Positions 1 through 64,000 of a DNA stretch of 64,000 bases are shown here, in pieces. Origin of the DNA: Hydrogenothermus marinus (GTDB lineage Bacteria; Aquificota; Aquificia; Aquificales; Hydrogenothermaceae). The first letter of the stretch is position 1, and each line of letters opens with the position of its first letter. The DNA lies in the NCBI RefSeq assembly GCF_003688665.1, contig NZ_REFO01000013.1, positions 1-64,000 of the forward strand. The letters are read 5' to 3'. A program made the position numbers and the translations under genes. Under the pieces are notes generated by a model. That model was not told where the DNA came from. It made no database searches and saw nothing but the letters and a program-made list of their open reading frames with translations.

Positions 1-90
1 TGCTGTTAATGTTGTTTTCCCGTGGTCTACGTGTCCTATTGTACCTACGTTTACGTGCTCTTTTTCTCTGACAAATTTTTCCTTAGCCAT
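1..90 (-). CDS. tuf: Elongation factor Tu, N-terminal fragment (runs off the left edge)
   Basis: Only the first 30 codons are in the window. They read [20 protein letters not shown] and continue into the P-loop VDHGKTT, which is the GTP-binding G1 motif of EF-Tu. EF-Tu is the GTPase that delivers aminoacyl-tRNA to the ribosome. The ATG at 88-90 is preceded on the minus strand by a GGAGG-like Shine-Dalgarno. A tRNA-Thr gene lies about 45 bases upstream in the same direction, the tRNA-tuf arrangement known from many bacteria, so the two are probably co-transcribed. Confidence 0.97.
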
Positions 91-133
91 TTTATCCTCC
101 AGTGATTTTAGATGTTTTTTCCCAGCCCATTGA

Positions 134-206
134 AGCCCAAGACGGGACTTGAACCCGCGACCTCACCCTTACCAAGGGTGTGCTCTACCGACTGAGCTAC
201 CTGGGC
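134..206 (-). tRNA. tRNA-Thr (anticodon GGT)
   Basis: Read on the minus strand, this 73-nt stretch folds as a cloverleaf. The acceptor stem is GCCCAGG paired with CTTGGGC, the D-arm contains AGCTCAGTCGGTAGAGC, and the T-arm contains GGTTCAAGTCC. The anticodon loop TTGGTAA gives GGT, which reads threonine codons. No CCA is encoded after the discriminator base. It sits directly upstream of tuf and is probably processed from the same transcript. Confidence 0.96.
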
Positions 207-285
207 TTAAAACAGCAAATATATATTAAGCCATAAATTGATGAAAAAATCAAGATGTAATAGTGTTGGGTATTTTTCTTAAATG

Positions 286-291
286 ATTATA
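286..291 (-). promoter_or_regulatory. Possible -10 box for the tRNA-Thr/tuf transcript
   Basis: The minus strand carries a perfect TATAAT here, between the end of gspL and tRNA-Thr. No good -35 box is visible at the right distance, and a second weaker candidate (TTGATT followed by TAATAT) lies nearer the tRNA. The interval 207-315 contains no other feature I can support. Confidence 0.3.
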
Positions 292-315
292 CTACAGAAA
301 AAACAAAAATGGTAA

Positions 316-1437
316 TTATGATTTAATTTCAAGTTTAAATCTTATTTTACCATCAGCATCTTTTGAGCTTTCTACTATTTTTACAAAGCTAAATTTCTTT
401 TTTAAGTTTTCAGTAAATTTTGTAATATCTTCAATAGAAGATGCATAGCCTTTTATGGAAATAGTTTCAAAAGATGCTTTTATATTCATAATTTTTAAAT
501 TATTTATATCTTTTTTTGTTTTACCAATAAAATCTAAAATATCTGCTACATCTTTTTTGTGTTCTTTAGATTTATTTAGATTTTTAACTTTTCCTTTTGC
601 TTGAGATAAAGGATCAACTGGAATTTCTCCAAAATATTTAAGATATATTTCTTTCTCTTTGCTTTTTGTAAGATTTAACTCTTTCTTTAATTGATAGTCT
701 TTTATAAAAAGGCCAATATTTATAAATAAAAAGGTAAGTATTAATAAAATAGAAAAAGTTATTAAAGTTTTTAATGATAGTTTGCTTTCTCTATGTAAAA
801 AATCTACCCCTATTTCATATGCTGGTTTTAATATATTTCCAAAGGCTATATTTAATGAAGGTTCATTTAAACTGTTATTAAGTATTTTTCCTTTTATATT
901 TTTTGGTATATATCCTGAAAGGAATGTATCATTTGTAGCTAAATTTTTAGCTTCTTCTATAGTTATTGTCTTAACTTCTTTTGGAAAGTTACTTTCAATT
1001 TTTAAATAAAATGCTTCATTTTTATAAAAATGTATTACTTCTCCTGAAGTAATATTATTAAAATTCAAAACTCTTATAATAGAAAAAATATCACTATCTA
1101 TTGAAGATAGATTATTAAATTTTTGTTTTATTTGTTCTATATATTCTTTTTTTGTAATTACACAAAATATTTTGTTTTTATATTGATAATAGGAATATTC
1201 TAAATTTTCAAAATTTGGAAACTCTATTGAAATATTTGTTTCTATTGCTTTTTTTATTTTTGATTTTTCTTTTATATCAAGTTCAAAGATTCTAAAGGTT
1301 GATTTAATAGTAGGAATTGATGCTATAGCTTTTGCTTTTGAAGAGGGTTTTATTATTTTTATTTCTTTTTTTAATGGATTTAATTTTGCATATATTTTTC
1401 TTTTTTCAGGATAAATTTCTATTCCTAATATTTCCAT
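316..1437 (-). CDS. gspL: Type II secretion GspL-like inner-membrane protein
   Basis: A 373-residue protein with a cytoplasmic domain (about residues 1-215), one strong membrane segment (about 224-245) and a periplasmic part that starts with a charged coiled-coil stretch and ends in a small alpha/beta domain. This is the layout of GspL (or fused PilN/PilO-type) assembly proteins that link the secretion ATPase to the pseudopilus. Sequence similarity to GspL is weak by eye. The call rests mainly on topology and on its place as last gene of the gspG-I-J-K operon. Its ATG overlaps the stop codon of hepT (TAATG), so the two are probably translationally coupled. Confidence 0.65.
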   Translation of the reverse strand: MEILGIEIYPEKRKIYAKLNPLKKEIKIIKPSSKAKAIASIPTIKSTFRIFELDIKEKSKIKKAIETNISIEFPNFENLEYSYYQYKNKIFCVITKKEYIEQIKQKFNNLSSIDSDIFSIIRVLNFNNITSGEVIHFYKNEAFYLKIESNFPKEVKTITIEEAKNLATNDTFLSGYIPKNIKGKILNNSLNEPSLNIAFGNILKPAYEIGVDFLHRESKLSLKTLITFSILLILTFLFINIGLFIKDYQLKKELNLTKSKEKEIYLKYFGEIPVDPLSQAKGKVKNLNKSKEHKKDVADILDFIGKTKKDINNLKIMNIKASFETISIKGYASSIEDITKFTENLKKKFSFVKIVESSKDADGKIRFKLEIKS

Positions 1438-1787
1438 TAATATGTTTCTCCAGACTTTAATAAATATTTAACTGCTTTTTCAAGATCAGGTAATTTTGTA
1501 TTAATAACATCCCATATTATTTCTATATCAATACCAAAGTATTGATGTATTAAAATATCTCTTAATCCTGCTATTTTTCTCCACTCTATTGGATATAAGT
1601 TTCTTTTTTCTTCTGGAATTTGTTTTACTGCTTCACCTATATTTTCAAGAGATTTCATTACTGCATAGATTATAACTTCATTTTTTAAAAATTCTTCTAA
1701 TGTATTTATTTCCTTAGTAAATCTATTAATGCGATTAATTTCTTCAATAATATCTTCAAGGATAATATTTAAATCCCTCTTAGACAT
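1437..1787 (-). CDS. hepT: HepT-like HEPN toxin of a MntA-HepT module
   Basis: A 116-residue all-alpha protein of the DUF86/HEPN family. It carries the RX4HXY catalytic motif as R76-DILI-H81-Q-Y83, the signature of HEPN RNases. In characterised pairs the MNT nucleotidyltransferase neutralises HepT by adding AMP to the tyrosine of this motif. The partner gene mntA is immediately upstream and overlaps by 8 bases, the usual order. Its stop codon overlaps the gspL start, so the toxin gene is physically embedded in a secretion operon. The toxin role is inferred from the family; the motif looks intact. Confidence 0.9.
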
Positions 1788-2076
1788 AAATTACCTCTTT
1801 TAGTATATATGTCTTTAATCTAGGTTTTAAAGCAGTTTTGCTTACAAGGTCTATTTTTAGGTTAAGAACTTTTTCAAGATATAGTTTTAAATCCATATAA
1901 TTATCAAATGTTTTATGTCCTTCCTTAAACTCAACTAAAATGTCTAAATCACTATTTTCTTTTTGTTCTCCTCTAACATATGAGCCAAATATTCCTATAT
2001 TTTTAACGCCAAAATTCTCTTTAATTTCATTTTTATGTTTTTCAATAATATCTTTTATCTCTTCTAAATCTTTCAT
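1780..2076 (-). CDS. mntA: MNT-type nucleotidyltransferase antitoxin (MntA)
   Basis: A 98-residue minimal nucleotidyltransferase. It has the GSX10DXD motif (G31-S32 and D43-L-D45), which binds the nucleotide and metals, followed by a conserved hydrophobic strand. Family members paired with HEPN proteins act as antitoxins by AMPylating the toxin. The gene starts 10 bases after the gspK stop with an AAGG Shine-Dalgarno, and overlaps hepT by 8 bases. Same strand and spacing as the secretion genes suggest one transcript. Confidence 0.9.
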
Positions 2077-2086
2077 AACTTTAACC

Positions 2087-2995
2087 TTAATATATCTTTC
2101 TCCAGATAAGTTTTGTGTTTTTTTCTTTTCTATTTATTAAAGCAATAATATGATAAGTATTATCTCTAAACTCTATCTTTATATCAACAAGAAAGTTTTC
2201 ACTTTTTATATCAAGTATATTTAATTTTTTTAGTCTGTAAATAATATCTGAGTTTATGCCATCTACTAAAGCTAAATCATCTATTTTTTTAAATGGTTTT
2301 GTTTTTCTATATGTAATAATATTCAGAGCTATCTGTTTATCAATTGCAGGGTCTAAAGCTTGTAATATATAAATAGGGGCAGTGTTTATATTTATTTTTC
2401 CATTTAAGTATGGTGAAAATATATCCTTTAGTCCTGGTACATATTCTCCAATTTCATTAACTTTTCCATTAAAAATATTATCATCTACTCCATCAATCAA
2501 TCGTAGTTCATTTAAACTTTCTATATAATCATTTTTTGCTTTATAATCTGTATAATTTTCTTTGCCTCCTTGAGATATGTCATCTTTATCTATCCAGTCT
2601 ATAATGTTATAAAGTATTGAAGTATCATATCCTAAATTGTCAAATATTCTTTCAAAAATAGGAAATACTTTTTCATTTATTGTTTTTCTATCATTTTTTA
2701 TAAGTATATTTGGATTTAAATATCTTTCTTGATCTATAACTGTTAATGTAATTTGTGCATCTTGAGTAATTATTGGAATTTCTTTTGCCCAAAAATCGTT
2801 GAGACTATCATAAGATGAATCATCTTTTTTTAAAAACTGCTCTACTGCTTTTATTGCAGTATCAGAGATTAAGTATAACTGCTCTTTATTTTTATAATCT
2901 TGTACATACTTTTGATAAATCTCTACATCGTAAGCAGTAGATGTTAATAAAAATGTTAAAGATGAGATTATGGCTATTACAAATATAATTATCAT
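2087..2995 (-). CDS. gspK: Type II secretion minor pseudopilin GspK
   Basis: A 302-residue protein that begins with a hydrophobic helix (MIIIFVIAIISS) and continues with the large GspK-type insertion. This includes a DWIDxD segment followed by a glycine/glutamate turn (residues about 125-145) and the conserved ININTAP motif before helix-hairpin-helix-like repeats. GspK caps the pseudopilus tip together with GspI and GspJ. The N-terminus lacks the usual glycine before the hydrophobic helix and has almost no leader, because an in-frame stop lies six codons upstream of the ATG. The ATG overlaps the stop codon of the shifted gspJ frame (ATGA). Confidence 0.8.
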   Translation of the reverse strand: MIIIFVIAIISSLTFLLTSTAYDVEIYQKYVQDYKNKEQLYLISDTAIKAVEQFLKKDDSSYDSLNDFWAKEIPIITQDAQITLTVIDQERYLNPNILIKNDRKTINEKVFPIFERIFDNLGYDTSILYNIIDWIDKDDISQGGKENYTDYKAKNDYIESLNELRLIDGVDDNIFNGKVNEIGEYVPGLKDIFSPYLNGKININTAPIYILQALDPAIDKQIALNIITYRKTKPFKKIDDLALVDGINSDIIYRLKKLNILDIKSENFLVDIKIEFRDNTYHIIALINRKEKNTKLIWRKIY

Positions 2996-3541
2996 CTTTT
3001 TTTCTCTGCATTAACTGTAATGTAATAGGTATTTTTATCAAGTTCTAATTTTATAACCTTAGGAAAATTTTTACCTTTGTAGTTCACAAACCATCTTCCA
3101 TTTTCATAAACTGATATTTTTATATTTTTGAATTTACCTATGAAGCTTTTTTTTTAAACCTTCAAATCCTAAATTTCCATCTATGTATGGAAATTCTTCA
3201 TAATATACTTTCTTAAAATTATTATTTTCATCTTTTTCTATAATATATTCTGCTCTTACAAATCCTTCATAAAATATTGGATAGCCTGTATAAAATGAGA
3301 TTCTATTTTCATCTATTTTTATATTTATATCTCTTTTTTCGTACTTAGAGTAAAGCTGAGAGGTTAATTGATTAATAAATCCTATCTGATGGCTTTCTTT
3401 TGTTAAATCTGAAGAGAAAAAAATTAATGATTTTATATTATTAATAAAAACTGCTCCCCCAATAGAGAAAACTATCATTACAAGAACAATTACAATTAAA
3501 AGTTCAAGTAATGTAAATGCTTTTTTATTGAACATAATCAA
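2992..3541 (-). CDS. gspJ: Type II secretion minor pseudopilin GspJ, interrupted by a frameshift at an A9 tract
   Basis: The first part has a prepilin leader and helix (NKKAFTLLELLIVIVLV) and runs in frame to position 3134, ending in KKKLHR. The last codons contain nine consecutive A on the coding strand (T run 3147-3155). Removing one A lets the protein continue as SFIGKFKNIKISVYENGRW and on for about 50 residues to a TGA at 2992-2994, which overlaps the gspK ATG. The total of about 182 residues fits GspJ better than 135. The second half therefore looks real: either transcriptional slippage on A9 restores it, or the A-count is a mutation or sequencing error. The start may be the TTG at 3541 or the ATG at 3535. 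Confidence 0.75.
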
Positions 3542-3812
3542 ATAAAATAGGTTTTTCTTTATAAAGATACACTTTTTTCACAACTCCGTATTTATATCCT
3601 TCTGATTTTACTTCAACACTAGGTATATCTCTATCTTCTTCTTTTATATCATAGATATATCTTTTTACCTGTTGAATATCTTCAATTTCATTTTTTGAAA
3701 AATCATAATCTGTTAAATAGTTTGTAAATATTTTTAAAATAGCAGTTAAAGATATTGCAAGTATTAAAGTTGCAACTACTACTTCTAAAAGGGTAAAACC
3801 TTTATTGCTCAT
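3525..3812 (-). CDS. gspI: Type II secretion minor pseudopilin GspI
   Basis: A 95-residue type IV pilin-like protein with the prepilin peptidase site NKG^FTLLEVVVA at the N-terminus. The glycine at -1, phenylalanine at +1 and glutamate at +5 are intact. I chose the ATG at 3812, which gives the usual short positively charged leader; a longer reading from 3851 would add residues that lie wholly inside gspG. The start overlaps the gspG stop by 11 bases, and the end overlaps the gspJ start, so translation is tightly coupled. GspI forms the tip complex with GspJ and GspK. Confidence 0.85.
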   Translation of the reverse strand: MSNKGFTLLEVVVATLILAISLTAILKIFTNYLTDYDFSKNEIEDIQQVKRYIYDIKEEDRDIPSVEVKSEGYKYGVVKKVYLYKEKPILFDYVQ

Positions 3813-4212
3813 CCCAAACTGATATATCATCTTCTGTCCCAAGTTCCCCATCTGGACCCGTAGATTTTAGTTCAAATGGATGATTTTCTGCAGGATATAC
3901 ATATATAAATTCATTCCCCCATCCATCTTTTGGTACTTTTTCTAAGTACTGTCTCCATTTTTTAGGCTCAGGTGGGGTATCTGGCTTTTTAACAAGTGCT
4001 TTTAAACCTTGTTCTGTTGTTGGATATGTACCATTATCTACTTTATACATTTCTAAAGCTCTTTTTATTTCTTTTAACTGTATTTTAGTAGTATCTATTT
4101 TTGCTTCATCAACTCTACCTGTAAGTTTTGGTACAAGTAAAGCAGCAAGAAGTGATAAAATTACAATAACAACTAAAAGTTCTAATAAAGTGAAACCTTT
4201 ATTTTTTTTCAT
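3802..4212 (-). CDS. gspG: Type II secretion major pseudopilin GspG
   Basis: A 136-residue major pseudopilin. The prepilin site is KNKG^FTLLELLVVIVIL, followed by the GspG hallmark motifs DNGTYPTTEQGLKAL and WGNEFIY. The C-terminal stretch GPDGELGTEDDI holds the aspartates that bind calcium in this family. It polymerises into the periplasmic pseudopilus that pushes folded proteins through the outer membrane. It is the first gsp gene of the operon and follows cdaR after a 9-base gap. GspH is absent from this cluster, as are the secretin and ATPase genes. Confidence 0.95.
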   Translation of the reverse strand: MKKNKGFTLLELLVVIVILSLLAALLVPKLTGRVDEAKIDTTKIQLKEIKRALEMYKVDNGTYPTTEQGLKALVKKPDTPPEPKKWRQYLEKVPKDGWGNEFIYVYPAENHPFELKSTGPDGELGTEDDISVWDEQ

Positions 4213-4221
4213 ACCTTCCTC

Positions 4222-4593
4222 TTACTTCTTTTTCTCTGTATATATTATAACTTCTTTTGGTTTTATAGATATTATCTTGAAATCTTTTAAACTTCCTTTA
4301 ATTTTAACTTTTAATTTATTTTCTCCTTCCTTTAGATTTTGGCCTTCTACAACAGACTGGATTTTTGATATATCAAGTTTGTTAATATTTTTCTTTGATC
4401 CTTCTAAAACAACAACAACCTTGTCTGGATATACTTTTTTTATTATAAGATTATTCGGTATGTTTTCAACTTTTATATCGTTTGTAAACTGTAGTTTTGT
4501 TTTTTGAGCCACATTTATATTTAGCCATAATAAAAAAGATATAACTAAGGCTAATATTTTTAAAGGTAGATTATTTAATATTAGATCTTTCAC
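4222..4593 (-). CDS. cdaR: YbbR-domain protein, CdaA regulator (CdaR-like)
   Basis: A 123-residue protein with one N-terminal membrane segment (LKILALVISFLLWLNI) and a single YbbR repeat outside the membrane (for example the stretch around YPDKVVVVLEG). Firmicute CdaR proteins have several YbbR repeats and modulate the diadenylate cyclase CdaA. This is a minimal one-repeat version. It directly follows cdaA with a 4-base overlap, the conserved cdaA-cdaR order, so a role in c-di-AMP control is likely. No regulatory signal is visible between the two genes. Confidence 0.82.
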   Translation of the reverse strand: MKDLILNNLPLKILALVISFLLWLNINVAQKTKLQFTNDIKVENIPNNLIIKKVYPDKVVVVLEGSKKNINKLDISKIQSVVEGQNLKEGENKLKVKIKGSLKDFKIISIKPKEVIIYTEKKK

Positions 4594-5396
4594 TTTTTCT
4601 TACCTTTTTTCTGAATTTTAGACAGTATTCCTTTTTTGTTTAATCCTAAATGCTCAGATAATATATTTCTTAAAGCTAAAGAATCCAAATTCCTATAAAG
4701 ATTTCCTCCAACTGCAACAGATATTTCTCCTCTTTCTTCTGAAACAACTACTGCAACTGCATCTGTTTCTTCTGAAATACCTATAGCTGCTCTATGTCTT
4801 GTTCCTATATTTTTATCTATGTATGGATTTATTGTAAGTGGTAAGAAACATCTTGCTGAAAATATTTTTTGATCTTTTATTATTATTGCCCCATCATGTA
4901 AAGGTGTTTGAGGTATAAATATACTAATTATTAGCTCTAAATTTACATCTGCATCTAATTTTACACATCCTTCAGTATAATTTTCTAAAGAGATATTCCT
5001 CTCAAAAACTATTAAAGCTCCTATTTTTCTTTCTGCTAAAAAAGTAGTTGCTCTAATTACATCATCAATAGTTTTCTTTTTAGATAAAAAGAAACTTGAA
5101 AAAGGTCCTCCTTCTCCAATTTTTGCTAAAGCTCTTCTAAGTTCAGGTTGGAATATTACAACAATAAGGAAAAAACCTACAGCCCATATATTATCAAATA
5201 TCCAAGCTAAGGTTGTAAGGTTTAGAATTTTTGCTATAGACCATACAATTAATAAAGATAATATACCTATTAATATCTGCCAACCTCTTGTACCAAGAAG
5301 AAATTTAAGAAGATAATAAACAATTATAGATACTAAAAATATATCTAATAAATCATTCCATCCTATGCTTTTTATTACTTCTAAAAATTCATACAA
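4590..5396 (-). CDS. cdaA: Diadenylate cyclase CdaA (c-di-AMP synthase)
   Basis: A 268-residue membrane-bound diadenylate cyclase. Three predicted membrane helices occupy about residues 15-85. The DisA_N catalytic domain follows, with the DGA motif (168-170), the RHR motif (200-202) and SEE (219-221), the residues that bind ATP and metal in this family. It makes c-di-AMP from two ATP. The gene overlaps folP by 8 bases upstream and cdaR by 4 bases downstream. In Firmicutes the cluster continues with glmM; here it continues into secretion genes. Confidence 0.95.
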   Translation of the reverse strand: MYEFLEVIKSIGWNDLLDIFLVSIIVYYLLKFLLGTRGWQILIGILSLLIVWSIAKILNLTTLAWIFDNIWAVGFFLIVVIFQPELRRALAKIGEGGPFSSFFLSKKKTIDDVIRATTFLAERKIGALIVFERNISLENYTEGCVKLDADVNLELIISIFIPQTPLHDGAIIIKDQKIFSARCFLPLTINPYIDKNIGTRHRAAIGISEETDAVAVVVSEERGEISVAVGGNLYRNLDSLALRNILSEHLGLNKKGILSKIQKKGKKK

Positions 5397-6450
5397 TCTT
5401 GTATCCTCTTATAGTATCTAAGATTGTTAAAAATTCTGCAGTTTCTTTTACATCATGGGTTCTAACAATATGAGCTCCTTTTATTACTGCATAAGCAGTA
5501 GCCGCAAGAGTCCCATTTAATCTTTCTTTCGGTGGATATTCAGATTTTCCAAGTAGATTTTTTAATATAGATCCAATAAAAGATTTTCTTGATATTCCTA
5601 TTAAGATTGGAAAGCCTAATATTTTAAGTTCTTCAAGTCTTTTTATTATTTCCACATTATGTTCTACTTTTTTACCAAAACCAATACCTGGATCTATTAT
5701 AAACCTATCTTTTTTTATTCCTTTCTTTATTCCATAGTTTATATGTTCAGAAAGAAAAAGAACTATATCATCTATTACATCATCATAATATATATCTTTT
5801 TGCATATTTTGTGGTGTTCCTTTTATATGATTTAAAATTACTGGACAATCAAATTTTGAAACTACATTTGCCATATTTTTATCAAAGCTCATAGCGCTTA
5901 TATCATTTACTATATCTGCTCCTGCTTTTAAAGCTTCTTCTGCTACTTTAGATTTATAAGTGTCTATTGATATAAAAAATTTATTGCCAAGCTCTTTTCT
6001 TATTGCTTGGATAATTGGTAATACTCTTTCAAGTTCTTCTTCTACTGGAACAGGAGTTGCTCCGGGCCTTGTTGATTCACCTCCAATATCAATTATATCT
6101 GCTCCTTCTTCAAGCATTTGAGAAGCTCTTTCAACCGCTTTTTCTATATTTTTATAATAAATTCCTCCATCTGAAAATGAATCAGGAGTAATATTTAAAA
6201 TTCCCATAATAATAGTTTTTGTTCCAAGATTTAAAAATTTACCTTTATAATTTATTTTGAAATGTTTTTTTTGTAGATTTACCCACTGAGTAGCTAATTC
6301 TTTTGCTTCCTCTCTTTTACCTTTATTTAATAAATCTTCAACAAGATTTTTTAATTCATCTTCATTTTTTATAAAAACAGGACTTTTAAAAGGATCTTTG
6401 AAAATTACTTTATATGTAGTTTCATTTATTGGTTTTATTTTTGGATACAT
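5389..6450 (-). CDS. folP: Dihydropteroate synthase
   Basis: A 353-residue protein whose residues from about 78 onward form a standard dihydropteroate synthase barrel. The pterin-binding signature NITPDSFSDGG is at about 86-96, a GGESTRPG motif follows, and GISRKSF lies near the end. It joins p-aminobenzoate to dihydropterin pyrophosphate in folate synthesis. The first 75 residues are an extension beyond the usual 270-280 residue enzyme; their role is not clear from the sequence. It is the first gene of the operon leading to gspL and is divergent from hemN. Confidence 0.95.
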   Translation of the reverse strand: MYPKIKPINETTYKVIFKDPFKSPVFIKNEDELKNLVEDLLNKGKREEAKELATQWVNLQKKHFKINYKGKFLNLGTKTIIMGILNITPDSFSDGGIYYKNIEKAVERASQMLEEGADIIDIGGESTRPGATPVPVEEELERVLPIIQAIRKELGNKFFISIDTYKSKVAEEALKAGADIVNDISAMSFDKNMANVVSKFDCPVILNHIKGTPQNMQKDIYYDDVIDDIVLFLSEHINYGIKKGIKKDRFIIDPGIGFGKKVEHNVEIIKRLEELKILGFPILIGISRKSFIGSILKNLLGKSEYPPKERLNGTLAATAYAVIKGAHIVRTHDVKETAEFLTILDTIRGYKIV

Positions 6451-6570
6451 AATCTTACCTCTATATTAAGATATAAAACTATAATATATTACAAAGATAC
6501 CAAAATCCAAATAATTGCATAATATATAATGATATAATTTCAACATATTTTACATTTAAGGAGTTTAAAA

Positions 6571-7956
6571 ATGGCATACTTACCACAAGAAGTAAAGTTT
6601 GATATAGATTTAATAAAAAAATATGCAAAACCTGCCCCAAGGTATACCAGCTATCCTACTGCTCAAGAGTTCTCAGAAGATTTTACACCTGAAGATTATA
6701 AACAAAAATTAATAGAAAGTAATGAAAGAAAAACTCCTTTATCTTTATATTTTCATATTCCTTTTTGTGAAAGTGCATGTCATTTTTGTGGTTGTAATGT
6801 AATTATTACAAGAAGAAAAGAAGTATCTAATCCATATTTAGAGCATGTATATAAAGAGATGGATATTGTTTCTTCATATATAGATAAGGATAGAAAAGTT
6901 GTTCAACTTCATTGGGGTGGTGGAACTCCAAACTATCTTGAAGATAATCAAACTATTGAGCTTTTTAAAGAGATAAAAAAAAGATTTATTTTTGATGAAA
7001 ATGCAGAAATATCTATAGAACTTGATCCAAGGCATGTAGATAAAGATAGAATATTTTTACTTAGAGAGCTTGGTTTTAATAGAGCAAGTTTTGGCGTCCA
7101 AGATTTTAATCCAAAAGTTCAACAAGCAGTAAATAGAATTCAACCTGAAGAGATGATATTTAATGTAATGAACTGGTTAAGAGAAGCTGAGTTTGAAAGT
7201 GTAAATATAGATTTAATATATGGACTTCCTTACCAAACATTAGAAAGTTTTACAAAAACAGTAGAAAAAACAATACAGTTAAATCCAGATAGAATAGCAA
7301 CATTTAATTATGCCCATGTACCATGGCTTAAAAGACTTCAAAGAATGATAGATGAAAAAACCCTTCCACCTCCTGAAGAAAAACTGGAAATATTAAAAAT
7401 GACAATTGATAAATTTACAAAAGCAGGTTATATATTTATAGGAATGGATCATTTTGCAAAACCTGATGATGAACTTGCAATAGCTCAAAGAGAAAGAACA
7501 CTTCATAGAAATTTTCAAGGTTATACAACCCATGCAGAAGCTGAGCTTATAGGATTTGGAGCTACTTCAATAAGTATGCTTTATGACGCTTATGCTCAAA
7601 ATGCAAAAACCTTAAGAGATTATTATGAGCCAGTTGAAAGAGGAGAACTCCCAACAGTAAGAGGAATAAAACTAAACCAAGATGATATTATAAGAAGAGA
7701 TGTAATTATGAGGTTAATGTCTCATTTCCAACTTTATAAAGGAGAGATAGAAGAAAAATATAATATAGATTTTGATAGATATTTTTCAGAAGAGCTAAAA
7801 AGATTAAAAGAACAAGAACAAGATGGTCTTCTAAAAATTTATGAAGATAGAATAGATATTACACCTGCAGGTAGACTTTTAATAAGAAATATAGCAGTAA
7901 ATTTTGATATATATACTCTTGCTAAAAAAGAAAAAAGATTTTCACAAGCTATATAA
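6571..7956 (+). CDS. hemN: Oxygen-independent coproporphyrinogen III dehydrogenase
   Basis: A 461-residue radical SAM enzyme close to the length of E. coli HemN. The cluster motif is C66-x3-C70-x2-C73 followed by G-C75, as in true HemN rather than HemW. The RYTSYPTA segment near the N-terminus and the HWGGGTP motif are also HemN hallmarks. It converts coproporphyrinogen III to protoporphyrinogen IX without oxygen. The ATG follows an AAGGAG Shine-Dalgarno at about 6559. It leads a plus-strand run of genes and is divergent from folP across 120 bases of AT-rich DNA. Confidence 0.95.
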
Positions 7957-7968
7957 AGAGGTAAGCAA

Positions 7969-9264
7969 TTGAAAATATCAGTAATAAGCTTAGGATGTCC
8001 TAAAAATTTAGTAGATACAGAAAATCTTCTTGGAAAATTAAATGCTTCAAATGCAAAATTTGTTTCAAATCCAGAAGAAGCAGATATTATTCTTATAAAT
8101 ACTTGTGGATTTATAGAACCTGCTAAAGAAGAATCTATAAATACAATTTTAGAAGCTACAAAATTAAAAGAAAATTCAAATAAAAAAGTAGTAGTTACAG
8201 GATGCCTTGTAGAAAGATATAAAAAAGAGCTTGAGAAAGAAATTCCAGAAGTAGATATGTTTGTAGACTTAAAAGAAGAGTTTAAAATTCCAGAAAAAAT
8301 AGGATTATCTTCTAATATTGATCTACCTTTATATCAAAATAGAATTTTAACTACGCCAAAACATACTGCTTATCTTAAAATTTCAGAAGGTTGTGATCAT
8401 ACTTGCGGCTTTTGTGCAATTCCAAATATTAGAGGGAAACATAGAAGCAGACCTATAGAAGATATTGTAAATGAAGCAAAAATTTTAGCAGAACAAGGAG
8501 TAAAGGAAATAAATATAGTATCTCAAGATACAAGTTATTATGGAACAGACCTTTATGGAAAGCCAAAACTTTGGGATTTAATTAAAGAAATAGAAAAAAT
8601 AGATGAAATAAAATGGATTAGGCTTTATTACTTATATCCTACAACTGTAAATGAAGATCTTATAAAAAATATAAGAGATAGTGAAAAAGTTGTTAAATAT
8701 TTTGAAATGCCTATTCAACATTCAGAAGATAAAGTCTTAAAAGATATGATGAGAGGTTATAGGGAAAAGAAAATAGAGAAAATTTTAGAATGGAAAGAAA
8801 AATATATTCCAGAACTTGCAATAAGAACATCTGTAATAGTTGGTTATCCTACAGAAACAGAAAAAGATTTTGAGAATATGAAAAATTTTATAATAAATGC
8901 AAAATTTGATTGGCTTGGAGTATTTGAGTATTCATATGAAGAAGGAACACCAGATTATGAAAGATTTCAAGATAATATTCCAAAAGAAGAAAAAATAAGA
9001 AGAAAAAATGAGATATTAGAAATTCAAGAAAAAATAACAGAAGAAAAAAATAAAAGTTTGATAGGAAAAGAAATGGAAATTTTAGTAGATGGATTTTCAG
9101 AAGAATGGGAAAGTCTTCCAGTTGGTAGAACTTACAGATCTGCTTATGAAATAGATGGAATTACATACATAGAAACTACAGAGCCAGTAAGCCCTGGACA
9201 GTTTATAAAAGCTAAAATAAAAGATGTAGTAGATATTGTTGATACAGTTGCAAAGATAAAATAA
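7969..9264 (+). CDS. rimO: Ribosomal protein S12 methylthiotransferase RimO
   Basis: A 431-residue MiaB/RimO-type radical SAM methylthiotransferase. The N-terminal domain has its three cluster cysteines in SLGC10PKN, NTC46GF and TGC79LVERY. The radical SAM motif is CDHTCGFC, and a TRAM domain ends the protein. SLGCPKNLVDTE at the start is diagnostic of RimO rather than MiaB. It modifies an aspartate of ribosomal protein S12. The start codon is TTG, with AGAGGT seven bases upstream. It follows hemN after 12 bases, so the two share an operon. Confidence 0.95.
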   Translation: MKISVISLGCPKNLVDTENLLGKLNASNAKFVSNPEEADIILINTCGFIEPAKEESINTILEATKLKENSNKKVVVTGCLVERYKKELEKEIPEVDMFVDLKEEFKIPEKIGLSSNIDLPLYQNRILTTPKHTAYLKISEGCDHTCGFCAIPNIRGKHRSRPIEDIVNEAKILAEQGVKEINIVSQDTSYYGTDLYGKPKLWDLIKEIEKIDEIKWIRLYYLYPTTVNEDLIKNIRDSEKVVKYFEMPIQHSEDKVLKDMMRGYREKKIEKILEWKEKYIPELAIRTSVIVGYPTETEKDFENMKNFIINAKFDWLGVFEYSYEEGTPDYERFQDNIPKEEKIRRKNEILEIQEKITEEKNKSLIGKEMEILVDGFSEEWESLPVGRTYRSAYEIDGITYIETTEPVSPGQFIKAKIKDVVDIVDTVAKIK

Positions 9265-9507
9265 TGAATAAAAAACAAAAAGAGATGGGGCTTAAAAAGA
9301 TAGAAATAGAAAATTTAAAAATAAAAGAAGGAATATTTAGAACTTTATCTATTATTATTAACAGTTGGAGCAGGAATAGGTTCTATAACTTTAATGGAAA
9401 AATTTATGAATATATGCTTTATCTATTACTTTTTACTTTTTGCGCTTATATTTAATTTATATCTTTGGCTTTCAATAATAAAGGCTATTAAGAAAATGGA
9501 AAAATAG
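9264..9507 (+). pseudogene. Small membrane protein, frameshifted
   Basis: The ATG at 9264 overlaps the rimO stop and opens a charged N-terminus (MNKKQKEMGLKKIEIENLKI). In this frame the reading soon becomes unconvincing and stops at 9455. In the next frame, from 9325 to the TAG at 9505-9507, there is a clear protein with two membrane helices (YLELYLLLLLTVGAG and FLLFALIFNLYLWL) ending in IKAIKKMEK. That frame has no usable start and a stop just before 9325. Removing one base in the A/G-rich stretch 9321-9333 joins the halves into an 80-residue two-helix protein. Function unknown. Confidence 0.6.
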
Positions 9508-9515
9508 TTGAGGCA

Positions 9516-9614
9516 ATGATAATATTTGTTGGTATATTAACTATAATAGTATTTGGTATAATGGCTATATTAACAGTAAAAGATTATTATAAGGATATGA
9601 AAAAGGAAAAATGA
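9516..9614 (+). CDS. Tiny single-helix membrane protein (32 aa)
   Basis: The ATG at 9516 is preceded by GAGG and opens a 32-codon frame. It encodes one hydrophobic helix ([19 protein letters not shown]) followed by a basic tail ([11 protein letters not shown]). The stop overlaps the mtnA start as ATGA. The clean membrane-plus-basic-tail pattern and coupling to mtnA support a real gene. I do not recognise a family. It may work with the two-helix protein encoded just before it. Confidence 0.5.
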
Positions 9615-10669
9615 GAAAACTAAAAGACATTAGACCTATAAAAGTAGAAAATTATAAATTATATGTTTTAAATCAGCTTAAACTACCATTAGAAGAAGAA
9701 TGGTTAGAACTTTCTACATATGAAGATGTTGCAAAAGCTATAAAAGATATGATAGTTAGAGGGGCTCCGTTAATTGGAATAGTTGGAGCTTATGGATTTG
9801 CTATTGGTGTAAAACAGTTAATAAAAGAAGGAAAACCCTTAGAGAATGCTAAAAAAGTTTTAAAAACTCTAAAAAACACAAGGCCTACTGCAGTAAACCT
9901 ATTTTGGGCACTTGATAGAATTTGGAAAAAATTTGAAAAATGGAAAAATGAAAAAACAAAAGAAGAACTTGTAAAAGCATTTTTTAAAGAAGCAAATAAA
10001 ATAGATTTAGAAGATTACCATGCTAATAAATCTATTGGAGGATATGGGCAGGTTTTAATTCCTAAAAAAGCTAACATATTAACTCATTGTAATACAGGAG
10101 CCCTTGCAACTTCTGGCTGGGGAACAGCATTAGGAGTAATAAGAAGTGCTTATGAAGAAGGAAAAGATATAACAGTATATGTAGACGAAACAAGACCATA
10201 TTTGCAAGGTGCAAGACTTACTGCATGGGAACTGGTACAAGAAGGAATTCCCCATTATCTTATTACTGATAATAGTGCAGGATTTTTAATATCAAAAGGC
10301 TTAATTGATGTAATAATAGTTGGAGCTGATAGAATCACTGCAAATGGAGACGTAGCAAATAAAATAGGAACCTTTACATTGTCAGTACTTGCAAAAGAGT
10401 ATAATATACCATTTTATGTAGCTGCTCCAACAACAACATTTGATCTTGAAACAGAAAAAGGAGAAGATATTCCTATAGAAGAAAGAAATGAAAATGAAGT
10501 TAAAAAATGTGGTGGTTGTGCTATTGCACCTATTGAAACAAAAGCTTTAAATTATAGTTTTGATATTACCCCAGCTGAAAATATTACTGCAATAATTACA
10601 GAAAAAGGTATAATAAACGAAATAAATAAAGAAAATATAAAAAAATTTTTAAAAGGTGATATAAAATGA
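9611..10669 (+). CDS. mtnA: S-methyl-5-thioribose-1-phosphate isomerase
   Basis: A 352-residue member of the eIF2B-alpha/MtnA family. The catalytic cysteine is C160 in [10 protein letters not shown] and the catalytic aspartate is D240 in [11 protein letters not shown], the same numbers as in the Bacillus enzyme. The [13 protein letters not shown] segment near residue 50 is also typical. It isomerises methylthioribose-1-phosphate in methionine salvage; some relatives act on ribose-1,5-bisphosphate instead. The start overlaps the preceding tiny ORF, and the end overlaps yvcK by 4 bases. Confidence 0.93.
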
Positions 10670-11658
10670 AAGTAGTTGCGATAGGCGGAGGAACAGGACT
10701 TTCAAATTTACTTAGAGGATTAAAAGAATTAGTACCTGATTATATAGAAGATTTATCAGCTATAGTTACTGTTGCAGATAATGGAGGTAGCTCAGGAAGA
10801 CTTAGAGAAGAAATGGGAATTCCTGCACCAGGAGATGTTAGAAACTGTATAGTAGCTCTTGCTGAAGATGAAGATATTCTTACTAAGGTTTTTCAATATA
10901 GATTTCAAGAAGGGGAAGGATTAAAAGGACATAGTTTTGGGAATCTATTTTTAACAGTTTTAACAAAAATTACAGGGAATTTTTTAGATGCAATAGAAAC
11001 AACATCTGATATTTTAAAAATAAAAGGTAGAATAATACCTTCTACAGATGAAAATGTTGATATTGTAGCTAAATTTTCAGATGGAAAAATAATAAAAGGG
11101 GAAACTCAGATAACAGAATATGGAAAAAAATTAATAGCAAAAATAGAAAAAATATGGCTTGAGCCTGAAGATGTAAAAGCACCTGCTGAAGCAATAGAAA
11201 AAATCCTTAATGCAGATTTAATTATTCTTGGTCCAGGAAGTTTATATACAAGTATAATACCTAACCTATTAGTTAAAGAAATATCTACGGCTCTTGTAAA
11301 ATCAAAGGCAGTAAAAATTTATATTTCAAATGTTATGACTCAGTATGGAGAAACTGATGATTATACAGTATCAGATCATATAAAAGCCATTGAAAAAACA
11401 GTAGGAAAACATTTTATAGATTATGTTATAGTAAATACTAAACTTCCACCTAATGAAGTTTTAGAGAGATATATTAAGGAGCATGCAGAACCAGTGGTAA
11501 TTGATGCAGCAAACATTTCAAAAATGGGAATTAAAATATATTCTGATGATTTACTTGATGAAGGTAGTTATGCAAGACATAATCCGGAGAAACTTAATAA
11601 AATGTTTATAAAAATATTTAATGATATAAAATCTTCTACAAAAGTTATAAATGGATAG
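10666..11658 (+). CDS. yvcK: YvcK/CofD-like gluconeogenesis factor
   Basis: A 330-residue protein with the family signatures [15 protein letters not shown] at the N-terminus, [13 protein letters not shown] at about 43-55 and PAPGDVRNC after it. YvcK proteins bind UDP-sugars and support cell-wall and carbon metabolism on gluconeogenic substrates; they resemble the lactyltransferase CofD but lack its role. The gene overlaps mtnA upstream and nadB downstream (8 bases). No nucleotide kinase rapZ neighbour is present, unlike in Firmicutes. Confidence 0.9.
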
Positions 11659-13225
11659 ATATTTCACAAATTTTAATACAAAAGATTTTCCTTCTGAAAA
11701 AGTAGATACAATCATTGTTGGAGCAGGTATTGCTGGTCTTTCTGTAGCAAACAAATTAAAAGAATTAGGCTCTAAGTTTATCATTCTTACTAAAAAAAAT
11801 GTTGGTATATCAAACTCTTTTTTAGCTCAAGGTGGGCTTGCAGCAGCAATAGGAAAAGATGATAGCCCTGAACTTCATTTTAAAGATACTATAAATGCAG
11901 GGAAAGGTTTATGTATTGAAAAAAATGTAGAAATATTAGTAGAAGAAGGTCTTGAAAGAGTAGTAGATTTAATAAATAACGGACTTGAATTTGATAAAGA
12001 TGAGAAAGGTTATATAAAATTAACAAGAGAAGCAGCTCATAGCAAAAGAAGGGTATTACATGTAAAAGACAAAACAGGTAAAGAAATAGGTAAATTTTTA
12101 TATAAAAATTTAGATAACAAGTATTTTGAAACAAACTTCTATTTAGAAGAGATATTAACAGAAGATAATAAATTTGTAGGTGTTATTGTAAGCAATAAAA
12201 AAGAAAAAAAAGTAATATATGCTAAATCCTTAGTTATAGCATCTGGTGGTTATAGTCCTCTTTTTAAAAGAAATACTTCTACTTATAACATTGGTGGAGA
12301 TGTAATATTAAAAGCATTTAGAGCAGGTTGTAGATTAAAAGACATTGAATTTATACAATTTCATCCTACTGCATTAAATTTACCACATACTCCAGCTTAT
12401 TTAATAACAGAAGCTATAAGAGGAGAAGGAGCTATTTTAATAGATGAAAAAGGAAATAGATTTACTAATGAGCTTGCTCCAAGAGATGAAGTTGCAAGAG
12501 CTATTTTTGAAAAAGAAAAAGAAGGAAGTAAAGTTTTCTTAAATCTAAAACCTTTAATAGAAAAAGGAATAAATTTAGAAGAAAGATTTCCAACTATATA
12601 CTCTTTATTAAAAGAATACAATCTATTAGATAGCATAGATAAAGTTCCTGTAAGTCCTGCAGCTCACTTTTCAATAGGAGGAATTGAGGCAAACCCTTCT
12701 GGAAAAACAAATGTAGAAGGAATATTTGCAGTTGGAGAAGCAAGTTGCAGTGGTGTTCATGGTGCAAATAGGTTAGCAAGTAATTCTCTTCTTGAATGTA
12801 TAACTTTTGGTAGTAAAACAGCTTATGGGGTTTATTTATATAATATGTATCAAAAAATAAAAGAGATAAATATAAGCAATAAAATAAAATACAAAAAAGA
12901 TTTAACCGATAATAAAAAGGAAGAAATCATATATACTTTAAAAAATTTAATGTGGAATAAAGTAGGATTAATAAGAGATAGAGAATCTTTAAAATTGGCA
13001 TTGAAATCTATTGAAAATCTAATAGAAGATGTTCAAAATCATTTTTCACCAGTATATATATTAGATATTTTATATTTATCAAAAGCAGTTACTTTGTCTG
13101 CTTTAAATAGAGAAGAAAGTAGAGGTGTACATTATAGACAAGACTTTAAATCTCCACGAGAAGAATTTAAAAAGCATAGTATAATTGAAAACAAAAATTT
13201 TGAAATAAAATTGGAGGTAAATTAG
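11651..13225 (+). CDS. nadB: L-aspartate oxidase
   Basis: A 524-residue flavoprotein of the succinate dehydrogenase/L-aspartate oxidase family. The FAD-binding motif is VGAGIAGLSVANKL near residue 20. SFLAQGGLAAAIG and the HSKRRVLH segment identify NadB, and the GIEANPSGKTNVEGIFAVGE motif follows. It oxidises aspartate to iminoaspartate, the first step of NAD synthesis. The last codons contain the Shine-Dalgarno of infC, and the stop lies two bases before the infC start. Confidence 0.95.
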   Translation: MDRYFTNFNTKDFPSEKVDTIIVGAGIAGLSVANKLKELGSKFIILTKKNVGISNSFLAQGGLAAAIGKDDSPELHFKDTINAGKGLCIEKNVEILVEEGLERVVDLINNGLEFDKDEKGYIKLTREAAHSKRRVLHVKDKTGKEIGKFLYKNLDNKYFETNFYLEEILTEDNKFVGVIVSNKKEKKVIYAKSLVIASGGYSPLFKRNTSTYNIGGDVILKAFRAGCRLKDIEFIQFHPTALNLPHTPAYLITEAIRGEGAILIDEKGNRFTNELAPRDEVARAIFEKEKEGSKVFLNLKPLIEKGINLEERFPTIYSLLKEYNLLDSIDKVPVSPAAHFSIGGIEANPSGKTNVEGIFAVGEASCSGVHGANRLASNSLLECITFGSKTAYGVYLYNMYQKIKEINISNKIKYKKDLTDNKKEEIIYTLKNLMWNKVGLIRDRESLKLALKSIENLIEDVQNHFSPVYILDILYLSKAVTLSALNREESRGVHYRQDFKSPREEFKKHSIIENKNFEIKLEVN

Positions 13226-13230
13226 CCATT
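13213..13230 (+). promoter_or_regulatory. Shine-Dalgarno and AUU start codon of infC
   Basis: GGAGGT at 13213-13218 is followed after nine bases by ATT at 13228-13230, which opens the IF3 reading frame (IQELRINRQIKA). No ATG, GTG or TTG occurs in frame between the Shine-Dalgarno and the conserved IF3 N-terminus. An AUU start lets IF3 repress its own mRNA in E. coli, so the same autoregulation is likely here. Confidence 0.85.
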
Positions 13231-13746
13231 CAAGAGTTAAGAATCAACAGACAAATAAAAGCAAGGGAGTGCAGGTTAATAGACGATGAAGGCAAAAACT
13301 TAGGCATTGTACCTATAGAAGAAGCTTTACGTCTTGCTGAAGAAAAGGATTTAGATTTAGTAGAAATCTCCCCTAATGCAAACCCTCCTGTATGTAAAAT
13401 AATGGATTATGGAAAGTATAAATTTCAGCAACAGAAAAAAGAAAAAGAAGCAAAGAAAAAGCAAAGAGCGAATATTCAGCATGTAAAAGAGATAAAATTT
13501 AGACCTAAAATAGAAAAACATGATTATGAAACAAAGGTAAAACATATAAGAGAATTTTTAGAAGATAACAATAAAGTTAAAGTCATAATAATGTTTAGAG
13601 GAAGAGAAAATATTCATCCAGAAATAGGGCAACAACTTGCAGAAAGAATAATAGAAGATGTCAAAGAAGTAGGTAAAGCAGAAAAGCCTCCTAAAAAAGA
13701 AGGAAGAAATATGACATTTACATTAGTACCTAAAAAAGATAAATAA
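13228..13746 (+). CDS. infC: Translation initiation factor IF-3
   Basis: A 172-residue IF3 with both domains. The N-domain begins QELRINRQIKA and has the conserved GKNLGIVPIEEAL and NPPVCKIMDYGK segments. The basic linker KKEKEAKKKQR follows, and the C-domain has EIKFRP and HDYETK. It binds the 30S subunit and rejects non-canonical start codons. The frame opens at ATT (13228) with a well-placed GGAGGT; the first in-frame ATG at 13402 would remove the N-domain. The gene is away from rpmI-rplT, which lie at 39069-39642. Confidence 0.93.
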   Translation: MQELRINRQIKARECRLIDDEGKNLGIVPIEEALRLAEEKDLDLVEISPNANPPVCKIMDYGKYKFQQQKKEKEAKKKQRANIQHVKEIKFRPKIEKHDYETKVKHIREFLEDNNKVKVIIMFRGRENIHPEIGQQLAERIIEDVKEVGKAEKPPKKEGRNMTFTLVPKKDK

Positions 13747-13755
13747 TATTTTTAA

Positions 13756-13783
13756 ATGTCCATCTAACTTGTTAGATGGACAT
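13756..13783 (+). terminator. Perfect 13-bp hairpin after infC
   Basis: ATGTCCATCTAAC and its exact complement are separated by only two bases, ten bases after the infC stop. The position suggests the transcript end of the hemN-infC run. There is no T tract after the hairpin on the plus strand, so it may act as an RNA-stabilising 3' end or a weak terminator. I see nothing else I can name in 13784-13906. Confidence 0.5.
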
Positions 13784-13906
13784 ACTTAGAATTTAGATAA
13801 AATTTATGTAATTGATTTCTAAAATGCTTTTTTGTTTTTGTGAATTTTTCAACGTATAGTCTCAAAACAAAAAACTTGAATCTTTATCATAAATATATAA
13901 GCTAAA

Positions 13907-13930
13907 AGAATATAAATTTAAATTTATTCT
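13907..13930. promoter_or_regulatory. Palindromic AT-rich element upstream of superoxide reductase
   Basis: AGAAT-type arms of 11 bases flank the centre AAATTTAAATTT with a 2-base bulge in one arm. It ends about 24 bases before the ATG and 14 before the GGAGG Shine-Dalgarno. Size and position fit an operator for a redox regulator of the Fur/PerR type, but the match to a known box is only loose. Confidence 0.3.
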
Positions 13931-13954
13931 TATAAATTCATAGGAGGAACAAAG

Positions 13955-14401
13955 ATGGATAGAAGAAATTTCATAAAAAACACATTTCTTGCAACAGGTG
14001 TTGTTTTAGGAAGTGGAATTATAATACCTGAAATAGCTAAAGCTAAGGAAAGCAAAATTCCTTTATATGGTCCTGATTTAGAAACTACTTTTGGAAGAAA
14101 ACATACTCCATATGTAAAAGCTCCTAAGCAAGTTAAAGCTGGTGAATGGTTTGATGTTTATGTAGAAGTTGGATATTATCATCCTCATCCAAATTTAATG
14201 ACACACTGGATAGAATCAGTTGCTTTATGGATTGGCCAGTATGAAGTAGCAAAAGCAACATTTAGAGCCACTCAAGGAGCTCCAAAAGCTACCTTTACTA
14301 TTAAAATAGATAATAAAGGTGAAACAACCCTTAAAGGTCTTGGATATTGTAATTTACATGGACTTTGGGTAAGTAAGCCTATAAATATAAAAGTAGTTTA
14401 A
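13955..14401 (+). CDS. Exported superoxide reductase-like protein (class II SORL domain)
   Basis: A 148-residue protein. Residues 1-30 are a Tat-like signal (RRNFIKN, hydrophobic core, AKA). The mature part carries the neelaredoxin iron site: K49-H50, the HPHPNLMTH segment with H76/H78 and H84, and C132-N-L-H135-G-L-W. Four histidines plus one cysteine bind iron and reduce superoxide to hydrogen peroxide. The glutamate that precedes KH in many enzymes is replaced by arginine, as in some active variants. Export to the periplasm is unusual, since most such enzymes are cytoplasmic. The gene is alone on the plus strand and ends one base from the convergent SQR-like gene. Confidence 0.87.
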   Translation: MDRRNFIKNTFLATGVVLGSGIIIPEIAKAKESKIPLYGPDLETTFGRKHTPYVKAPKQVKAGEWFDVYVEVGYYHPHPNLMTHWIESVALWIGQYEVAKATFRATQGAPKATFTIKIDNKGETTLKGLGYCNLHGLWVSKPINIKVV

Positions 14402-14402
14402 G

Positions 14403-15569
14403 TTAGATAATTTTAGGGAATTTACCAAGTTTAGTAAGCTTATAATAAATTCCCCATCCTTTTTTCATCCAATGTCCAATTATTGGTAGTGGTATAAGCA
14501 TGGCTTTTTTATCATCTCTATAAGCAAGTCCACCACCATTTCCCATATCCATAAGACATAATATATTTATATGCTCTATATAACTTTTAGGTTCTCCTTT
14601 TTCTAAACCTTCTTTTAATGCTATATTAAATGCTACATTTCTTGCCATTACTTCTGCTAAATGGCCTTGTTTTGCTTTCCAAGAAGGACCTTCTAAGGCT
14701 ACACTATCCCCAATAGCATAAATATTTTCAAGACCTTCAACTTTATTTGTTTTATCTATTTTTATAAATCCTGCTTCAGTTTGAGGTAAATCTCCTGCTT
14801 TTACTGCTGGATGCCCATCTCCTGCCGCTATAAAACATGTTAAATCTGAATACTGCTTTGAATCATCTTCAAAAATAATTCCATCTAAAACAAACTCTTT
14901 TATTTTTTTACCTGTTATTTTCTTTATATTAAGTTTTTTAAACATTTTATCCATAAGTTGTAAAGCTTTTTCTCCAAGTCTTTCTCCTGGTTTTGGCATT
15001 GGAGCAAAGAAAACAAGTTCAAAATTTTCTCTAATTCCTTTTTTTCTTAAATAATAATCAACATTAAATAAAAGTTCAAAGACTGGACCACCTCTAACAG
15101 ACTCTTTTGCTTGTGGATTTCCTCCAAATCCAAAACATAATGTTCCTTTTCCTTTATTTATTACTTCTTCTAATTTTTCTGTATACTTTAAAGTTTCTTC
15201 AGGTTTTGAACAGATTGAGTATGTATTTTCTATTCCTTTATGTTTTTTCTTTGCTTGACCTAAGGCTATAACTAAATAATCAAAATCATCTCTTTTTGTA
15301 CCATCCTCAAGTTCAAAACCATTTTTGTTTACTGTAGAAACAGATGCTTTTGTAAATTTAAATTTATGTGCTTTTGCAATATCTTCTAAAGGTATTATTA
15401 CATCTTCAAACTTTTTCTCTTTTGTTGGTATCCATATAGATATAGGATATACATAAAGATAATCTCTATCTGATATTAGTTCAACATCAAAGTTATATTT
15501 TCTTAAGGAAATAGCTGCTTCTACTCCTGCAATTCCTCCACCTAAGACAATTACTTTTTTCATTATCAT
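14403..15569 (-). CDS. Sulfide:quinone reductase-like flavoprotein
   Basis: A 388-residue NAD(P)/FAD-type oxidoreductase with the FAD motif VLGGGIAGVEAA at the N-terminus and YAIGD near residue 284. Cysteines at 120, 145 and 338 lie roughly where the sulfide:quinone reductase catalytic cysteines are. The context GGPVFELLFNVDYYLRKK after C145 and the LCLMDMGNGG stretch at 338 are SQR-like. It would pass electrons from sulfide to the quinone pool at the membrane. Flavocytochrome c sulfide dehydrogenase is the main alternative, but no signal peptide is seen. The start may be 15569 or 15563. Confidence 0.75.
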   Translation of the reverse strand: MIMKKVIVLGGGIAGVEAAISLRKYNFDVELISDRDYLYVYPISIWIPTKEKKFEDVIIPLEDIAKAHKFKFTKASVSTVNKNGFELEDGTKRDDFDYLVIALGQAKKKHKGIENTYSICSKPEETLKYTEKLEEVINKGKGTLCFGFGGNPQAKESVRGGPVFELLFNVDYYLRKKGIRENFELVFFAPMPKPGERLGEKALQLMDKMFKKLNIKKITGKKIKEFVLDGIIFEDDSKQYSDLTCFIAAGDGHPAVKAGDLPQTEAGFIKIDKTNKVEGLENIYAIGDSVALEGPSWKAKQGHLAEVMARNVAFNIALKEGLEKGEPKSYIEHINILCLMDMGNGGGLAYRDDKKAMLIPLPIIGHWMKKGWGIYYKLTKLGKFPKII

Positions 15570-15583
15570 CTCTCTTTTTTATT

Positions 15584-16573
15584 TTACATATTTATATTAT
15601 AGTTAGTGTTTACTAACTTTTCAACCTTTTGTTTTAATTTGCATACACTACATATCTCATTATATGAAGGTTCTCCACATATTTTACAATATTTAAGTTC
15701 TTCTTTTTTTTCTTTTTCTTTGTTTAATAATGGATACATCTTTTTTAAGAAATTTGTATAAAACTGAAGTTTTGTTCCAGGATGCTTTTCTTCTAATCTA
15801 CTTAAAAACTCTTTATACTCTATAGAAGATGCTCCTACTGAAAATGGACATTCATATTCTATATAGTCAATGTTATTTAAAAATGAGTATAAAGCACTTT
15901 CTTTTTCTGTTATTTTACAAAGAGGTTTTACTTTTCTTATAAATCCATTTTCCTCTTTTAAAACAGGATACTGTCTTTTTAAATAATCTATATCCCATTT
16001 TAAAGTGTTTCCAAATAGTACTGCTACTTCATCATCAAGATTATGGCCGGTTGCAATAATAGAATATCCTTTCTCCTTTGCGAATTTATTCATATAATAT
16101 CTTTTAACAGTCCCACAAGCAGAACATGCAGGACGATTTGATATTTCTTTTAATTGAGGAATTGTAGCTATCTCTTTTGATAAATCAAGAATATGTAATT
16201 CTCTTCCTATTTTTTTTGCAAAATTTAAAGCAAGTTCTTTAGAATCTATAGAATATTGATCTATACCAAGATTTATATAAAAACCATCTGCTTCATATCC
16301 AAGTTTTGTTAAAGCATTCCATAAAGCAAGACTATCTTTTCCTCCAGATACTGCTACTAATATTTTGTCATTGGTAGAAAACATTTTAAATTCCTTTATT
16401 GTTTTTTCTACCCTTTTTTCAAACCAGCTTATAAAATGCTTTTTACATAAAGTAAGTCTATGATGAGGAAGATAGATTATAGCCTTTTCTTTTTCACCTT
16501 TTGCTTTACATATAGTACATCTACTGTTCTTCTTTAGTTTTTTCATCTTTATACCACTTTTTATCTCTTTCAT
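15584..16573 (-). CDS. ttuA: tRNA-5-methyluridine(54) 2-sulfurtransferase TtuA
   Basis: A 329-residue TtuA/TtcA-family thiolase. The ATP pyrophosphatase loop SGGKDS is at 76-81. The iron-sulfur cysteines are C150, C153 and C242, with the same 92-residue span as in Thermus TtuA. An N-terminal zinc site (C19, C22, C43, H46) and a C-terminal CxxC...CxxC finger complete the family layout. It makes 2-thioribothymidine at tRNA position 54, a heat-stability modification, using sulfur from TtuB. TtuB is encoded just upstream. The ATG at 16546 is an alternative start; either lies inside the small ORF before it. Confidence 0.92.
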   Translation of the reverse strand: MKEIKSGIKMKKLKKNSRCTICKAKGEKEKAIIYLPHHRLTLCKKHFISWFEKRVEKTIKEFKMFSTNDKILVAVSGGKDSLALWNALTKLGYEADGFYINLGIDQYSIDSKELALNFAKKIGRELHILDLSKEIATIPQLKEISNRPACSACGTVKRYYMNKFAKEKGYSIIATGHNLDDEVAVLFGNTLKWDIDYLKRQYPVLKEENGFIRKVKPLCKITEKESALYSFLNNIDYIEYECPFSVGASSIEYKEFLSRLEEKHPGTKLQFYTNFLKKMYPLLNKEKEKKEELKYCKICGEPSYNEICSVCKLKQKVEKLVNTNYNINM

Positions 16574-16679
16574 CTACCACTGTATTCTTTTTAGACCAAT
16601 AAATCATTAAAGCAAATATTCCCCCAAACATTAATCCAAAAACAACAATTGTCAATATTAGTTCAAAAGTTTCATTCAT
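16521..16679 (-). CDS. Small single-helix membrane protein between ttuB and ttuA (52 aa)
   Basis: The ATG at 16679 overlaps the ttuB stop (ATGA), and the GGAGG that encodes the two glycines of TtuB serves as its Shine-Dalgarno. The product has a short N-terminus, one membrane helix (LILTIVVFGLMFGGIFALMIY) and a highly charged tail ending in TKEEQ. Its 3' half overlaps the start of ttuA in another frame. The family is unknown to me. Strong translation signals and the clean single-helix profile argue that it is real. Confidence 0.65.
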   Translation of the reverse strand: MNETFELILTIVVFGLMFGGIFALMIYWSKKNTVVDERDKKWYKDEKTKEEQ

Positions 16680-16885
16680 TGTTTTCCTCCAGAAATAGCA
16701 TTTATAACTTTTATATTATCATTTTCTTTTATTATATAATCTTCTGAAACAAGTTCTCCATTTACTGCAACAAAAGCATGTTCGGAAGATAGATTTAATG
16801 ATTTTAAAATATCTAAAGCAGTTATTTTTTCTTTATTAATATCTAAAACCTGTTCTTTGCCCCTATACTTAACTTTTATTTTCAT
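16676..16885 (-). CDS. ttuB: TtuB-like ubiquitin-fold sulfur carrier (ThiS/MoaD family)
   Basis: A 69-residue beta-grasp protein with VAVNGELV in the middle and a C-terminal ISGG (G66-G67). In this family the terminal glycine becomes a thiocarboxylate that donates sulfur. Here two residues (K68, Q69) follow the GG pair, so a protease would have to trim them, or the conjugation route differs. Its place directly upstream of ttuA points to tRNA U54 thiolation rather than thiamine or molybdopterin synthesis. It starts 9 bases after the ABC permease gene. Confidence 0.87.
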   Translation of the reverse strand: MKIKVKYRGKEQVLDINKEKITALDILKSLNLSSEHAFVAVNGELVSEDYIIKENDNIKVINAISGGKQ

Positions 16886-16894
16886 ATTATTACC

Positions 16895-17953
16895 TCATAA
16901 ATTTTTTCTAAATTTTGGATCTAAGGCATCTCTTAATGCATCTCCAAGAAGATTAAAAGCAAGTATAGTAATAAATATAGCAATTCCTGGCGATAAAATC
17001 CAAGGATAGTTAGAAATAGCAGTAATACTTCTTGCAGCTGCAAGCATATTCCCCCAGCTTGCATAAGGTTCTTGAATACCAAGTCCAAGAAGTGATAAAG
17101 CACTTTCTCCAAGAATATATCCAGGAATAGAAAGAGTTGCCGCTATTAAAAGATAAGAAAATGTATTAGGAAGTATATGTTTTGTAATTATTCTTAAAGA
17201 AGAAGCTCCATAACTTCTTGCCGCTAAAACAAAATCTTGTTCTCTGATAGATAAAACCATTCCTCTAATAACCCTTGCAAGTCCTGCCCATCCTATAAAT
17301 GAAAGTATTACAACTATTAAAAAATATACCTCAACAGAAGATAAAGTAATAGGAAAGATAGCCCTTAAAGCAAGCATAAGATAAAATCCTGGGAAAGACA
17401 TAATTACTTCCGATATTCTCATGAGAATATTATCTATATATCCTCCAAAATATCCTGAAATTCCTCCAACTAAAGCACCAATTACAAAAGATATTAAAAC
17501 TCCAACAATACCAATAGATAATGAAATTCTTGCACCATATAAAAGCCTTGAAAATATATCTCTCCCTAAATGATCTGCTCCAAGTAAGAAAATTTTACCT
17601 TCTTTAACTCCAAAAAGATGGGTAAATGTTGGAATCAATCCTAGAAGATAATGTTTATCTCCTTTCACAAAAAAATAAATATAATGTTTTTTTGTATAAT
17701 CTATCTTGTATCTTTTAAAAATTGGATCTACAAGCTTATACTCATATACAAAAGGCCTTAAAGAAAAATTGCCATTTTTATCAAAAAAATGAATCTGAGT
17801 AGGAGGATGATAAGGAGTATCTCTATGCTGTATATCATAAGGATATGGAGCTATAAAGTCTGCAAAAATAGCTAGAAAATACAAAACTATAAGTATATAG
17901 AAAGATAGATATGCTAATTTATTCTTTTTTATATAAAAAATTATTTCTTTCAT
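16895..17953 (-). CDS. Peptide/nickel-type ABC transporter permease (DppC/OppC family)
   Basis: A 352-residue inner-membrane permease. It has an N-terminal membrane helix (LAYLSFYILIVLYFLAIFADFIAPYP), a long periplasmic loop of about 90 residues, and five more helices. The EAA-type coupling loop GASSLRIITKHILPNT and the LGADHLGRDIFSRLLYGARISL signature are typical of DppC/OppC. The partner permease, binding protein and ATPases are not in the window, so the substrate cannot be told. It overlaps the preceding gene by 4 bases. Confidence 0.9.
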   Translation of the reverse strand: MKEIIFYIKKNKLAYLSFYILIVLYFLAIFADFIAPYPYDIQHRDTPYHPPTQIHFFDKNGNFSLRPFVYEYKLVDPIFKRYKIDYTKKHYIYFFVKGDKHYLLGLIPTFTHLFGVKEGKIFLLGADHLGRDIFSRLLYGARISLSIGIVGVLISFVIGALVGGISGYFGGYIDNILMRISEVIMSFPGFYLMLALRAIFPITLSSVEVYFLIVVILSFIGWAGLARVIRGMVLSIREQDFVLAARSYGASSLRIITKHILPNTFSYLLIAATLSIPGYILGESALSLLGLGIQEPYASWGNMLAAARSITAISNYPWILSPGIAIFITILAFNLLGDALRDALDPKFRKNL

Positions 17954-18351
17954 TTAGCAAAATAATGCTTTAAGTTAATTCCAAATTTTTTATAAATATC
18001 GTCTGTAAGCTTTTTTATAAGTTCATCTTTTGTTAAAGCATCTTGTGGATAATCAACATAATACTCTACAACATTTCCTTCAAAAAAATCATAGATAGCT
18101 TTCCTTACAAAATCTGCTCCTTGTTTATCAACACCTGTAAGAATTAAAAAAATATGCTCATCTTTTGAAGCTATAACATCACTACTTCTTAAAGCCTCTT
18201 TTAAAATTTCCTTTAATTTTTTAAAATCCTTCGAAAATTCAGGTTTTACATACATTATACAAAAGCCATTTGGACATTGAAACCTTTTGATTTGCTCTAT
18301 TTCAAATTTTATAAAGTTGCTAAAATCTTCAAATAAAATTTCTGTAATCAT
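17950..18351 (-). CDS. Uncharacterised protein resembling a degenerate GGDEF domain
   Basis: A 133-residue soluble protein. The middle (IMYVKPEFSKDFKKLKEILKEALRSSDVIASKDEHIF in outline) follows the GGDEF fold pattern, with the pre-signature helix and an SSD element, but the GGDEF loop itself is replaced by SKDEH. It should therefore lack cyclase activity and could be a binding or scaffold domain. I prefer the ATG at 18351, which has a GAGAG sequence upstream, over the ATG at 18393, which has none. It is divergent from gltB. The similarity is by eye and weak. Confidence 0.5.
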   Translation of the reverse strand: MITEILFEDFSNFIKFEIEQIKRFQCPNGFCIMYVKPEFSKDFKKLKEILKEALRSSDVIASKDEHIFLILTGVDKQGADFVRKAIYDFFEGNVVEYYVDYPQDALTKDELIKKLTDDIYKKFGINLKHYFAK

Positions 18352-18403
18352 CTTGATTCTCTCAGTAAAAAATTTATAACTGAATTTTAACATATTATTT
18401 AAT

Positions 18404-18433
18404 TTGTTAATTATAAGGAATAAGTATTATAAT
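18404..18433 (+). promoter_or_regulatory. Promoter of the gltB operon
   Basis: TTGTTA (18404-18409) and TATAAT (18428-18433) are separated by 18 bases, a good sigma-70 type match. The transcript would start near 18440, giving a leader of about 30 bases before the gltB TTG at 18470. The TTG inside the -35 box could be mistaken for a gltB start. Confidence 0.65.
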
Positions 18434-18469
18434 AATAGATTACAAACGAGAAAAAAAGAGGTTGGAAAA

Positions 18470-21400
18470 TTGTTTAATCTTTTAGAAAGAGATTCTTGTG
18501 GAGTAGGATTTATAGTAAATATAAAAGGAAATAAATCACATAAATTAGTTGATGATAGTTTAACAGCCCTTGCAAACCTGAACCATAGGGGTGCAGTTAG
18601 TGCAGACGGAAAAACAGGAGATGGAGCAGGAATATTAACCCAGATTCCTTATGAATTTTTCAAAAAAGAAATTCCGAATATACCAGATGAAAAAGATTTT
18701 GCAGTAGGAGTTTTTTTTATAAATAAAGAAAAAGAAGATGAAATAAAAAAACAGATAGAAAATATAATAAATGAAAAATTTAAATTTATAGGATGGAGAA
18801 AAGTTCCTATAAATGAAGAAGAACTTGGAGAGATAGCCGCATCTACGAAGCCAGAAATATGGCAAGGTTTTATATCAAAAGAAAGTATAGAAACAGATAA
18901 TTTTGAAAAAGAACTTTATATATTAAGAAAAAAAATAGAACATAAAATAAACCAAGAATATTTATATATACCAAGTTTATCCTCTAAAACTATTGTTTAC
19001 AAAGGAATGATAACAGCACCAAGACTTAGATATTTTTATCCTGATTTACAAGATGAAAGCTATAAATCTGCTATCGCTTTATACCATCAAAGATATTCAA
19101 CAAATACATTTCCAAACTGGAGACTTGCTCAGCCATTTAGAATGCTTGCTCATAATGGAGAAATAAACACAATTTCTGCAAATAGAAATTGGCTCAATGC
19201 AAAATCTGATGATGTTAGAGAGATATGGGGAGAGCTTGCAGAAGATATACTTCCAATAGTTGATTATGAAGAAAGTGATTCAGCATCCTTAGATAAAGCT
19301 ATAGAGTTTTTAGTACATTCTGGGAAAAATCCTTTACAAGCTATAAATGTTCTTGTTCCAAGAGCTTATGAAAATGATGATAGATTAACAGAAGAAGAAA
19401 AAGCTTTTTATGAGTATTTTTCTTGTATTTTTGAAGCATGGGATGGACCTGCAGCCTTGGCATTTACAGATGGAGAGGTAGTAATAGGAAAATTAGATAG
19501 AAATGGTCTTAGACCTGCAAGATATATAATTACTGATGAGGAAGTTATTTTAGCATCAGAGGTTGGAGTTGTAGATAGACCTGAAGAAAAAATAATATAT
19601 AAAGGAAGACTTGGTCCCGGAGACAAAATAGCAATAGATACAAAAGAAGGAAAAGTTTATACATCTAAGGAAATTATAGATAAACTTATTGAAGGAAAAG
19701 AATATAAAAAATGGGTAAAAGAAAATCTGAAAGAGTTTATCCCTGCTACAGATTATCCAGAAATTGAGCCTAAGGATGTTTCTAAAGAAGCTATGATGTT
19801 TGGATACGACAAAGACCATATTAATCTTTATATAAAAGAAATGATAGAAAAGGCTAATGAGCCTGTTTATTCAATGGGAAATGATACTCCAATCTCTGTT
19901 TTATCCAAAAGACCAAAACTTTTATCTACATACTTTAAACAAAGATTTGCTCAGGTTACAAATCCTCCAATTGACCCAATAAGAGAAAAAAGTGTAATGT
20001 CTTTAAAAACTTATGTAGGTAAAAAAGAAAACTTTCTTACAGAAACTCCAAAACATGCAGATCAATTAGTTTTTCCTTCACCTGTAATACTTGATAATGA
20101 GCTTGAAGAACTTATAAATTCTTTTAAAGATAAAGTAGAAATAATTCCTGCAATTTTTGAACCTTATGATACTGCTTTAGAACCAAAATTAGATGAAATA
20201 TGTCAAAGAGTAGAAGAGGCAGTAGATAAAGGAAAAGAAATAATAGTTTTATCAGATAGAGATATTTCAATAGAAGGAGCTCCTATTCCTATGGGCCTTG
20301 CAGTTTCTGCTGTAAATACATATATGAGAAGAAAAGGAAAAAGAAGTAAGTTTAGTATAATTGCAGATACTGCAGATGCCAGAGATACTCACAGCATAGC
20401 ATTTTTAATTGGATATGGAGCAACTCTTGTAAATCCTTATTTAACTATACAGATAATAAGAAATTTAGTAGAAGAAGATAAAAACTTTAAATACTCTTTT
20501 GAAGAAGCAGTAGAAAGATATAAAAAGGCTACAAATGAAGGACTTCTTAAAATAATGTCTAAAATGGGAATAGCTACTATAAAAAGTTATAGAGGTTCAG
20601 GACTTTTTGAAGCTCTGGGATTATCTCAAGAATTAATAGATAAATATTTCCCTGGTACTCCTTCAAAACTTGGTGGCATTGGTATAAGACAGATAGCTCA
20701 AGAAGTAATTATTAAATACAATGATATATTCTTCAAAGATAAAGTGGAAATAGAATATGAAGGAGAGTATAGACATAGAAGAAATGGAGAGTTCCACTCT
20801 TGGAATCCTAAAGCATTAACAGCACTTCATAGAGCAGTTAGAGGAGAAAGCTGGGAAGAATATAAAGTATTCTCTGAAAATGCTTATCTTGAAAAGCCAG
20901 TTAATGTTAGAGATTTATTTGAGATAGTAAGTGATAGACCTCCTATACCAATAGAAGAAGTTGAGCCAGTAGAAGAGATAATGAAAAGATTTGTTGGTGC
21001 TGGAATGTCTGTTGGTGCTTTAAGTAGAGAAGCCCATGAAACAATTGCAGAAGCTTTAAATACCATAGGTGGTAAATCAAACTCAGGTGAAGGTGGAGAA
21101 GATCCTGCAAGATATGGAACAATTAAAAATTCTAAAATAAAACAGGTTGCATCAGGTAGATTTGGCGTAACCCCTGAATATCTAAATTCAGCAGAAGAGA
21201 TTGAAATAAAAATAGCTCAAGGAGCAAAACCAGGAGAAGGTGGACAACTTCCTGGGAAAAAAGTAGATGTTTATATAGCATTTTTAAGAAAAGCAAAACC
21301 TGGAACAACTTTAATATCACCTCCTCCTCACCATGATATATACTCAATAGAAGATTTAGCACAGCTTATATACGATTTAAAACAGATAAATCCAAAAGCA

Positions 21401-22849
21401 AAAGTAATAGTAAAATTAGTTGCAGAAACAGGAATTGGAACAGTAGCATCAGGGGTAGCTAAAGCTTTCGCAGATATAATTCATATTTCTGGACATGATG
21501 GTGGAACAGGAGCATCTCCTCTTGTATCTATTAAACATGCAGGAGTTGTATGGGAGCTTGGACTTTCTGAAGTACAACAAGTATTAATAGAAAATGGTTT
21601 AAGAGGAAGAGTAAAACTTAGAGTTGATGGTGGAATAAAAACAGGTAGAGATGTAATAATAGGGGCATTACTTGGAGCTGAAGAGTTTGGATTTGGAACA
21701 GCTTTAATGATAGCAGAAGGCTGTGTAATGGCTCGTCAATGTCATTTAAATACATGTCCAGTAGGAATTACAACTCAAGATCCAGTACTAATAGAAAAAT
21801 ATAAAGGAAAACCTGAGCATGTAATAAGATACCTTGAATATCTTGCAAATGAAACAAGAGAGTTCTTAGCTTCTATGGGATATAAATCCTTAGATGATAT
21901 TGTTGGAAGAACAGATTTAATTAAACCAAAAATACCAACAGACCATTATAAAGCTAAATTTATAGATTTATCTCCAATACTTGTTAAACCACCAAAAGAT
22001 AAACCTATAAAATCAGTTGTAGATAGAAATGATCCTCCATCAAAACCTTTTGATGATGAAATATTAAAAGATGCTTTACCTGCTATAGAAAAAGATGAGG
22101 TATTTTCTGGATTTTATGTTATAAAAAATACTTATAGATCTGTTGGTACAAAAGTAGCCCATGAAATAGCAAAAAGATATGGAGATAAAGGTTTAAAAAC
22201 AGGGAAAATAGAACTGAACTTACATGGAACTGCAGGACAATCTTTTGGAGCATTTTGTATAAAAGGACTTGAATTAATACTTACAGGTCAAGCAAATGAT
22301 TATGTAGGAAAAGGAATGGCTGGAGGATTAATAGTAATAAAACCTCCAAAAGAATTTAAAGGAAAATCGTATGAAAATGTTATTTTAGGAAATACAGTTT
22401 TATATGGTGCTACTGGAGGAATGTTATTTGCAGCAGGTATAGCTGGAGAAAGATTTGCAGTAAGAAATAGTGGAGCAATTGCTGTTGTTGAAGGAGTTGG
22501 AGATCATGGCTGTGAATATATGACAAATGGAAAAGTTATTGTTCTCGGAAAAACTGGTAAAAACTTCGGAGCAGCAATGACAGGTGGTGTTGCTTATGTA
22601 TATGATCCTGAAGGAGAAATGGAAAATAATATAAATAAATCATATGTATTTATAGATGAAATTGATAATGAGGATAAAGAAGATATAAAAGAACTTTTAA
22701 TAAAACATAAAGCATATACAAATAGTGAAAGAGCAAGTTTTATACTTGATAATTTTGATACAGAAATAGAAAATTTTGTAAAAATTTCACCTATATCTAT
22801 AAAAAAACCAACTATAGAAACAGATGAGGTAAACGTTGAAAGAAAATAA
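18470..22849 (+). CDS. gltB: Glutamate synthase large subunit
   Basis: A protein of about 1459 residues with the full GOGAT layout. It begins with an N-terminal amidotransferase domain whose nucleophile is the cysteine of ERDSCGVGF, followed by a central domain, an FMN-binding synthase barrel (GGEGGEDPARYG, HDGGTGASP) and a C-terminal GXGXG repeat domain. Cysteines in CVMARQCHLNTCP bind the 3Fe-4S cluster. It makes glutamate from glutamine and 2-oxoglutarate. I chose the TTG at 18470 because AGAGGT precedes it, it leaves a short propeptide before the cysteine, and the in-frame TTG at 18404 sits in the -35 box. The small subunit is not nearby. Confidence 0.95.
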   Translation: MFNLLERDSCGVGFIVNIKGNKSHKLVDDSLTALANLNHRGAVSADGKTGDGAGILTQIPYEFFKKEIPNIPDEKDFAVGVFFINKEKEDEIKKQIENIINEKFKFIGWRKVPINEEELGEIAASTKPEIWQGFISKESIETDNFEKELYILRKKIEHKINQEYLYIPSLSSKTIVYKGMITAPRLRYFYPDLQDESYKSAIALYHQRYSTNTFPNWRLAQPFRMLAHNGEINTISANRNWLNAKSDDVREIWGELAEDILPIVDYEESDSASLDKAIEFLVHSGKNPLQAINVLVPRAYENDDRLTEEEKAFYEYFSCIFEAWDGPAALAFTDGEVVIGKLDRNGLRPARYIITDEEVILASEVGVVDRPEEKIIYKGRLGPGDKIAIDTKEGKVYTSKEIIDKLIEGKEYKKWVKENLKEFIPATDYPEIEPKDVSKEAMMFGYDKDHINLYIKEMIEKANEPVYSMGNDTPISVLSKRPKLLSTYFKQRFAQVTNPPIDPIREKSVMSLKTYVGKKENFLTETPKHADQLVFPSPVILDNELEELINSFKDKVEIIPAIFEPYDTALEPKLDEICQRVEEAVDKGKEIIVLSDRDISIEGAPIPMGLAVSAVNTYMRRKGKRSKFSIIADTADARDTHSIAFLIGYGATLVNPYLTIQIIRNLVEEDKNFKYSFEEAVERYKKATNEGLLKIMSKMGIATIKSYRGSGLFEALGLSQELIDKYFPGTPSKLGGIGIRQIAQEVIIKYNDIFFKDKVEIEYEGEYRHRRNGEFHSWNPKALTALHRAVRGESWEEYKVFSENAYLEKPVNVRDLFEIVSDRPPIPIEEVEPVEEIMKRFVGAGMSVGALSREAHETIAEALNTIGGKSNSGEGGEDPARYGTIKNSKIKQVASGRFGVTPEYLNSAEEIEIKIAQGAKPGEGGQLPGKKVDVYIAFLRKAKPGTTLISPPPHHDIYSIEDLAQLIYDLKQINPKAKVIVKLVAETGIGTVASGVAKAFADIIHISGHDGGTGASPLVSIKHAGVVWELGLSEVQQVLIENGLRGRVKLRVDGGIKTGRDVIIGALLGAEEFGFGTALMIAEGCVMARQCHLNTCPVGITTQDPVLIEKYKGKPEHVIRYLEYLANETREFLASMGYKSLDDIVGRTDLIKPKIPTDHYKAKFIDLSPILVKPPKDKPIKSVVDRNDPPSKPFDDEILKDALPAIEKDEVFSGFYVIKNTYRSVGTKVAHEIAKRYGDKGLKTGKIELNLHGTAGQSFGAFCIKGLELILTGQANDYVGKGMAGGLIVIKPPKEFKGKSYENVILGNTVLYGATGGMLFAAGIAGERFAVRNSGAIAVVEGVGDHGCEYMTNGKVIVLGKTGKNFGAAMTGGVAYVYDPEGEMENNINKSYVFIDEIDNEDKEDIKELLIKHKAYTNSERASFILDNFDTEIENFVKISPISIKKPTIETDEVNVERK

Positions 22850-23411
22850 GATTTTATTAGTAATTTTATTTTTAATTAATTTTTCTTTTGCTTTTCAGCT
22901 GCCATTTATTTCTAAAGAAAAAATAAAGGCTGATTTTGTTAAAGCTCAAGTTGTTTATGTAATAGATGGAGATACTATAATTGTAAAAATACCAAAAACT
23001 ACTTTTAATGATAGAAAAACATTAAAAAATCTAAAATTTAGGGTAAGGTTAATTGGAATTGATACACCAGAAAGTAGAATAAACAAAAGAGCTAAAATCC
23101 AATCTAAGGAAACAAGAAAAAATCTGAAAGAAGTTGTTGAACTTGGAAATTATGCAAAAGAGTTTACAAAAAAATTGTTGAAAAAAGGTGAAACTGTATA
23201 TTTAGAATTTGATGTAGAACCACAAGATAAATATGGAAGACTCCTTGCTTATGTATGGCTTCCTTCAGGAGAGATGGTAAATAAAAAAATTATATGTGAA
23301 GGATATGCTTTCCCTTTGACTATTCCTCCTAATGTCAAATATAAAGATGATTTCTTAGAATGTTTTAGAAAAGCAAGAAAAGAGCAAAAAGGATTATGGA
23401 GCATAAAATAG
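22836..23411 (+). CDS. Secreted thermonuclease-like nuclease (SNase domain)
   Basis: A 191-residue protein with a Sec signal peptide (KILLVILFLINFSFAF) and a staphylococcal-nuclease fold. The core motif VIDGDTIIVKI is at about 42-52, and RLIGIDTPES and YGRLLAYVW follow; these hold the calcium-binding and catalytic residues of the family. It likely degrades DNA or RNA outside the cytoplasm. The start is a TTG at 22836 with GAGGT upstream, 14 bases inside the end of gltB. The stop abuts lepB with no gap. Confidence 0.88.
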   Translation: MKENKILLVILFLINFSFAFQLPFISKEKIKADFVKAQVVYVIDGDTIIVKIPKTTFNDRKTLKNLKFRVRLIGIDTPESRINKRAKIQSKETRKNLKEVVELGNYAKEFTKKLLKKGETVYLEFDVEPQDKYGRLLAYVWLPSGEMVNKKIICEGYAFPLTIPPNVKYKDDFLECFRKARKEQKGLWSIK

Positions 23412-24119
23412 ATGGAAGAAAAAAAAGAAAGATCCTTAATTCATCCTATAAAAACTATTCTCTATATTGTAATTGTAGTATCTTTAATAAGAGTTTTTTT
23501 AGTTCAAGCGTTTAATATTCCTTCAGGCTCTATGAAGCCAACTCTTTTAGTTGGAGATTTTATACTTGTAAACAAATTAGTTTATGGAGATTGGACTTTT
23601 GGAATTCCGTTTACTTCTATAGATTTTTATACATATAAAAATAGATTAGTAAAACCTGATAGAGGTGATGTAATAGTTTTTAAATATCCAGAAAATCCAA
23701 AAATAGATTTTATAAAAAGAATAATAGCCGTTCCAGGAGATATAGTAGAGGTAAAAAATGATATTGTTTATATAAATGGGAAACCTTTACCAAAAGAAAA
23801 AGATGGTATTTATTCAGAACATGGAGAAGATGTTCAGATTTATAAAGAATGTACAATAAGAAAATACCATAATAATCAAAAATACTGTTATAAAACAATG
23901 GAAATATATGAAGGTGAAGGAAAAGATTTTGGTCCAATTAAAGTACCAGAAGGACATTACTTTGTAATGGGTGATAATAGAGATAACAGTAGAGATAGTA
24001 GATTTTGGGGTTTTGTTCCTGATAATTATATTATAGGAAGAGCTTTTGTAATTTATTTTTCTATAGACTTTGAAAAGCCAATGATTAGATTTAATAGAAT
24101 AGGTAAAATTATTCAGTAG
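23412..24119 (+). CDS. lepB: Signal peptidase I
   Basis: A 235-residue type I signal peptidase. It has one N-terminal membrane anchor (about 15-33), then box B with the catalytic serine S40 in PSGSMKPTL, the catalytic lysine K102 in KRIIAVPGD, and the box E motif GDNRDNSRDSR. It removes signal peptides from exported proteins such as the nuclease encoded just before it. It begins directly after the nuclease stop and ends 12 bases before pyrC, in the same operon. Confidence 0.95.
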   Translation: MEEKKERSLIHPIKTILYIVIVVSLIRVFLVQAFNIPSGSMKPTLLVGDFILVNKLVYGDWTFGIPFTSIDFYTYKNRLVKPDRGDVIVFKYPENPKIDFIKRIIAVPGDIVEVKNDIVYINGKPLPKEKDGIYSEHGEDVQIYKECTIRKYHNNQKYCYKTMEIYEGEGKDFGPIKVPEGHYFVMGDNRDNSRDSRFWGFVPDNYIIGRAFVIYFSIDFEKPMIRFNRIGKIIQ

Positions 24120-24131
24120 TTAGGAGGACAT

Positions 24132-25424
24132 ATGATACTGATAAAAAATGGTCATGTAATTGATCCTGAAAATAATATAAATGGTCAGTTTGATATTCTT
24201 ATAGAAAAAGGAAAAATTAAAAAGGTAGAAAAAGATATAAAGCCTTTTGCAGGCTGTGAAATAATAGATGCAAAAGATAAAATAATCTCTCCATCTTTTT
24301 GTGATATTCATGTTCATTTTAGAGATCCTGGACAAACATACAAAGAAGATATAAGAACAGGTTCAATGGCAGCAGTAGCAGGTGGTTATACTACTGTAGT
24401 ATGTATGCCAAATACATTTCCAGCTATAGATGAAGTTTCTATTGTTAGATATGTAATAGAAAAAGGAGAAGAGGTAGGACTTTGTAGAGTTCTACCTGCT
24501 GCAGCAATAACTAAAGGAAGAAAAGGTAAAGAGCTTACAGAAATGGCTCTTTTAAAAGATGCAGGGGCAGTATATTTTACAGATGATGGTGCTCCTGTAA
24601 TGGATTCATTTATTATGAGAAAAGCTATGGAATATGCTGGTTCCATAGGAAGTTTTGTAGCTGATCATTGTGAAGATTTAAATCTATCCAATAATGGAGT
24701 AGCCCATGAAGGAGAGATAGCAGCAGCTTTAGGACTTCCACCACTTCCACCTGAAGCAGAAGATACTATGGTAGCAAGAAATTGCGTGTTATCTATTCAG
24801 ACAGGTATGCCTGTTCATATATGTCATATATCTTCAAGACTTTCTGTTGAGATTGTTGCATGGGCTAAAGCTCTTGGAGCAAAAGTTACCGCAGAAGTTA
24901 CTCCTCATCATTTGTCTTTAACAGATGATGAATGGCTTGATTTTGATTGTAAAGCAAAAGTTTCTCCACCATTAAGAGAACATAAAGATGTTGAAGCAGT
25001 AAGATGGGGGCTTGAGGCAGGAATTATTGATTTTGTAGCAACAGATCATGCTCCTCATGCTCATCATGAAAAAATGCTTGAGCATCAAAACTGCCCACCA
25101 GGGATGATAGGTCTTCAGTTTGCTCTTCCAACTGTATTAAATCTTGTTAAAAAAGATTATTTTGATTTAGAAAAAGCTATAAGAGTTTTATCAACAGAGC
25201 CTATGAAAAAGATAGGCTTAAAACCTCCTGCAATAAAAGTTGGCGAAACTGCAGAACTTGTAATATTTGATCCTTTTGAAAGCTGGGAAGTTAATGAAGA
25301 GACCATACTTTCCAAAAGTAAAAACACTCCATTACTTGGTAAGAAAATAGAAGGAAAAGTTAAATACACATTTTATAATGGAAAAATAGTTTATAGTGAT
25401 AGCTCTGGAGTGTCTTGTGGATAA
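24132..25424 (+). CDS. pyrC: Dihydroorotase
   Basis: A 430-residue amidohydrolase of the longer PyrC class found with aspartate transcarbamoylase in Aquifex. The metal ligands appear in DIHVHFRDPGQ, DHCED, HICHIS and TDHAPHAHH. It cyclises carbamoyl aspartate to dihydroorotate in pyrimidine synthesis. pyrD and carB lie elsewhere in the window, so the pathway genes are scattered. A GGAGG Shine-Dalgarno lies before the ATG, and the 3' end overlaps the DUF59 gene. Confidence 0.95.
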   Translation: MILIKNGHVIDPENNINGQFDILIEKGKIKKVEKDIKPFAGCEIIDAKDKIISPSFCDIHVHFRDPGQTYKEDIRTGSMAAVAGGYTTVVCMPNTFPAIDEVSIVRYVIEKGEEVGLCRVLPAAAITKGRKGKELTEMALLKDAGAVYFTDDGAPVMDSFIMRKAMEYAGSIGSFVADHCEDLNLSNNGVAHEGEIAAALGLPPLPPEAEDTMVARNCVLSIQTGMPVHICHISSRLSVEIVAWAKALGAKVTAEVTPHHLSLTDDEWLDFDCKAKVSPPLREHKDVEAVRWGLEAGIIDFVATDHAPHAHHEKMLEHQNCPPGMIGLQFALPTVLNLVKKDYFDLEKAIRVLSTEPMKKIGLKPPAIKVGETAELVIFDPFESWEVNEETILSKSKNTPLLGKKIEGKVKYTFYNGKIVYSDSSGVSCG

Positions 25425-25725
25425 AGAAAATATTTATAATATTCTTTCAAATATATGTGATCCTGAAATACCTCTTGATATAGTAAATCTTGGACTTGTT
25501 AAGGATATAAAAATAAAAAATAATGAAATTTTAATAAAAATGACTTTAACTACTCCAAAATGTCCATTAGAAGATTTAATAAGAAAATTAGTAGAAAATG
25601 CTATTAAAAAAGAATATCCTGAAGCTAAAGTAAAAATTGATTTTATATTTGATAAACCTTGGAATACAGAAGAGATTTCAGAAGAAGGGAAAGAAAAACT
25701 TAGAAAGCTTGGCTGGAATTTGTGA
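25417..25725 (+). CDS. DUF59/MIP18-type iron-sulfur assembly protein (SufT-like)
   Basis: A protein of about 102 residues. It has the DUF59 signature DPEIPLDIVNLGLV near the N-terminus and the TLTTPKCPLEDLI segment with the conserved cysteine. Such proteins help iron-sulfur cluster maturation (SufT, MIP18). I chose the GTG at 25417, which has GGAG seven bases upstream, over the GTG at 25396. It overlaps the pyrC stop. The gene ends one base from the convergent HerA-fusion gene. Confidence 0.85.
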   Translation: MDKENIYNILSNICDPEIPLDIVNLGLVKDIKIKNNEILIKMTLTTPKCPLEDLIRKLVENAIKKEYPEAKVKIDFIFDKPWNTEEISEEGKEKLRKLGWNL

Positions 25726-25726
25726 A

Positions 25727-27655
25727 TTACCAGTAAGGAATCTCTTCCATCTGGAATAAAAAGCTAAATGGAACAGCAAGTCCACCTATATATGCAGTCC
25801 CAGGTTTTAAAAATGGTAAAAGCTCAAATATATCCTCTTTTGATTGTTCAAAAAATATAGATATAGCATCAAGATCATTTTTTGTAATAAGTTTAAATAT
25901 TACTTGGGTATTTAACTGGGAAAGTATAAATTTACTTATATTTGCAGGTCTTTGGGTTATTGCTATTAATCCTAGTCTTAACTTTCTACCTTCCATTGCT
26001 ATCTTTTTTGCATTTATATATGCAAGATTCTCCCTTCCAGAAGGAATTTCTGATGTACCTTTTTCAGGTGCAAAATTATGAGCTTCTTCAAGAACTATAA
26101 TCCTATCTTCTATCTTATCTTTAGCAAGTTTTAGAATTTCTCTCATTATAAGCCCTGCAATATTTATTCTTGTTTCTGCTATATCTATATTTTTATAGTT
26201 ATATATAACTATGCTTTCTTTAGCTTTTAAAGATTCTTCAAGCATTTTTATTGCTAAAGGCTGATACTCAATAGACTCTTTTCCATAATTTCTTTCCCAA
26301 AAGGAAACAATGTCCAATAATAAAATTTTTATAAATCTATCTTCTATCTGATCTGAAGCTTTATATATTAAATCTTTTAGATTTATCTCTCTTAGAGCTG
26401 TTCTATCAAGTTCAGGTTTTAGGTTTCTTCTAAAAAATGCCATTAACTTTTTTTCATCCTTAGAGCTTTCTCTAAGAGTTAAACCAGCTTCTTTTAAAAT
26501 ATCTTTCATATCATTTACATCTAATGGAAAAAGTATATTTGGAAGTTGAATATTTTTTATATTTTTTGATTCTTTTAGTTCTTCATAGTATTCACCATAC
26601 ATATCAAAGATGAAAATTTTTGCTGGTTTGTCGAAATTTTTAAGTATTTTTTTTACAAATGTTGTTTTTCCTGAACCAGTTGTTCCAAGAACTGCCATAT
26701 GCATTGATATAACTTTATCCATATCAAGATAAGCTTTAACATCTGTCCCTTGAAGTTTCCCAAGATATGTTGGGAATTTCATATCATAACCTGAATGATT
26801 TTTTAAGAGAATTGCTTTCAGCTCTTTTTCTTCTACTTCTAAAACTTCAATAGGTAGTCCTGCTTCAACAGGTCTAACAGGTGTTTTAAAAAGATTTCTT
26901 TCTTTTTCATACTCTCCAAGTATCTCAAATTTTGCTAGCTTTATTCTTACTCCTTCTTTTGATAAAGCAAAAACAGCTGATTTTATCCAATCTTTTTCAT
27001 TATTAGAAAAAATATTTAAAATTTTACTATCCTTTATATTGTCTTCTTCTTTTATATTTGAAAAAGCTAAATTTATACTTTTTATATCAAAAATTCTTCC
27101 AAGAAAAAAATTACCATCTTCAAGAGGTATTCTTACATAGGTTTGTTCTTGAATGTCATCTAAAATTAAAGCAGTACCTTCTCTTGTTGTATCAAGACTT
27201 GCAACAAATGCCACCGTTTTTGAAAAATCATAAGATACTGATTTAATATCTTCAAATATATTTAAAAGTTCTTTTATTTTACTTTCTTCAGACGTATAAA
27301 CTGCAGTTTCTATGTTTCCATCTATTAAAAGTCCTGAATTTGTTATATTTGCAGAACCAATAACTGCTTTTTTATTGTCAGAAATAATAAATTTTGAATG
27401 TAAATTAGGATTTAGATATATTTTCCCTTTTTTTTCTTTTATTATTTTAAAAACTTCTGGATCAGTAATTTTTAAATCTTCATAGGATGATGCTCTTATT
27501 ATAATCTGAATATTAACATCTTCTTTTACTAAATTAAGAAGATGTTTTAATATATCTCCTTTGATCCATGCTGAAACTATTTTTAAATCTTTCTCTGTTT
27601 CTACAAATATCTTTTCAAGCTTGGGAAGTATTTCCTCTTTCTTTAATATTTTCAT
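25727..27655 (-). CDS. PLD-family nuclease fused to a HerA-type DNA translocase
   Basis: A 642-residue fusion. Residues 1-140 form a single PLD/HKD domain (H86-x-K88-x4-D93 with GSAN at 100-103). Residues of about 145-270 are a beta-rich HAS-barrel-like part. The rest is a HerA/FtsK-like ATPase with Walker A GTTGSGKT (324-331), Walker B IIVLEEAH (519-526) and the HerA-typical TQRP (567-570). HerA rings pump DNA and normally work with a separate nuclease (NurA, Sir2, PLD) in repair or phage defence. Here the nuclease is built in. The start lies 41 bases inside gmhB. Confidence 0.85.
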   Translation of the reverse strand: MKILKKEEILPKLEKIFVETEKDLKIVSAWIKGDILKHLLNLVKEDVNIQIIIRASSYEDLKITDPEVFKIIKEKKGKIYLNPNLHSKFIISDNKKAVIGSANITNSGLLIDGNIETAVYTSEESKIKELLNIFEDIKSVSYDFSKTVAFVASLDTTREGTALILDDIQEQTYVRIPLEDGNFFLGRIFDIKSINLAFSNIKEEDNIKDSKILNIFSNNEKDWIKSAVFALSKEGVRIKLAKFEILGEYEKERNLFKTPVRPVEAGLPIEVLEVEEKELKAILLKNHSGYDMKFPTYLGKLQGTDVKAYLDMDKVISMHMAVLGTTGSGKTTFVKKILKNFDKPAKIFIFDMYGEYYEELKESKNIKNIQLPNILFPLDVNDMKDILKEAGLTLRESSKDEKKLMAFFRRNLKPELDRTALREINLKDLIYKASDQIEDRFIKILLLDIVSFWERNYGKESIEYQPLAIKMLEESLKAKESIVIYNYKNIDIAETRINIAGLIMREILKLAKDKIEDRIIVLEEAHNFAPEKGTSEIPSGRENLAYINAKKIAMEGRKLRLGLIAITQRPANISKFILSQLNTQVIFKLITKNDLDAISIFFEQSKEDIFELLPFLKPGTAYIGGLAVPFSFLFQMEEIPYW

Positions 27656-28214
27656 TTTCTAAATTTCCTAAAATAAATTGTTCCACTGCATCAAGTATAT
27701 TTTCGGCTATAAAATCTGCCTCTGTATTATTTACATATTTTAAACCTTGACCTGTTTTTACAAGTATAGCTTTTATGTTTTCTTTATGTGCCGCTTTTAT
27801 ATCTGTTTCTTTATCACCAATTAAAAAAGATTTAGATGGATCTATATTAAACTCTTTTATAGCCTGTTTTATCATTCCACTTTCTGGCTTTCTACAATCA
27901 CATTTCATTGTAAGCTCTGGAATAATACCTTCTGGGTGATGGGGACAGTAATAAACTTTCTCTATTTTTATACCTTCTTTTTCAAACTCATTTAACATAT
28001 GTTTTGTAACATTTTTAAAATCTTCCTCTGTATAATAACCAACAGCAATTCCTGATTGGTTTGTCACTATAAAAAGTTTATATCCAGCATTTTGAAGCTT
28101 TTTTAAAGCAGGAAAAACTTCTGGATAAATATAAAAATCTTCTACTTTATGAACATATCCTTTATCTTCATTTATAACTCCATCTCTATCTAAAAATACT
28201 GCTTTTTCTCCCAT
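27615..28214 (-). CDS. gmhB: D-glycero-beta-D-manno-heptose 1,7-bisphosphate 7-phosphatase
   Basis: A 199-residue HAD phosphatase with the DRDGVIN nucleophile motif and the TNQSG motif. The zinc-binding segment CPHHPEG...CDCRKPE distinguishes GmhB from other HAD enzymes, and GDKETDI is motif IV. It removes a phosphate during ADP-heptose synthesis for lipopolysaccharide, which implies a Gram-negative outer membrane. The C-terminal tail overlaps the PLD-HerA gene by 41 bases. The gene is divergent from carB across 66 bases. Confidence 0.93.
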   Translation of the reverse strand: MGEKAVFLDRDGVINEDKGYVHKVEDFYIYPEVFPALKKLQNAGYKLFIVTNQSGIAVGYYTEEDFKNVTKHMLNEFEKEGIKIEKVYYCPHHPEGIIPELTMKCDCRKPESGMIKQAIKEFNIDPSKSFLIGDKETDIKAAHKENIKAILVKTGQGLKYVNNTEADFIAENILDAVEQFILGNLENENIKERGNTSQA

Positions 28215-28280
28215 ATTTTATTCCTTTTAGTTTATTTAATGATAAAATAATAACTCAAAAGTACCAATGAGGTAAATCTA

Positions 28281-29963
28281 TTGCCAAAAAGAACAGATAT
28301 TAATAGAATCCTACTAATTGGCTCAGGACCAATAATAATAGGACAAGCAGCAGAATTTGACTATTCAGGAACACAAGGAGCAAAAGCTTTAAAAGAAGAA
28401 GGATATGAAGTAATTCTTGTAAACTCAAATCCAGCTACTATAATGACAGATCCAGAAATAGCAGATAAAACATATATAGAGCCTCTTATTACACCTGTTT
28501 TAGAAAAAATAATAGAAAAAGAAAGACCAGATGCTATACTTCCAACTCTTGGAGGCCAAACTGCTTTAAATTTAGCAATAGACCTTTATGAAAAAGGTAT
28601 TTTAGATAAATATAATGTAAAAATGATTGGTGCTAATTATGATGCTATAAAAAAAGCAGAGGATAGAGAACTTTTTAAAGAAGCTATGGAAAAAATTGGC
28701 TTAAAAATGCCTAAAAGTAAAGTTGTAAATTCCATGGCAGAAGCTATAGATGTAATGGACTGGATAGGATTTCCAGTTATAATCAGGCCTTCTTTTACCT
28801 TAGGTGGAACAGGTGGAAGTATCGCGTATAATAAAGATGAGTTTTATGCAAAAGTAAAAGCAGGACTTGATGCATCTCCTATACATGAGGTTCTTTTAGA
28901 ACAGTCTGTAATTGGTTGGAAAGAGTTTGAAATGGAAGTAATGAGAGATAAAAATGATAATTGTGTAATTATATGCTCAATAGAAAATCTTGACCCGATG
29001 GGAGTACATACAGGAGATAGTATTACAATTGCTCCTGCAATGACTCTTTCAGATAAAGAATATCAGATATTAAGAGATTACTCTGTAGCAGTAATTAGAG
29101 AAATAGGCGTTGAAACTGGAGGTTCTAATGTTCAGTTTTCTCAAAATCCAGAAACTGGAGAGTTTTATGTGATAGAAATGAATCCAAGGGTTTCTCGCTC
29201 TTCAGCTTTAGCATCTAAAGCAACAGGTTTTCCTATTGCAAAAATAGCAGCAAAACTTGCAGTTGGATATACTCTTGATGAACTTCCTAATGATATTACA
29301 AAAGAAACACCAGCATCTTTTGAGCCAACTATAGATTATATAGTTACAAAAATGCCAAGATTTGATTTTAAAAAATTTCCAGAAGCAGATCCAACCCTTA
29401 CAACAATGATGAAATCAGTTGGAGAAGTAATGGCAATAGGAAGGACTTTTAAAGAAAGTCTTCAAAAAGCATTAAGAAGTTTAGAACTTGGAAGATATGG
29501 ACTTTATATTGGTCTTGAAAAAGAAGATGATGAAAAAGTAAGACAGAAAATAATAAAACCAAATGAAGATAGAATATGGTATATAGCAGAAGCTTTTAGA
29601 AGAGGTTGGAGTATAGATGAGATTCATTCATTGTGTCATATAGATAAATGGTTTTTAAATCAGATAAAAGAACTTGTTGATTTTGAAAAAGAGCTTGCGA
29701 AAAAAAATCTTGCAACAATTACAGATGAAGAACTTGAAAAAGCTAAAAAATGGGGATTTTCAGATAGGGAACTTGCAAGACTTTTAAAAACTTCAGAAGA
29801 TAATATAAGAGAAAGAAGAATACCTATATCATATAAAGTGGTTGATACTTGTGCTGCAGAATTTAGAGCTTACACACCTTATTATTATTCTTCATATGAA
29901 TCTCTTTCTGGAAAAATTAATGAAGATGGAGAAGTTATATTATATAGAGACACAGAAAACTAA
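28281..29963 (+). CDS. carB: Carbamoyl-phosphate synthase large subunit, N-terminal half
   Basis: A 560-residue protein equal to the first half of CarB. It begins [29 protein letters not shown] and contains one ATP-grasp unit ([11 protein letters not shown]) and the oligomerisation domain ending in [16 protein letters not shown]. In normal CarB the second ATP-grasp half would follow directly; here a stop occurs and mqnC follows 11 bases later. A split large subunit is known in Aquifex and some methanogens, so the C-half is probably encoded elsewhere. The start is a TTG with GAGGT upstream at about 28270. Confidence 0.93.
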
Positions 29964-29974
29964 GGAGTAGATAA

Positions 29975-31090
29975 ATGATTTCTTTAAATAAAGATACTGA
30001 TTTTATATTTAATAAGATACAAAAAGGAGAAAGAATTACAGAAGAAGAAGCTTTATATCTTCTTGAAAATGAAGAACTTTTAAATATAGGAACAATTGCA
30101 AACTATGTAAGAGCAAAAAAACATCCAGATAATATAGTAACTTTTGTAGTAGATAGAAATATTAATTATACAAATGTATGTGTTGCAGGTTGTAAATTCT
30201 GTGCTTTCCAAAGAAGAAAATCAGATAGTGATGCATATGTTTTAGACTTTGATGAAATATATAGAAAAATTCAAGAACTTGTTGATTGGGGTGGAACAAC
30301 TCTTTTAATGCAAGGTGGGTTAAATCCAGATTTAAGACTTGATTTTTATGTTGAACTTTTTAAAGGAATTAAAGAAAGATTTCCGCAAATACATATTCAT
30401 AGCTTATCAGCTACAGAGATAAACTATATATCAAAACTTGAAAAAATATCTATAGAAGAAACATTAAAAATATTAAAAGATGCAGGACTTGATAGTCTTC
30501 CAGGAGGTGGAGCAGAAATATTATCAGATGAAGTTAGAGTTTTAATATCTTCAAATAAAACAACTACAGACCAGTGGCTTGAAGTACATGAAACAGCACA
30601 TAAACTTGGAATGAAATCAACAGCTACAATGATGTTTGGACATGTAGAAAAACCAAAACATATTATAGAGCATCTTTCAAACATTAGAAAACTTCAAGAT
30701 AGATCTCTTGAAAACCATAAAGGATATTTTACTGCTTTTATACCTTGGACATTCCAAAAAGGAGGAACAAAATTAGACTTTTTAGAACCAGCAACATCTG
30801 TTTGGTATCTAAAAGTTTTAGCAGTTTCAAGAATATTCTTAGATAACTTTGATAATGTACAAACCTCTCATGTAACCCAAACTATGAAAGTAGGACCAGT
30901 TGGCCTTCATTTTGGAGCAAATGATTTAGGAAGTACAATGATAGAAGAAAATGTAGTTACATCTACAGGCCTTCCTGTTTCATACCCAAAACCAGAAAAA
31001 ATGGCAAAAATAATAAAAGAAGCAGGTTTTATACCAGCCCAAAGAGATACATACTACAATATAGTTAGGTATTTTGATGATATAAGCTAA
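29975..31090 (+). CDS. mqnC: Cyclic dehypoxanthinyl futalosine synthase
   Basis: A 371-residue radical SAM enzyme of the MqnC family. The cluster motif CVAGCKFCAF (CxxxCxxC) is at about 66-75. QGGLNPDL, the SATEI segment and DSLPGGGAEIL are family hallmarks. It catalyses a cyclisation in the futalosine route to menaquinone, used by Aquificales, Campylobacterota and others. It follows carB in the same direction. Its stop overlaps the stop of the convergent ymdB-like gene by 4 bases. Confidence 0.95.
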   Translation: MISLNKDTDFIFNKIQKGERITEEEALYLLENEELLNIGTIANYVRAKKHPDNIVTFVVDRNINYTNVCVAGCKFCAFQRRKSDSDAYVLDFDEIYRKIQELVDWGGTTLLMQGGLNPDLRLDFYVELFKGIKERFPQIHIHSLSATEINYISKLEKISIEETLKILKDAGLDSLPGGGAEILSDEVRVLISSNKTTTDQWLEVHETAHKLGMKSTATMMFGHVEKPKHIIEHLSNIRKLQDRSLENHKGYFTAFIPWTFQKGGTKLDFLEPATSVWYLKVLAVSRIFLDNFDNVQTSHVTQTMKVGPVGLHFGANDLGSTMIEENVVTSTGLPVSYPKPEKMAKIIKEAGFIPAQRDTYYNIVRYFDDIS

Positions 31091-31854
31091 TACTGTTCTT
31101 TTTTTATTCTTTTGAACTCTTTTTTTTCTAAATCTACAAATAGAGCTTGGAATAAAAATCCATCTTTAGAAACTTCATATTTTTGATTTATACCTGTTAA
31201 AAATTTTTCAATAGGTTCTTTTATTTTCATTCCTATTACAGAATGGTAGGCACCTGTCATACCAATATCTGTAATATATATTGTTCCATTTGGAAGCATT
31301 TTTTCATCTGCAGTAGCAACATGAGAATGAGTACCAAAAACTATATCAGCTTTTCCATCTACATAATATCCAAAAGCATTTTTCTCAGAAGTTGCCTCCC
31401 CATGAAAATCTACAATTATATAATCTACTTTATCTTTTATTTCTTCATATATTTCATCAAATTTTCTAAATGGGCAGTCTAAAGGAATTCCCATAAAAAC
31501 TCTACCCATTAAATTTATAACAGCTATCTTTTTCCCATTTTTTTCAAAAATGTTATAACCTTTTCCTACAACTTCCGGAGGATAATTAGCAGGTCTTAAA
31601 AGATTTTCTTTTTCTTCTAAAAGCTTAAAAGCATCCTTTTTATCAAAAATATGATTACCAGATGTTAAAACATCAATATTTAACTGGATAAGTTGATTAT
31701 AAACCTTTTCTGTTATTCCAAAACCACCTGCAGAGTTTTCTGCATTTGCAACAATAAAATCTATTTTATATTCTTCAATAACAGAAGGAAGAAAATGTTT
31801 TAAAGCATTTCTTCCTGTTCTTCCAATAATATCTCCAATTAATAAAAATCTCAT
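31087..31854 (-). CDS. YmdB-like metallophosphoesterase (TIGR00282 family)
   Basis: A 255-residue calcineurin-like phosphoesterase. Metal ligands are visible in GDIIGRTGR, NAENSAGG, SGNHIFD, DFHGEATSEK and GTHSHVATAD. Bacillus YmdB hydrolyses 2',3'- or 3',5'-cyclic nucleotides and affects RNA turnover and biofilm choice. In Bacillus it is next to the RNase Y gene; here amtB sits between them, but all three are on one strand. It follows amtB after a 7-base gap, so co-transcription is likely. Confidence 0.9.
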   Translation of the reverse strand: MRFLLIGDIIGRTGRNALKHFLPSVIEEYKIDFIVANAENSAGGFGITEKVYNQLIQLNIDVLTSGNHIFDKKDAFKLLEEKENLLRPANYPPEVVGKGYNIFEKNGKKIAVINLMGRVFMGIPLDCPFRKFDEIYEEIKDKVDYIIVDFHGEATSEKNAFGYYVDGKADIVFGTHSHVATADEKMLPNGTIYITDIGMTGAYHSVIGMKIKEPIEKFLTGINQKYEVSKDGFLFQALFVDLEKKEFKRIKKEQY

Positions 31855-31861
31855 TTCTACC

Positions 31862-33082
31862 CTACACTATATCTGTATAAGCTTTTTCTCCATGGGTATA
31901 TTCATCTATACCCATTATTTCTTCTTCTTTAGAAACTCTAAGACCAATAATGCTATCAACTATTTTAAAAATAATAAAAGAAACAATTATTGTATAAATT
32001 CCAACAGAAACTATACCTATTATTTGAGGTAAAATCTGTGAAGCATTTCCAAAAAGTAGTCCATTAATACCACCTACTGATTCTTTTGCAAATATTGCAA
32101 GTAAAAATGCTCCAAGAATACCACCAACACCATGAACACCAAATACATCAAGAGAATCATCATATTTAAATTTACCTTTAACATAAACAACAGCTATAAA
32201 ACATATAATACCACCTAAAAATCCTATAATTAAAGATGCAAAAATATCTACAAATCCTGCTGCAGGAGTTATTGTAGCAAGACCTGCAATAATTCCTGTT
32301 AAAAGTCCTAAAGTAGTAGGTTTTTTAAATAATACCCATTCTGAAAACATCCAAGTAATACCACCTACAATTGCCGCCATAGTTGTACTAAATGCTGCAG
32401 ATATTGCCTGACTATTTATTCCAAGGGCTGAGCCACCATTAAATCCAAACCATCCAAACCAAAGTAATCCTGTTCCAACAGCAACTAAAGGTAAATTAGA
32501 AGGTCTCATAATATTTTCTTTTCTTGCACCAACTAAAATAGCTCCAACTAAAGCACCAAGACCTGATGTTTCATGAACAACTATACCACCTGCAAAATCT
32601 AAGGTACCAATATTAGATAACCATCCACCACCCCAAATCCAGTGAGCTACAGGAAAATAAACAAATGTTCCCCATAAAGCTGATACTAAAAGCCAAGCTT
32701 TAAAATTCATTCTTTCTACAAATGCACCTGTCATTAATGCAACAGTAATAGCTGCAAAAGTCATTTGAAAGAAAATAAATAAATAATGATAAATATTTTC
32801 TGAAGCAGGTGCTGGATCAGAAGGATTTATTCCATTTAAAAATATATACTGTAAATTCCCAATAAATCCTCCTATGTCTTGTCCAAAAGTTAAAGAATAT
32901 CCATATACTATCCATATTAAACCTACTATACAAAAAGCAGTAAATACCATTACAAAGGTGTTTAACATACTTTTTGCTTTTGTTAATCCTGCATAAAATG
33001 ATGCAAGTCCTGGAAGTGACATAAGTAAGACTAAAGCAGTAGATACCAAAATCCAGACATTATCTGCAGGTACAAGCTTCAT
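31862..33082 (-). CDS. amt: Ammonium transporter
   Basis: A 406-residue protein with about eleven membrane helices and no obvious cleaved signal peptide. The Amt signature appears in DFAGGIVVHETSGLGALVGA, with the conserved histidine, and the twin-histidine partner lies in DVFGVHGVGGILG. It conducts ammonium into the cell. No glnB/glnK partner gene is adjacent. A terminator behind rny separates it from that gene, so it may have its own promoter in 33083-33120. Confidence 0.94.
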   Translation of the reverse strand: MKLVPADNVWILVSTALVLLMSLPGLASFYAGLTKAKSMLNTFVMVFTAFCIVGLIWIVYGYSLTFGQDIGGFIGNLQYIFLNGINPSDPAPASENIYHYLFIFFQMTFAAITVALMTGAFVERMNFKAWLLVSALWGTFVYFPVAHWIWGGGWLSNIGTLDFAGGIVVHETSGLGALVGAILVGARKENIMRPSNLPLVAVGTGLLWFGWFGFNGGSALGINSQAISAAFSTTMAAIVGGITWMFSEWVLFKKPTTLGLLTGIIAGLATITPAAGFVDIFASLIIGFLGGIICFIAVVYVKGKFKYDDSLDVFGVHGVGGILGAFLLAIFAKESVGGINGLLFGNASQILPQIIGIVSVGIYTIIVSFIIFKIVDSIIGLRVSKEEEIMGIDEYTHGEKAYTDIV

Positions 33083-33120
33083 GCTAATTCCTCTCTAGTT
33101 TTTATATTATTTATTATAAA

Positions 33121-33151
33121 TAAAAAAAAGGAAAAGCCTAAAAAGGCTTTT
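33121..33151 (-). terminator. Intrinsic terminator of rny
   Basis: On the minus strand AAAAGCCT and AGGCTTTT form an 8-bp stem around a TTTT loop, followed by CC and eight T. The stem begins at the rny stop codon. It should end the transcript from rny before amt. Confidence 0.85.
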
Positions 33152-34811
33152 ATTTAGCTACTTCTACAAATCTTGATTCTCTAATTGTTGTAACTTTTAT
33201 CTGTCCTGGAAAATCTACTTCATTTTCTATTCTTTTTGCTATTTCTTTTGTAAGTAAGTATGCCTCTTCATCTGATAGTTTTTCTGAATTTACTATTACT
33301 CTTACTTCTCTACCTGCTTGTATTGCAAAAGATTTTTCTACATTTTCAAATGAGTTAACTATTGCTTCTATTTTTTCAAGTCTATTAATGTAAGATTGTA
33401 AAGCTTCTCTTCTTGCTCCTGGCCTTGCTGCTGATAAAGCATCTGCTGCTGCAACTAATACTGCTTCTGGATATCTTGCAGGTTCATCATTATGATGATA
33501 AAGGATAGCATTAATTACAACATCTGGCTCTCCATATCTTTTTGCAAGTTCTGCTCCTATTTTTGAATGAGATCCTCCAACTTCGTGAGATATAGCTTTT
33601 CCAATATCATGCATTAAACCACCTCTTCTTGCAGCCTTTTCATCAAGGCCAAGTTCTGCTGCCATCATTCCTGCAAGATAAGCCACTTCTTTAGTATGAA
33701 GGAGAACATTTTGAGTATAAGATGTTCTATAGTTTAATTTACCAATATAGTAATAAAGTTCAGGATTTACATCTGTAAATCCAAGTTCTAAACAAGTTTC
33801 TTCTCCCAGTTTTCTAACATGCTCTTCCATTTCTTCTCTAACTTTAGATACAACTTCTTCTATTCTTCCTGGGTGAATTCTTCCATCTGCAATAAGTCTT
33901 TCTAAGGATATTTTTGCAATCTCTCTTCTTAATGGATCAAATGAAGATATAGTAACTATATCTGGTGTATCATCAATAATTAAATCAACACCTGTTTCAA
34001 GCTCAAAAGCTCTGATATTTCTTCCTTCTCTTCCAATAATTCTACCTTTTAAATCATTACTTGGTAAATCTACTACTGAAACTGTATAAGATGTTGTTAT
34101 TTCAGGTGCAAGTCTTTGTATTGCAGTAACTAAATTCCATTTAGCTTCCTTATCTGCTTCTTTTCTTGCTTGATCCTCTATTTCTTTCATAAGTTTTGCA
34201 GCTTCTAATTTTGCTTCTTCTTCAACTTTTCTTAAAAGCTCTTGTTTTGCTTCTTCTTTTGTCATAGATGCAATTCTTTGAAGTTCAAGTTCAAATCTTT
34301 CCTCTGCTTCTTTTATTTTAGCCTCTCTTTCTTCAATCTCTTTTTTTGTTTCTTCTATCTCTTTTTCAAGCCTTTGTATTTCGTCCCATCTTTTATCTAT
34401 CTCTTCTTCTCTATGTTCTACTCTTGCAAGTTTTTTCTCAAGTTGAGCTTCTCTCGCCATTAATGTTTTTTCAAGAGCTTGAAGTTCCTCTCTTTCTTTT
34501 TTTAGCTCATTCTCAAGCTCTTTTCTTGCTTTTAAAATTTCTTTTTCAATAATAAGCTCTTGCTGTCTTTTTAAATCTTCTGCCTCTCTTTTTATACTTT
34601 CTGCTTCTTGTAAAGCTTGTCTTTTAAGATTTTCTATTTCTCTTTCTGCTTCTTTTTTCGCTTCTTGTTCAATAGCTTCTTTTCTTTTAATAATATTTTC
34701 TGCTTCCTTTACTTTTTCTTCTAATTTTTTTCCATAAACTGTTTTACATCCTATAAATCCTGCTGCTGAGCCAACAGCAAGGCCTGATATTCCAATTATA
34801 ATTTCAAACAT
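33150..34811 (-). CDS. rny: Ribonuclease Y
   Basis: A 553-residue protein with the RNase Y layout. There is an N-terminal membrane anchor (IIIGISGLAVGSAAGFIG), a long charged coiled coil to about residue 235, a KH domain (GRIIGREGRNIRAFE) and an HD domain (GGLMHDIGKA with later YHH). It is the membrane-bound endonuclease that starts mRNA decay. It overlaps the 5-formyl-THF cyclo-ligase gene by 8 bases and ends in a strong terminator. Confidence 0.96.
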   Translation of the reverse strand: MFEIIIGISGLAVGSAAGFIGCKTVYGKKLEEKVKEAENIIKRKEAIEQEAKKEAEREIENLKRQALQEAESIKREAEDLKRQQELIIEKEILKARKELENELKKEREELQALEKTLMAREAQLEKKLARVEHREEEIDKRWDEIQRLEKEIEETKKEIEEREAKIKEAEERFELELQRIASMTKEEAKQELLRKVEEEAKLEAAKLMKEIEDQARKEADKEAKWNLVTAIQRLAPEITTSYTVSVVDLPSNDLKGRIIGREGRNIRAFELETGVDLIIDDTPDIVTISSFDPLRREIAKISLERLIADGRIHPGRIEEVVSKVREEMEEHVRKLGEETCLELGFTDVNPELYYYIGKLNYRTSYTQNVLLHTKEVAYLAGMMAAELGLDEKAARRGGLMHDIGKAISHEVGGSHSKIGAELAKRYGEPDVVINAILYHHNDEPARYPEAVLVAAADALSAARPGARREALQSYINRLEKIEAIVNSFENVEKSFAIQAGREVRVIVNSEKLSDEEAYLLTKEIAKRIENEVDFPGQIKVTTIRESRFVEVAK

Positions 34812-35355
34812 CTCTTAATTCCTCCTTTATTTTTATTATTTTGGTAGGAGTAACAATTAAATCTACAGGTATATCATGATGTTCAGTAGGAAATTTATCT
34901 AAAACCTGAAAATCATAAGCTACTCCTATTTTTAATGCATCTGTCTTTTTTAAAAATCTATCGTAATAACCCTTTCCATATCCTATACGATGTCCAGTTT
35001 CATCAAAAGCTACAGCTGGCACAATAACAATATCTATATCTTTTGGATTAAATAGCTCTCCTTGTGGTTCTAAGATTCCAAATCTACCTTTTGAAAAATT
35101 ATCTAAGGAATCTACCTTAACAGGTAATATATCTTCAGAAGTTGTTTTAGGAAATAAAAATGTTTTATCTGAAAGTTTATAGAATAATGGGAGTATATTT
35201 ACCTCATTTTTATGAGGGTAATAAAGCATTATAGTATCTGCTTTTTTTAACTGAGGAAGATTAATAAGCTTATCAATTATTCTTTTGGAATCTTCCTCTG
35301 CATATCTGTGCTTATTTCTTTTTTCAAGTATTTTTTCTCTTATACTTTTTTTCAT
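34804..35355 (-). CDS. 5-formyltetrahydrofolate cyclo-ligase
   Basis: A protein of about 183 residues in the MTHFS/YgfA family. The nucleotide-binding and catalytic segment is GHRIGYGKGYYDRFL, and YYPHKNEV is the folate-site segment. It recycles 5-formyl-THF to 5,10-methenyl-THF. I chose the ATG at 35355, which has GGGAGGT just upstream; the ATG at 35367 would encode that Shine-Dalgarno. In proteobacteria this gene lies downstream of 6S RNA, and a GC-rich structured RNA is found upstream here too. Confidence 0.92.
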   Translation of the reverse strand: MKKSIREKILEKRNKHRYAEEDSKRIIDKLINLPQLKKADTIMLYYPHKNEVNILPLFYKLSDKTFLFPKTTSEDILPVKVDSLDNFSKGRFGILEPQGELFNPKDIDIVIVPAVAFDETGHRIGYGKGYYDRFLKKTDALKIGVAYDFQVLDKFPTEHHDIPVDLIVTPTKIIKIKEELRDV

Positions 35356-35357
35356 AT

Positions 35358-35384
35358 GACCTCCCATTATTCCAATGGAAGGTC
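35358..35384 (-). promoter_or_regulatory. Hairpin that sequesters the Shine-Dalgarno of the cyclo-ligase gene
   Basis: GACCTTCC pairs over eight positions with GGGAGGTC across an 11-base loop, and the second arm contains the whole GGAGGT ribosome binding site (35359-35365). The hairpin lies between the 6S-like RNA and the ATG. It could keep translation low unless it is opened. Confidence 0.55.
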
Positions 35385-35385
35385 A

Positions 35386-35563
35386 CGCGGGGTTAAATAT
35401 AATAACCCGCGAGGCCGACGGGAAGAACCCATATTTCTGGGTTCCAAGCAATAGGTGGGTGTCCGCACCGTAATTCCTACTGGAATATACGGGATGTAGG
35501 ACTCCCTTTCGTCCTGTTATAGCCCAGAAAATTTCAGGACATCCCTATCGCACCCCGCAGGCT
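35386..35563 (-). ncRNA. ssrS: GC-rich structured RNA, likely 6S RNA
   Basis: This stretch of about 178 bases has no open frame and is far more GC-rich than its surroundings, a strong sign of structured RNA in an AT-rich thermophile. On the minus strand GCGGGGU can pair with GGCCUCGC to close the molecule, with inner hairpins GGAACCC/GGGUUC, AUUCC/GGAAU and GGGAUGU/ACAUCCC. Length, a -10 box about seven bases upstream, and position just before the 5-formyl-THF cyclo-ligase gene match the ssrS-ygfA arrangement. I could not align it base by base to known 6S RNA, so the family call is partly by context. Confidence 0.6.
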
Positions 35564-35569
35564 TTTTTT

Positions 35570-35575
35570 ATCATA
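35570..35575 (-). promoter_or_regulatory. -10 box of the GC-rich RNA
   Basis: TATGAT on the minus strand, about seven bases before the GC-rich RNA begins. The -35 region is poor (CTTAAA or TTAAAC at 15-16 bases), so this is a moderate call. Confidence 0.45.
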
Positions 35576-35584
35576 TTTATATTT

Positions 35585-35603
35585 AAAGGGGTTTAAGCCC
35601 CAG
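35585..35603 (-). terminator. Weak hairpin after pheT
   Basis: GGGG and CCCC flank CTTAAA on the minus strand, followed by TTTAAAT, about 22 bases past the pheT stop. The stem is short and the T tract poor. It may partly separate the pheT transcript from the structured RNA. Confidence 0.35.
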
Positions 35604-35625
35604 TTATTTCCGCGTATACCTTCCA

Positions 35626-38031
35626 TTAGCTTCTTAAATTAACCTTTAATTTTAAACTTAAATCTTTCACTAAATCTTCCACTATTTTATTAACTTCCTC
35701 ATCTGTTAAACTTCTATCACCAGCATTAAATTCTATAGAAACTGCAATACTTTTTTTGCCATTTCCAATATAGTACACGTCAAATAATTTAACCTTTTTG
35801 ACAAATTTGCAAGTTTTTTCTATTTCTTCTAAAAGTTTTCCTACTTCAAAGTTTTCATCAGCTTCAAAAGCTAAATCCCTTTTTACAGATGGATATTTTG
35901 GTATGTCTTGATAAGTGATAGTAGGTTTTTCTTTAAATAAATCAAAAATAAATTTCTTATTTAGCTTTCCATTTAAATCTCTTGATATACCTTTAATATA
36001 AAGTTCTCCAACATAAGTATTGTCAGGTATTTCAAGTTTTTCAGCTGCTTTTGGATGGATTTTACCAAAATATCCTATTTCTATATCTTGGTAGATTAAT
36101 TTAGCACTTTCATACTTATTTAAGAAAGGCTTATCTTCAATGTTAAGTTTTGTATCTTTTAATCCAATTTTAGTTAAATAGCTTGTTAATAATCCTTTAA
36201 CCTTTAGAAAATCCCATTTTTTTGTAGTAGAAAATTTTTTATCTTCTTGAGTATAGTTATATCCATCTATAAACTTTCCAGAAAGAAGAATTCCAAGCCT
36301 TGTTTCCTCTCTATCATCAAAGAAAGTAGTAGCTATCTCAAAAATAGATAAATCCTTATTGCCATATCTAAGATTTTCTTTTTGCACATTTAAAAGGCTT
36401 ACAATAAGAGTGTTTCTCATTAATCTTTGAGATTTTAGGATATAGTTAATTATCTCAATAGTTGGTTTTTCTATACCTACGGTCTCATACTCTTCTTCAC
36501 CAGAAAAAGAGTAGGTAAGAACTTCATTTAATCCATTTGATAAGAAAAACTGCCTTGTTCCTTCTTCAAACTTATAATACTCAGGAGTTTCAAACTGCTT
36601 AGTAGATACGGAAGGATAACTTTCTTCTAAATTATTAAATCCTTTTACTCTTCCAACTTCTTCTATTAAGTCTATTTCCCTTTCTAAATCATAAGCTCTA
36701 AATGCAGGAATTTCAGCTATAATCTCATCTCCTTCTATCTTAGAAGGAATTTCAAGTCTATTCAGTATTTCTACTGCTTCTTCCAAAGGAATATCTATTC
36801 CAAGAATTCTTTTTATCTGTTTTTCTCTTAATCTTACTACCTTTGAAGTATAAGGTTTTAAGTATAAATCTTTTTCTCCTACTGCTTTTCCATTTGCATA
36901 CTTTTCTATAAGCTCTACTGCTATATCTTGAGCTTTTGGGAGATTTTCAATATCAACTCCTCTTTCAAATCTGTAAGAAGAATCTGTATTTATAGCAAGT
37001 CTTTTTGCTGTTTTTCTTACTGATATAGGATCAAAATTGGCTGCTTCAAGGAGTATATTTTTTGTATTTTCATCTACTTTAGTATTATCTCCACCTATTA
37101 CTCCGGCAATAGCTATTGTCTTTTCTTCATCAGCAATAACAATATCTGTTTCTTTTAAGGAGTATTCATTTCCATCAAGGGCTACTATTTTTTCTCCTTC
37201 TTTTGCCTGTCTAACTATTACTTTACCTTTGATTTTATCTAAATCAAAAGCATGGAAAGGTTGCCCTTCAAGAAGTAAAACATAGTTAGTAAAATCAACT
37301 ATATTATTAATAGGTTTTTGGCCTGACTTTATAAGTTTTATCTGAATATCAACAGGAGAAGGTTTTATGCTTACATTTTCAAGGATAATTCCTCTATATC
37401 TATAAACTTTATCTGTATTTATCTGTATTTGAGGTTCCTTTTCTTTGAAAATAGAAACTATAGGAATAATTTCTTTCCTTTTTACTCCAAATACTGCTGC
37501 AATTTCCCTTGCAAGCCCTTTTACAGATAAAGCATCTCCTCTATTTGGAGTTATTTCTATCTCAAATATATAATCTTCTCCAAGTCCAAGAAGTTTTGAA
37601 GCATCTACTCCTATAGGTGTATCTTCTCCAAGTATAAATAACTCATCTGTTTCAATTCCAATATCAAGTTCAGTTAAAGATAAAAACATACCTTCAGATG
37701 TTATAGAGCCAAAATTGGTAGGTTTTATTTCTTTCCCTTTTATTTTAGCCCCTTCTTTTGCAAGTATAACAATATCATTTTCTTTTATGTTTTTAGCAGT
37801 AGTAATTACTTGGTATTCTTTTTCACTATCTGTAGCTTTACAAACTAAAAGGTTATTCTTTTCTGGATGAGGGGTTATAGAGATTATTTTTACAGTTGTT
37901 AAGTTTGGGATATAATTCCCAAATTTTTCTACAGTTGTTTCAAGTCCTGTTTCATTTAGTTTTTCTTCTATCTTCTCTGGAGTTTCATCTATATCAACAA
38001 GCTCTTTTATCCAGTTATAGCTTACTCTCAT
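35626..38031 (-). CDS. pheT: Phenylalanyl-tRNA synthetase beta subunit
   Basis: An 801-residue beta subunit with the expected order: tRNA-binding EMAP-like domain (residues about 40-150), B3/B4 editing domain, B5 domain, the catalytic-like core, and the C-terminal ferredoxin-fold anticodon-binding domain (YPSVKRDLAFEADENFEVG). It forms an alpha2-beta2 enzyme with PheS and edits mischarged tyrosine. It starts one base after pheS ends, so expression is coupled. It is the last gene of rpmI-rplT-pheS-pheT. Confidence 0.96.
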   Translation of the reverse strand: MRVSYNWIKELVDIDETPEKIEEKLNETGLETTVEKFGNYIPNLTTVKIISITPHPEKNNLLVCKATDSEKEYQVITTAKNIKENDIVILAKEGAKIKGKEIKPTNFGSITSEGMFLSLTELDIGIETDELFILGEDTPIGVDASKLLGLGEDYIFEIEITPNRGDALSVKGLAREIAAVFGVKRKEIIPIVSIFKEKEPQIQINTDKVYRYRGIILENVSIKPSPVDIQIKLIKSGQKPINNIVDFTNYVLLLEGQPFHAFDLDKIKGKVIVRQAKEGEKIVALDGNEYSLKETDIVIADEEKTIAIAGVIGGDNTKVDENTKNILLEAANFDPISVRKTAKRLAINTDSSYRFERGVDIENLPKAQDIAVELIEKYANGKAVGEKDLYLKPYTSKVVRLREKQIKRILGIDIPLEEAVEILNRLEIPSKIEGDEIIAEIPAFRAYDLEREIDLIEEVGRVKGFNNLEESYPSVSTKQFETPEYYKFEEGTRQFFLSNGLNEVLTYSFSGEEEYETVGIEKPTIEIINYILKSQRLMRNTLIVSLLNVQKENLRYGNKDLSIFEIATTFFDDREETRLGILLSGKFIDGYNYTQEDKKFSTTKKWDFLKVKGLLTSYLTKIGLKDTKLNIEDKPFLNKYESAKLIYQDIEIGYFGKIHPKAAEKLEIPDNTYVGELYIKGISRDLNGKLNKKFIFDLFKEKPTITYQDIPKYPSVKRDLAFEADENFEVGKLLEEIEKTCKFVKKVKLFDVYYIGNGKKSIAVSIEFNAGDRSLTDEEVNKIVEDLVKDLSLKLKVNLRS

Positions 38032-39065
38032 TATAACCCCTTAAACTGCAAATTAAATCTCATATCATTATTAAATAGTAGTCTTATATCTGGTATTTGG
38101 AATTTAAGCATAGCTATTCTTTCAATTCCAAGTCCAAAAGCAAATCCTGAAAACTCCTCAGGATTTATTCCTACTGCTTTAAATACATTTGGATCAACCA
38201 TTCCACATCCAAGAATCTCAAGCCATCCTGTTCCTTTACATACTCTACATCCTTTTCCTTTACAAACTGTACATCCAATATCTACTTCTGCAGAAGGTTC
38301 TGTAAATGGGAAATAACTTGGTCTAAATCTTATAGGAATATCTTTACCAAATACTGTTTCTAAAAATATTTTTAAAATTCCTTTTAAATCTCTAAAACTT
38401 ACATTTTTATCAACAAAAAGTCCTTCTATCTGATGAAACATAGGAGAATGGGTAGGATCTAAATCTTTTCTATATACTTTCCCTGGTGCCACTACTGCAA
38501 GTGGAGGTTTTTTCTTTAACATTGTTCTTATCTGAACAGGAGAAGTATGAGTTCTTAAAACATAACCTTCTTTATTTATAAAGAAAGTATCCTGCATATC
38601 TCTTGCAGGATGATCTTTTGGAATATTTAACATATCAAAGTTATACTCTTCAAGTTCTACTTCTGGCCCTTCTTCTATAGAAAATCCCATAGATACAAAT
38701 ATATCAGTAATATACTTTAAAGTATATGTAGTAGGATGAGGTGCTCCTGCTTCTGTCCATTCTGCAGGTAAAGTAATATCTATTTGAGATTTTTTCAGTT
38801 TTTCTTCAAGAGCTTTCTCTTTAAGTTCAGTTTCTTTTTCTTTTATTAAATCTTCAAATAGATTTTTTACTTCATTTATAGCTTTTCCAAATTCCTTTTT
38901 TTGCTCAGGAGTCAGTGATTTTAACTGCTTTAAAAAAGAAGTTATCTTTCCTTTTTTCCCAAGTAAAGTAGATTTAACCTTTTGAAGTTCTTCTAAACTA
39001 AGAACTTCTTTTATTTTTTGTTTATATTCTTCTTCTAAAGCTTTTAACTGCTTTTTTATGTCCAT
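38031..39065 (-). CDS. pheS: Phenylalanyl-tRNA synthetase alpha subunit
   Basis: A 344-residue class II synthetase subunit. An N-terminal coiled coil is followed by the catalytic domain with motif 2 (GKVYRKDLDPTHSPMFHQ) and motif 3 (GFAFGLGIERIAML). A cysteine pair set CTVCKGKGCRVC in the catalytic domain looks like a zinc or structural knot and is present in several thermophile enzymes. It charges tRNA-Phe together with PheT. The gap to rplT is only 3 bases. Confidence 0.96.
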   Translation of the reverse strand: MDIKKQLKALEEEYKQKIKEVLSLEELQKVKSTLLGKKGKITSFLKQLKSLTPEQKKEFGKAINEVKNLFEDLIKEKETELKEKALEEKLKKSQIDITLPAEWTEAGAPHPTTYTLKYITDIFVSMGFSIEEGPEVELEEYNFDMLNIPKDHPARDMQDTFFINKEGYVLRTHTSPVQIRTMLKKKPPLAVVAPGKVYRKDLDPTHSPMFHQIEGLFVDKNVSFRDLKGILKIFLETVFGKDIPIRFRPSYFPFTEPSAEVDIGCTVCKGKGCRVCKGTGWLEILGCGMVDPNVFKAVGINPEEFSGFAFGLGIERIAMLKFQIPDIRLLFNNDMRFNLQFKGL

Positions 39066-39068
39066 CTT

Positions 39069-39419
39069 TTAGTTTAATGCAGATTTAGCTGTTTCTACTA
39101 ATTTTGAAAATCCTTCAGGATCTCTTACTGCAATATCTGCCAATACTTTTCTATCTAAATCCAATCCTGCAGATTTTAATCCATGGATAAACTGACTATA
39201 AGAAAGTCCATTTAATCTTGCAGCAGCGTTAATTCTTTGAATCCAAAGTCTTCTAAACTCTCTTTTTCTTAATCTTCTATCTCTGTATTCATATTGAAGA
39301 GATCTTAAAACCTGTTCTTTTGCTCTTCTATAAGACCTGTGTTTTGCACCGTAATATCCTTTAGCAAGCTTTAAAATTTTCTTTTTATGTTTTTTAGATG
39401 ATGGTCCTTTTACTCTCAT
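39069..39419 (-). CDS. rplT: Ribosomal protein L20
   Basis: A 116-residue basic protein with L20 landmarks: the [21 protein letters not shown] segment, [14 protein letters not shown] and [12 protein letters not shown]. It binds 23S rRNA early in assembly and in some bacteria represses its own operon. It lies between rpmI and pheS with a GGAGG Shine-Dalgarno. I saw no clear L20 operator mimic in the leader. Confidence 0.97.
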
Positions 39420-39435
39420 TTTTTATTCCTCCTTT

Positions 39436-39642
39436 TTATACTGAGTAAGGTATTAATTTTTCAATTTTATCTTTTATTGTTTCTGGTACATATTGAGGCT
39501 TTCTACCTTGTCTTTTTCTTTTTCTTGTTTTTTTAGTGCTATAGTGGGATACACCACCTTTCCAGTACTTTATTTTTCCTTTTGCAGTAACCTTTAATCT
39601 TTTTGCTGCAGTTCTATTTGTTTTCATTTTTACCTTAGCCAT
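39436..39642 (-). CDS. rpmI: Ribosomal protein L35
   Basis: A 68-residue very basic protein with the L35 pattern KMKTNRTAAKRLKVTAKGKIK and a C-terminal basic stretch KKTRKRKRQGRK. It is the first gene of the rpmI-rplT-pheS-pheT operon and has its own strong promoter. An AGGAGGTTTTT Shine-Dalgarno region precedes the ATG. In many bacteria infC would come first; here infC is elsewhere. Confidence 0.97.
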   Translation of the reverse strand: MAKVKMKTNRTAAKRLKVTAKGKIKYWKGGVSHYSTKKTRKRKRQGRKPQYVPETIKDKIEKLIPYSV

Positions 39643-39698
39643 AATTAATAAAAACCTCCTTTTCTTTAATTTAAAAAATGTGAAAAGATAGACAAAAT

Positions 39699-39727
39699 AG
39701 TATAAAATTTTTTGGAAAAATAATCAA
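39699..39727 (-). promoter_or_regulatory. Promoter of rpmI-rplT-pheS-pheT
   Basis: On the minus strand TTGATT (39722-39727) and TATACT (39699-39704) are separated by exactly 17 bases, a near-consensus vegetative promoter. The transcript would start near 39692 and have a leader of about 50 bases. Confidence 0.75.
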
Positions 39728-39765
39728 ATTTCGCTAAGATTATTAAAAATAAAGCTTTAGAGAAA

Positions 39766-40275
39766 TTAATCAGCTTTTTTAGTTAAATCTATATCTATTT
39801 TAGTATAATTTTTATTATTTATTTTATATCCAGTTAATGTAATTATAACATAAGGAATACAATCATACTGTTGTCTGCAGTTTGCCTTTTTAAATTCTAA
39901 TGTTCTTGAACCTTTCATTTCTATATTAGAATATATAAAACCTGAAGTAGCTTTTTCTGTTACAAGTTTCCAGTTTTTAGTTTTCATACTATCAAGATAA
40001 AATTTACGGATTTTATCAATATCATCCTTAGAATAATAAGAAACTCTTATATTTTCTTGTGAGTTGTAGATATTTTTTTCATAACTAATTCTAACAGATG
40101 ATTTATAACGAGGTATATCTTTTGGATCTTCACCAACAACATCTTTTTTTGGAAGAACTATATCAAATCCTGGTGGAATAGCTGGTGGTTGTGGAACTAC
40201 AGGTGGTTGAGCTTTAGAGATATAAGAAAAAACAGATAATAAAAAAATTCCTGAAATTATTGATTTTATTTTCAT
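39766..40275 (-). CDS. Exported protein of unknown function
   Basis: A 169-residue protein with a Sec signal peptide (IISGIFLLSVFSYISKAQ) and then a proline-rich linker (PPVVPQPPAIPPG). The folded part contains a pattern seen in secreted bacterial proteins, YYSKDDIDKIRKFYLDSM followed by NWKL, and two cysteines that could pair. I do not recognise the family. It follows nnrDE after about 60 bases on the same strand and may be the end of that operon. Confidence 0.7.
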   Translation of the reverse strand: MKIKSIISGIFLLSVFSYISKAQPPVVPQPPAIPPGFDIVLPKKDVVGEDPKDIPRYKSSVRISYEKNIYNSQENIRVSYYSKDDIDKIRKFYLDSMKTKNWKLVTEKATSGFIYSNIEMKGSRTLEFKKANCRQQYDCIPYVIITLTGYKINNKNYTKIDIDLTKKAD

Positions 40276-40336
40276 AATTTTCCCTCTTTTTTAATAATAT
40301 TCTTATTTGTAAAGATAAATATTAAAAAAGTTTTAG

Positions 40337-41920
40337 TCAATAAGATTTTAAACTCTTAACTAAAGAATAGCTTAGATTATTCTTTTTCTTTTCTAATTCA
40401 AAATAGGCTTTTGGAAGATAATCTATTAAATCTGTTGCTTTTAAGCTTTCTACCCCTAAATCTTTTACTGCCAAATCACCTGAAAATCCATGAAGATAAA
40501 CACCTGTTTTAACTGCTTCTAAAGGCTCTAATCTATTTACTAAAGCTCCTAATATACCTGCTAAAACATCTCCTGTTCCAGCTGTTGCCATACCTTCATT
40601 ACCTTTTATTGAGTAAAAAACCTCATCTTTGTATGCTATTACTACTCTTGAAGATTTTAGAACTACTATACTTTCTGTATCTTTTGAAAACTCTTTTGCA
40701 ACCTCCTCAAGATTATTATTGATATAAGAAGTTTCCAAGCCTGTTAATCTACTCATTTCTCCAACATGTGGAGTTAGTATAGTTGGATATTTTCTTTTTT
40801 TAAGAAAATTTTTGAAATTATCAATTAAAGCAAGATTATTTAATCCATCTGCATCTATTACAATAGGTTTTTTAACTTTTAATATATATTCTATTATTGA
40901 CAATGTAGAATCATTTATAGACATTCCCATTCCAATAGTAATAGATGAGAATTTTCCTTTTTTTATAATATTTTTTATTTCTCCTAATGCTTTCTTACTA
41001 AATAAACCATCTTTACTTGATACAGGAATAGACATTTCTTCTATAAGATTACTTTCTACTACTTGATTTATTTCTTGTGGAATTAATGCAGTAGTTAATC
41101 CTGCTCCTGCTTTTGTAGATGCTTTAGAAGCCATTATAACTGCACCGGATTTTCCTACGGAACCACCTATTACAAGATTATGGCCATATGTGTATTTATG
41201 AGAGTTTTTCTTTCTTTTTGGAAGTAGTATATTTTTTGGAGTTAATATATATCTTTTTATCTCTTGTAAATAATGCTCATCTATTGAAATATCAACAACA
41301 AAAACCTCTCCACAGTATTCAGATGCAGGATAAAGAATATGGCAAAGCTTAGGATAAGCAAAAGTAATTGTTATATCTGCTTTTATAAATTCTCCTTCTA
41401 TCTGTCCTGAATCTGAAAAAAGCCCAGAAGGTATATCTACAGATACTACAGGTTTTTTTGAGTTGTTTATTATTTTTATAACCTTTTCTCTATATCCTTT
41501 TACAGGTGGCTTAAACCCTGTACCAAAAATTCCATCTATAATAACATCTGCATTTTTTAAGGCAAACTGTAATTTCCTTAAATTTTTCTCTGTAATAAAT
41601 AAAACCTCTCCACCTATATTTTCATATATTTCAAGATTTTTTAAGTTATCTTGAGAAAGTTTTTGTCTTGAAGATGATAGTATATATGTTTTTACTTTTT
41701 TACCTGCTTTAAATAAATATCTTGCAACAACAAGGGCATCACCTCCATTATTCCCTGAACCTGCTACCACAACGAAGTTTTCTTTGTCTTTATATTTATC
41801 TAATGTGATTTGTGCAGTTGTTCTACCTGCATTTTCCATTAAAACAAGAGAAGGTATTCCTGTAAGATTTATAGTATTTTCATCTGCAAATGCCATTTCT
41901 TTTGCTTTTAATACTTTCAT
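40337..41920 (-). CDS. nnrDE: Bifunctional NAD(P)HX epimerase and ADP-dependent dehydratase
   Basis: A 527-residue fusion. Residues 1-210 are the YjeF_N epimerase (VVAGSGNNGGDALVVARYL and VVSVDIPSGL). From about 235 on is the ribokinase-like dehydratase (GGSVGKSGAVIMAS, ILTPHVGEM, GTGDVLAGILGAL). Together they repair hydrated NADH and NADPH, which form faster at high temperature. It starts 4 bases after the 126-aa gene ends and is likely expressed with the unknown genes upstream. Confidence 0.94.
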   Translation of the reverse strand: MKVLKAKEMAFADENTINLTGIPSLVLMENAGRTTAQITLDKYKDKENFVVVAGSGNNGGDALVVARYLFKAGKKVKTYILSSSRQKLSQDNLKNLEIYENIGGEVLFITEKNLRKLQFALKNADVIIDGIFGTGFKPPVKGYREKVIKIINNSKKPVVSVDIPSGLFSDSGQIEGEFIKADITITFAYPKLCHILYPASEYCGEVFVVDISIDEHYLQEIKRYILTPKNILLPKRKKNSHKYTYGHNLVIGGSVGKSGAVIMASKASTKAGAGLTTALIPQEINQVVESNLIEEMSIPVSSKDGLFSKKALGEIKNIIKKGKFSSITIGMGMSINDSTLSIIEYILKVKKPIVIDADGLNNLALIDNFKNFLKKRKYPTILTPHVGEMSRLTGLETSYINNNLEEVAKEFSKDTESIVVLKSSRVVIAYKDEVFYSIKGNEGMATAGTGDVLAGILGALVNRLEPLEAVKTGVYLHGFSGDLAVKDLGVESLKATDLIDYLPKAYFELEKKKNNLSYSLVKSLKSY

Positions 41921-41924
41921 TCTT

Positions 41925-42305
41925 TTACTCCAGATTATAAATTCCTATTTCTTCTATTATAAATTCTTTAAAATCTTCTATAGGTTGTATAAATTTTGTT
42001 GGAAGTTCTTTAAAATTTAGATAAGTAGAGCAACCTCCTTCACAATAAGAGTAGGATAAATCAATTAGAAAATCTTTAAAAGAAGGTAATTTTATAGTTG
42101 TATTATTTTCAAGTAATTCTATTAATTCCTCATTTGTACTATTTGAATCAAAATCTATTTCATAAAATAAAAGTAAACTTTTTAAAAATTTATTAACTGC
42201 TTCATCAAGTAAATATAAAGATTTTTCAGGTTGATAGTAAGTAATATTATTTTTTACATCTTCAAAAATTTCTACTGCTTGTTTATAGTAATTTTTATAA
42301 TCCAT
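41925..42305 (-). CDS. Uncharacterised helical protein, possibly HEPN-like
   Basis: A 126-residue acidic, mostly helical protein. The N-terminal half (YYKQAVEIFEDVKNNI, then SLYLLDEAVNKFLKSLLLFYEI) has the helix spacing of HEPN domains, but no RX4-6H catalytic motif is present, so an RNase role is not supported. It overlaps the 444-residue gene by 11 bases and precedes nnrDE by 4. Function unknown. Confidence 0.55.
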   Translation of the reverse strand: MDYKNYYKQAVEIFEDVKNNITYYQPEKSLYLLDEAVNKFLKSLLLFYEIDFDSNSTNEELIELLENNTTIKLPSFKDFLIDLSYSYCEGGCSTYLNFKELPTKFIQPIEDFKEFIIEEIGIYNLE

Positions 42306-43629
42306 TTTTCACAAATTCTATTAAATTTTTATTTATTCCTTCTTTTGTTTCATATAAACTAAGCCAGTTTAAAAACTCTTTTTTTTCAATCTGTCCTGTT
42401 TTATATTTTGCAAACAATTTTTTTATTTCTGTATTTATATCTTTTTTATTTTCCTTCTCAAGGAATTCATTATATTGTTCTTTAATAAATAAAAGTTCTG
42501 TTTTTAAACTATCAGTATTTTTTTCTATAAAATCTTCTAAATTCTTGCTTTCTTTTAAAACAGGATAAAGTTTATATTCATTTAGTAAATTTTCTACAAA
42601 ATCTTTTATTGATTTTTTAAAAATATCTTTACCTGTTTCTATATCTTTTTCTACATCTTCTAAAAATTTTAGTAAATCATCTACGCTAAAATAATTAAAA
42701 AATATTTCCATATTTAAGTTATTTAATCCAATAAGCCATACTACTGCATCTATTTTGTCTATATTTGAAACATCTCTTTCTGATGCTTCTTTAAATACAT
42801 TCTCTTGAACTTCTGGATTTTTTACAAAATCTTCTTTGTTTTCAGATAGTTTTTCATCCTCAATTGCTATTTTTATAAGTAGTTCTTTTTCTTTCTCATC
42901 TGATAAAGGTTCTTTTATAAGTTTTTTGCCTTTAATAAAATATTTAGAATAATCTTTATCTAAAATAGATGCTTTAAATCTTTCTTTTTCTCCTGAAAAA
43001 AACTCATAAATTCCTGAAAATATAATATCTATTAAAAAGTTTATATCCTTTTTGCTTACTTCAATATTTCCATCTTTTTCTTTTAAGATCTTGTTAATAT
43101 CAATAACTTCTTCATATAAAGCTTTGTCAAGAAATAAAAAAATTAAATAATCAATTACTGATAAATAGTATGCAACACCTTTTGAGATAATCTCTCCATC
43201 TTTAAATATTTTAAAAACCAGAATATGCTTTTTTTCTGGATTTAATTGATTTACTTTTTCTTTAAGCTCGGGGAAAAGTTCAAAATCTGTTATTATTGCA
43301 TTCCTTTTTGGAATAATATGTCCTCTATACTCAAAATAAAGTGGTGAAGGCGATGGAATTCTTTCATTTATTGCATCTGTGATAAGTAAAAAAATTAGCT
43401 TTTCTATATTGTTTTCTTCTAAATCTATAGATGCAAGTTTAAACAGATTGTTTACTGAATCTCTTATCTGCCATTTATTAGGCTTTTCTTTATTTAAAAT
43501 ATTATTAACTTGTCTAACTATTTCTTTTTTTAGATTAAAGAAATTTTCTTCATTTGTTAATTCTTCTATATTGTATTCATCAGATTTATCTTTTAATAAT
43601 TTAAATAAGCTTTCTGTTAATTTATCCAT
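42295..43629 (-). CDS. Large acidic protein of unknown function (444 aa)
   Basis: A 444-residue soluble protein, rich in lysine, glutamate and asparagine, with no signal peptide and no strong membrane helix. Most of it looks alpha-helical, with a short beta region at about 95-150 (YFEYRGHIIPKRNAIITDFELF and HILVFKIFKDGEII). No motif that I can tie to an enzyme is visible. It overlaps a two-helix membrane protein upstream and a small helical protein downstream, so the three probably act together. Confidence 0.6.
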   Translation of the reverse strand: MDKLTESLFKLLKDKSDEYNIEELTNEENFFNLKKEIVRQVNNILNKEKPNKWQIRDSVNNLFKLASIDLEENNIEKLIFLLITDAINERIPSPSPLYFEYRGHIIPKRNAIITDFELFPELKEKVNQLNPEKKHILVFKIFKDGEIISKGVAYYLSVIDYLIFLFLDKALYEEVIDINKILKEKDGNIEVSKKDINFLIDIIFSGIYEFFSGEKERFKASILDKDYSKYFIKGKKLIKEPLSDEKEKELLIKIAIEDEKLSENKEDFVKNPEVQENVFKEASERDVSNIDKIDAVVWLIGLNNLNMEIFFNYFSVDDLLKFLEDVEKDIETGKDIFKKSIKDFVENLLNEYKLYPVLKESKNLEDFIEKNTDSLKTELLFIKEQYNEFLEKENKKDINTEIKKLFAKYKTGQIEKKEFLNWLSLYETKEGINKNLIEFVKNGL

Positions 43630-43861
43630 TTAACCTCTCCAAGCCCATAATAACCATTTTGTAGACAAAATAAATCACAGTAATGAAAAAACCAGCTACT
43701 AAAGAAATTAAAAATTTTCTCCAAAAACCTGCTTTTTTCTCTTTGTCTAAGAAAGTCCATACTATATAGATTATAGTAGTAAAAAAGAAGATTAAAAAAA
43801 GTAATAATCCTATATTATCTGTAAACCATTGACCTGCAGTAGGTAATTTTTCAGGACTCAT
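43622..43861 (-). CDS. Small two-helix membrane protein (79 aa)
   Basis: A 79-residue protein with two membrane helices (IGLLLFLIFFFTTIIYIVW and FLISLVAGFFITVIYFVYK) joined by a basic loop DKEKKAGFWRK. A GGAG Shine-Dalgarno precedes the ATG. It is first in the operon leading to the 444-aa and 126-aa proteins and nnrDE, and is divergent from the peroxiredoxin gene. Family unknown. Confidence 0.65.
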   Translation of the reverse strand: MSPEKLPTAGQWFTDNIGLLLFLIFFFTTIIYIVWTFLDKEKKAGFWRKFLISLVAGFFITVIYFVYKMVIMGLERLNG

Positions 43862-43948
43862 TGTTTTTCGCTCCTAAATTTTAAATAAAATTTTAAATAA
43901 TATATTATTATATTCTTAAATAAAAATTTAACTTAGGAGGAAATTAAA

Positions 43949-44434
43949 ATGACTATAGAAGAAGGACAAAAAGCTCCAGAATTTTGCCTTCCAGGTTTAA
44001 CCCCTGATGGTGAAGAAAAAGAGATATGCTTAAAGGATCTTTTATCTGAAGGTAAATATCTTGTTTTATATTTTTATCCAAAGGATAATACACCTGGTTG
44101 TACTACTGAAGCTTGTGATTTTAGGGATAATCTAAATGCTATTGGAGATAAAGCTGTTGTTGCAGGGGTTAGCCCGGATAGTATAGAAAGCCATAAAAAA
44201 TTTAAAGAAAAATATAACCTTAATTTTTATCTTTTATCTGATCCTGAGAAGAAAGTTTTACAAGCATATGATGCTTATGGAGAAAAGAAAATGTATGGTA
44301 AAACAACTGTTGGTGTTATCCGCTCTACATATATTATTTCTCCTGATGGAAAAATAGTTAAAAAATGGAGAAATGTAAAAGCTAAAGGGCATGTTGCTAA
44401 GGTAATACAAGAACTTGAAAAATTAAATAGTTAA
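43949..44434 (+). CDS. bcp: PrxQ/Bcp-type peroxiredoxin
   Basis: A 161-residue thiol peroxidase. The peroxidatic cysteine is C51 in DNTPGCTTEAC, and the resolving cysteine C56 is five residues later, the pattern of PrxQ. It reduces hydrogen peroxide and organic peroxides, fitting with the superoxide reductase elsewhere in the window. An AGGAGG Shine-Dalgarno precedes the ATG. It stands alone between a divergent and a convergent gene, with a 4-base overlap at its 3' end. Confidence 0.95.
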   Translation: MTIEEGQKAPEFCLPGLTPDGEEKEICLKDLLSEGKYLVLYFYPKDNTPGCTTEACDFRDNLNAIGDKAVVAGVSPDSIESHKKFKEKYNLNFYLLSDPEKKVLQAYDAYGEKKMYGKTTVGVIRSTYIISPDGKIVKKWRNVKAKGHVAKVIQELEKLNS

Positions 44435-45342
44435 CAAAAATCTATTTCTATTTCATTTGGGGCAATTATTATTGCCCTGTTTTCCAAATTTCTTTTTTTT
44501 ATCTCTTCTTTGAATTTTTTTAAAGGTGCTTCTACTTTTACAAATCTTGGAATAGAATGGAAAGTTCCAAAATGGATAGGAATTATATATTTTGCTTTTA
44601 AATCTAAAAAGGCTTGAACAGCTTCTTGAGGATTCATATGAACATTTTTAAGTAAAAATCTTGGTTCATAACCACCTATAGGTAAAAAAGCATAATCTAT
44701 ATCAAAATCTTTACCATAATCTTTAAATCCTTCAAAATAAGCAGTATCTCCTGCAAAATAAAAGGTTTTTTCTTTTATTTTAAAAATATAACTGGAAGTT
44801 TCTGTATTTGGGAAAAGTAAAGAGCGTCCTTTATTATGTTTTACAGGTAATGAAATAATTTCTATATTATTGTTTTTATATATTTCAAAATGTTTTAGTT
44901 CTACTATCTCTTTAAAATACATATTTCTAAGAACAGGTTTACAGTTCTCTGGAAGAATAATTGTAGATTCTCTATGTAATCTTCTTAAAGTTCTTGTATC
45001 TAAATGATCATAATGGGCATGGGATATTAATATATAATCTATCTGAGGAAGTAATTGAGGAATTATTGCTGGTTTTTGCCTTTTTATACCAAAAATATGA
45101 GGGCTTAAAAATGGATCAGTTAGTATTTTTATTCCTTCATAATATATGAAGAAAGAAGAATGGCCAAGATTTGCAATAAAATTTATATTATGATTTAAAC
45201 AATATCTGATCTGTTTATATAAAAGGCTATTTTCATTAAGATAAAACTTCTTATATAAAGCATAACCTTTATCTATTTTCTCTAAGCTTATTATTAAGTT
45301 CAATAGATTTGGCTTCTTCCCAATATTTATCCATTTCTTCAA
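44431..45342 (-). CDS. Metallo-beta-lactamase-fold hydrolase (UlaG/NAPE-PLD-like)
   Basis: A protein of up to 303 residues with the MBL-fold motif SHAHYDHLD, upstream GHSSFFIYYEGIKILTDPFLS, and later HFG and GDTAYFEGF metal-site segments. Relatives act on phosphodiesters or lactones, but the substrate cannot be inferred. The TTG at 45342 gives a 74-base overlap with mazG; a TTG at 45303 would cut this to 35. The conserved domain begins near residue 58, so either start is possible. It is probably co-transcribed with mazG. Confidence 0.82.
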   Translation of the reverse strand: MKKWINIGKKPNLLNLIISLEKIDKGYALYKKFYLNENSLLYKQIRYCLNHNINFIANLGHSSFFIYYEGIKILTDPFLSPHIFGIKRQKPAIIPQLLPQIDYILISHAHYDHLDTRTLRRLHRESTIILPENCKPVLRNMYFKEIVELKHFEIYKNNNIEIISLPVKHNKGRSLLFPNTETSSYIFKIKEKTFYFAGDTAYFEGFKDYGKDFDIDYAFLPIGGYEPRFLLKNVHMNPQEAVQAFLDLKAKYIIPIHFGTFHSIPRFVKVEAPLKKFKEEIKKRNLENRAIIIAPNEIEIDFC

Positions 45343-46063
45343 GGGACATATCCTCTAATTTTTTTCCTTGTTCTTTAGCCTTTTTCTCAATATATTGAAA
45401 TCTACTTACCATTCTATCTGTTGCTTCATGTAAAGCTTCTTCTGCATCTATTGATAGATGTCTTCCTAAGTTTACAAGGGCAATTAAAATATCACCAAAT
45501 TCATGTTTTATTTCTTCTTTTGTCTTTGCTTCTTTTAACTCTTTTATTTCTTCTTCTACTTTATTTAGTATCTGATTTATATCTTTCCAATCAAATCCAA
45601 CTTTTGCTGCTTTATTTTGTACCTTTTGAGCTCTTTGTAAAGCAGGCATTCTTTTGGGAATTCCATCTAATATAGATTCCCTCTTTTTTTCTTTTTCTTT
45701 AAGTTTATCCCATTGTTTTAATACAGATTCTACATCTTTTGTTTCTTTTTCTCCAAAAACATGAGGATGTCTATATATAAGTTTATCTATTAAATGGTTT
45801 ATTACATCATTTATATCAAATTTTCCTTCATCTTTTTTTATCTGACTATGGAAAACTACTTGTAGCAAAACATCTCCAAGTTCTTCTATCATTTCTTTGT
45901 CATCGTCTTTTTCTATTGCTTCTAAAAGTTCATATGCTTCTTCTATTAAGTTATTTTTTATAGATTTATTTGTTTGCTCTTTATCCCAAGGACATTCTCT
46001 TCTTATCTTTTCATATATATCTACTAATCTTTGAAAATTTTTGCCTTCTTCTCTACAGTCCAT
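45269..46063 (-). CDS. mazG: Nucleoside triphosphate pyrophosphohydrolase MazG
   Basis: A 264-residue two-domain MazG. The first domain has CPWDKEQT and the EEAYELLEAIEKDDDKEMIEELGD acidic metal-binding helices. The second repeats the pattern at about 185-205 (EEEIKELKEAKTKEEIKHEFGD). It hydrolyses non-canonical or excess nucleoside triphosphates to monophosphates. A good promoter with a direct repeat lies just upstream. The 3' end overlaps the MBL hydrolase. Confidence 0.95.
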   Translation of the reverse strand: MDCREEGKNFQRLVDIYEKIRRECPWDKEQTNKSIKNNLIEEAYELLEAIEKDDDKEMIEELGDVLLQVVFHSQIKKDEGKFDINDVINHLIDKLIYRHPHVFGEKETKDVESVLKQWDKLKEKEKKRESILDGIPKRMPALQRAQKVQNKAAKVGFDWKDINQILNKVEEEIKELKEAKTKEEIKHEFGDILIALVNLGRHLSIDAEEALHEATDRMVSRFQYIEKKAKEQGKKLEDMSLEEMDKYWEEAKSIELNNKLRENR

Positions 46064-46094
46064 ATTTACCTCTATAAAAAAGTTTTTTTCTTAC

Positions 46095-46123
46095 AATATA
46101 AGATATTTTTATTAGATATACAA
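46095..46123 (-). promoter_or_regulatory. Promoter of mazG
   Basis: On the minus strand TTGTAT (46118-46123) and TATATT (46095-46100) are exactly 17 bases apart, and the ATG of mazG is about 30 bases downstream. The -35 box falls inside one copy of a 12-base direct repeat. Confidence 0.65.
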
Positions 46124-46139
46124 ATACTAGATATACAAA
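46113..46139. repeat. 12-base direct repeat over the mazG -35 region
   Basis: TAGATATACAAA occurs at 46113-46124 and again at 46128-46139, a period of 15 bases. One copy covers the mazG -35 box, so it may be an operator for a repressor or activator. Confidence 0.6.
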
Positions 46140-46147
46140 AGTTTATA

Positions 46148-47827
46148 TTAAGATTTTCCTAAACCAATTATTTCAAGAAGTGAATCTATAGATATATCTT
46201 CTTCAGTAATTTTATGTTTAACGCCATCTACCACATTATTTATTAATTTTTTCTTTTCTTCTACTTTTTTTAGAATATTTTCCTCTATGGTATCTTTTGT
46301 TATAAGAGTATGGATTATTACTTTATTTTTTTGGCCTATTCTATGGATTCTATCTTCTGCTTGCCACATTTTGGCAGGATTCCAATGCATATCAAAAAAT
46401 ATTGCATAACTTGCTTCTGTTAATGTTAATCCTTCTCCAGCAGAACCTACGGTACCAAGAAAAACAAAACAGTTTTCATCTTCTTTGAATTTTCTAATAG
46501 ATTTTTTTCTCTCTTTTTGACTCATATTTCCATAAAATAAAGCTATGGCATCTTTTCCTATCTCGTTTGATAAACTTTTAGCAATTCTTTCTATTCCATA
46601 TTTATAAAAATTTGTAAAAATTACTACTTTTTCTTTATTTTCAATTAGTTCAAGAACAATTTCTTTTAATCTTTCCATTTTAGGACTCTCTAAAGAAGAA
46701 GATGGGAAATTACATATTTGTCTTAATCTTTGGATTGAATGGATTAGATTTTGTTTTAAGATAAATTTAAACTTTTTACTATCTTTATGCTTATCAATAA
46801 GATTACTAATTTTTTCTTGTTCTATTCCTAATATATGTTCATACTCTTGTCTTTGTGAAGGGGAAAGTGATAACTTTTCTATTATAGGTGGCATTTTATC
46901 TGGTAAATCTTTTAAAACATCTTTTTTTAATCTTCTAAGCATTATAGGTTTAATTAAAGCAGAAGCCTCTTCTTCTGTTAAATCCTTAGGTAAATCTTTA
47001 TCAGGAAATAAAAATTTATAAAGAGATAAAAATTCTTTTAGATTGTTTTGGATTGGCGTTCCTGTAAGAGCCCATCTATATTTTGAAAATCTACTTACAA
47101 ATAAAACTGCTTTAGTTTTTAAAGCATCAGGATTTTTTATGTTATGTGCTTCATCTAATAAAACAAGATCTAAATCTGTAGAAAATTTATCTAAAATTTC
47201 TTTTTCATTTTTATAATCATTTTTTAAAGTATCATATGAGATTATATAAACATGTGCTTTTGTATTAAATAATATTTTCCTAATATCTCTTTTTTCATTA
47301 ATCAATATATATTGAAGTTCAGGAGCCCATAATTTTATATGTTGTTCCCAAACTGAAAGTAAAGAAGAAGGAGCAACTATTAAAGCTTTTTTAATTAATC
47401 CTTTTATAAATAAAATTCTAATGGCAGTTGTTGATTGTACAGTTTTACCGGTCCCCATCTGATCTGCAAGAAGGGCTGACTTATTAGAAAGTAAAAATTT
47501 AACGCCATACACTTGATAGTTATATAGCTTATAAGGGAAAGATATTTCTTGAGGAATATCAAAATTTATTTCAGGATTTAAAACAGGAATTAATAAATCA
47601 AAAATGGATATATTTTTTACACTGCTTTTTTTTATTTTATTGTTTTCTTTTTCTTTTAAATCCTTCAGATTAAAGCCTTCATTTTGCTTAAATACTTTAC
47701 CAAAAATCTGATATTTATCTATCTTTTTAACTAAATTTTCAGAAATTTCAACAGTATTATTAAAAAATACTACTGTATCTTCTTTGTTTAGATCTTTTAC
47801 ATTATATTCTTCAATTAATGTTATCAT
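46148..47827 (-). CDS. SNF2-family DNA translocase/helicase
   Basis: A 559-residue SNF2-type ATPase. The Walker A motif GTGKT is at 125-129 in LLADQMGTGKTVQ, the DEAH box is at 225-228, and TGTPIQNNL and the C-terminal RIHRIGQ motif follow. It lacks the extra domains of RapA. Such proteins move along double-stranded DNA; in bacteria they appear in transcription recycling and in phage defence systems. The gene follows a 166-residue unknown protein by 12 bases. Confidence 0.92.
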   Translation of the reverse strand: MITLIEEYNVKDLNKEDTVVFFNNTVEISENLVKKIDKYQIFGKVFKQNEGFNLKDLKEKENNKIKKSSVKNISIFDLLIPVLNPEINFDIPQEISFPYKLYNYQVYGVKFLLSNKSALLADQMGTGKTVQSTTAIRILFIKGLIKKALIVAPSSLLSVWEQHIKLWAPELQYILINEKRDIRKILFNTKAHVYIISYDTLKNDYKNEKEILDKFSTDLDLVLLDEAHNIKNPDALKTKAVLFVSRFSKYRWALTGTPIQNNLKEFLSLYKFLFPDKDLPKDLTEEEASALIKPIMLRRLKKDVLKDLPDKMPPIIEKLSLSPSQRQEYEHILGIEQEKISNLIDKHKDSKKFKFILKQNLIHSIQRLRQICNFPSSSLESPKMERLKEIVLELIENKEKVVIFTNFYKYGIERIAKSLSNEIGKDAIALFYGNMSQKERKKSIRKFKEDENCFVFLGTVGSAGEGLTLTEASYAIFFDMHWNPAKMWQAEDRIHRIGQKNKVIIHTLITKDTIEENILKKVEEKKKLINNVVDGVKHKITEEDISIDSLLEIIGLGKS

Positions 47828-47839
47828 TACCTTATCCTC

Positions 47840-48340
47840 TTAAGTTGATAAATACTCAAGAGCTTTTTTAACTCTTTCAAAAGGTTCCAAAAGATTAAAA
47901 TTTTTATATATTTTTTGTAAATTTTTAGAAAAAATATATAAATTTTTTTCATCTTCTTTTGAAATAGTAAGCACCAGAGGTTCAAACTTTCCTGCTAAAT
48001 TAACTATTTTATGGCTATGTTTATCTAAAGCTTTGAAAGGATCAAATTTTCTTATATATCCAACTGGTTTTCCTATCTCTTTTCTTATAGATAGTATATT
48101 TTTTTCTTTTGTTAATAGAATATCAAAATCCTCTTTTAATGAATTTGCTAAATCTACTGCAAATCTTTCTTTATATAAAACTTCTTTTAAAGACTCACCA
48201 TATAAAATTCTTTGAAGTTCATCTATATTAATATTTGTTGTTGTTCTAAACTCTATAGGTTTAGTATGTTCATCTGTTAATAAAATTCCTGCTTTTACAG
48301 TATTATTAAGCTCTTTAAAATCAATAAATGCAATTCTCAT
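47840..48340 (-). CDS. Unknown protein paired with the SNF2 helicase (166 aa)
   Basis: A 166-residue protein starting MRIAFIDFKE, with a beta-rich first half (VKAGILLTDEHTKPIEFRTTT) and a helical end. The segment INIDELQRILYGESLKEVL looks conserved in style, but I cannot assign a family. It is 12 bases upstream of the SNF2 gene on the same strand, so it probably supplies a partner function to that translocase. It is divergent from dnaK. Confidence 0.6.
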   Translation of the reverse strand: MRIAFIDFKELNNTVKAGILLTDEHTKPIEFRTTTNINIDELQRILYGESLKEVLYKERFAVDLANSLKEDFDILLTKEKNILSIRKEIGKPVGYIRKFDPFKALDKHSHKIVNLAGKFEPLVLTISKEDEKNLYIFSKNLQKIYKNFNLLEPFERVKKALEYLST

Positions 48341-48408
48341 AAAATTTTTTTCGGTTTATTGTTTTTATTCTTTATATTTATAATTTTATAAGTTTTATAT
48401 AAAAAATC

Positions 48409-48437
48409 TTGACAAATATAGACTAAAGTTGTAAATT
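48409..48437 (+). promoter_or_regulatory. Promoter of dnaK
   Basis: TTGACA (48409-48414) is a perfect -35 box, with TAAATT at the 17-base position (48432-48437). A better TATAAT lies 5 bases further, at a spacing that is too long. No CIRCE inverted repeat is present, so HrcA control is not supported. Confidence 0.6.
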
Positions 48438-48474
48438 ATAATATGTATAAAAAACAAAAATAGGAGGATTATAA

Positions 48475-50364
48475 ATGGGAAAAGTAATTGGAATAGACCT
48501 TGGAACAACTAACTCTGTTGTTTCTGTAATGGTAGGAGGGGAACCTGTAGTTATCCAAAACCAAGAAGGAGCAAGAACAACTCCATCAGTAGTATCTTGG
48601 ACAAAAGAAGGAGAAATCCTTGTTGGAGAGCCTGCAAAAAGAAGAGCAGTATTAGACCCTCAAAACACAATCTATGAATCAAAAAGATTCATAGGAAGAA
48701 AGTTTGACGAAGTTAAAGAAGAAATTAAGTATGTACCTTACAAAGTTGTAGCAGATGATAAAGGTGATGCTGCATTTGATGTGCCAAATGCTGGAAAGAT
48801 AGTAAGACCTGAAGAAGTTGGAGCACAAGTTCTCAAAAAATTAAAAGAAGCAGCAGAAAGCTATCTTGGAGAACCAGTTACAGAAGCAGTAATTACAGTA
48901 CCAGCATACTTTAATGAAAGACAAAGACAAGCAACAAAAGATGCAGGTAAAATAGCAGGACTTGAAGTAAAAAGAATTATTAATGAGCCTACAGCAGCAG
49001 CGTTAGCTTATGGTCTTGATAAAAAATCTGATGTAAAAATCTTAGTTTATGACTTTGGTGGTGGTACATTTGATGTATCTATACTTGAAGGTGGAGATGG
49101 AGTAATAGAAGTTAAAGCATCAGATGGAGATACTCACTTAGGTGGTTCTGATATTGATGCAAGAATTATAAACTGGCTTGTTGATGAGTTCAAAAAAGAA
49201 CATGGAATAGACTTAAGAGAAGATAAAACAGCTTTCCAAAGATTAAAAGAAGCAGCAGAACAAGCTAAAAAAGAGCTTTCATTTAAAATGGAAACAGATA
49301 TTAATCTTCCATTTATTACAATAGATCCAGAAAGCAAACAGCCTTTACACCTTGAAAAGAAATTAACAAGAGCTCGTCTTGAAGAGATGATAAAAGATTT
49401 AATTGATAGAACTATGGAAATAGTAAAAAGAACTCTTGAAGCAGCAAAATTAACACCACAAGAGATAGATGATGTTGTTTTAGTTGGTGGTTCAACAAGA
49501 ATTCCTCTTGTACAACAAAAAATAAAAGAATTCTTTGGAAAAGAACCTCACAAAGGTGTTAACCCAGATGAAGTTGTTTCTGTTGGTGCAGCAATACAAG
49601 GTGGAATTCTTGCAGGAGAAGTTAAAGATGTTTTATTAATAGATGTTACTCCTTTATCTCTTGGTATAGAAACACTTGGTGGAGTAATGACTACTTTAAT
49701 TCCAAGAAATACTCCAATACCTACTAAAAAATGTGAAATATTTACAACTGCAGCAGATAACCAAACTCAAGTTGAGATACATGTTCTCCAAGGTGAAAGA
49801 AAAATGGCTAAAGAAAATAAATCTCTTGGTAGATTTGTACTTACAGATATTCCTCCAGCACCAAGAGGCGTACCACAAATAGAAGTTTGCTTTGATATTG
49901 ATGCAGATGGAATACTTCATGTAACTGCAACAGATAAAGCAACAGGAAAAAGCCAATCTTTAACAGTTCAACCATCTTCAGGTTTAACTGAAGAAGAGAT
50001 TAATAAAATTATTGAAGAAGCTAAAAAACATGAAGAAGAAGATAAGAAATTCCAAGAAATTGTTGAGCTTAAAAATCAGTTAGATGCAATTACATATAGC
50101 CTTGAAAAAACAATAAATGAAAATAAAGCTAAACTAGAAGAATCTGAAGTAAAAGAAGCTGAAGAGGCTATAAAAGAAGCAAAAGAAGCTTTAGCTACAA
50201 ATGATAAGGAAAAAATTCAAGCAGCTATAGAAAAGATCACATCTGTAACTAATAAAATAGGTACAAAACTATATCAATCAGGACAACAAGCAGGATCACA
50301 AGCAGGATCTCAAACAAATGAAAACAAAAAAGATGATGACATAATAGATCCAGAAGTTCAATAA
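48475..50364 (+). CDS. dnaK: Chaperone DnaK (Hsp70)
   Basis: A 629-residue Hsp70. It has the N-terminal nucleotide site [13 protein letters not shown], the phosphate loop [24 protein letters not shown], the substrate-binding domain with [14 protein letters not shown], and a Q/G/S-rich tail before the acidic end IDPEVQ. It folds proteins with DnaJ and GrpE, which are not adjacent here. An AGGAGG Shine-Dalgarno precedes the ATG, and a strong terminator follows, so it is a single-gene transcript. Confidence 0.97.
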
Positions 50365-50368
50365 TGAA

Positions 50369-50399
50369 AAGGGGCTACTAAAAGCCCCTTATTTTTTTA
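50369..50399 (+). terminator. Intrinsic terminator of dnaK
   Basis: AAGGGGCT and AGCCCCTT form an 8-bp stem around a six-base loop, followed by A and seven T. It starts five bases after the dnaK stop. Confidence 0.92.
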
Positions 50400-50473
50400 T
50401 TTTAAATTCATACTAAACTTAAATAATCCCCTTCCGAAAATATTAAAAAGCTTTTTTTATATAGGGGATTATA

Positions 50474-51208
50474 ATGGAAATTAAAAAAGTTATTCTAATT
50501 TTAAAAAATGAAGAAGATGAAAAGATATATTCTTTTTTAGAAAAATTAAAAAATAAAAAAAATATCCAGTTAAAAATATATACTTTAAAAAAAGATTTAA
50601 AATTTGATAGTGCTACATTTGTCTCAGAAGATCTTTTTGAAACAATTAATAATATCTTAGAAAAAGAAAATCCAGATATAATAGTTTTCCATAAAGATAG
50701 ATTAGATCCTTTCAAAATGATCTTTACTAAACCTGAATATATAAAGTTAGCTCAAGCCTATAAAAATCAAAAATTTTTATTTTTAGATCCATCTATAGAA
50801 AACATAACTAAAATAGGCGTAGTTATAGATTTTCCTGATGACTTTGATTTTACTAATTTTATTAAAGACTCTTATAAGATTTCAAAATTTTTTGATTCGG
50901 AAATAGAGTATATATTTTCTTTCCATGAAGAATATTATGAATATGCTTTAAAAAAGACCCATACAGAAAAAGAAGCAAAAGAGATAATAAAGTCTATGAA
51001 AGAAGAAAAAATAGAAAAAATAAAGGAAACATTAGCAAAAGCATTAGAAGGTAAAAATGCAAAATTAAAAATATTAGAAGGAGAACCTAAAAGAGTAATT
51101 CCTTATTATATGATAGAAAATAAATTTGATTTAGCAATCATATCTCAAAGTTTAAAAGATGTTTCCCATTATATAGAAAATATAGAAATTTCTATAGGAA
51201 TAATATAA
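50474..51208 (+). CDS. Universal-stress-protein-like protein
   Basis: A 244-residue soluble protein. The second half ends in a Usp-like segment, LEGEPKRVIPYYMIENKFDLAII, which matches the family pattern of G-x-P, a helix, then D-x-hydrophobics. The first half (KKVILILKNEEDEKIYSFL, NPDIIVFHKD) resembles a second degenerate Usp unit. The ATP-binding GxxGxxS motif is not evident. It precedes the NhaD-type transporter by 12 bases, a Usp-transporter pairing that suggests regulation of the transporter. The assignment is moderate. Confidence 0.6.
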   Translation: MEIKKVILILKNEEDEKIYSFLEKLKNKKNIQLKIYTLKKDLKFDSATFVSEDLFETINNILEKENPDIIVFHKDRLDPFKMIFTKPEYIKLAQAYKNQKFLFLDPSIENITKIGVVIDFPDDFDFTNFIKDSYKISKFFDSEIEYIFSFHEEYYEYALKKTHTEKEAKEIIKSMKEEKIEKIKETLAKALEGKNAKLKILEGEPKRVIPYYMIENKFDLAIISQSLKDVSHYIENIEISIGII

Positions 51209-51220
51209 AAGGAGATAAAA

Positions 51221-52558
51221 ATGACACATCATACTCTTCTTGAAGTTTTTGGAATACCAGTAACACATGGTCTCCTTACAACTTTATCTGTAGCTATTTT
51301 TATTGGAACTTATGCAATGATAATTTTAGAAAGATTTTTTCACAGAGTTCCTGCAGCTTTATTTGGAGGATTTTTAGCTGTATTTATAGGAATACTATCT
51401 CCGACAGATGCTTGGCACTCTATTGATCATAATACTATATTTTTATTACTTGGAATGATGATTATTGTTTCTGTTTTAATTGAAAGTGGATTTTTTTCTA
51501 TTTTATCTTTAAAAGCTCTTCAGATAACAAAAGGTGATCCTTTGAAAATTCTTATAACATTTTCAACCCTTACAGCCTTTTTATCTGCTTTCTTAGATAA
51601 TGTTACAACTGTATTATTTATGATACCTATTCTTATTGGTTTAACAAGAAAACTAAATCTAAAACCTGTTCCTTATGTGATAGCAACTGTTTTAGCTTCT
51701 AATATAGGAGGTACAGCAACATTAATAGGTGATCCTCCTAATATTATTATCGGTTCTCTTGGACATTTCACATTTATGGATTTTATAGTTAATATTGCTC
51801 CTATTATTGTTCTTACTCATATTGTTGGAACAATAGTATTTGTTTTATATATGAAAATAAGAGGAGATTTAAAAACTCAAATAACAGATCAAAAAGAGAT
51901 AGAGAAGCTTATATCAGAGCAAAAAGCAGAATACGATGTATCATTAATGAGAAAAGGATTAATAGTTTTTGGTATCACAATACTTTTATTTTTCCTACAT
52001 CATGTACTTCATTTAGAAGCAGGTACTATAGCTTTATTTATGGCATCTATATTATTGTTATGGACAAGAGAAGACCCTGAAGAGATATTCTCAAGAGTAG
52101 AATGGACTACTTTAATGTTCTTTGTTGGCCTTTTTATAGTAATTGGAGGTATGGAACATACAGGAGTTTTTGAACAGGTTGCTCATGCTACATCTAATTT
52201 GCTGAAAGACTCAATGTCAGGAATATTAATACTTGGTAGTTTATCTGCAATAATATCTGGTATTGTTGATAATATTCCATTTACAATGGCTATGGCTAAT
52301 GTATTAATAGATTTTGGTAAAACTGTAAGTTGGGATACTGAGCCTTTATGGTGGGCTCTTGCATTAGGTGCTTGCTTAGGAGGAAACTTAACAATAATTG
52401 GAGCATCTGCTAATGTTGTTGCAGCAGGACTTTCAGAAAGAGAAGGATATCCTATCAAATTTGTTGACTTTTTAAAAATGGGAACTCCAGTAACAATAGT
52501 TACAGTGATATTTGCTCTTGCTTTACTTTATGCTAAATATGCTATTTTTGGCATATAA
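51221..52558 (+). CDS. ArsB/NhaD-family ion transporter
   Basis: A 445-residue protein with about eleven or twelve membrane helices. LDNVTTVLFMIPILIGLTRKL and the NIGGTATLIGDPPNIIIGS motif are hallmarks of the ArsB/NhaD superfamily. The second-half repeat appears in DNIPFTMAMANVL and GGNLTIIGASANVV. It most likely exchanges sodium for protons, though arsenite or organic anions are possible. Its last 36 bases overlap truD on the other strand. An AAGGAG Shine-Dalgarno lies before the ATG. Confidence 0.9.
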   Translation: MTHHTLLEVFGIPVTHGLLTTLSVAIFIGTYAMIILERFFHRVPAALFGGFLAVFIGILSPTDAWHSIDHNTIFLLLGMMIIVSVLIESGFFSILSLKALQITKGDPLKILITFSTLTAFLSAFLDNVTTVLFMIPILIGLTRKLNLKPVPYVIATVLASNIGGTATLIGDPPNIIIGSLGHFTFMDFIVNIAPIIVLTHIVGTIVFVLYMKIRGDLKTQITDQKEIEKLISEQKAEYDVSLMRKGLIVFGITILLFFLHHVLHLEAGTIALFMASILLLWTREDPEEIFSRVEWTTLMFFVGLFIVIGGMEHTGVFEQVAHATSNLLKDSMSGILILGSLSAIISGIVDNIPFTMAMANVLIDFGKTVSWDTEPLWWALALGACLGGNLTIIGASANVVAAGLSEREGYPIKFVDFLKMGTPVTIVTVIFALALLYAKYAIFGI

Positions 52559-53392
52559 AAATCGTAGGAGCATTGTTGCATAGGCTCCTTTTTTTAAATA
52601 AAAAGAAATCCAATTATTTTGAATTTTTAAGTTTTTGGCTTTTTCGTAAGTCCTTCTATAATCGCCTTTTATTCTTTTTTTCTTTAATATTTCTATAAAT
52701 TCTTCAAATTCAAAACCTTCTTCTTTTATAACATTCTCATAATAAATTTTAGAATTTTCTAACTTTGCTTTATATCCAAGAATAGTCCAAAATTTTGGTA
52801 ATTTATTTAAATCAATATCTTTCGGAATAAATAGTTTAATATCTTTAAAATCAATCTCTTTTCCTTCAAAATTTTCTTTCAAAAATAATTTTAAAGATTT
52901 ATTCCATAAATAAGAAATATAAGCATCTACAAAAAAGTTTTCTTTTTTATTTAATTTTCTTTCTAAAAATAAAAGTTCTTTTCCTTTTTGGATGTTATAA
53001 GGCTTTATTCTTTGAAAATCATAATAATTTATAAAATAATCTATTCTTTTTTCTGGTTTTTTATCTAATTTTATACTAAAAAAATTCCCTTCAAGCATTC
53101 CTATTTTTATTTTTTTGTTTATCTTACCAATCTTTTTTAAAATAAAAAAACTATCTATCTGCTTTTCTTTATAAATATCTCCATAATCCTTTTTACTACT
53201 TACATACTGAAAAGTAATAGCTTGTTTATCTTTTAGTCCTGCATAAGATAGATCTAATTTTTTAGCTATATCTAAGGTGTTCATATTTCTTTTTATTAAA
53301 AGATAAAGAAAAAAATTTCCATCTTTATTTATCTTATGCTGTGCTACTTCTGAAACAATAAAAAATTCAGGTTTTTGTTTTATTTTATACAA
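52523..53392 (-). CDS. truD: tRNA pseudouridine(13) synthase TruD (short form)
   Basis: A 289-residue TruD. The catalytic aspartate is D55 in AGLKDKQAIT, and the N-terminal FFIVSEV and later KRNMNTLDIAKKL are family segments. The GAYATMLLR motif is near the C-terminus, while the usual FGxQRFG is altered to YDFQRIKP. At 289 residues it is shorter than the 350-residue E. coli enzyme, so part of the insertion domain is reduced. It overlaps the transporter gene by 36 bases. It is preceded by mltG with a 10-base gap. Confidence 0.9.
   Translation of the reverse strand: MYKIKQKPEFFIVSEVAQHKINKDGNFFLYLLIKRNMNTLDIAKKLDLSYAGLKDKQAITFQYVSSKKDYGDIYKEKQIDSFFILKKIGKINKKIKIGMLEGNFFSIKLDKKPEKRIDYFINYYDFQRIKPYNIQKGKELLFLERKLNKKENFFVDAYISYLWNKSLKLFLKENFEGKEIDFKDIKLFIPKDIDLNKLPKFWTILGYKAKLENSKIYYENVIKEEGFEFEEFIEILKKKRIKGDYRRTYEKAKNLKIQNNWISFYLKKGAYATMLLRFLYAKNSIFSIK
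52566..52595 (+). terminator. Terminator of the NhaD-type gene, inside truD
   Basis: AGGAGC and GCTCCT flank a 12-base loop and are followed by seven T, eight bases after the transporter stop. On the other strand the same bases encode the conserved GAYATMLL motif of TruD. Confidence 0.75.
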
Positions 53393-53402
53393 CTTTTTCC
53401 TC

Positions 53403-54344
53403 TTAAAAATTTTTTAACTTTCTTAAATGTTCTTTGTATGTTTTAGAAAAAATATGTGTTTTACCATCTTTTGAAAAATAATATAAATAATCTGTTTTTG
53501 CTGGATTTATTGCATCATAAAAGCTTTTTTTTGAAAAATTACAAATAGGTGTTGGTGGAAGTCCATAATGTTTATAAGTATTGAACGGTGAATCTATTTT
53601 ATATATCTGTTTTGTAATATTAATATACTCATAACCTTTTAGCTTTAAACCATATATGTTTGAAGCATCTATCTGTATCGGCATTTTCATTTTAAGTCTT
53701 TTGTATATTATTCCTGCTATTATTCTTTTTTCATCTTCTTTAGAAGATTCTTTTTCAATAAGTGAAGCTACAATCATATATTTGTAAAATTTTTCATCAT
53801 TAATATTAAATTCTTTGTATTCTTTTTTAAATCTATTGAAAAACATATTAAAAATTTCTTCTACATCAGAAATCTTAGAAATATAATAAGTATCTGGATA
53901 AATATATCCTTCAAATGAAGGTTTATCTATCCCTATACTTTTTAAAAAATCTTTATCAAAAGCATATTTTAAAAAAGTATCTTTTTTTATTATTCCTTTA
54001 TTTTCTAATTTTTTTGCAATATCAAATAAATTATTTCCTGCATTTATTGTAATTTTTACTAATTTCTCTTTTCCTTTATACAAAACATACCAAACATCAG
54101 AGATAGAGTAATCTCCTTTAAATTCATAATAGCCTGCTTTTAAAGGTTTATTTCTAATTTTAGAATATATTAAAAATAAAATTTTTGAAGAAATTATATC
54201 TTTATTTTTTAGATTGTCTGCAATTTTAAATAAATTATCACCTTTTTTTATTAATATTGTAGAATTTACTGGCTTTTTTATATGGAAAATATAAAAAAAA
54301 GCAGGAATTGTTAATATAATTAAGAAAATTAAAAATCTTTTCAT
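53403..54344 (-). CDS. mltG: Endolytic murein transglycosylase MltG
   Basis: A 313-residue YceG-like protein with an N-terminal membrane anchor (FLIFLIILTIPAFFYIFHI) and a LysM-like region. The catalytic domain includes GYIYPDTYYI and the likely catalytic glutamate E197 in ASLIEKES, followed by IIYKRLKMKMPIQIDAS. It cuts nascent glycan strands at the cytoplasmic membrane. The ATG overlaps the ruvX stop (ATGA). mltG next to ruvX is a common arrangement. Confidence 0.93.
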   Translation of the reverse strand: MKRFLIFLIILTIPAFFYIFHIKKPVNSTILIKKGDNLFKIADNLKNKDIISSKILFLIYSKIRNKPLKAGYYEFKGDYSISDVWYVLYKGKEKLVKITINAGNNLFDIAKKLENKGIIKKDTFLKYAFDKDFLKSIGIDKPSFEGYIYPDTYYISKISDVEEIFNMFFNRFKKEYKEFNINDEKFYKYMIVASLIEKESSKEDEKRIIAGIIYKRLKMKMPIQIDASNIYGLKLKGYEYINITKQIYKIDSPFNTYKHYGLPPTPICNFSKKSFYDAINPAKTDYLYYFSKDGKTHIFSKTYKEHLRKLKNF

Positions 54345-54760
54345 AATGGATTTTTAGACAAATAACTTTCTAAAATCACAACTGCAGAAACACTATCTAA
54401 TTTTTTCTTCATTTTTTTCTTGTTTTTAACTGCTAAGGATAATCTTTCTTCAGCTATTGAAGTTGTAAATCTTTCATCTTCAAAAACTATATCTATATCT
54501 GGTATTTTCTCTTTTAATTTTTCTGCAAATGCTTTTGTTTTTTTCGCTTGCTCTCCTTCTTCTCCTTTTAAAGTAAGAGGAAGTCCTATAATTATTTTTT
54601 TAGGTTTATACTGATTTATATATTCTTTAATTTTTTCAAAAGCTTTTTCATTATTTTGAATAATACCAAGAGGCGTTCCTGAAAAACCAAAAGGGTCGCT
54701 TACTGCAACCCCAATTCTTTTATCTCCAACATCAAGAGCTAAAATTCTATCTTTAATTAT
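54341..54760 (-). CDS. ruvX: Putative Holliday junction resolvase / pre-16S rRNA nuclease RuvX (YqgF)
   Basis: About 139 residues with the YqgF layout: ILALDVGDKRIGVAVSD at the start (catalytic aspartate and G-x-K/R), IIIGLPLTLKGEEGEQA in the middle, VFEDERFTT, and the DSVSAVVILESYL end. A stop (TGA) lies just four codons above the domain, and no ATG, GTG or TTG is in frame before the essential aspartate. Initiation must be at CTG (54766), ATA (54760) or ATT (54757). I chose ATA, six bases after GAAGG. The 3' end overlaps mltG. Confidence 0.85.
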   Translation of the reverse strand: MIKDRILALDVGDKRIGVAVSDPFGFSGTPLGIIQNNEKAFEKIKEYINQYKPKKIIIGLPLTLKGEEGEQAKKTKAFAEKLKEKIPDIDIVFEDERFTTSIAEERLSLAVKNKKKMKKKLDSVSAVVILESYLSKNPL

Positions 54761-54951
54761 TGACAGCCTTCACCCTCACATTTTGTAGAAATTCCAGCTA
54801 ATTTGTATAAAGGACAAAATGAAATAATAGCAGTCAAAATAAGTATTAAACCTACAAAATAACCAATAACAAAAACACCACCTTTTTCAATACCAAGCCA
54901 AATCAAAATTGCACCTATTAAAACTCTTATTACTGCGTCCCAAAATGCTAT
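54757..54951 (-). CDS. DUF2892 small membrane protein
   Basis: A 64-residue protein with two membrane helices (AVIRVLIGAILIWLGI and GYFVGLILILTAIISFC). The end CPLYKLAGISTKCEGEGC matches the YgaP-like DUF2892 family, which often ends in cysteine-rich CPLY-x-GxxT. The only candidates for initiation are CTG (54954) or ATA (54951), because TAG lies directly upstream. AGGAGG at 54960-54965 sits seven to eight bases before ATA, which favours ATA. Its stop codon overlaps the ruvX start region. Confidence 0.75.
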   Translation of the reverse strand: MAFWDAVIRVLIGAILIWLGIEKGGVFVIGYFVGLILILTAIISFCPLYKLAGISTKCEGEGCQ

Positions 54952-54989
54952 CAGCTAACCCTCCTAAAATTTTTTAAATTAAAATATCA

Positions 54990-55702
54990 TTATAAGTTGG
55001 CATTTTCAACAACTTTTTTAAGTTCATCTAATGATGACACTTCATAAAATTCATGAGCATGTAGTTTTTGAGCTAATTCTTTTCCCTTTTCATCTAAGTT
55101 TAACAGGACATCAAGAATTTTACTTCTTAATTCTTTTTCATTAGGATCAATCATAAATAGATGGGAAAATCTTTGAAAATTGCTTCTGTAAAATTCTTCA
55201 ACATCTACTTTTGAAGAAAAAGATAAATTATCGTAAAAACCAGCATGCACAAATCCTATATCTACTTCTCCTTTTACAACAGAATTTATTACAGTTTGCC
55301 AAGAATTTTTGTAAACTATTTCAAAATCATTTATTCCTTTTTCTTTAAAGGTTTTTAAGCCTAAAAAAGTGGTAAATTGACCTTTTACTGTAGCAATTTT
55401 TCCCCTGATATATCTTTTATTTTTTCTCCTTTTCTTGATATAAATATAACTTCATCATATTTGTCATCACCTGCTACTGGAATAAATTCTCTTTCTCTTT
55501 CTAATTTTAATGAATCTAGTGGATTTGCATATGCAAACTGAATTTTTGGGAACAGTTGGTAAAAACACTCAAAATCCAGACATATAGAAGGTGAGAAATG
55601 AGCTCGTGTTTTTTTAGATAGGTATATAAAGAATTCTATCCAATCTGGAAGTATTTTAGGATTTAAATCATGTGGGCAGATGCCTACATTAATATTTTTC
55701 AT
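54990..55702 (-). pseudogene. PhnD-like substrate-binding protein, frameshifted
   Basis: From the ATG at 55702 a frame runs to 55385 (IGxCPHDLNPK-like start VGICPHDLNPK, FAYANPLDSLKL, VAGDDKYDEVIFISRKG), typical of PhnD-family binding proteins. The rest, in another frame from about 55396 to 54990 (IATVKGQFTTFLGLKTF, EVDIGFVHAGFYDNL, then a helical end), completes the same domain. Adding one A in the short A tract at 55397-55401 joins them into about 237 residues. No signal peptide is present, so it may be a cytoplasmic or sensory relative. It is broken by a one-base deletion or a sequencing error. Confidence 0.72.
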
Positions 55703-55771
55703 TTTACCCCCATAAAGAAAATTTATAATAAATATAATACTACTTTTTCTAGTTTAAGCAATTTTATCATA

Positions 55772-56566
55772 AAGGTGTTCTAAAAATATAGAGTCAGATG
55801 TAAAATAAAGATAAAAACTAAAAGTAGGAGGGAATAAAAATAAGAAGAACTAGATTGAAATTCAAAAAAATAATTAAAATAACTAAATCAATACTAAGAG
55901 AAAAAAGCAAAAAAGAGAAAAAAGGGAAAGGAAGACCAAAAGAATATCCAGACTATTTAATTATATCAATATTTCTATACCAAATTCTAAAAGGATATTC
56001 ATATAGAGAAGTATTAGAAGAAACAAAAGATATAATATAAAAATTACCATCATTATCTGTATATCATTATAGGGTAAAGACTTTGCCAAAAAGTTTATTA
56101 CAAAAAATAATACACAAAACAGCAATAATCATAAAAAAAAAGATAAAGAAAAAAGTCTCTTATCTTATAGCAGATGGAACAGGTTTTAGTTTTGATGATA
56201 TATACCCTAATTAAAGTTTATTCCTTTATAGCAGACAAAGGATTTGATAATGGAAGATATAGCAAAATCAGGAATAGAATTAGATATTAGAGTAAAAGAA
56301 ACATTTAGGATAAATGTAAAACATCCATTAAGGAAAAAATCAAAAGAAGGCTGGAATAATTTTGGTAGGTATAGATATTTAATAGAGAGTTTATTTGGTA
56401 ATATAAAACAGAAATTAGGATCCCACTTTAGTGTAAAAAATCAAGAAATAGCTAAGAAAATGGGTTTAGCTGTTTTTGCCATTTATAATATGTATCTTTT
56501 AGTTATTTTTTTCTTTCTTATTACTACCTTATTTTTATTTTTGATTGCTTAATTTTAGAACATCTT
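55772..56566 (+). mobile_element. Decayed insertion sequence with terminal inverted repeats
   Basis: Nearly matching ends AAGGTGTTCTAAAAAT (55772-55787) and, reversed, AAGATGTTCTAAAATT (56551-56566) agree at 14 of 16 positions and bracket about 795 bases of transposase remains. No target duplication is evident. The right end lies ten bases before the -35 box of the tRNA-Lys promoter. The transposase has several frame breaks, so the element cannot move by itself. Confidence 0.75.
55840..56552 (+). pseudogene. Transposase remnant (DDE type, IS5-like)
   Basis: Three pieces of one transposase are visible. The N-terminal part (KGRPKEYPDYLIISIFLYQILKG) ends in a stop at 56038-56040. A middle part (KKVSYLIADGTGFSFDD) holds the first catalytic aspartate. 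Then comes ADKGFDN in one frame and, in another, IAKSGIELDIRVKETF with RYLIESLFGNIKQKLG, which holds the likely catalytic glutamate. An AGGAGGG is followed by ATA (55840) where the original ATG may have been. Stops, frameshifts and probably a deletion inactivate it. Confidence 0.8.
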
Positions 56567-56575
56567 ACCAAATAA

Positions 56576-56604
56576 TTGACAAATTTAATATGAAGTGTTA
56601 TATT
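56576..56604 (+). promoter_or_regulatory. Promoter of tRNA-Lys/tRNA-Glu
   Basis: A perfect TTGACA (56576-56581) and TATATT (56599-56604) are 17 bases apart. Transcription would start near 56611, about nine bases before tRNA-Lys. Confidence 0.82.
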
Positions 56605-56619
56605 TTTTATCCTTGATTT

Positions 56620-56692
56620 GAGCCGCTAGCTCAGTCGGTAGAGCACCGGTCTTTTAAACCGGTGGTCCCGGGTTCGATCCCCGGGCGGCTCA
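56620..56692 (+). tRNA. tRNA-Lys (anticodon TTT)
   Basis: A 73-nt cloverleaf with acceptor GAGCCGC/GCGGCTC, D-arm AGCTCAGTCGGTAGAGC, anticodon stem CCGGT/ACCGG around CTTTTAA, and T-arm GGGTTCGATCC. The anticodon TTT reads lysine. CCA is not encoded. Confidence 0.97.
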
Positions 56693-56698
56693 TAGTAT

Positions 56699-56773
<75 letters not shown>

Positions 56774-56965
56774 TTTATTTTTTCTAATATTTTGATTAAA
56801 AATTTCAAACTTCAGCCAATAAAAAAATCTAATAAATAATGTCTATTTCATTAGTTATTCTATTATGTAAAACTAAACCTTCAAAATTTAAATAAGAATA
56901 ATTTATTAGAGCAATGATAAAATAACATTAAAATTAAAAGTAGGAAGATATAAAGAGGGAGTTAA

Positions 56966-57466
56966 ATGGAAATAAGAAAGCTTTTAGAAGAGTTTAGTGA
57001 AGAAATTATAAAAGATTTCGTGCAGAAAAATTCTGATTATTATCTTGCAAAATGGAGACTTTTAGCATCTAAAAATTCTAAAATATCTTGGAATTGGTCT
57101 GCATTCTTGTTTGGTGTTATGTGGCTTGGATATAGAAAAATGTATTTATATAGTTTTATATTTGTATTATTAACCATCTTTACTATAATACCAATCCTTG
57201 GTCTTTTTATAAGTTTAGCTCTTTGGATTGGCCTTGGTATGATTGGAAATTATCTATATGGAAAATTTACATATAATAAACTTACTGAATTAAAAATTGC
57301 TTTTCCAGAAGAATCTAAATTTCAAGAAGAAGTATTAAAAGCAGGAGGAACATCTGTTTTAGGCTCATTTATAGCATTATTTATAGCTATATTTGTATGG
57401 ATTATAATAATGTTGCTTATAAACGCTTTAGTAATGCATCAACCTTATTCGTATACAAATTTTTAA
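56966..57466 (+). CDS. DUF2628 membrane protein
   Basis: A 166-residue protein with the DUF2628 pattern: FVQKNSDYYLAKW near the N-terminus, then SWNWSAFLFGVMWLGYRKMY, and about three to four membrane helices up to residue 160. Members are small inner-membrane proteins without a settled function. A GAGGGAG Shine-Dalgarno precedes the ATG. It lies between tRNA-Glu and asd, with 46 bases to asd. Confidence 0.87.
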   Translation: MEIRKLLEEFSEEIIKDFVQKNSDYYLAKWRLLASKNSKISWNWSAFLFGVMWLGYRKMYLYSFIFVLLTIFTIIPILGLFISLALWIGLGMIGNYLYGKFTYNKLTELKIAFPEESKFQEEVLKAGGTSVLGSFIALFIAIFVWIIIMLLINALVMHQPYSYTNF

Positions 57467-57512
57467 ATGTTTAATATAATTTTATAGTTCAATCATAAAA
57501 GAGGAGTAAATA

Positions 57513-58526
57513 GTGAGAAAATATAATGTGGCTATTCTTGGTGCTTCAGGTGCCGTCGGTAAGGTAATGCTTAAAGTTTTAGAAGAAAGAGATTTTCCTA
57601 TCAATAATTTAAAACTTCTTGCATCTGCTCGTTCTGCAGGAAAAGAAGTAGAATTTAAAGGTGAAAAATATAAAATAGAAGAAGTAAAACCTGAAAGCTT
57701 TGATAATATAGATATAGCTTTATTTTCAGCAGGTGGTTCTACAAGTAAAAAATGGGCTCCTATAGCAGTAGAAAAAGGAGCCATTGTGGTGGATAACTCT
57801 TCTGCCTGGAGAATGGATGAAAATGTACCATTAGTAGTACCTGAAGTAAATCCTGAAGATGTAAAATGGCATAAAGGGATAATAGCAAATCCAAACTGTT
57901 CAACAATTCAAATGGTTGTAGCATTATATCCTATACATAAAGAAAAAAATATAAAAAGAATAATAGTTTCTACATATCAAGCAGTATCAGGTGCAGGTGC
58001 TAAAGCTATAGAAGATTTAAGAAAGGAAACTGAAGCAAAACTTAAAGGTGAAGATTATAAACCTGAAGCTTTACCAAATCATATAGCTTTTAATGTAATA
58101 CCTCATATAGATGTATTCTTAGATAATCTTCATACAAAAGAAGAGATGAAAATGGTTAATGAAACAAGAAAAATAATGCATGCTCCAGACATTAAAGTTT
58201 CTCCTACTTGTGCAAGGGTACCTGTTTTTAATGGCCATAGTGAAAGTGTTGTAATTGAAACAGAAAAGCCAATTACAGTAGAAGAAACAAGAGAGATTTT
58301 AAGAAATGCTCCAGGAGTTATAGTAGAAGATGATCCTTTCAATAATATATATCCAATGCCTATAAATGCAGATGGTAAAGATGAAGTTTTTGTAGGAAGA
58401 ATTAAGAAAGATTTAGCATTTGATAATGGAATTGCTATGTGGATAGTTGCAGATAATTTAAGAAAAGGTGCCGCTACAAATGCAGTACAAATAGCAGAGC
58501 TTCTTATTAAATATAATTTAGTTTAA
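57513..58526 (+). CDS. asd: Aspartate-semialdehyde dehydrogenase
   Basis: A 337-residue enzyme with the N-terminal NADP site VAILGASGAVGKVML, the catalytic cysteine in ANPNCSTIQM, and the segment PTCARVPVFNGHSESVVIE. It makes aspartate semialdehyde for lysine, threonine and methionine synthesis and for diaminopimelate. The start is GTG at 57513 with GAGGAG seven bases upstream. pyrD follows after 11 bases. Confidence 0.95.
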   Translation: MRKYNVAILGASGAVGKVMLKVLEERDFPINNLKLLASARSAGKEVEFKGEKYKIEEVKPESFDNIDIALFSAGGSTSKKWAPIAVEKGAIVVDNSSAWRMDENVPLVVPEVNPEDVKWHKGIIANPNCSTIQMVVALYPIHKEKNIKRIIVSTYQAVSGAGAKAIEDLRKETEAKLKGEDYKPEALPNHIAFNVIPHIDVFLDNLHTKEEMKMVNETRKIMHAPDIKVSPTCARVPVFNGHSESVVIETEKPITVEETREILRNAPGVIVEDDPFNNIYPMPINADGKDEVFVGRIKKDLAFDNGIAMWIVADNLRKGAATNAVQIAELLIKYNLV

Positions 58527-58537
58527 AGGAGTAAATT

Positions 58538-59494
58538 TTGTCTCAAATAGTAAAACCTTTAGAAGATAGCCTTTCTTATGAGCTTTTTGGAATAAAATTT
58601 AAAAATCCTGTGTGGACTGCTTCTGGATGTTTTTCTTATGGTCTTGAAGTTGCAGAAAATCTTTATGATATTTCAAAACTTGGAGCAGTTGTTGTAAAAG
58701 GTTTATCTTATGAGCCAAGGACAGGAAATCCTCCTCAAAGAATTGTAGAAACTCCTGCTGGAATGCTTAATTCTATAGGCCTTCAAAATCCGGGAGTGAA
58801 ATATTTTGCAGAAAATATACTTCCAAAATTAAAAAAATATGACACAATAATCATTGCAAATGTTTTTGGTGAAGATGAAGAAGAATATTTAAAAGTTGCA
58901 GATTTTCTAAATAAAACAGATGGAGTTCATGCATTAGAGTTAAATGTTTCTTGCCCTAATGTAAAAAAAGGTGGTATAGCATTTGGCTCTGATCCTGAAA
59001 CCCTTTACAATCTTGTTTATAAATTAAAACAAATAACAGATAAACCAATCTTAGTAAAATTAAGTCCTAATATTACAGATATAAGAGATACTGCTAATGC
59101 TTGCATAGAGGCAAAAGCAGATGGATTAGTGCTAATAAATACTCTTCTTGGAATGGCTATAGATGTAGAAAAAGAACAACCAATCCTTGCTACAAAAACA
59201 GGAGGACTTTCAGGACCTGCAATTTTACCAGTAGCAGTAAGAATGATTTATCAAGTTTTTGAAAAGTATGGCTCTTTTGTACCAATAATTGGTGTTGGTG
59301 GTATTACAACTACTGAAGATGCTTTACAGCATTTTTTAGCAGGTGCAGTAGCTATTCAGATAGGAACTGCAAACTTTTATGATCCTTATTCTCCATTAAA
59401 AGTAATTGAAGGGCTAAGAAAACATTTAAACAAAAAAGGATATGAACATATTTTACAATTAGTTGGCAAAGCTCATAAATTAAGTATTTCTTGA
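58538..59494 (+). CDS. pyrD: Dihydroorotate dehydrogenase (class 1)
   Basis: A 318-residue FMN enzyme. It has the class 1 features GCFSYG and [23 protein letters not shown], and the active-site cysteine in [11 protein letters not shown], which marks class 1 rather than the membrane class 2. The C-terminus has GVGGITT and [12 protein letters not shown]. Class 1B forms pair with PyrK, which is not next to it. The start is TTG at 58538 after AAAGGAG. Its last 15 bases overlap the convergent diguanylate cyclase gene. Confidence 0.94.
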
Positions 59495-60091
59495 TTTTTC
59501 TTTTTTTTCTTCTTTCATTTTATACATTCTTTCATCTGCTATTTTTAAAAGTTTTTTTATAATATTATCAGTATATAAATTTTTTTCTTTTATATCATCT
59601 GGGTAAACAGAAATTCCATAGCTAAATGAAAGATGATATTTTTTAAATTTATCTTCTACTATTTTTTTTATTTTTTCTACTCTATCTATAGGAAGTTCTT
59701 CACCTACGAATAAAACTAAAAATTCATCTCCTCCAAATCTTGAAACTATATCATATTCTCTAAAATTTTCTTTTAATATTTTGGCTACTTCTTTTAAAAC
59801 TTTATCTCCTTCAATATGTCCAAAATAATCATTTATAGGTTTAAAGTTATCTAAATCTACAAAAATAATAAAAACCTTCTCTCTTTTTCTTTTTCTTTTT
59901 GTTCTTATTATACTTCTTCTCAAAGTATCAAGAAAATAAAATCTATTGTAAAGCCCTGTAAGACTATCTTTTACTGCTTTTTCATAAGTTTCTTTATACT
60001 TTTCTTCTTGTTTTGATATAAAATAATCATATCTTTTAGTTATTTCTTCAAGCAAATTTTCTAAAATCTTTATTTTTATTTCTTCTCTCAT
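59480..60091 (-). CDS. Diguanylate cyclase (GGDEF domain)
   Basis: A 203-residue protein with a short N-terminal coiled coil (residues 1-40) and one GGDEF domain. DSLTGLYNR is at 42-50, and the active-site GGDEF is intact at 120-124. The inhibitory RxxD site is at R111-D114, five residues before GGDEF, so product inhibition is possible. It makes c-di-GMP. The gene overlaps the FIST-domain gene by 4 bases, which suggests that the FIST protein controls it. Confidence 0.93.
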
Positions 60092-61230
60092 TTTTCCCTC
60101 ATAGCCAATATTAAAGATGTTTCATTATAAAATTTTAGTTTTTTAAAATATTTATCAGGACCTATTTCTCCAAAAGTAAAAAATCCAAAAAGATGTGAGT
60201 TTAAAATAGAAGTATAAGTTTCAATTTCTTGAGTTTGTTTGTCTTCTAATACATATTGTCTTGCAATACATGAAAAATTAAAAATAATTTCTGATAAACC
60301 ATTAATTTTTTCATTTACTTTTAAAGCACTTGTTTTATCTGCTTTTAATAAATCATCAGCTGTTGCAAAAGAAAGTTTAAATCTTTGTCTATCTTTTAAA
60401 GGACCATAAAACTCTACATAATCTTCTTTTAAATCTGCTATTGTTCTTAATTTAGCAACATATCCTTCTTTATCATCTAATATATAAATAGGGCAATACC
60501 ATAAATACTCAGTTTTTGGATTATCAATACCTCTAAAAAAGGATTTAGCAATTTTTACGAAACTTTTTCCATCATCTACTGAAAATAGCTTATAGCCTTC
60601 AGCTTTTTCTATAGTATAAGTAATTCCATAAGGTTTAAAACCAAGAGCTATATCTATTGCAAATTCTATATTCTCAAAAGATAGTATTACAAAACCATTT
60701 TTAATTATTTTGTTGTCTATAAATTGATAAGTAAGAACCTCATTGTTTTTTTTATATCCTGAAGATATCCCACCTATTATATTGTTTATAGGAGAATAAT
60801 TTAAATATTCAGAAAGTTCTTCAATAAAAGTTCCTGTTTTCTTTTTATTACCTAATCCTGCTAAAATTATATGTAATTTATCAGTATTATTATTTAGATA
60901 TTCTGCAGTCTTTATTAAAGAATCTTTATTATCTATATCTTCAATATAGAATATTTTTATTTTTCCCTTATTCTCAAACTTAAAAACAGCTACAGAAACC
61001 CCTTCTACAATTTCATTATCACAAAAAGCATCTATAGCATGAAAAGCTACATAATTATCAGTTTCAAAAACTTTTTTTATGTAATGATTTATATAGTTAT
61101 AATCATAATTAGGAGATATAGCAAATAAAAGAAAATCATAATCTTTAAAAGAGTTTTTTATGTTTTCTTTCAATTCTTCTAATGCGAATAATAAAGTTTT
61201 TTTATTGCTTTTAAAAACTCTTGCTTTCAA
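60088..61230 (-). CDS. FIST-domain sensor protein
   Basis: A 380-residue protein with FIST-N and FIST-C regions. The C-terminal motif FGFFTFGEIGPDKYF, with FYNETSLILA after it, is the FIST-C signature, and INNIIGGISSG in the first half fits FIST-N. Family members are thought to sense small molecules, probably amino acids. No membrane helix is seen. It comes first in a two-gene operon with the diguanylate cyclase, and is divergent from the peptidase gene. Confidence 0.9.
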   Translation of the reverse strand: MKARVFKSNKKTLLFALEELKENIKNSFKDYDFLLFAISPNYDYNYINHYIKKVFETDNYVAFHAIDAFCDNEIVEGVSVAVFKFENKGKIKIFYIEDIDNKDSLIKTAEYLNNNTDKLHIILAGLGNKKKTGTFIEELSEYLNYSPINNIIGGISSGYKKNNEVLTYQFIDNKIIKNGFVILSFENIEFAIDIALGFKPYGITYTIEKAEGYKLFSVDDGKSFVKIAKSFFRGIDNPKTEYLWYCPIYILDDKEGYVAKLRTIADLKEDYVEFYGPLKDRQRFKLSFATADDLLKADKTSALKVNEKINGLSEIIFNFSCIARQYVLEDKQTQEIETYTSILNSHLFGFFTFGEIGPDKYFKKLKFYNETSLILAMREK

Positions 61231-61309
61231 TTAAATTACCTATGATAAAATTAACTTAAAGTTAATATATAAGTATATTTTTAAAAATTTGCAAGTTTAA
61301 GGAGGTAAA

Positions 61310-63289
61310 ATGATATTCCCAGAATTTACTATTACAGATGAAAATATTAACGAGCAAAAAGAGAAAGTTTTAAAACAGATAAAAGAGAATAAAGAAAAAA
61401 TAAAACAGCTTTTACAAATAAAAGAAAAAACATATAAAAATTTTGTAAAACCTTATCAAGATTTACAAGTTAAGCTTGGTATCCTATTTACACCTATAGC
61501 TCATCTTAATTATGTTAATAACTCAGAAAACACTCAAAAAGCTTATACAGAACTTTTACCAGTCTTAACCCAGTATCAAACAGAGCTTGAACAAAATGAA
61601 GATATTTATAAAGCATTTAAAGAAATTTATGAGAAAGAAAAAGATAGTTTAAATCAAGAGCAAAAAAAGGTTTTAGAAGATATAATTACGGATTTTGAAC
61701 TTGCAGGGGTAGGACTTGAAGAAGAAAAAAGAAATAAAGTAAAAGAGCTTAATATCAAACTTTCACAACTAAGTAATCAGTTTGCTCAAAATCTTTTAAA
61801 TGCTACAAATTCTTACGAAATGATTATAGAAGATTTTGAAGATATAAAAGAACTTCCAAAATCAGATTTAGAATCAGCAAAAATAGAAAAAGATGGAAAA
61901 ACAGTTTATAGATTTACACTTCAACAGCCATCTTATATTGCATATATGACTTATGGCTCAAATAGACAAAAAAGAGAAGAACTTTACAAAGCATATACTA
62001 CAAGGGCTCCAGAAAATGACAAAGTTTTAGAGGAAATACTTGCTTTAAGACATGAAAAAGCAAAACTTCTTGGATTTAAGAACTATGCAGAGCTTTCATT
62101 AAAGAAAAAAATGGCACAATCTCCGGAAGAAGTTATTGAATTCCTAAGAGAACTTGCTAAAAAAAGTAAACCTCAAGCAGAAAAAGAGTATGAAGAATTA
62201 AATCAGTTTGCTAAAAAATTGGGATTAAATGATGATGTTCAAGCCTATGATTTTGCATATTATTCAGAAAAACTAAAAAAAGAAAAATTTGGTATAAGTG
62301 ATGAGCTTTATAAACCATATTTTGAAAAAGAAAATGTAGTTAATGGACTCTTTAGCTTTTTAAATAAACTTTTCAAACTTGAGTTTGAAAAAGTAGATGT
62401 ACCTGTATGGCATCCTTCTGTCCTCGTTTATCATATACACAGAAAAGGAAACCTAATTGGAAGGCTTTATCTTGATTTAGAAGCAAGAAAAGGAAAAAGA
62501 GATGGAGCTTGGATGGATGAATGGGTAGTACACCATGAAACCTCAGAAGGAGAAAAACTTTATCCGATAGCATTTATAGTTGCAAATTTTGCACCAAAAA
62601 CAGATAAAACCCCTTCACTATTAAGACCTTATGATGTTGAAACATTATTTCATGAAATGGGACATGCACTTCAACATCTTGTAAGTGAAGTTAAGGAACC
62701 TTTTGTAAGTGGTATATCAGGTGTAGAATGGGATGCAGTAGAGTTTCCATCTCAGTTTTTAGAAAAGTTTGCATATGAGCCTTTAGTATTAAAAAGTTTT
62801 GCAAAACATTACAAAACAGGAGAACCTCTTCCTGACGAGCTAATAGAAAAATTAAATAAAGCAAAAAATTTCCAATCAGCACTTGCTATGGTAAGACAGC
62901 TTGAGTTTGGACTATTTGATATATTAATCCATATGGATAAATATACTGCAAAAGATGTTCAAGAAATACTTAACAAGGTAAGAGAAGAAGTAGCAGTAAT
63001 AAAACCTCCTAAATACAATAAATTCCAGTGGTCTTTTGGACATATATTTGCCGGAGGATATGCAGCAGGATATTATAGCTACAAATGGGCAGAAGTTTTA
63101 TCTGCAGATGCATATTTTATGTTTGTAGATAATGGTATTTATAATGATGATGTTGCAGAAAGCTTTTATGAAGAAATTTTGACAAAAGGTGGAAGTAGGC
63201 CAGCAATGGAACTTTTTGAAAAATTTGCAGGTAGAAAACCAGATATAGATGCTCTTTTAAGACTTTCTGGAATAAAGGGAGGAAATTAA
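61310..63289 (+). CDS. M3-family oligopeptidase
   Basis: A 659-residue zinc metallopeptidase. The zinc motif HEMGH (H448, E449, H452) is in ETLFHEMGHALQHL, and the distal FASYEW-like region appears as GVEWDAVEFPSQFLEKF. The length and layout match oligopeptidase A / PrlC, a cytoplasmic enzyme that degrades peptides such as cleaved signal peptides. An AAGGAGG Shine-Dalgarno precedes the ATG. A tiny membrane ORF follows after one base. Confidence 0.92.
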   Translation: MIFPEFTITDENINEQKEKVLKQIKENKEKIKQLLQIKEKTYKNFVKPYQDLQVKLGILFTPIAHLNYVNNSENTQKAYTELLPVLTQYQTELEQNEDIYKAFKEIYEKEKDSLNQEQKKVLEDIITDFELAGVGLEEEKRNKVKELNIKLSQLSNQFAQNLLNATNSYEMIIEDFEDIKELPKSDLESAKIEKDGKTVYRFTLQQPSYIAYMTYGSNRQKREELYKAYTTRAPENDKVLEEILALRHEKAKLLGFKNYAELSLKKKMAQSPEEVIEFLRELAKKSKPQAEKEYEELNQFAKKLGLNDDVQAYDFAYYSEKLKKEKFGISDELYKPYFEKENVVNGLFSFLNKLFKLEFEKVDVPVWHPSVLVYHIHRKGNLIGRLYLDLEARKGKRDGAWMDEWVVHHETSEGEKLYPIAFIVANFAPKTDKTPSLLRPYDVETLFHEMGHALQHLVSEVKEPFVSGISGVEWDAVEFPSQFLEKFAYEPLVLKSFAKHYKTGEPLPDELIEKLNKAKNFQSALAMVRQLEFGLFDILIHMDKYTAKDVQEILNKVREEVAVIKPPKYNKFQWSFGHIFAGGYAAGYYSYKWAEVLSADAYFMFVDNGIYNDDVAESFYEEILTKGGSRPAMELFEKFAGRKPDIDALLRLSGIKGGN

Positions 63290-63290
63290 A

Positions 63291-63407
63291 ATGTCTCATG
63301 ATCTTATTGAACAGATTTTTATATGGAGTATGGTGCTTGCTTTTATAATCTCTCTTATAATGTTTCTATATAAAGAAACTAAAAATCCAAATAGGAGGAA
63401 ATTTTAA
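63291..63407 (+). CDS. Tiny single-helix membrane protein (38 aa)
   Basis: The ATG at 63291 follows GGAGG at the end of the peptidase gene and opens 38 codons. The product has one helix (IFIWSMVLAFIISLIMFLY) and a basic tail (KETKNPNRRKF). The codons for its RR carry the AGGAGG Shine-Dalgarno of the next gene, and its stop overlaps that gene's start (TAATG). Translation signals on both sides support it. Family unknown. Confidence 0.6.
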   Translation: MSHDLIEQIFIWSMVLAFIISLIMFLYKETKNPNRRKF

Positions 63408-63730
63408 TGATTGTAGTGATGACAAAATTTCCAATAAAAAAAGAGTATTTTAAAGATTTTGAAGAAAGAGCAAAAAGTCAATTTGGAGAAAAAGGATTAA
63501 CAAAGCAGGAAGGTTTTATCAAAATGAATATTTTAAAACCTATGTTAATTCCACCAAATCCTGAAAATAATTTATTCATAATTGAAACTTATTGGAAAGA
63601 TTTAGAAAGTTTTAAAAAATATACTGAAAGCCCTGCTTTTGCAGAAGCTCATAAAAACCCTCCACCTCAAGAATGGTTTACAGGAAGACCAACTGTTGAT
63701 GTTTTTGAAGTTATAAAAGAAAAGTCTTGA
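63407..63730 (+). CDS. Antibiotic biosynthesis monooxygenase-like (ABM) protein
   Basis: A 107-residue ferredoxin-fold protein of the ABM family (IVVMTKFPIKKEYFKDFEERA, then FIIETYWKDLESFKKYTES and AFAEAH). Family members include small monooxygenases and haem-degrading enzymes, and many have no known role. The haem-site residues of IsdG are not evident. It ends with GRPTVDVFEVI. It is coupled to the tiny membrane ORF before it. Confidence 0.85.
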   Translation: MIVVMTKFPIKKEYFKDFEERAKSQFGEKGLTKQEGFIKMNILKPMLIPPNPENNLFIIETYWKDLESFKKYTESPAFAEAHKNPPPQEWFTGRPTVDVFEVIKEKS

Positions 63731-63756
63731 AATATTTTATAAACAATATATACTTT

Positions 63757-63770
63757 TTGATATATATCAA
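63757..63770. promoter_or_regulatory. Palindrome upstream of vapB, likely operator
   Basis: TTGATATATATCAA is a perfect 14-base inverted repeat 20 bases before the vapB start codon. VapBC systems repress themselves through such palindromes. Confidence 0.5.
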
Positions 63771-63790
63771 TGTAAATAACGGAGTTTATA

Positions 63791-64000
63791 TTGATTGCAA
63801 AAGTATTTAAAAATGGAAGAAGTCAAGCAATACGAATTCCAAAAGAATATCGTGTAGATACTGATGAAGTATATATTGAAAAAATAGGAGATACTTTAAT
63901 TATAATTCCAAAAAAGAAAAACAAATGGGATATTATGAAAGATGCTGTTAAAGAATTGAAAAACTTTGAGTTTGAAAGAAACCAACCGAAAATCCAAGAA
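63791..64000 (+). CDS. vapB: VapB-like antitoxin (AbrB/SpoVT fold), partial
   Basis: Seventy codons to the right edge, starting at TTG (63791) with GGAG six bases upstream. The first part, MIAKVFKNGRSQAIRIPKEYR, is the swapped-hairpin AbrB DNA-binding domain of VapB antitoxins (K-NGRSQAIRIP is diagnostic). The rest (KKNKWDIMKDAVKELKNFEF) is the toxin-binding tail. A VapC PIN-domain toxin is expected just beyond the window. The gene runs off the edge. Confidence 0.9.
   Translation, partial: MIAKVFKNGRSQAIRIPKEYRVDTDEVYIEKIGDTLIIIPKKKNKWDIMKDAVKELKNFEFERNQPKIQE

Follow-up and report, generated by a model that had tools for sequence, protein, structure and literature searches.

How translation begins on two adjacent genes that lack any standard start codon is the question raised by contig 13 of Hydrogenothermus marinus, a hot-vent bacterium of the family Hydrogenothermaceae (genome of 1.6 Mb, 99.95% complete, 18 contigs). 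Both genes lie in the window, the 64,000-nucleotide stretch of this contig that was analysed, where DUF2892, ruvX and mltG follow one another in that order on the minus strand as one operon. The ruvX gene is essential in E. coli and is tied to the maturation of 16S rRNA. The DUF2892 gene runs from 54954 to 54757 and the ruvX reading frame from 54769 to 54341, with the following features at the locus.

54960..54965, minus strand: Shine-Dalgarno sequence AGGAGG of DUF2892, read from the sequence, 5 nt from CTG and 8 nt from ATA
54952..54954, minus strand: CTG, candidate DUF2892 start, aligned with the first ATG in L017 and L008 (ATG ATA GGA TTT TGG) and in L005
54949..54951, minus strand: ATA, the other candidate DUF2892 start, aligned with ATG in L002, L003, L004 and L006 (e.g. 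ATG GCA TTA TGG)
54757..54954, minus strand: DUF2892 (YgaP-like transmembrane protein), 65 codons, TAA at 54759-54757; PF11127, E 2e-12; intact, under purifying selection
54774..54777, minus strand: GAGG, likely Shine-Dalgarno sequence of ruvX, 7 nt from CTG; GAGG or GGAG lies 6-7 nt before CTG in 6/6 genus genomes
54764..54766, minus strand: CTG, likeliest ruvX start, within the 3′ end of DUF2892 (10 nt overlap, CTGTCAATAA); kept in 6/6 genus genomes
54758..54760, minus strand: ATA in the DUF2892 stop overlap (ATAA), second-choice ruvX start; ATA at the same overlap in g5 (L043, L045, L046) and g10 (L019), ATG or TTG in most others
54341..54766, minus strand: ruvX (yqgF) coding region counted from CTG; PF03652, E 2e-41, TIGR00250; its TGA overlaps the next ATG (ATGA)
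53403..54344, minus strand: mltG (YceG-like), the next gene of the operon; PF02618, E 2e-71; standard ATG overlapping the ruvX stop

The DUF2892 frame opens after an in-frame TAG (54957-54955) with CTG ATA GCA TTT TGG, and its first ATG, GTG or TTG is a TTG 16 codons in, within the first membrane helix; the ruvX frame opens after a TGA (54772-54770) with AGG CTG TCA ATA ATT AAA GAT AGA and has its first standard start at codon 120 of 142. The claim of the initial annotation that neither gene has an ATG, GTG or TTG between its upstream in-frame stop and its conserved domain is confirmed. The same annotation placed an ATA 6-7 bases from a Shine-Dalgarno sequence at both genes, which is correct for ruvX (GAAGG to ATA, 6 nt) but not for DUF2892 (AGGAGG to ATA, 8 nt), and of the two other options that it listed CTG stands, whereas at DUF2892 the nearby ATT is not in frame. 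Both genes are under purifying selection, with dN of 0.13-0.23 and dS of 0.76-2.0 against five relatives, and pseudogene status was rejected for both on the grounds of intact reading frames and low dN/dS. The DNA directly upstream of DUF2892 carries a broken binding-protein-like gene, present as two overlapping ORFs, and transposase-like pieces (window 54990-55702, minus strand, and 55855-56552, plus strand); in relatives the site holds a coiled-coil gene or leuC, which points to a rearrangement breakpoint in the window genome.

In none of the six genus genomes does an ATG, GTG or TTG precede the ruvX domain, and all six carry a CTG there: the codons read AGG CTG TCA ATA ATT AAA GAT in the window genome, AAC CTG CCA GAG CTA AAA GAT in L003, AAT CTG CCA GAG CTA AAA GAT in L004, AGC CTG CAG TTA AAA GAT in L005, AGC CTG CCA GAG CTA AAA GAT in L006 and AAA CTG GCA ACA ATA AAA GAC in L002. 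CTG is the sole near-cognate codon common to the six starts, with GAGG (GGAG in L002) 6-7 nt upstream. An in-frame ATA near the ruvX start is found, among these six, only in the window genome and in one relative, where its context differs. Given the agreement of six genomes, including metagenome-assembled genomes from different projects, a sequencing error at ruvX was rejected.

In five of the six genomes the CTG lies within the end of DUF2892, where its C closes one codon and its TG opens a Cys codon. The codon that supplies the C is GGC, ACC, ATC, GCC or GCC, encoding G, T, I, A and A, respectively. A third-position C shared by all five is seen in 3 of the 42 columns of both genes that have any such C, the other two being an invariant Asp GAC, although the five overlapping genomes share common ancestry and so are not independent observations. 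Codons ending in C make up 4.5-6.9% of the synonyms for those amino acids in the window genome, where CTG is 0.12% of all codons, and synonymous sites elsewhere are near saturation (dS about 0.8-1.5 in the four comparisons of the window genome with overlapping relatives). Because the third-position C has been kept despite the amino-acid changes, the rarity of C-ending codons and near-saturated synonymous sites, selection for CTG is the simplest reading. In L002, where DUF2892 ends differently, the CTG comes after the stop of that gene, in non-coding sequence, and a GGAG precedes it by 6 nt. The GAGG of the overlapping genomes is partly set by a Glu codon of DUF2892, but just 16% of Glu codons are GAG, and the spacing of GAGG from the CTG, 7 nt, is the genomic mode (GGAGG-to-start spacing in the window genome peaks at 7-8 and is mostly 4-10). 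From these comparisons CUG is the likeliest start of ruvX and has probably been selected for within the genus. The earlier proposal of AUA initiation is thus well supported as far as a non-canonical start of ruvX is concerned, but the codon conserved in the genus is CTG and not ATA.

The reading that we prefer, at a probability of roughly 0.7, is that ruvX is a working gene read from a CUG that is fixed in the genus and placed by GAGG or GGAG and most likely by reinitiation, and that DUF2892 is read from its adjacent CUG or AUA. Within it we infer the actual initiation codon, the coupling, the low yield and the dependence on IF3. The AGGAGG would load ribosomes on DUF2892, and those ending at its TAA would re-initiate, helped by GAGG, at the CUG that lies 10 nt short of the gene's end. 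Pairing of fMet-tRNA with CUG would involve a first-position mismatch of the kind normally penalised by IF3; to judge from other genes elsewhere, ruvX output per mRNA would be lower than from an AUG, and so weak a codon would hold RuvX at a lower level than DUF2892. In the window genome ruvX overlaps the DUF2892 stop by 10 nt if counted from CTG and by 4 nt if counted from ATA (ATAA), and in L002 a gap of 12 nt separates stop and start; since the CUG site is at the very end of DUF2892 or just past it, reinitiation after DUF2892 is likely.

The start of DUF2892 is a different case. All 28 further loci of the family, those of the five genus relatives among them, have an ATG or GTG, which has been lost in the window genome alone. 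Conservation of upstream codons in relatives, which had been put forward as the means of telling a used codon from a recent mutation or error, therefore speaks against DUF2892, which has a standard start in every other locus, and not against ruvX, which has none in the genus. The start region, CTGATAGCA, has CTG and ATA side by side, and its codons CTG ATA GCA TTT TGG can be derived either from ATG GCA TTT TGG, which would make ATA the start, or from ATG ATA GGA TTT TGG, which would make it CTG. The ATA that the initial annotation favoured does align with ATG in 4/5 genus relatives, but the CTG 3 bases upstream corresponds to the leading ATG in starts of the Persephonella type (ATG ATA GG.) and in L005 (ATG ATG GGT). 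ATA, at 8 nt, is better spaced from the Shine-Dalgarno sequence than CTG, at 5 nt, with 22 versus 8 genes at these distances in the spacing table, whereas rarity favours CTG (1.0% of trinucleotides, against 4.3% for ATA); a GTAGCTG motif upstream of the L003 DUF2892 start may account for the CTG in the window genome. DUF2892 may thus be read from either codon.

The pattern at DUF2892 is also what would be seen if the missing start were a recent mutation toward gene loss, or a base error in the assembly, leaving ruvX as the only real case. Beyond the standard starts of all the other loci, the rearranged region upstream of the gene, with its broken binding-protein gene and transposase-like pieces, fits this explanation. 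Against it, the DUF2892 frame is intact and under purifying selection, AGGAGG has been kept at a distance from which either CTG or ATA could be used, non-standard codons of this type serve as starts of other genes in this genome, and the assembly is 99.95% complete in 18 contigs; we consider the explanation doubtful, though a serious possibility.

An alternative for ruvX, which we consider unlikely, is that it starts by termination-reinitiation at the AUA (54760-54758) of its overlap with the DUF2892 stop. This ATA is in a legal position, with GAAGG 6 nt upstream, and AUA starts have been proven in S. aureus (PMC13009471). Most other genera have a normal ruvX start at the same junction, ATG or TTG, usually in a four-base stop/start overlap (ATGA, TTGA), and a standard ruvX start is missing from 10 of 33 family loci (six from the genus, three from g5 and one from g10). 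In the three g5 genomes ATA overlaps the TAG of DUF2892 (ATAG) behind a GGAG and with no standard start, so that AUA appears to be the ruvX start in g5, as judged from sequence; the g10 locus (L019) has the same overlapping ATA plus an ATC option behind AAGGAG. Within the genus of the window genome the evidence runs the other way, as the junction codon in the other overlapping members is a poor start, CTA in L003, L004 and L006 and TTA in L005, whereas CTG is kept in 6/6. In addition, ATA is 6% of codons in the window genome, so its occurrence is weak evidence for AUA, and GAAGG pairs with the 5′ part of the Shine-Dalgarno sequence, which makes the effective spacing to ATA short. A tree of four proteins does not unite g1, g5 and g10 in a single clade with good support (support for g1 with g5, 0.126), and a non-standard start of ruvX is therefore likely to have arisen more than once.

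It is very improbable that DUF2892 is instead translated as a 49-residue protein from the in-frame TTG 16 codons downstream: this is a standard start and is preceded at about 5 nt by a weak AGGTG, but its use would cost the protein a large part of its first membrane helix, a feature conserved throughout the family, and would leave the AGGAGG unused. Production of RuvX as a DUF2892-RuvX fusion through frameshifting or stop read-through, an expression route from the upstream frame that had been raised earlier, can be practically discounted: although the two frames overlap by a few codons, and in L002 are single-frame ORFs parted by one TAG, the frame relation is 0 in L002 and shifted in the five others, so that no single recoding event fits all and a shared mechanism of this kind is untenable, the overlap in the window genome (GAA GGC TGT CAA TAA) holds no slippery heptamer, and in outgroups the two genes are separate with ordinary starts.

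Start usage was surveyed in stretches that add up to 728 kb, or 45% of the genome, and contain 714 coding ORFs. By a simple rule 551 of these use ATG, 136 TTG and 26 GTG, and this ordinary usage rules out a genome-wide reassignment of starts. The screen took coding ORFs without a standard start that have a Shine-Dalgarno sequence before a near-cognate codon, and misses genes with a chance ATG, GTG or TTG within 8 codons. It yielded only about seven convincing genes, or about 1%: DUF2892, ruvX, infC (ATT), phoH (ATT), a DUF58-like gene (ATC), pgsA (ATA) and purK (ATA-CTG). Given this small number and the purifying selection on DUF2892 and ruvX, the lack of standard starts in these two neighbours is beyond chance. 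Truncated-looking ORFs without starts were set aside (a nitroreductase fragment at C11:61552-61917, and window 54990-55451). A 401-codon frame at C13:160284-161489 (minus strand, in L115) has no ATG, GTG or TTG in its first 153 codons, and is either a truncated gene or one with a non-standard start. Control stretches gave 0 of 203 genes in a Sulfurihydrogenibium-type genome and 2 weak cases among 177 in an Aquificaceae-type genome, samples too small for claiming a difference.

Altered initiation machinery, either a relaxed initiator tRNA or a changed anti-Shine-Dalgarno sequence, was rejected as well. The anticodon stem of the initiator tRNA (GGGCTCATAACCC) is intact, with the three G-C pairs of tRNA-fMet present, the anti-Shine-Dalgarno sequence (CACCTCCTTT) is likewise intact, and the 3′ end of the 16S rRNA (GGATCACCTCCTTTA) is normal. 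IF3 aligns over its full length with IF3s of solved structure; compared with these sequences its interdomain linker carries two inserted residues (gene at window 13228-13743, plus strand).

Five other genes from the survey could be followed through the family, among them the IF3 gene itself, which lies in the window.

13228..13746, plus strand: infC (IF3), ATT at 13228-13230, GGAGG at 13213-13217; TIGR00168; ATT in 29/30 family loci

The infC frame (window 13204-13746, plus strand) has no ATG, GTG or TTG before the domain in 29/30 family loci. For phoH (L132:8503-9495, minus strand; relatives L210-L239, L306-L309) the codon is ATT or, in two genomes, ATA in all 33 aligned family loci; some have an in-frame TTG or GTG that is mostly part of the Shine-Dalgarno sequence (TTGGAGG), and in a second family of the order four genomes have an ATG near the start. 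The DUF58-like gene (L138:14953-15873, plus strand; relatives L240-L259), whose Pfam match to DUF58 has an E of only 0.006, shows ATC behind a GGAG-type Shine-Dalgarno sequence in 17/20 loci and ATG in two genus members. In purK (L135:3042-4232, plus strand; relatives L260-L274) a CTG is present in the genus, as an ATA CTG pair, and in one g4 genome, and is aligned with the ATG of Sulfurihydrogenibium-type genomes. Finally, pgsA (L131:8798-9352, plus strand; relatives L180-L186) has ATA or ATC in the genus, where one member may use TTG, and ATG, GTG or TTG elsewhere. Non-canonical starts seem unusually frequent in the family.

Starts of this kind are known from other bacteria. In S. aureus infC, ccpN and citZ start at AUA and cvfC1 at AUU, as mapped by Ribo-Ret, and near-cognate starts behind a strong Shine-Dalgarno sequence give about 10% of the yield of AUG, with ccpN reaching up to 30% in rich medium (PMC13009471). 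That set resembles the present locus in its near-cognate starts, strong Shine-Dalgarno sequences, conservation in relatives and escape from ordinary gene finders, and differs in that here the start codons are predicted from sequence and the ruvX CUG sits at a gene overlap. IF3 represses near-cognate starts, and infC starts at AUU, AUC or AUA with autoregulation by IF3 in E. coli and Streptomyces (PMC5472188); the window infC, with its family-wide AUU behind GGAGG, is alike, whereas ruvX and DUF2892 encode no initiation factor and a feedback loop is not implied for them. The GTC start of Streptomyces sigR, also repressed by IF3 (PMC5472188), is like that of ruvX a conserved odd codon in a coupled operon, but the sigR codon starts the upstream gene and determines a protein ratio, whereas ruvX is the downstream gene and has no known partner relation. 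E. coli pcnB, as cited in passages of PMC13009471 and PMC4227106, starts at AUU (Binns and Masters 2002); it too is a gene of RNA metabolism limited by a weak start, but it is a single gene with a different codon. Ribosomes that end one gene can re-initiate at an overlapping start (PMC6728339), a process itself affected by IF3 (PMC2268962), and such pairs share with this locus the stop/start overlap of co-directed genes seen as ATGA or TTGA in most genera; their starts are of the ATG type, in contrast to a CTG 10 nt before the gene end or to ATAA and ATAG. A re-annotation of Aquificales in 2014 allowed ATT and CTG starts (PMC4227106), and passages of its text name none of these genes. Our literature search found no paper describing non-canonical starts of this gene set in these bacteria, and while such starts are already known as a kind, this set appears to be undescribed.

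Bacterial genes known to start at anything but AUG, GUG or UUG are few, and gene finders discard them, so that annotations of these genomes probably have RuvX, PhoH, PgsA and PurK wrong or lack them altogether. A common response of ruvX and DUF2892 to IF3 is plausible, as infC in the same window has a family-wide ATT start. We tentatively extend this to the Hydrogenothermaceae as a whole, in which infC, phoH, the DUF58-like gene, ruvX, purK, pgsA and probably more genes (about 1%) might be permanently read from AUU, AUC, AUA or CUG and form an IF3-linked regulon at the level of translation, tying ribosome maturation (RuvX, PhoH) to initiation capacity; co-regulation with IF3 would follow from infC itself being on AUU. 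With ruvX on a likely CUG across one genus and apparently on AUA in another, together with the further family genes, these bacteria offer a natural set for testing the role of weak starts.
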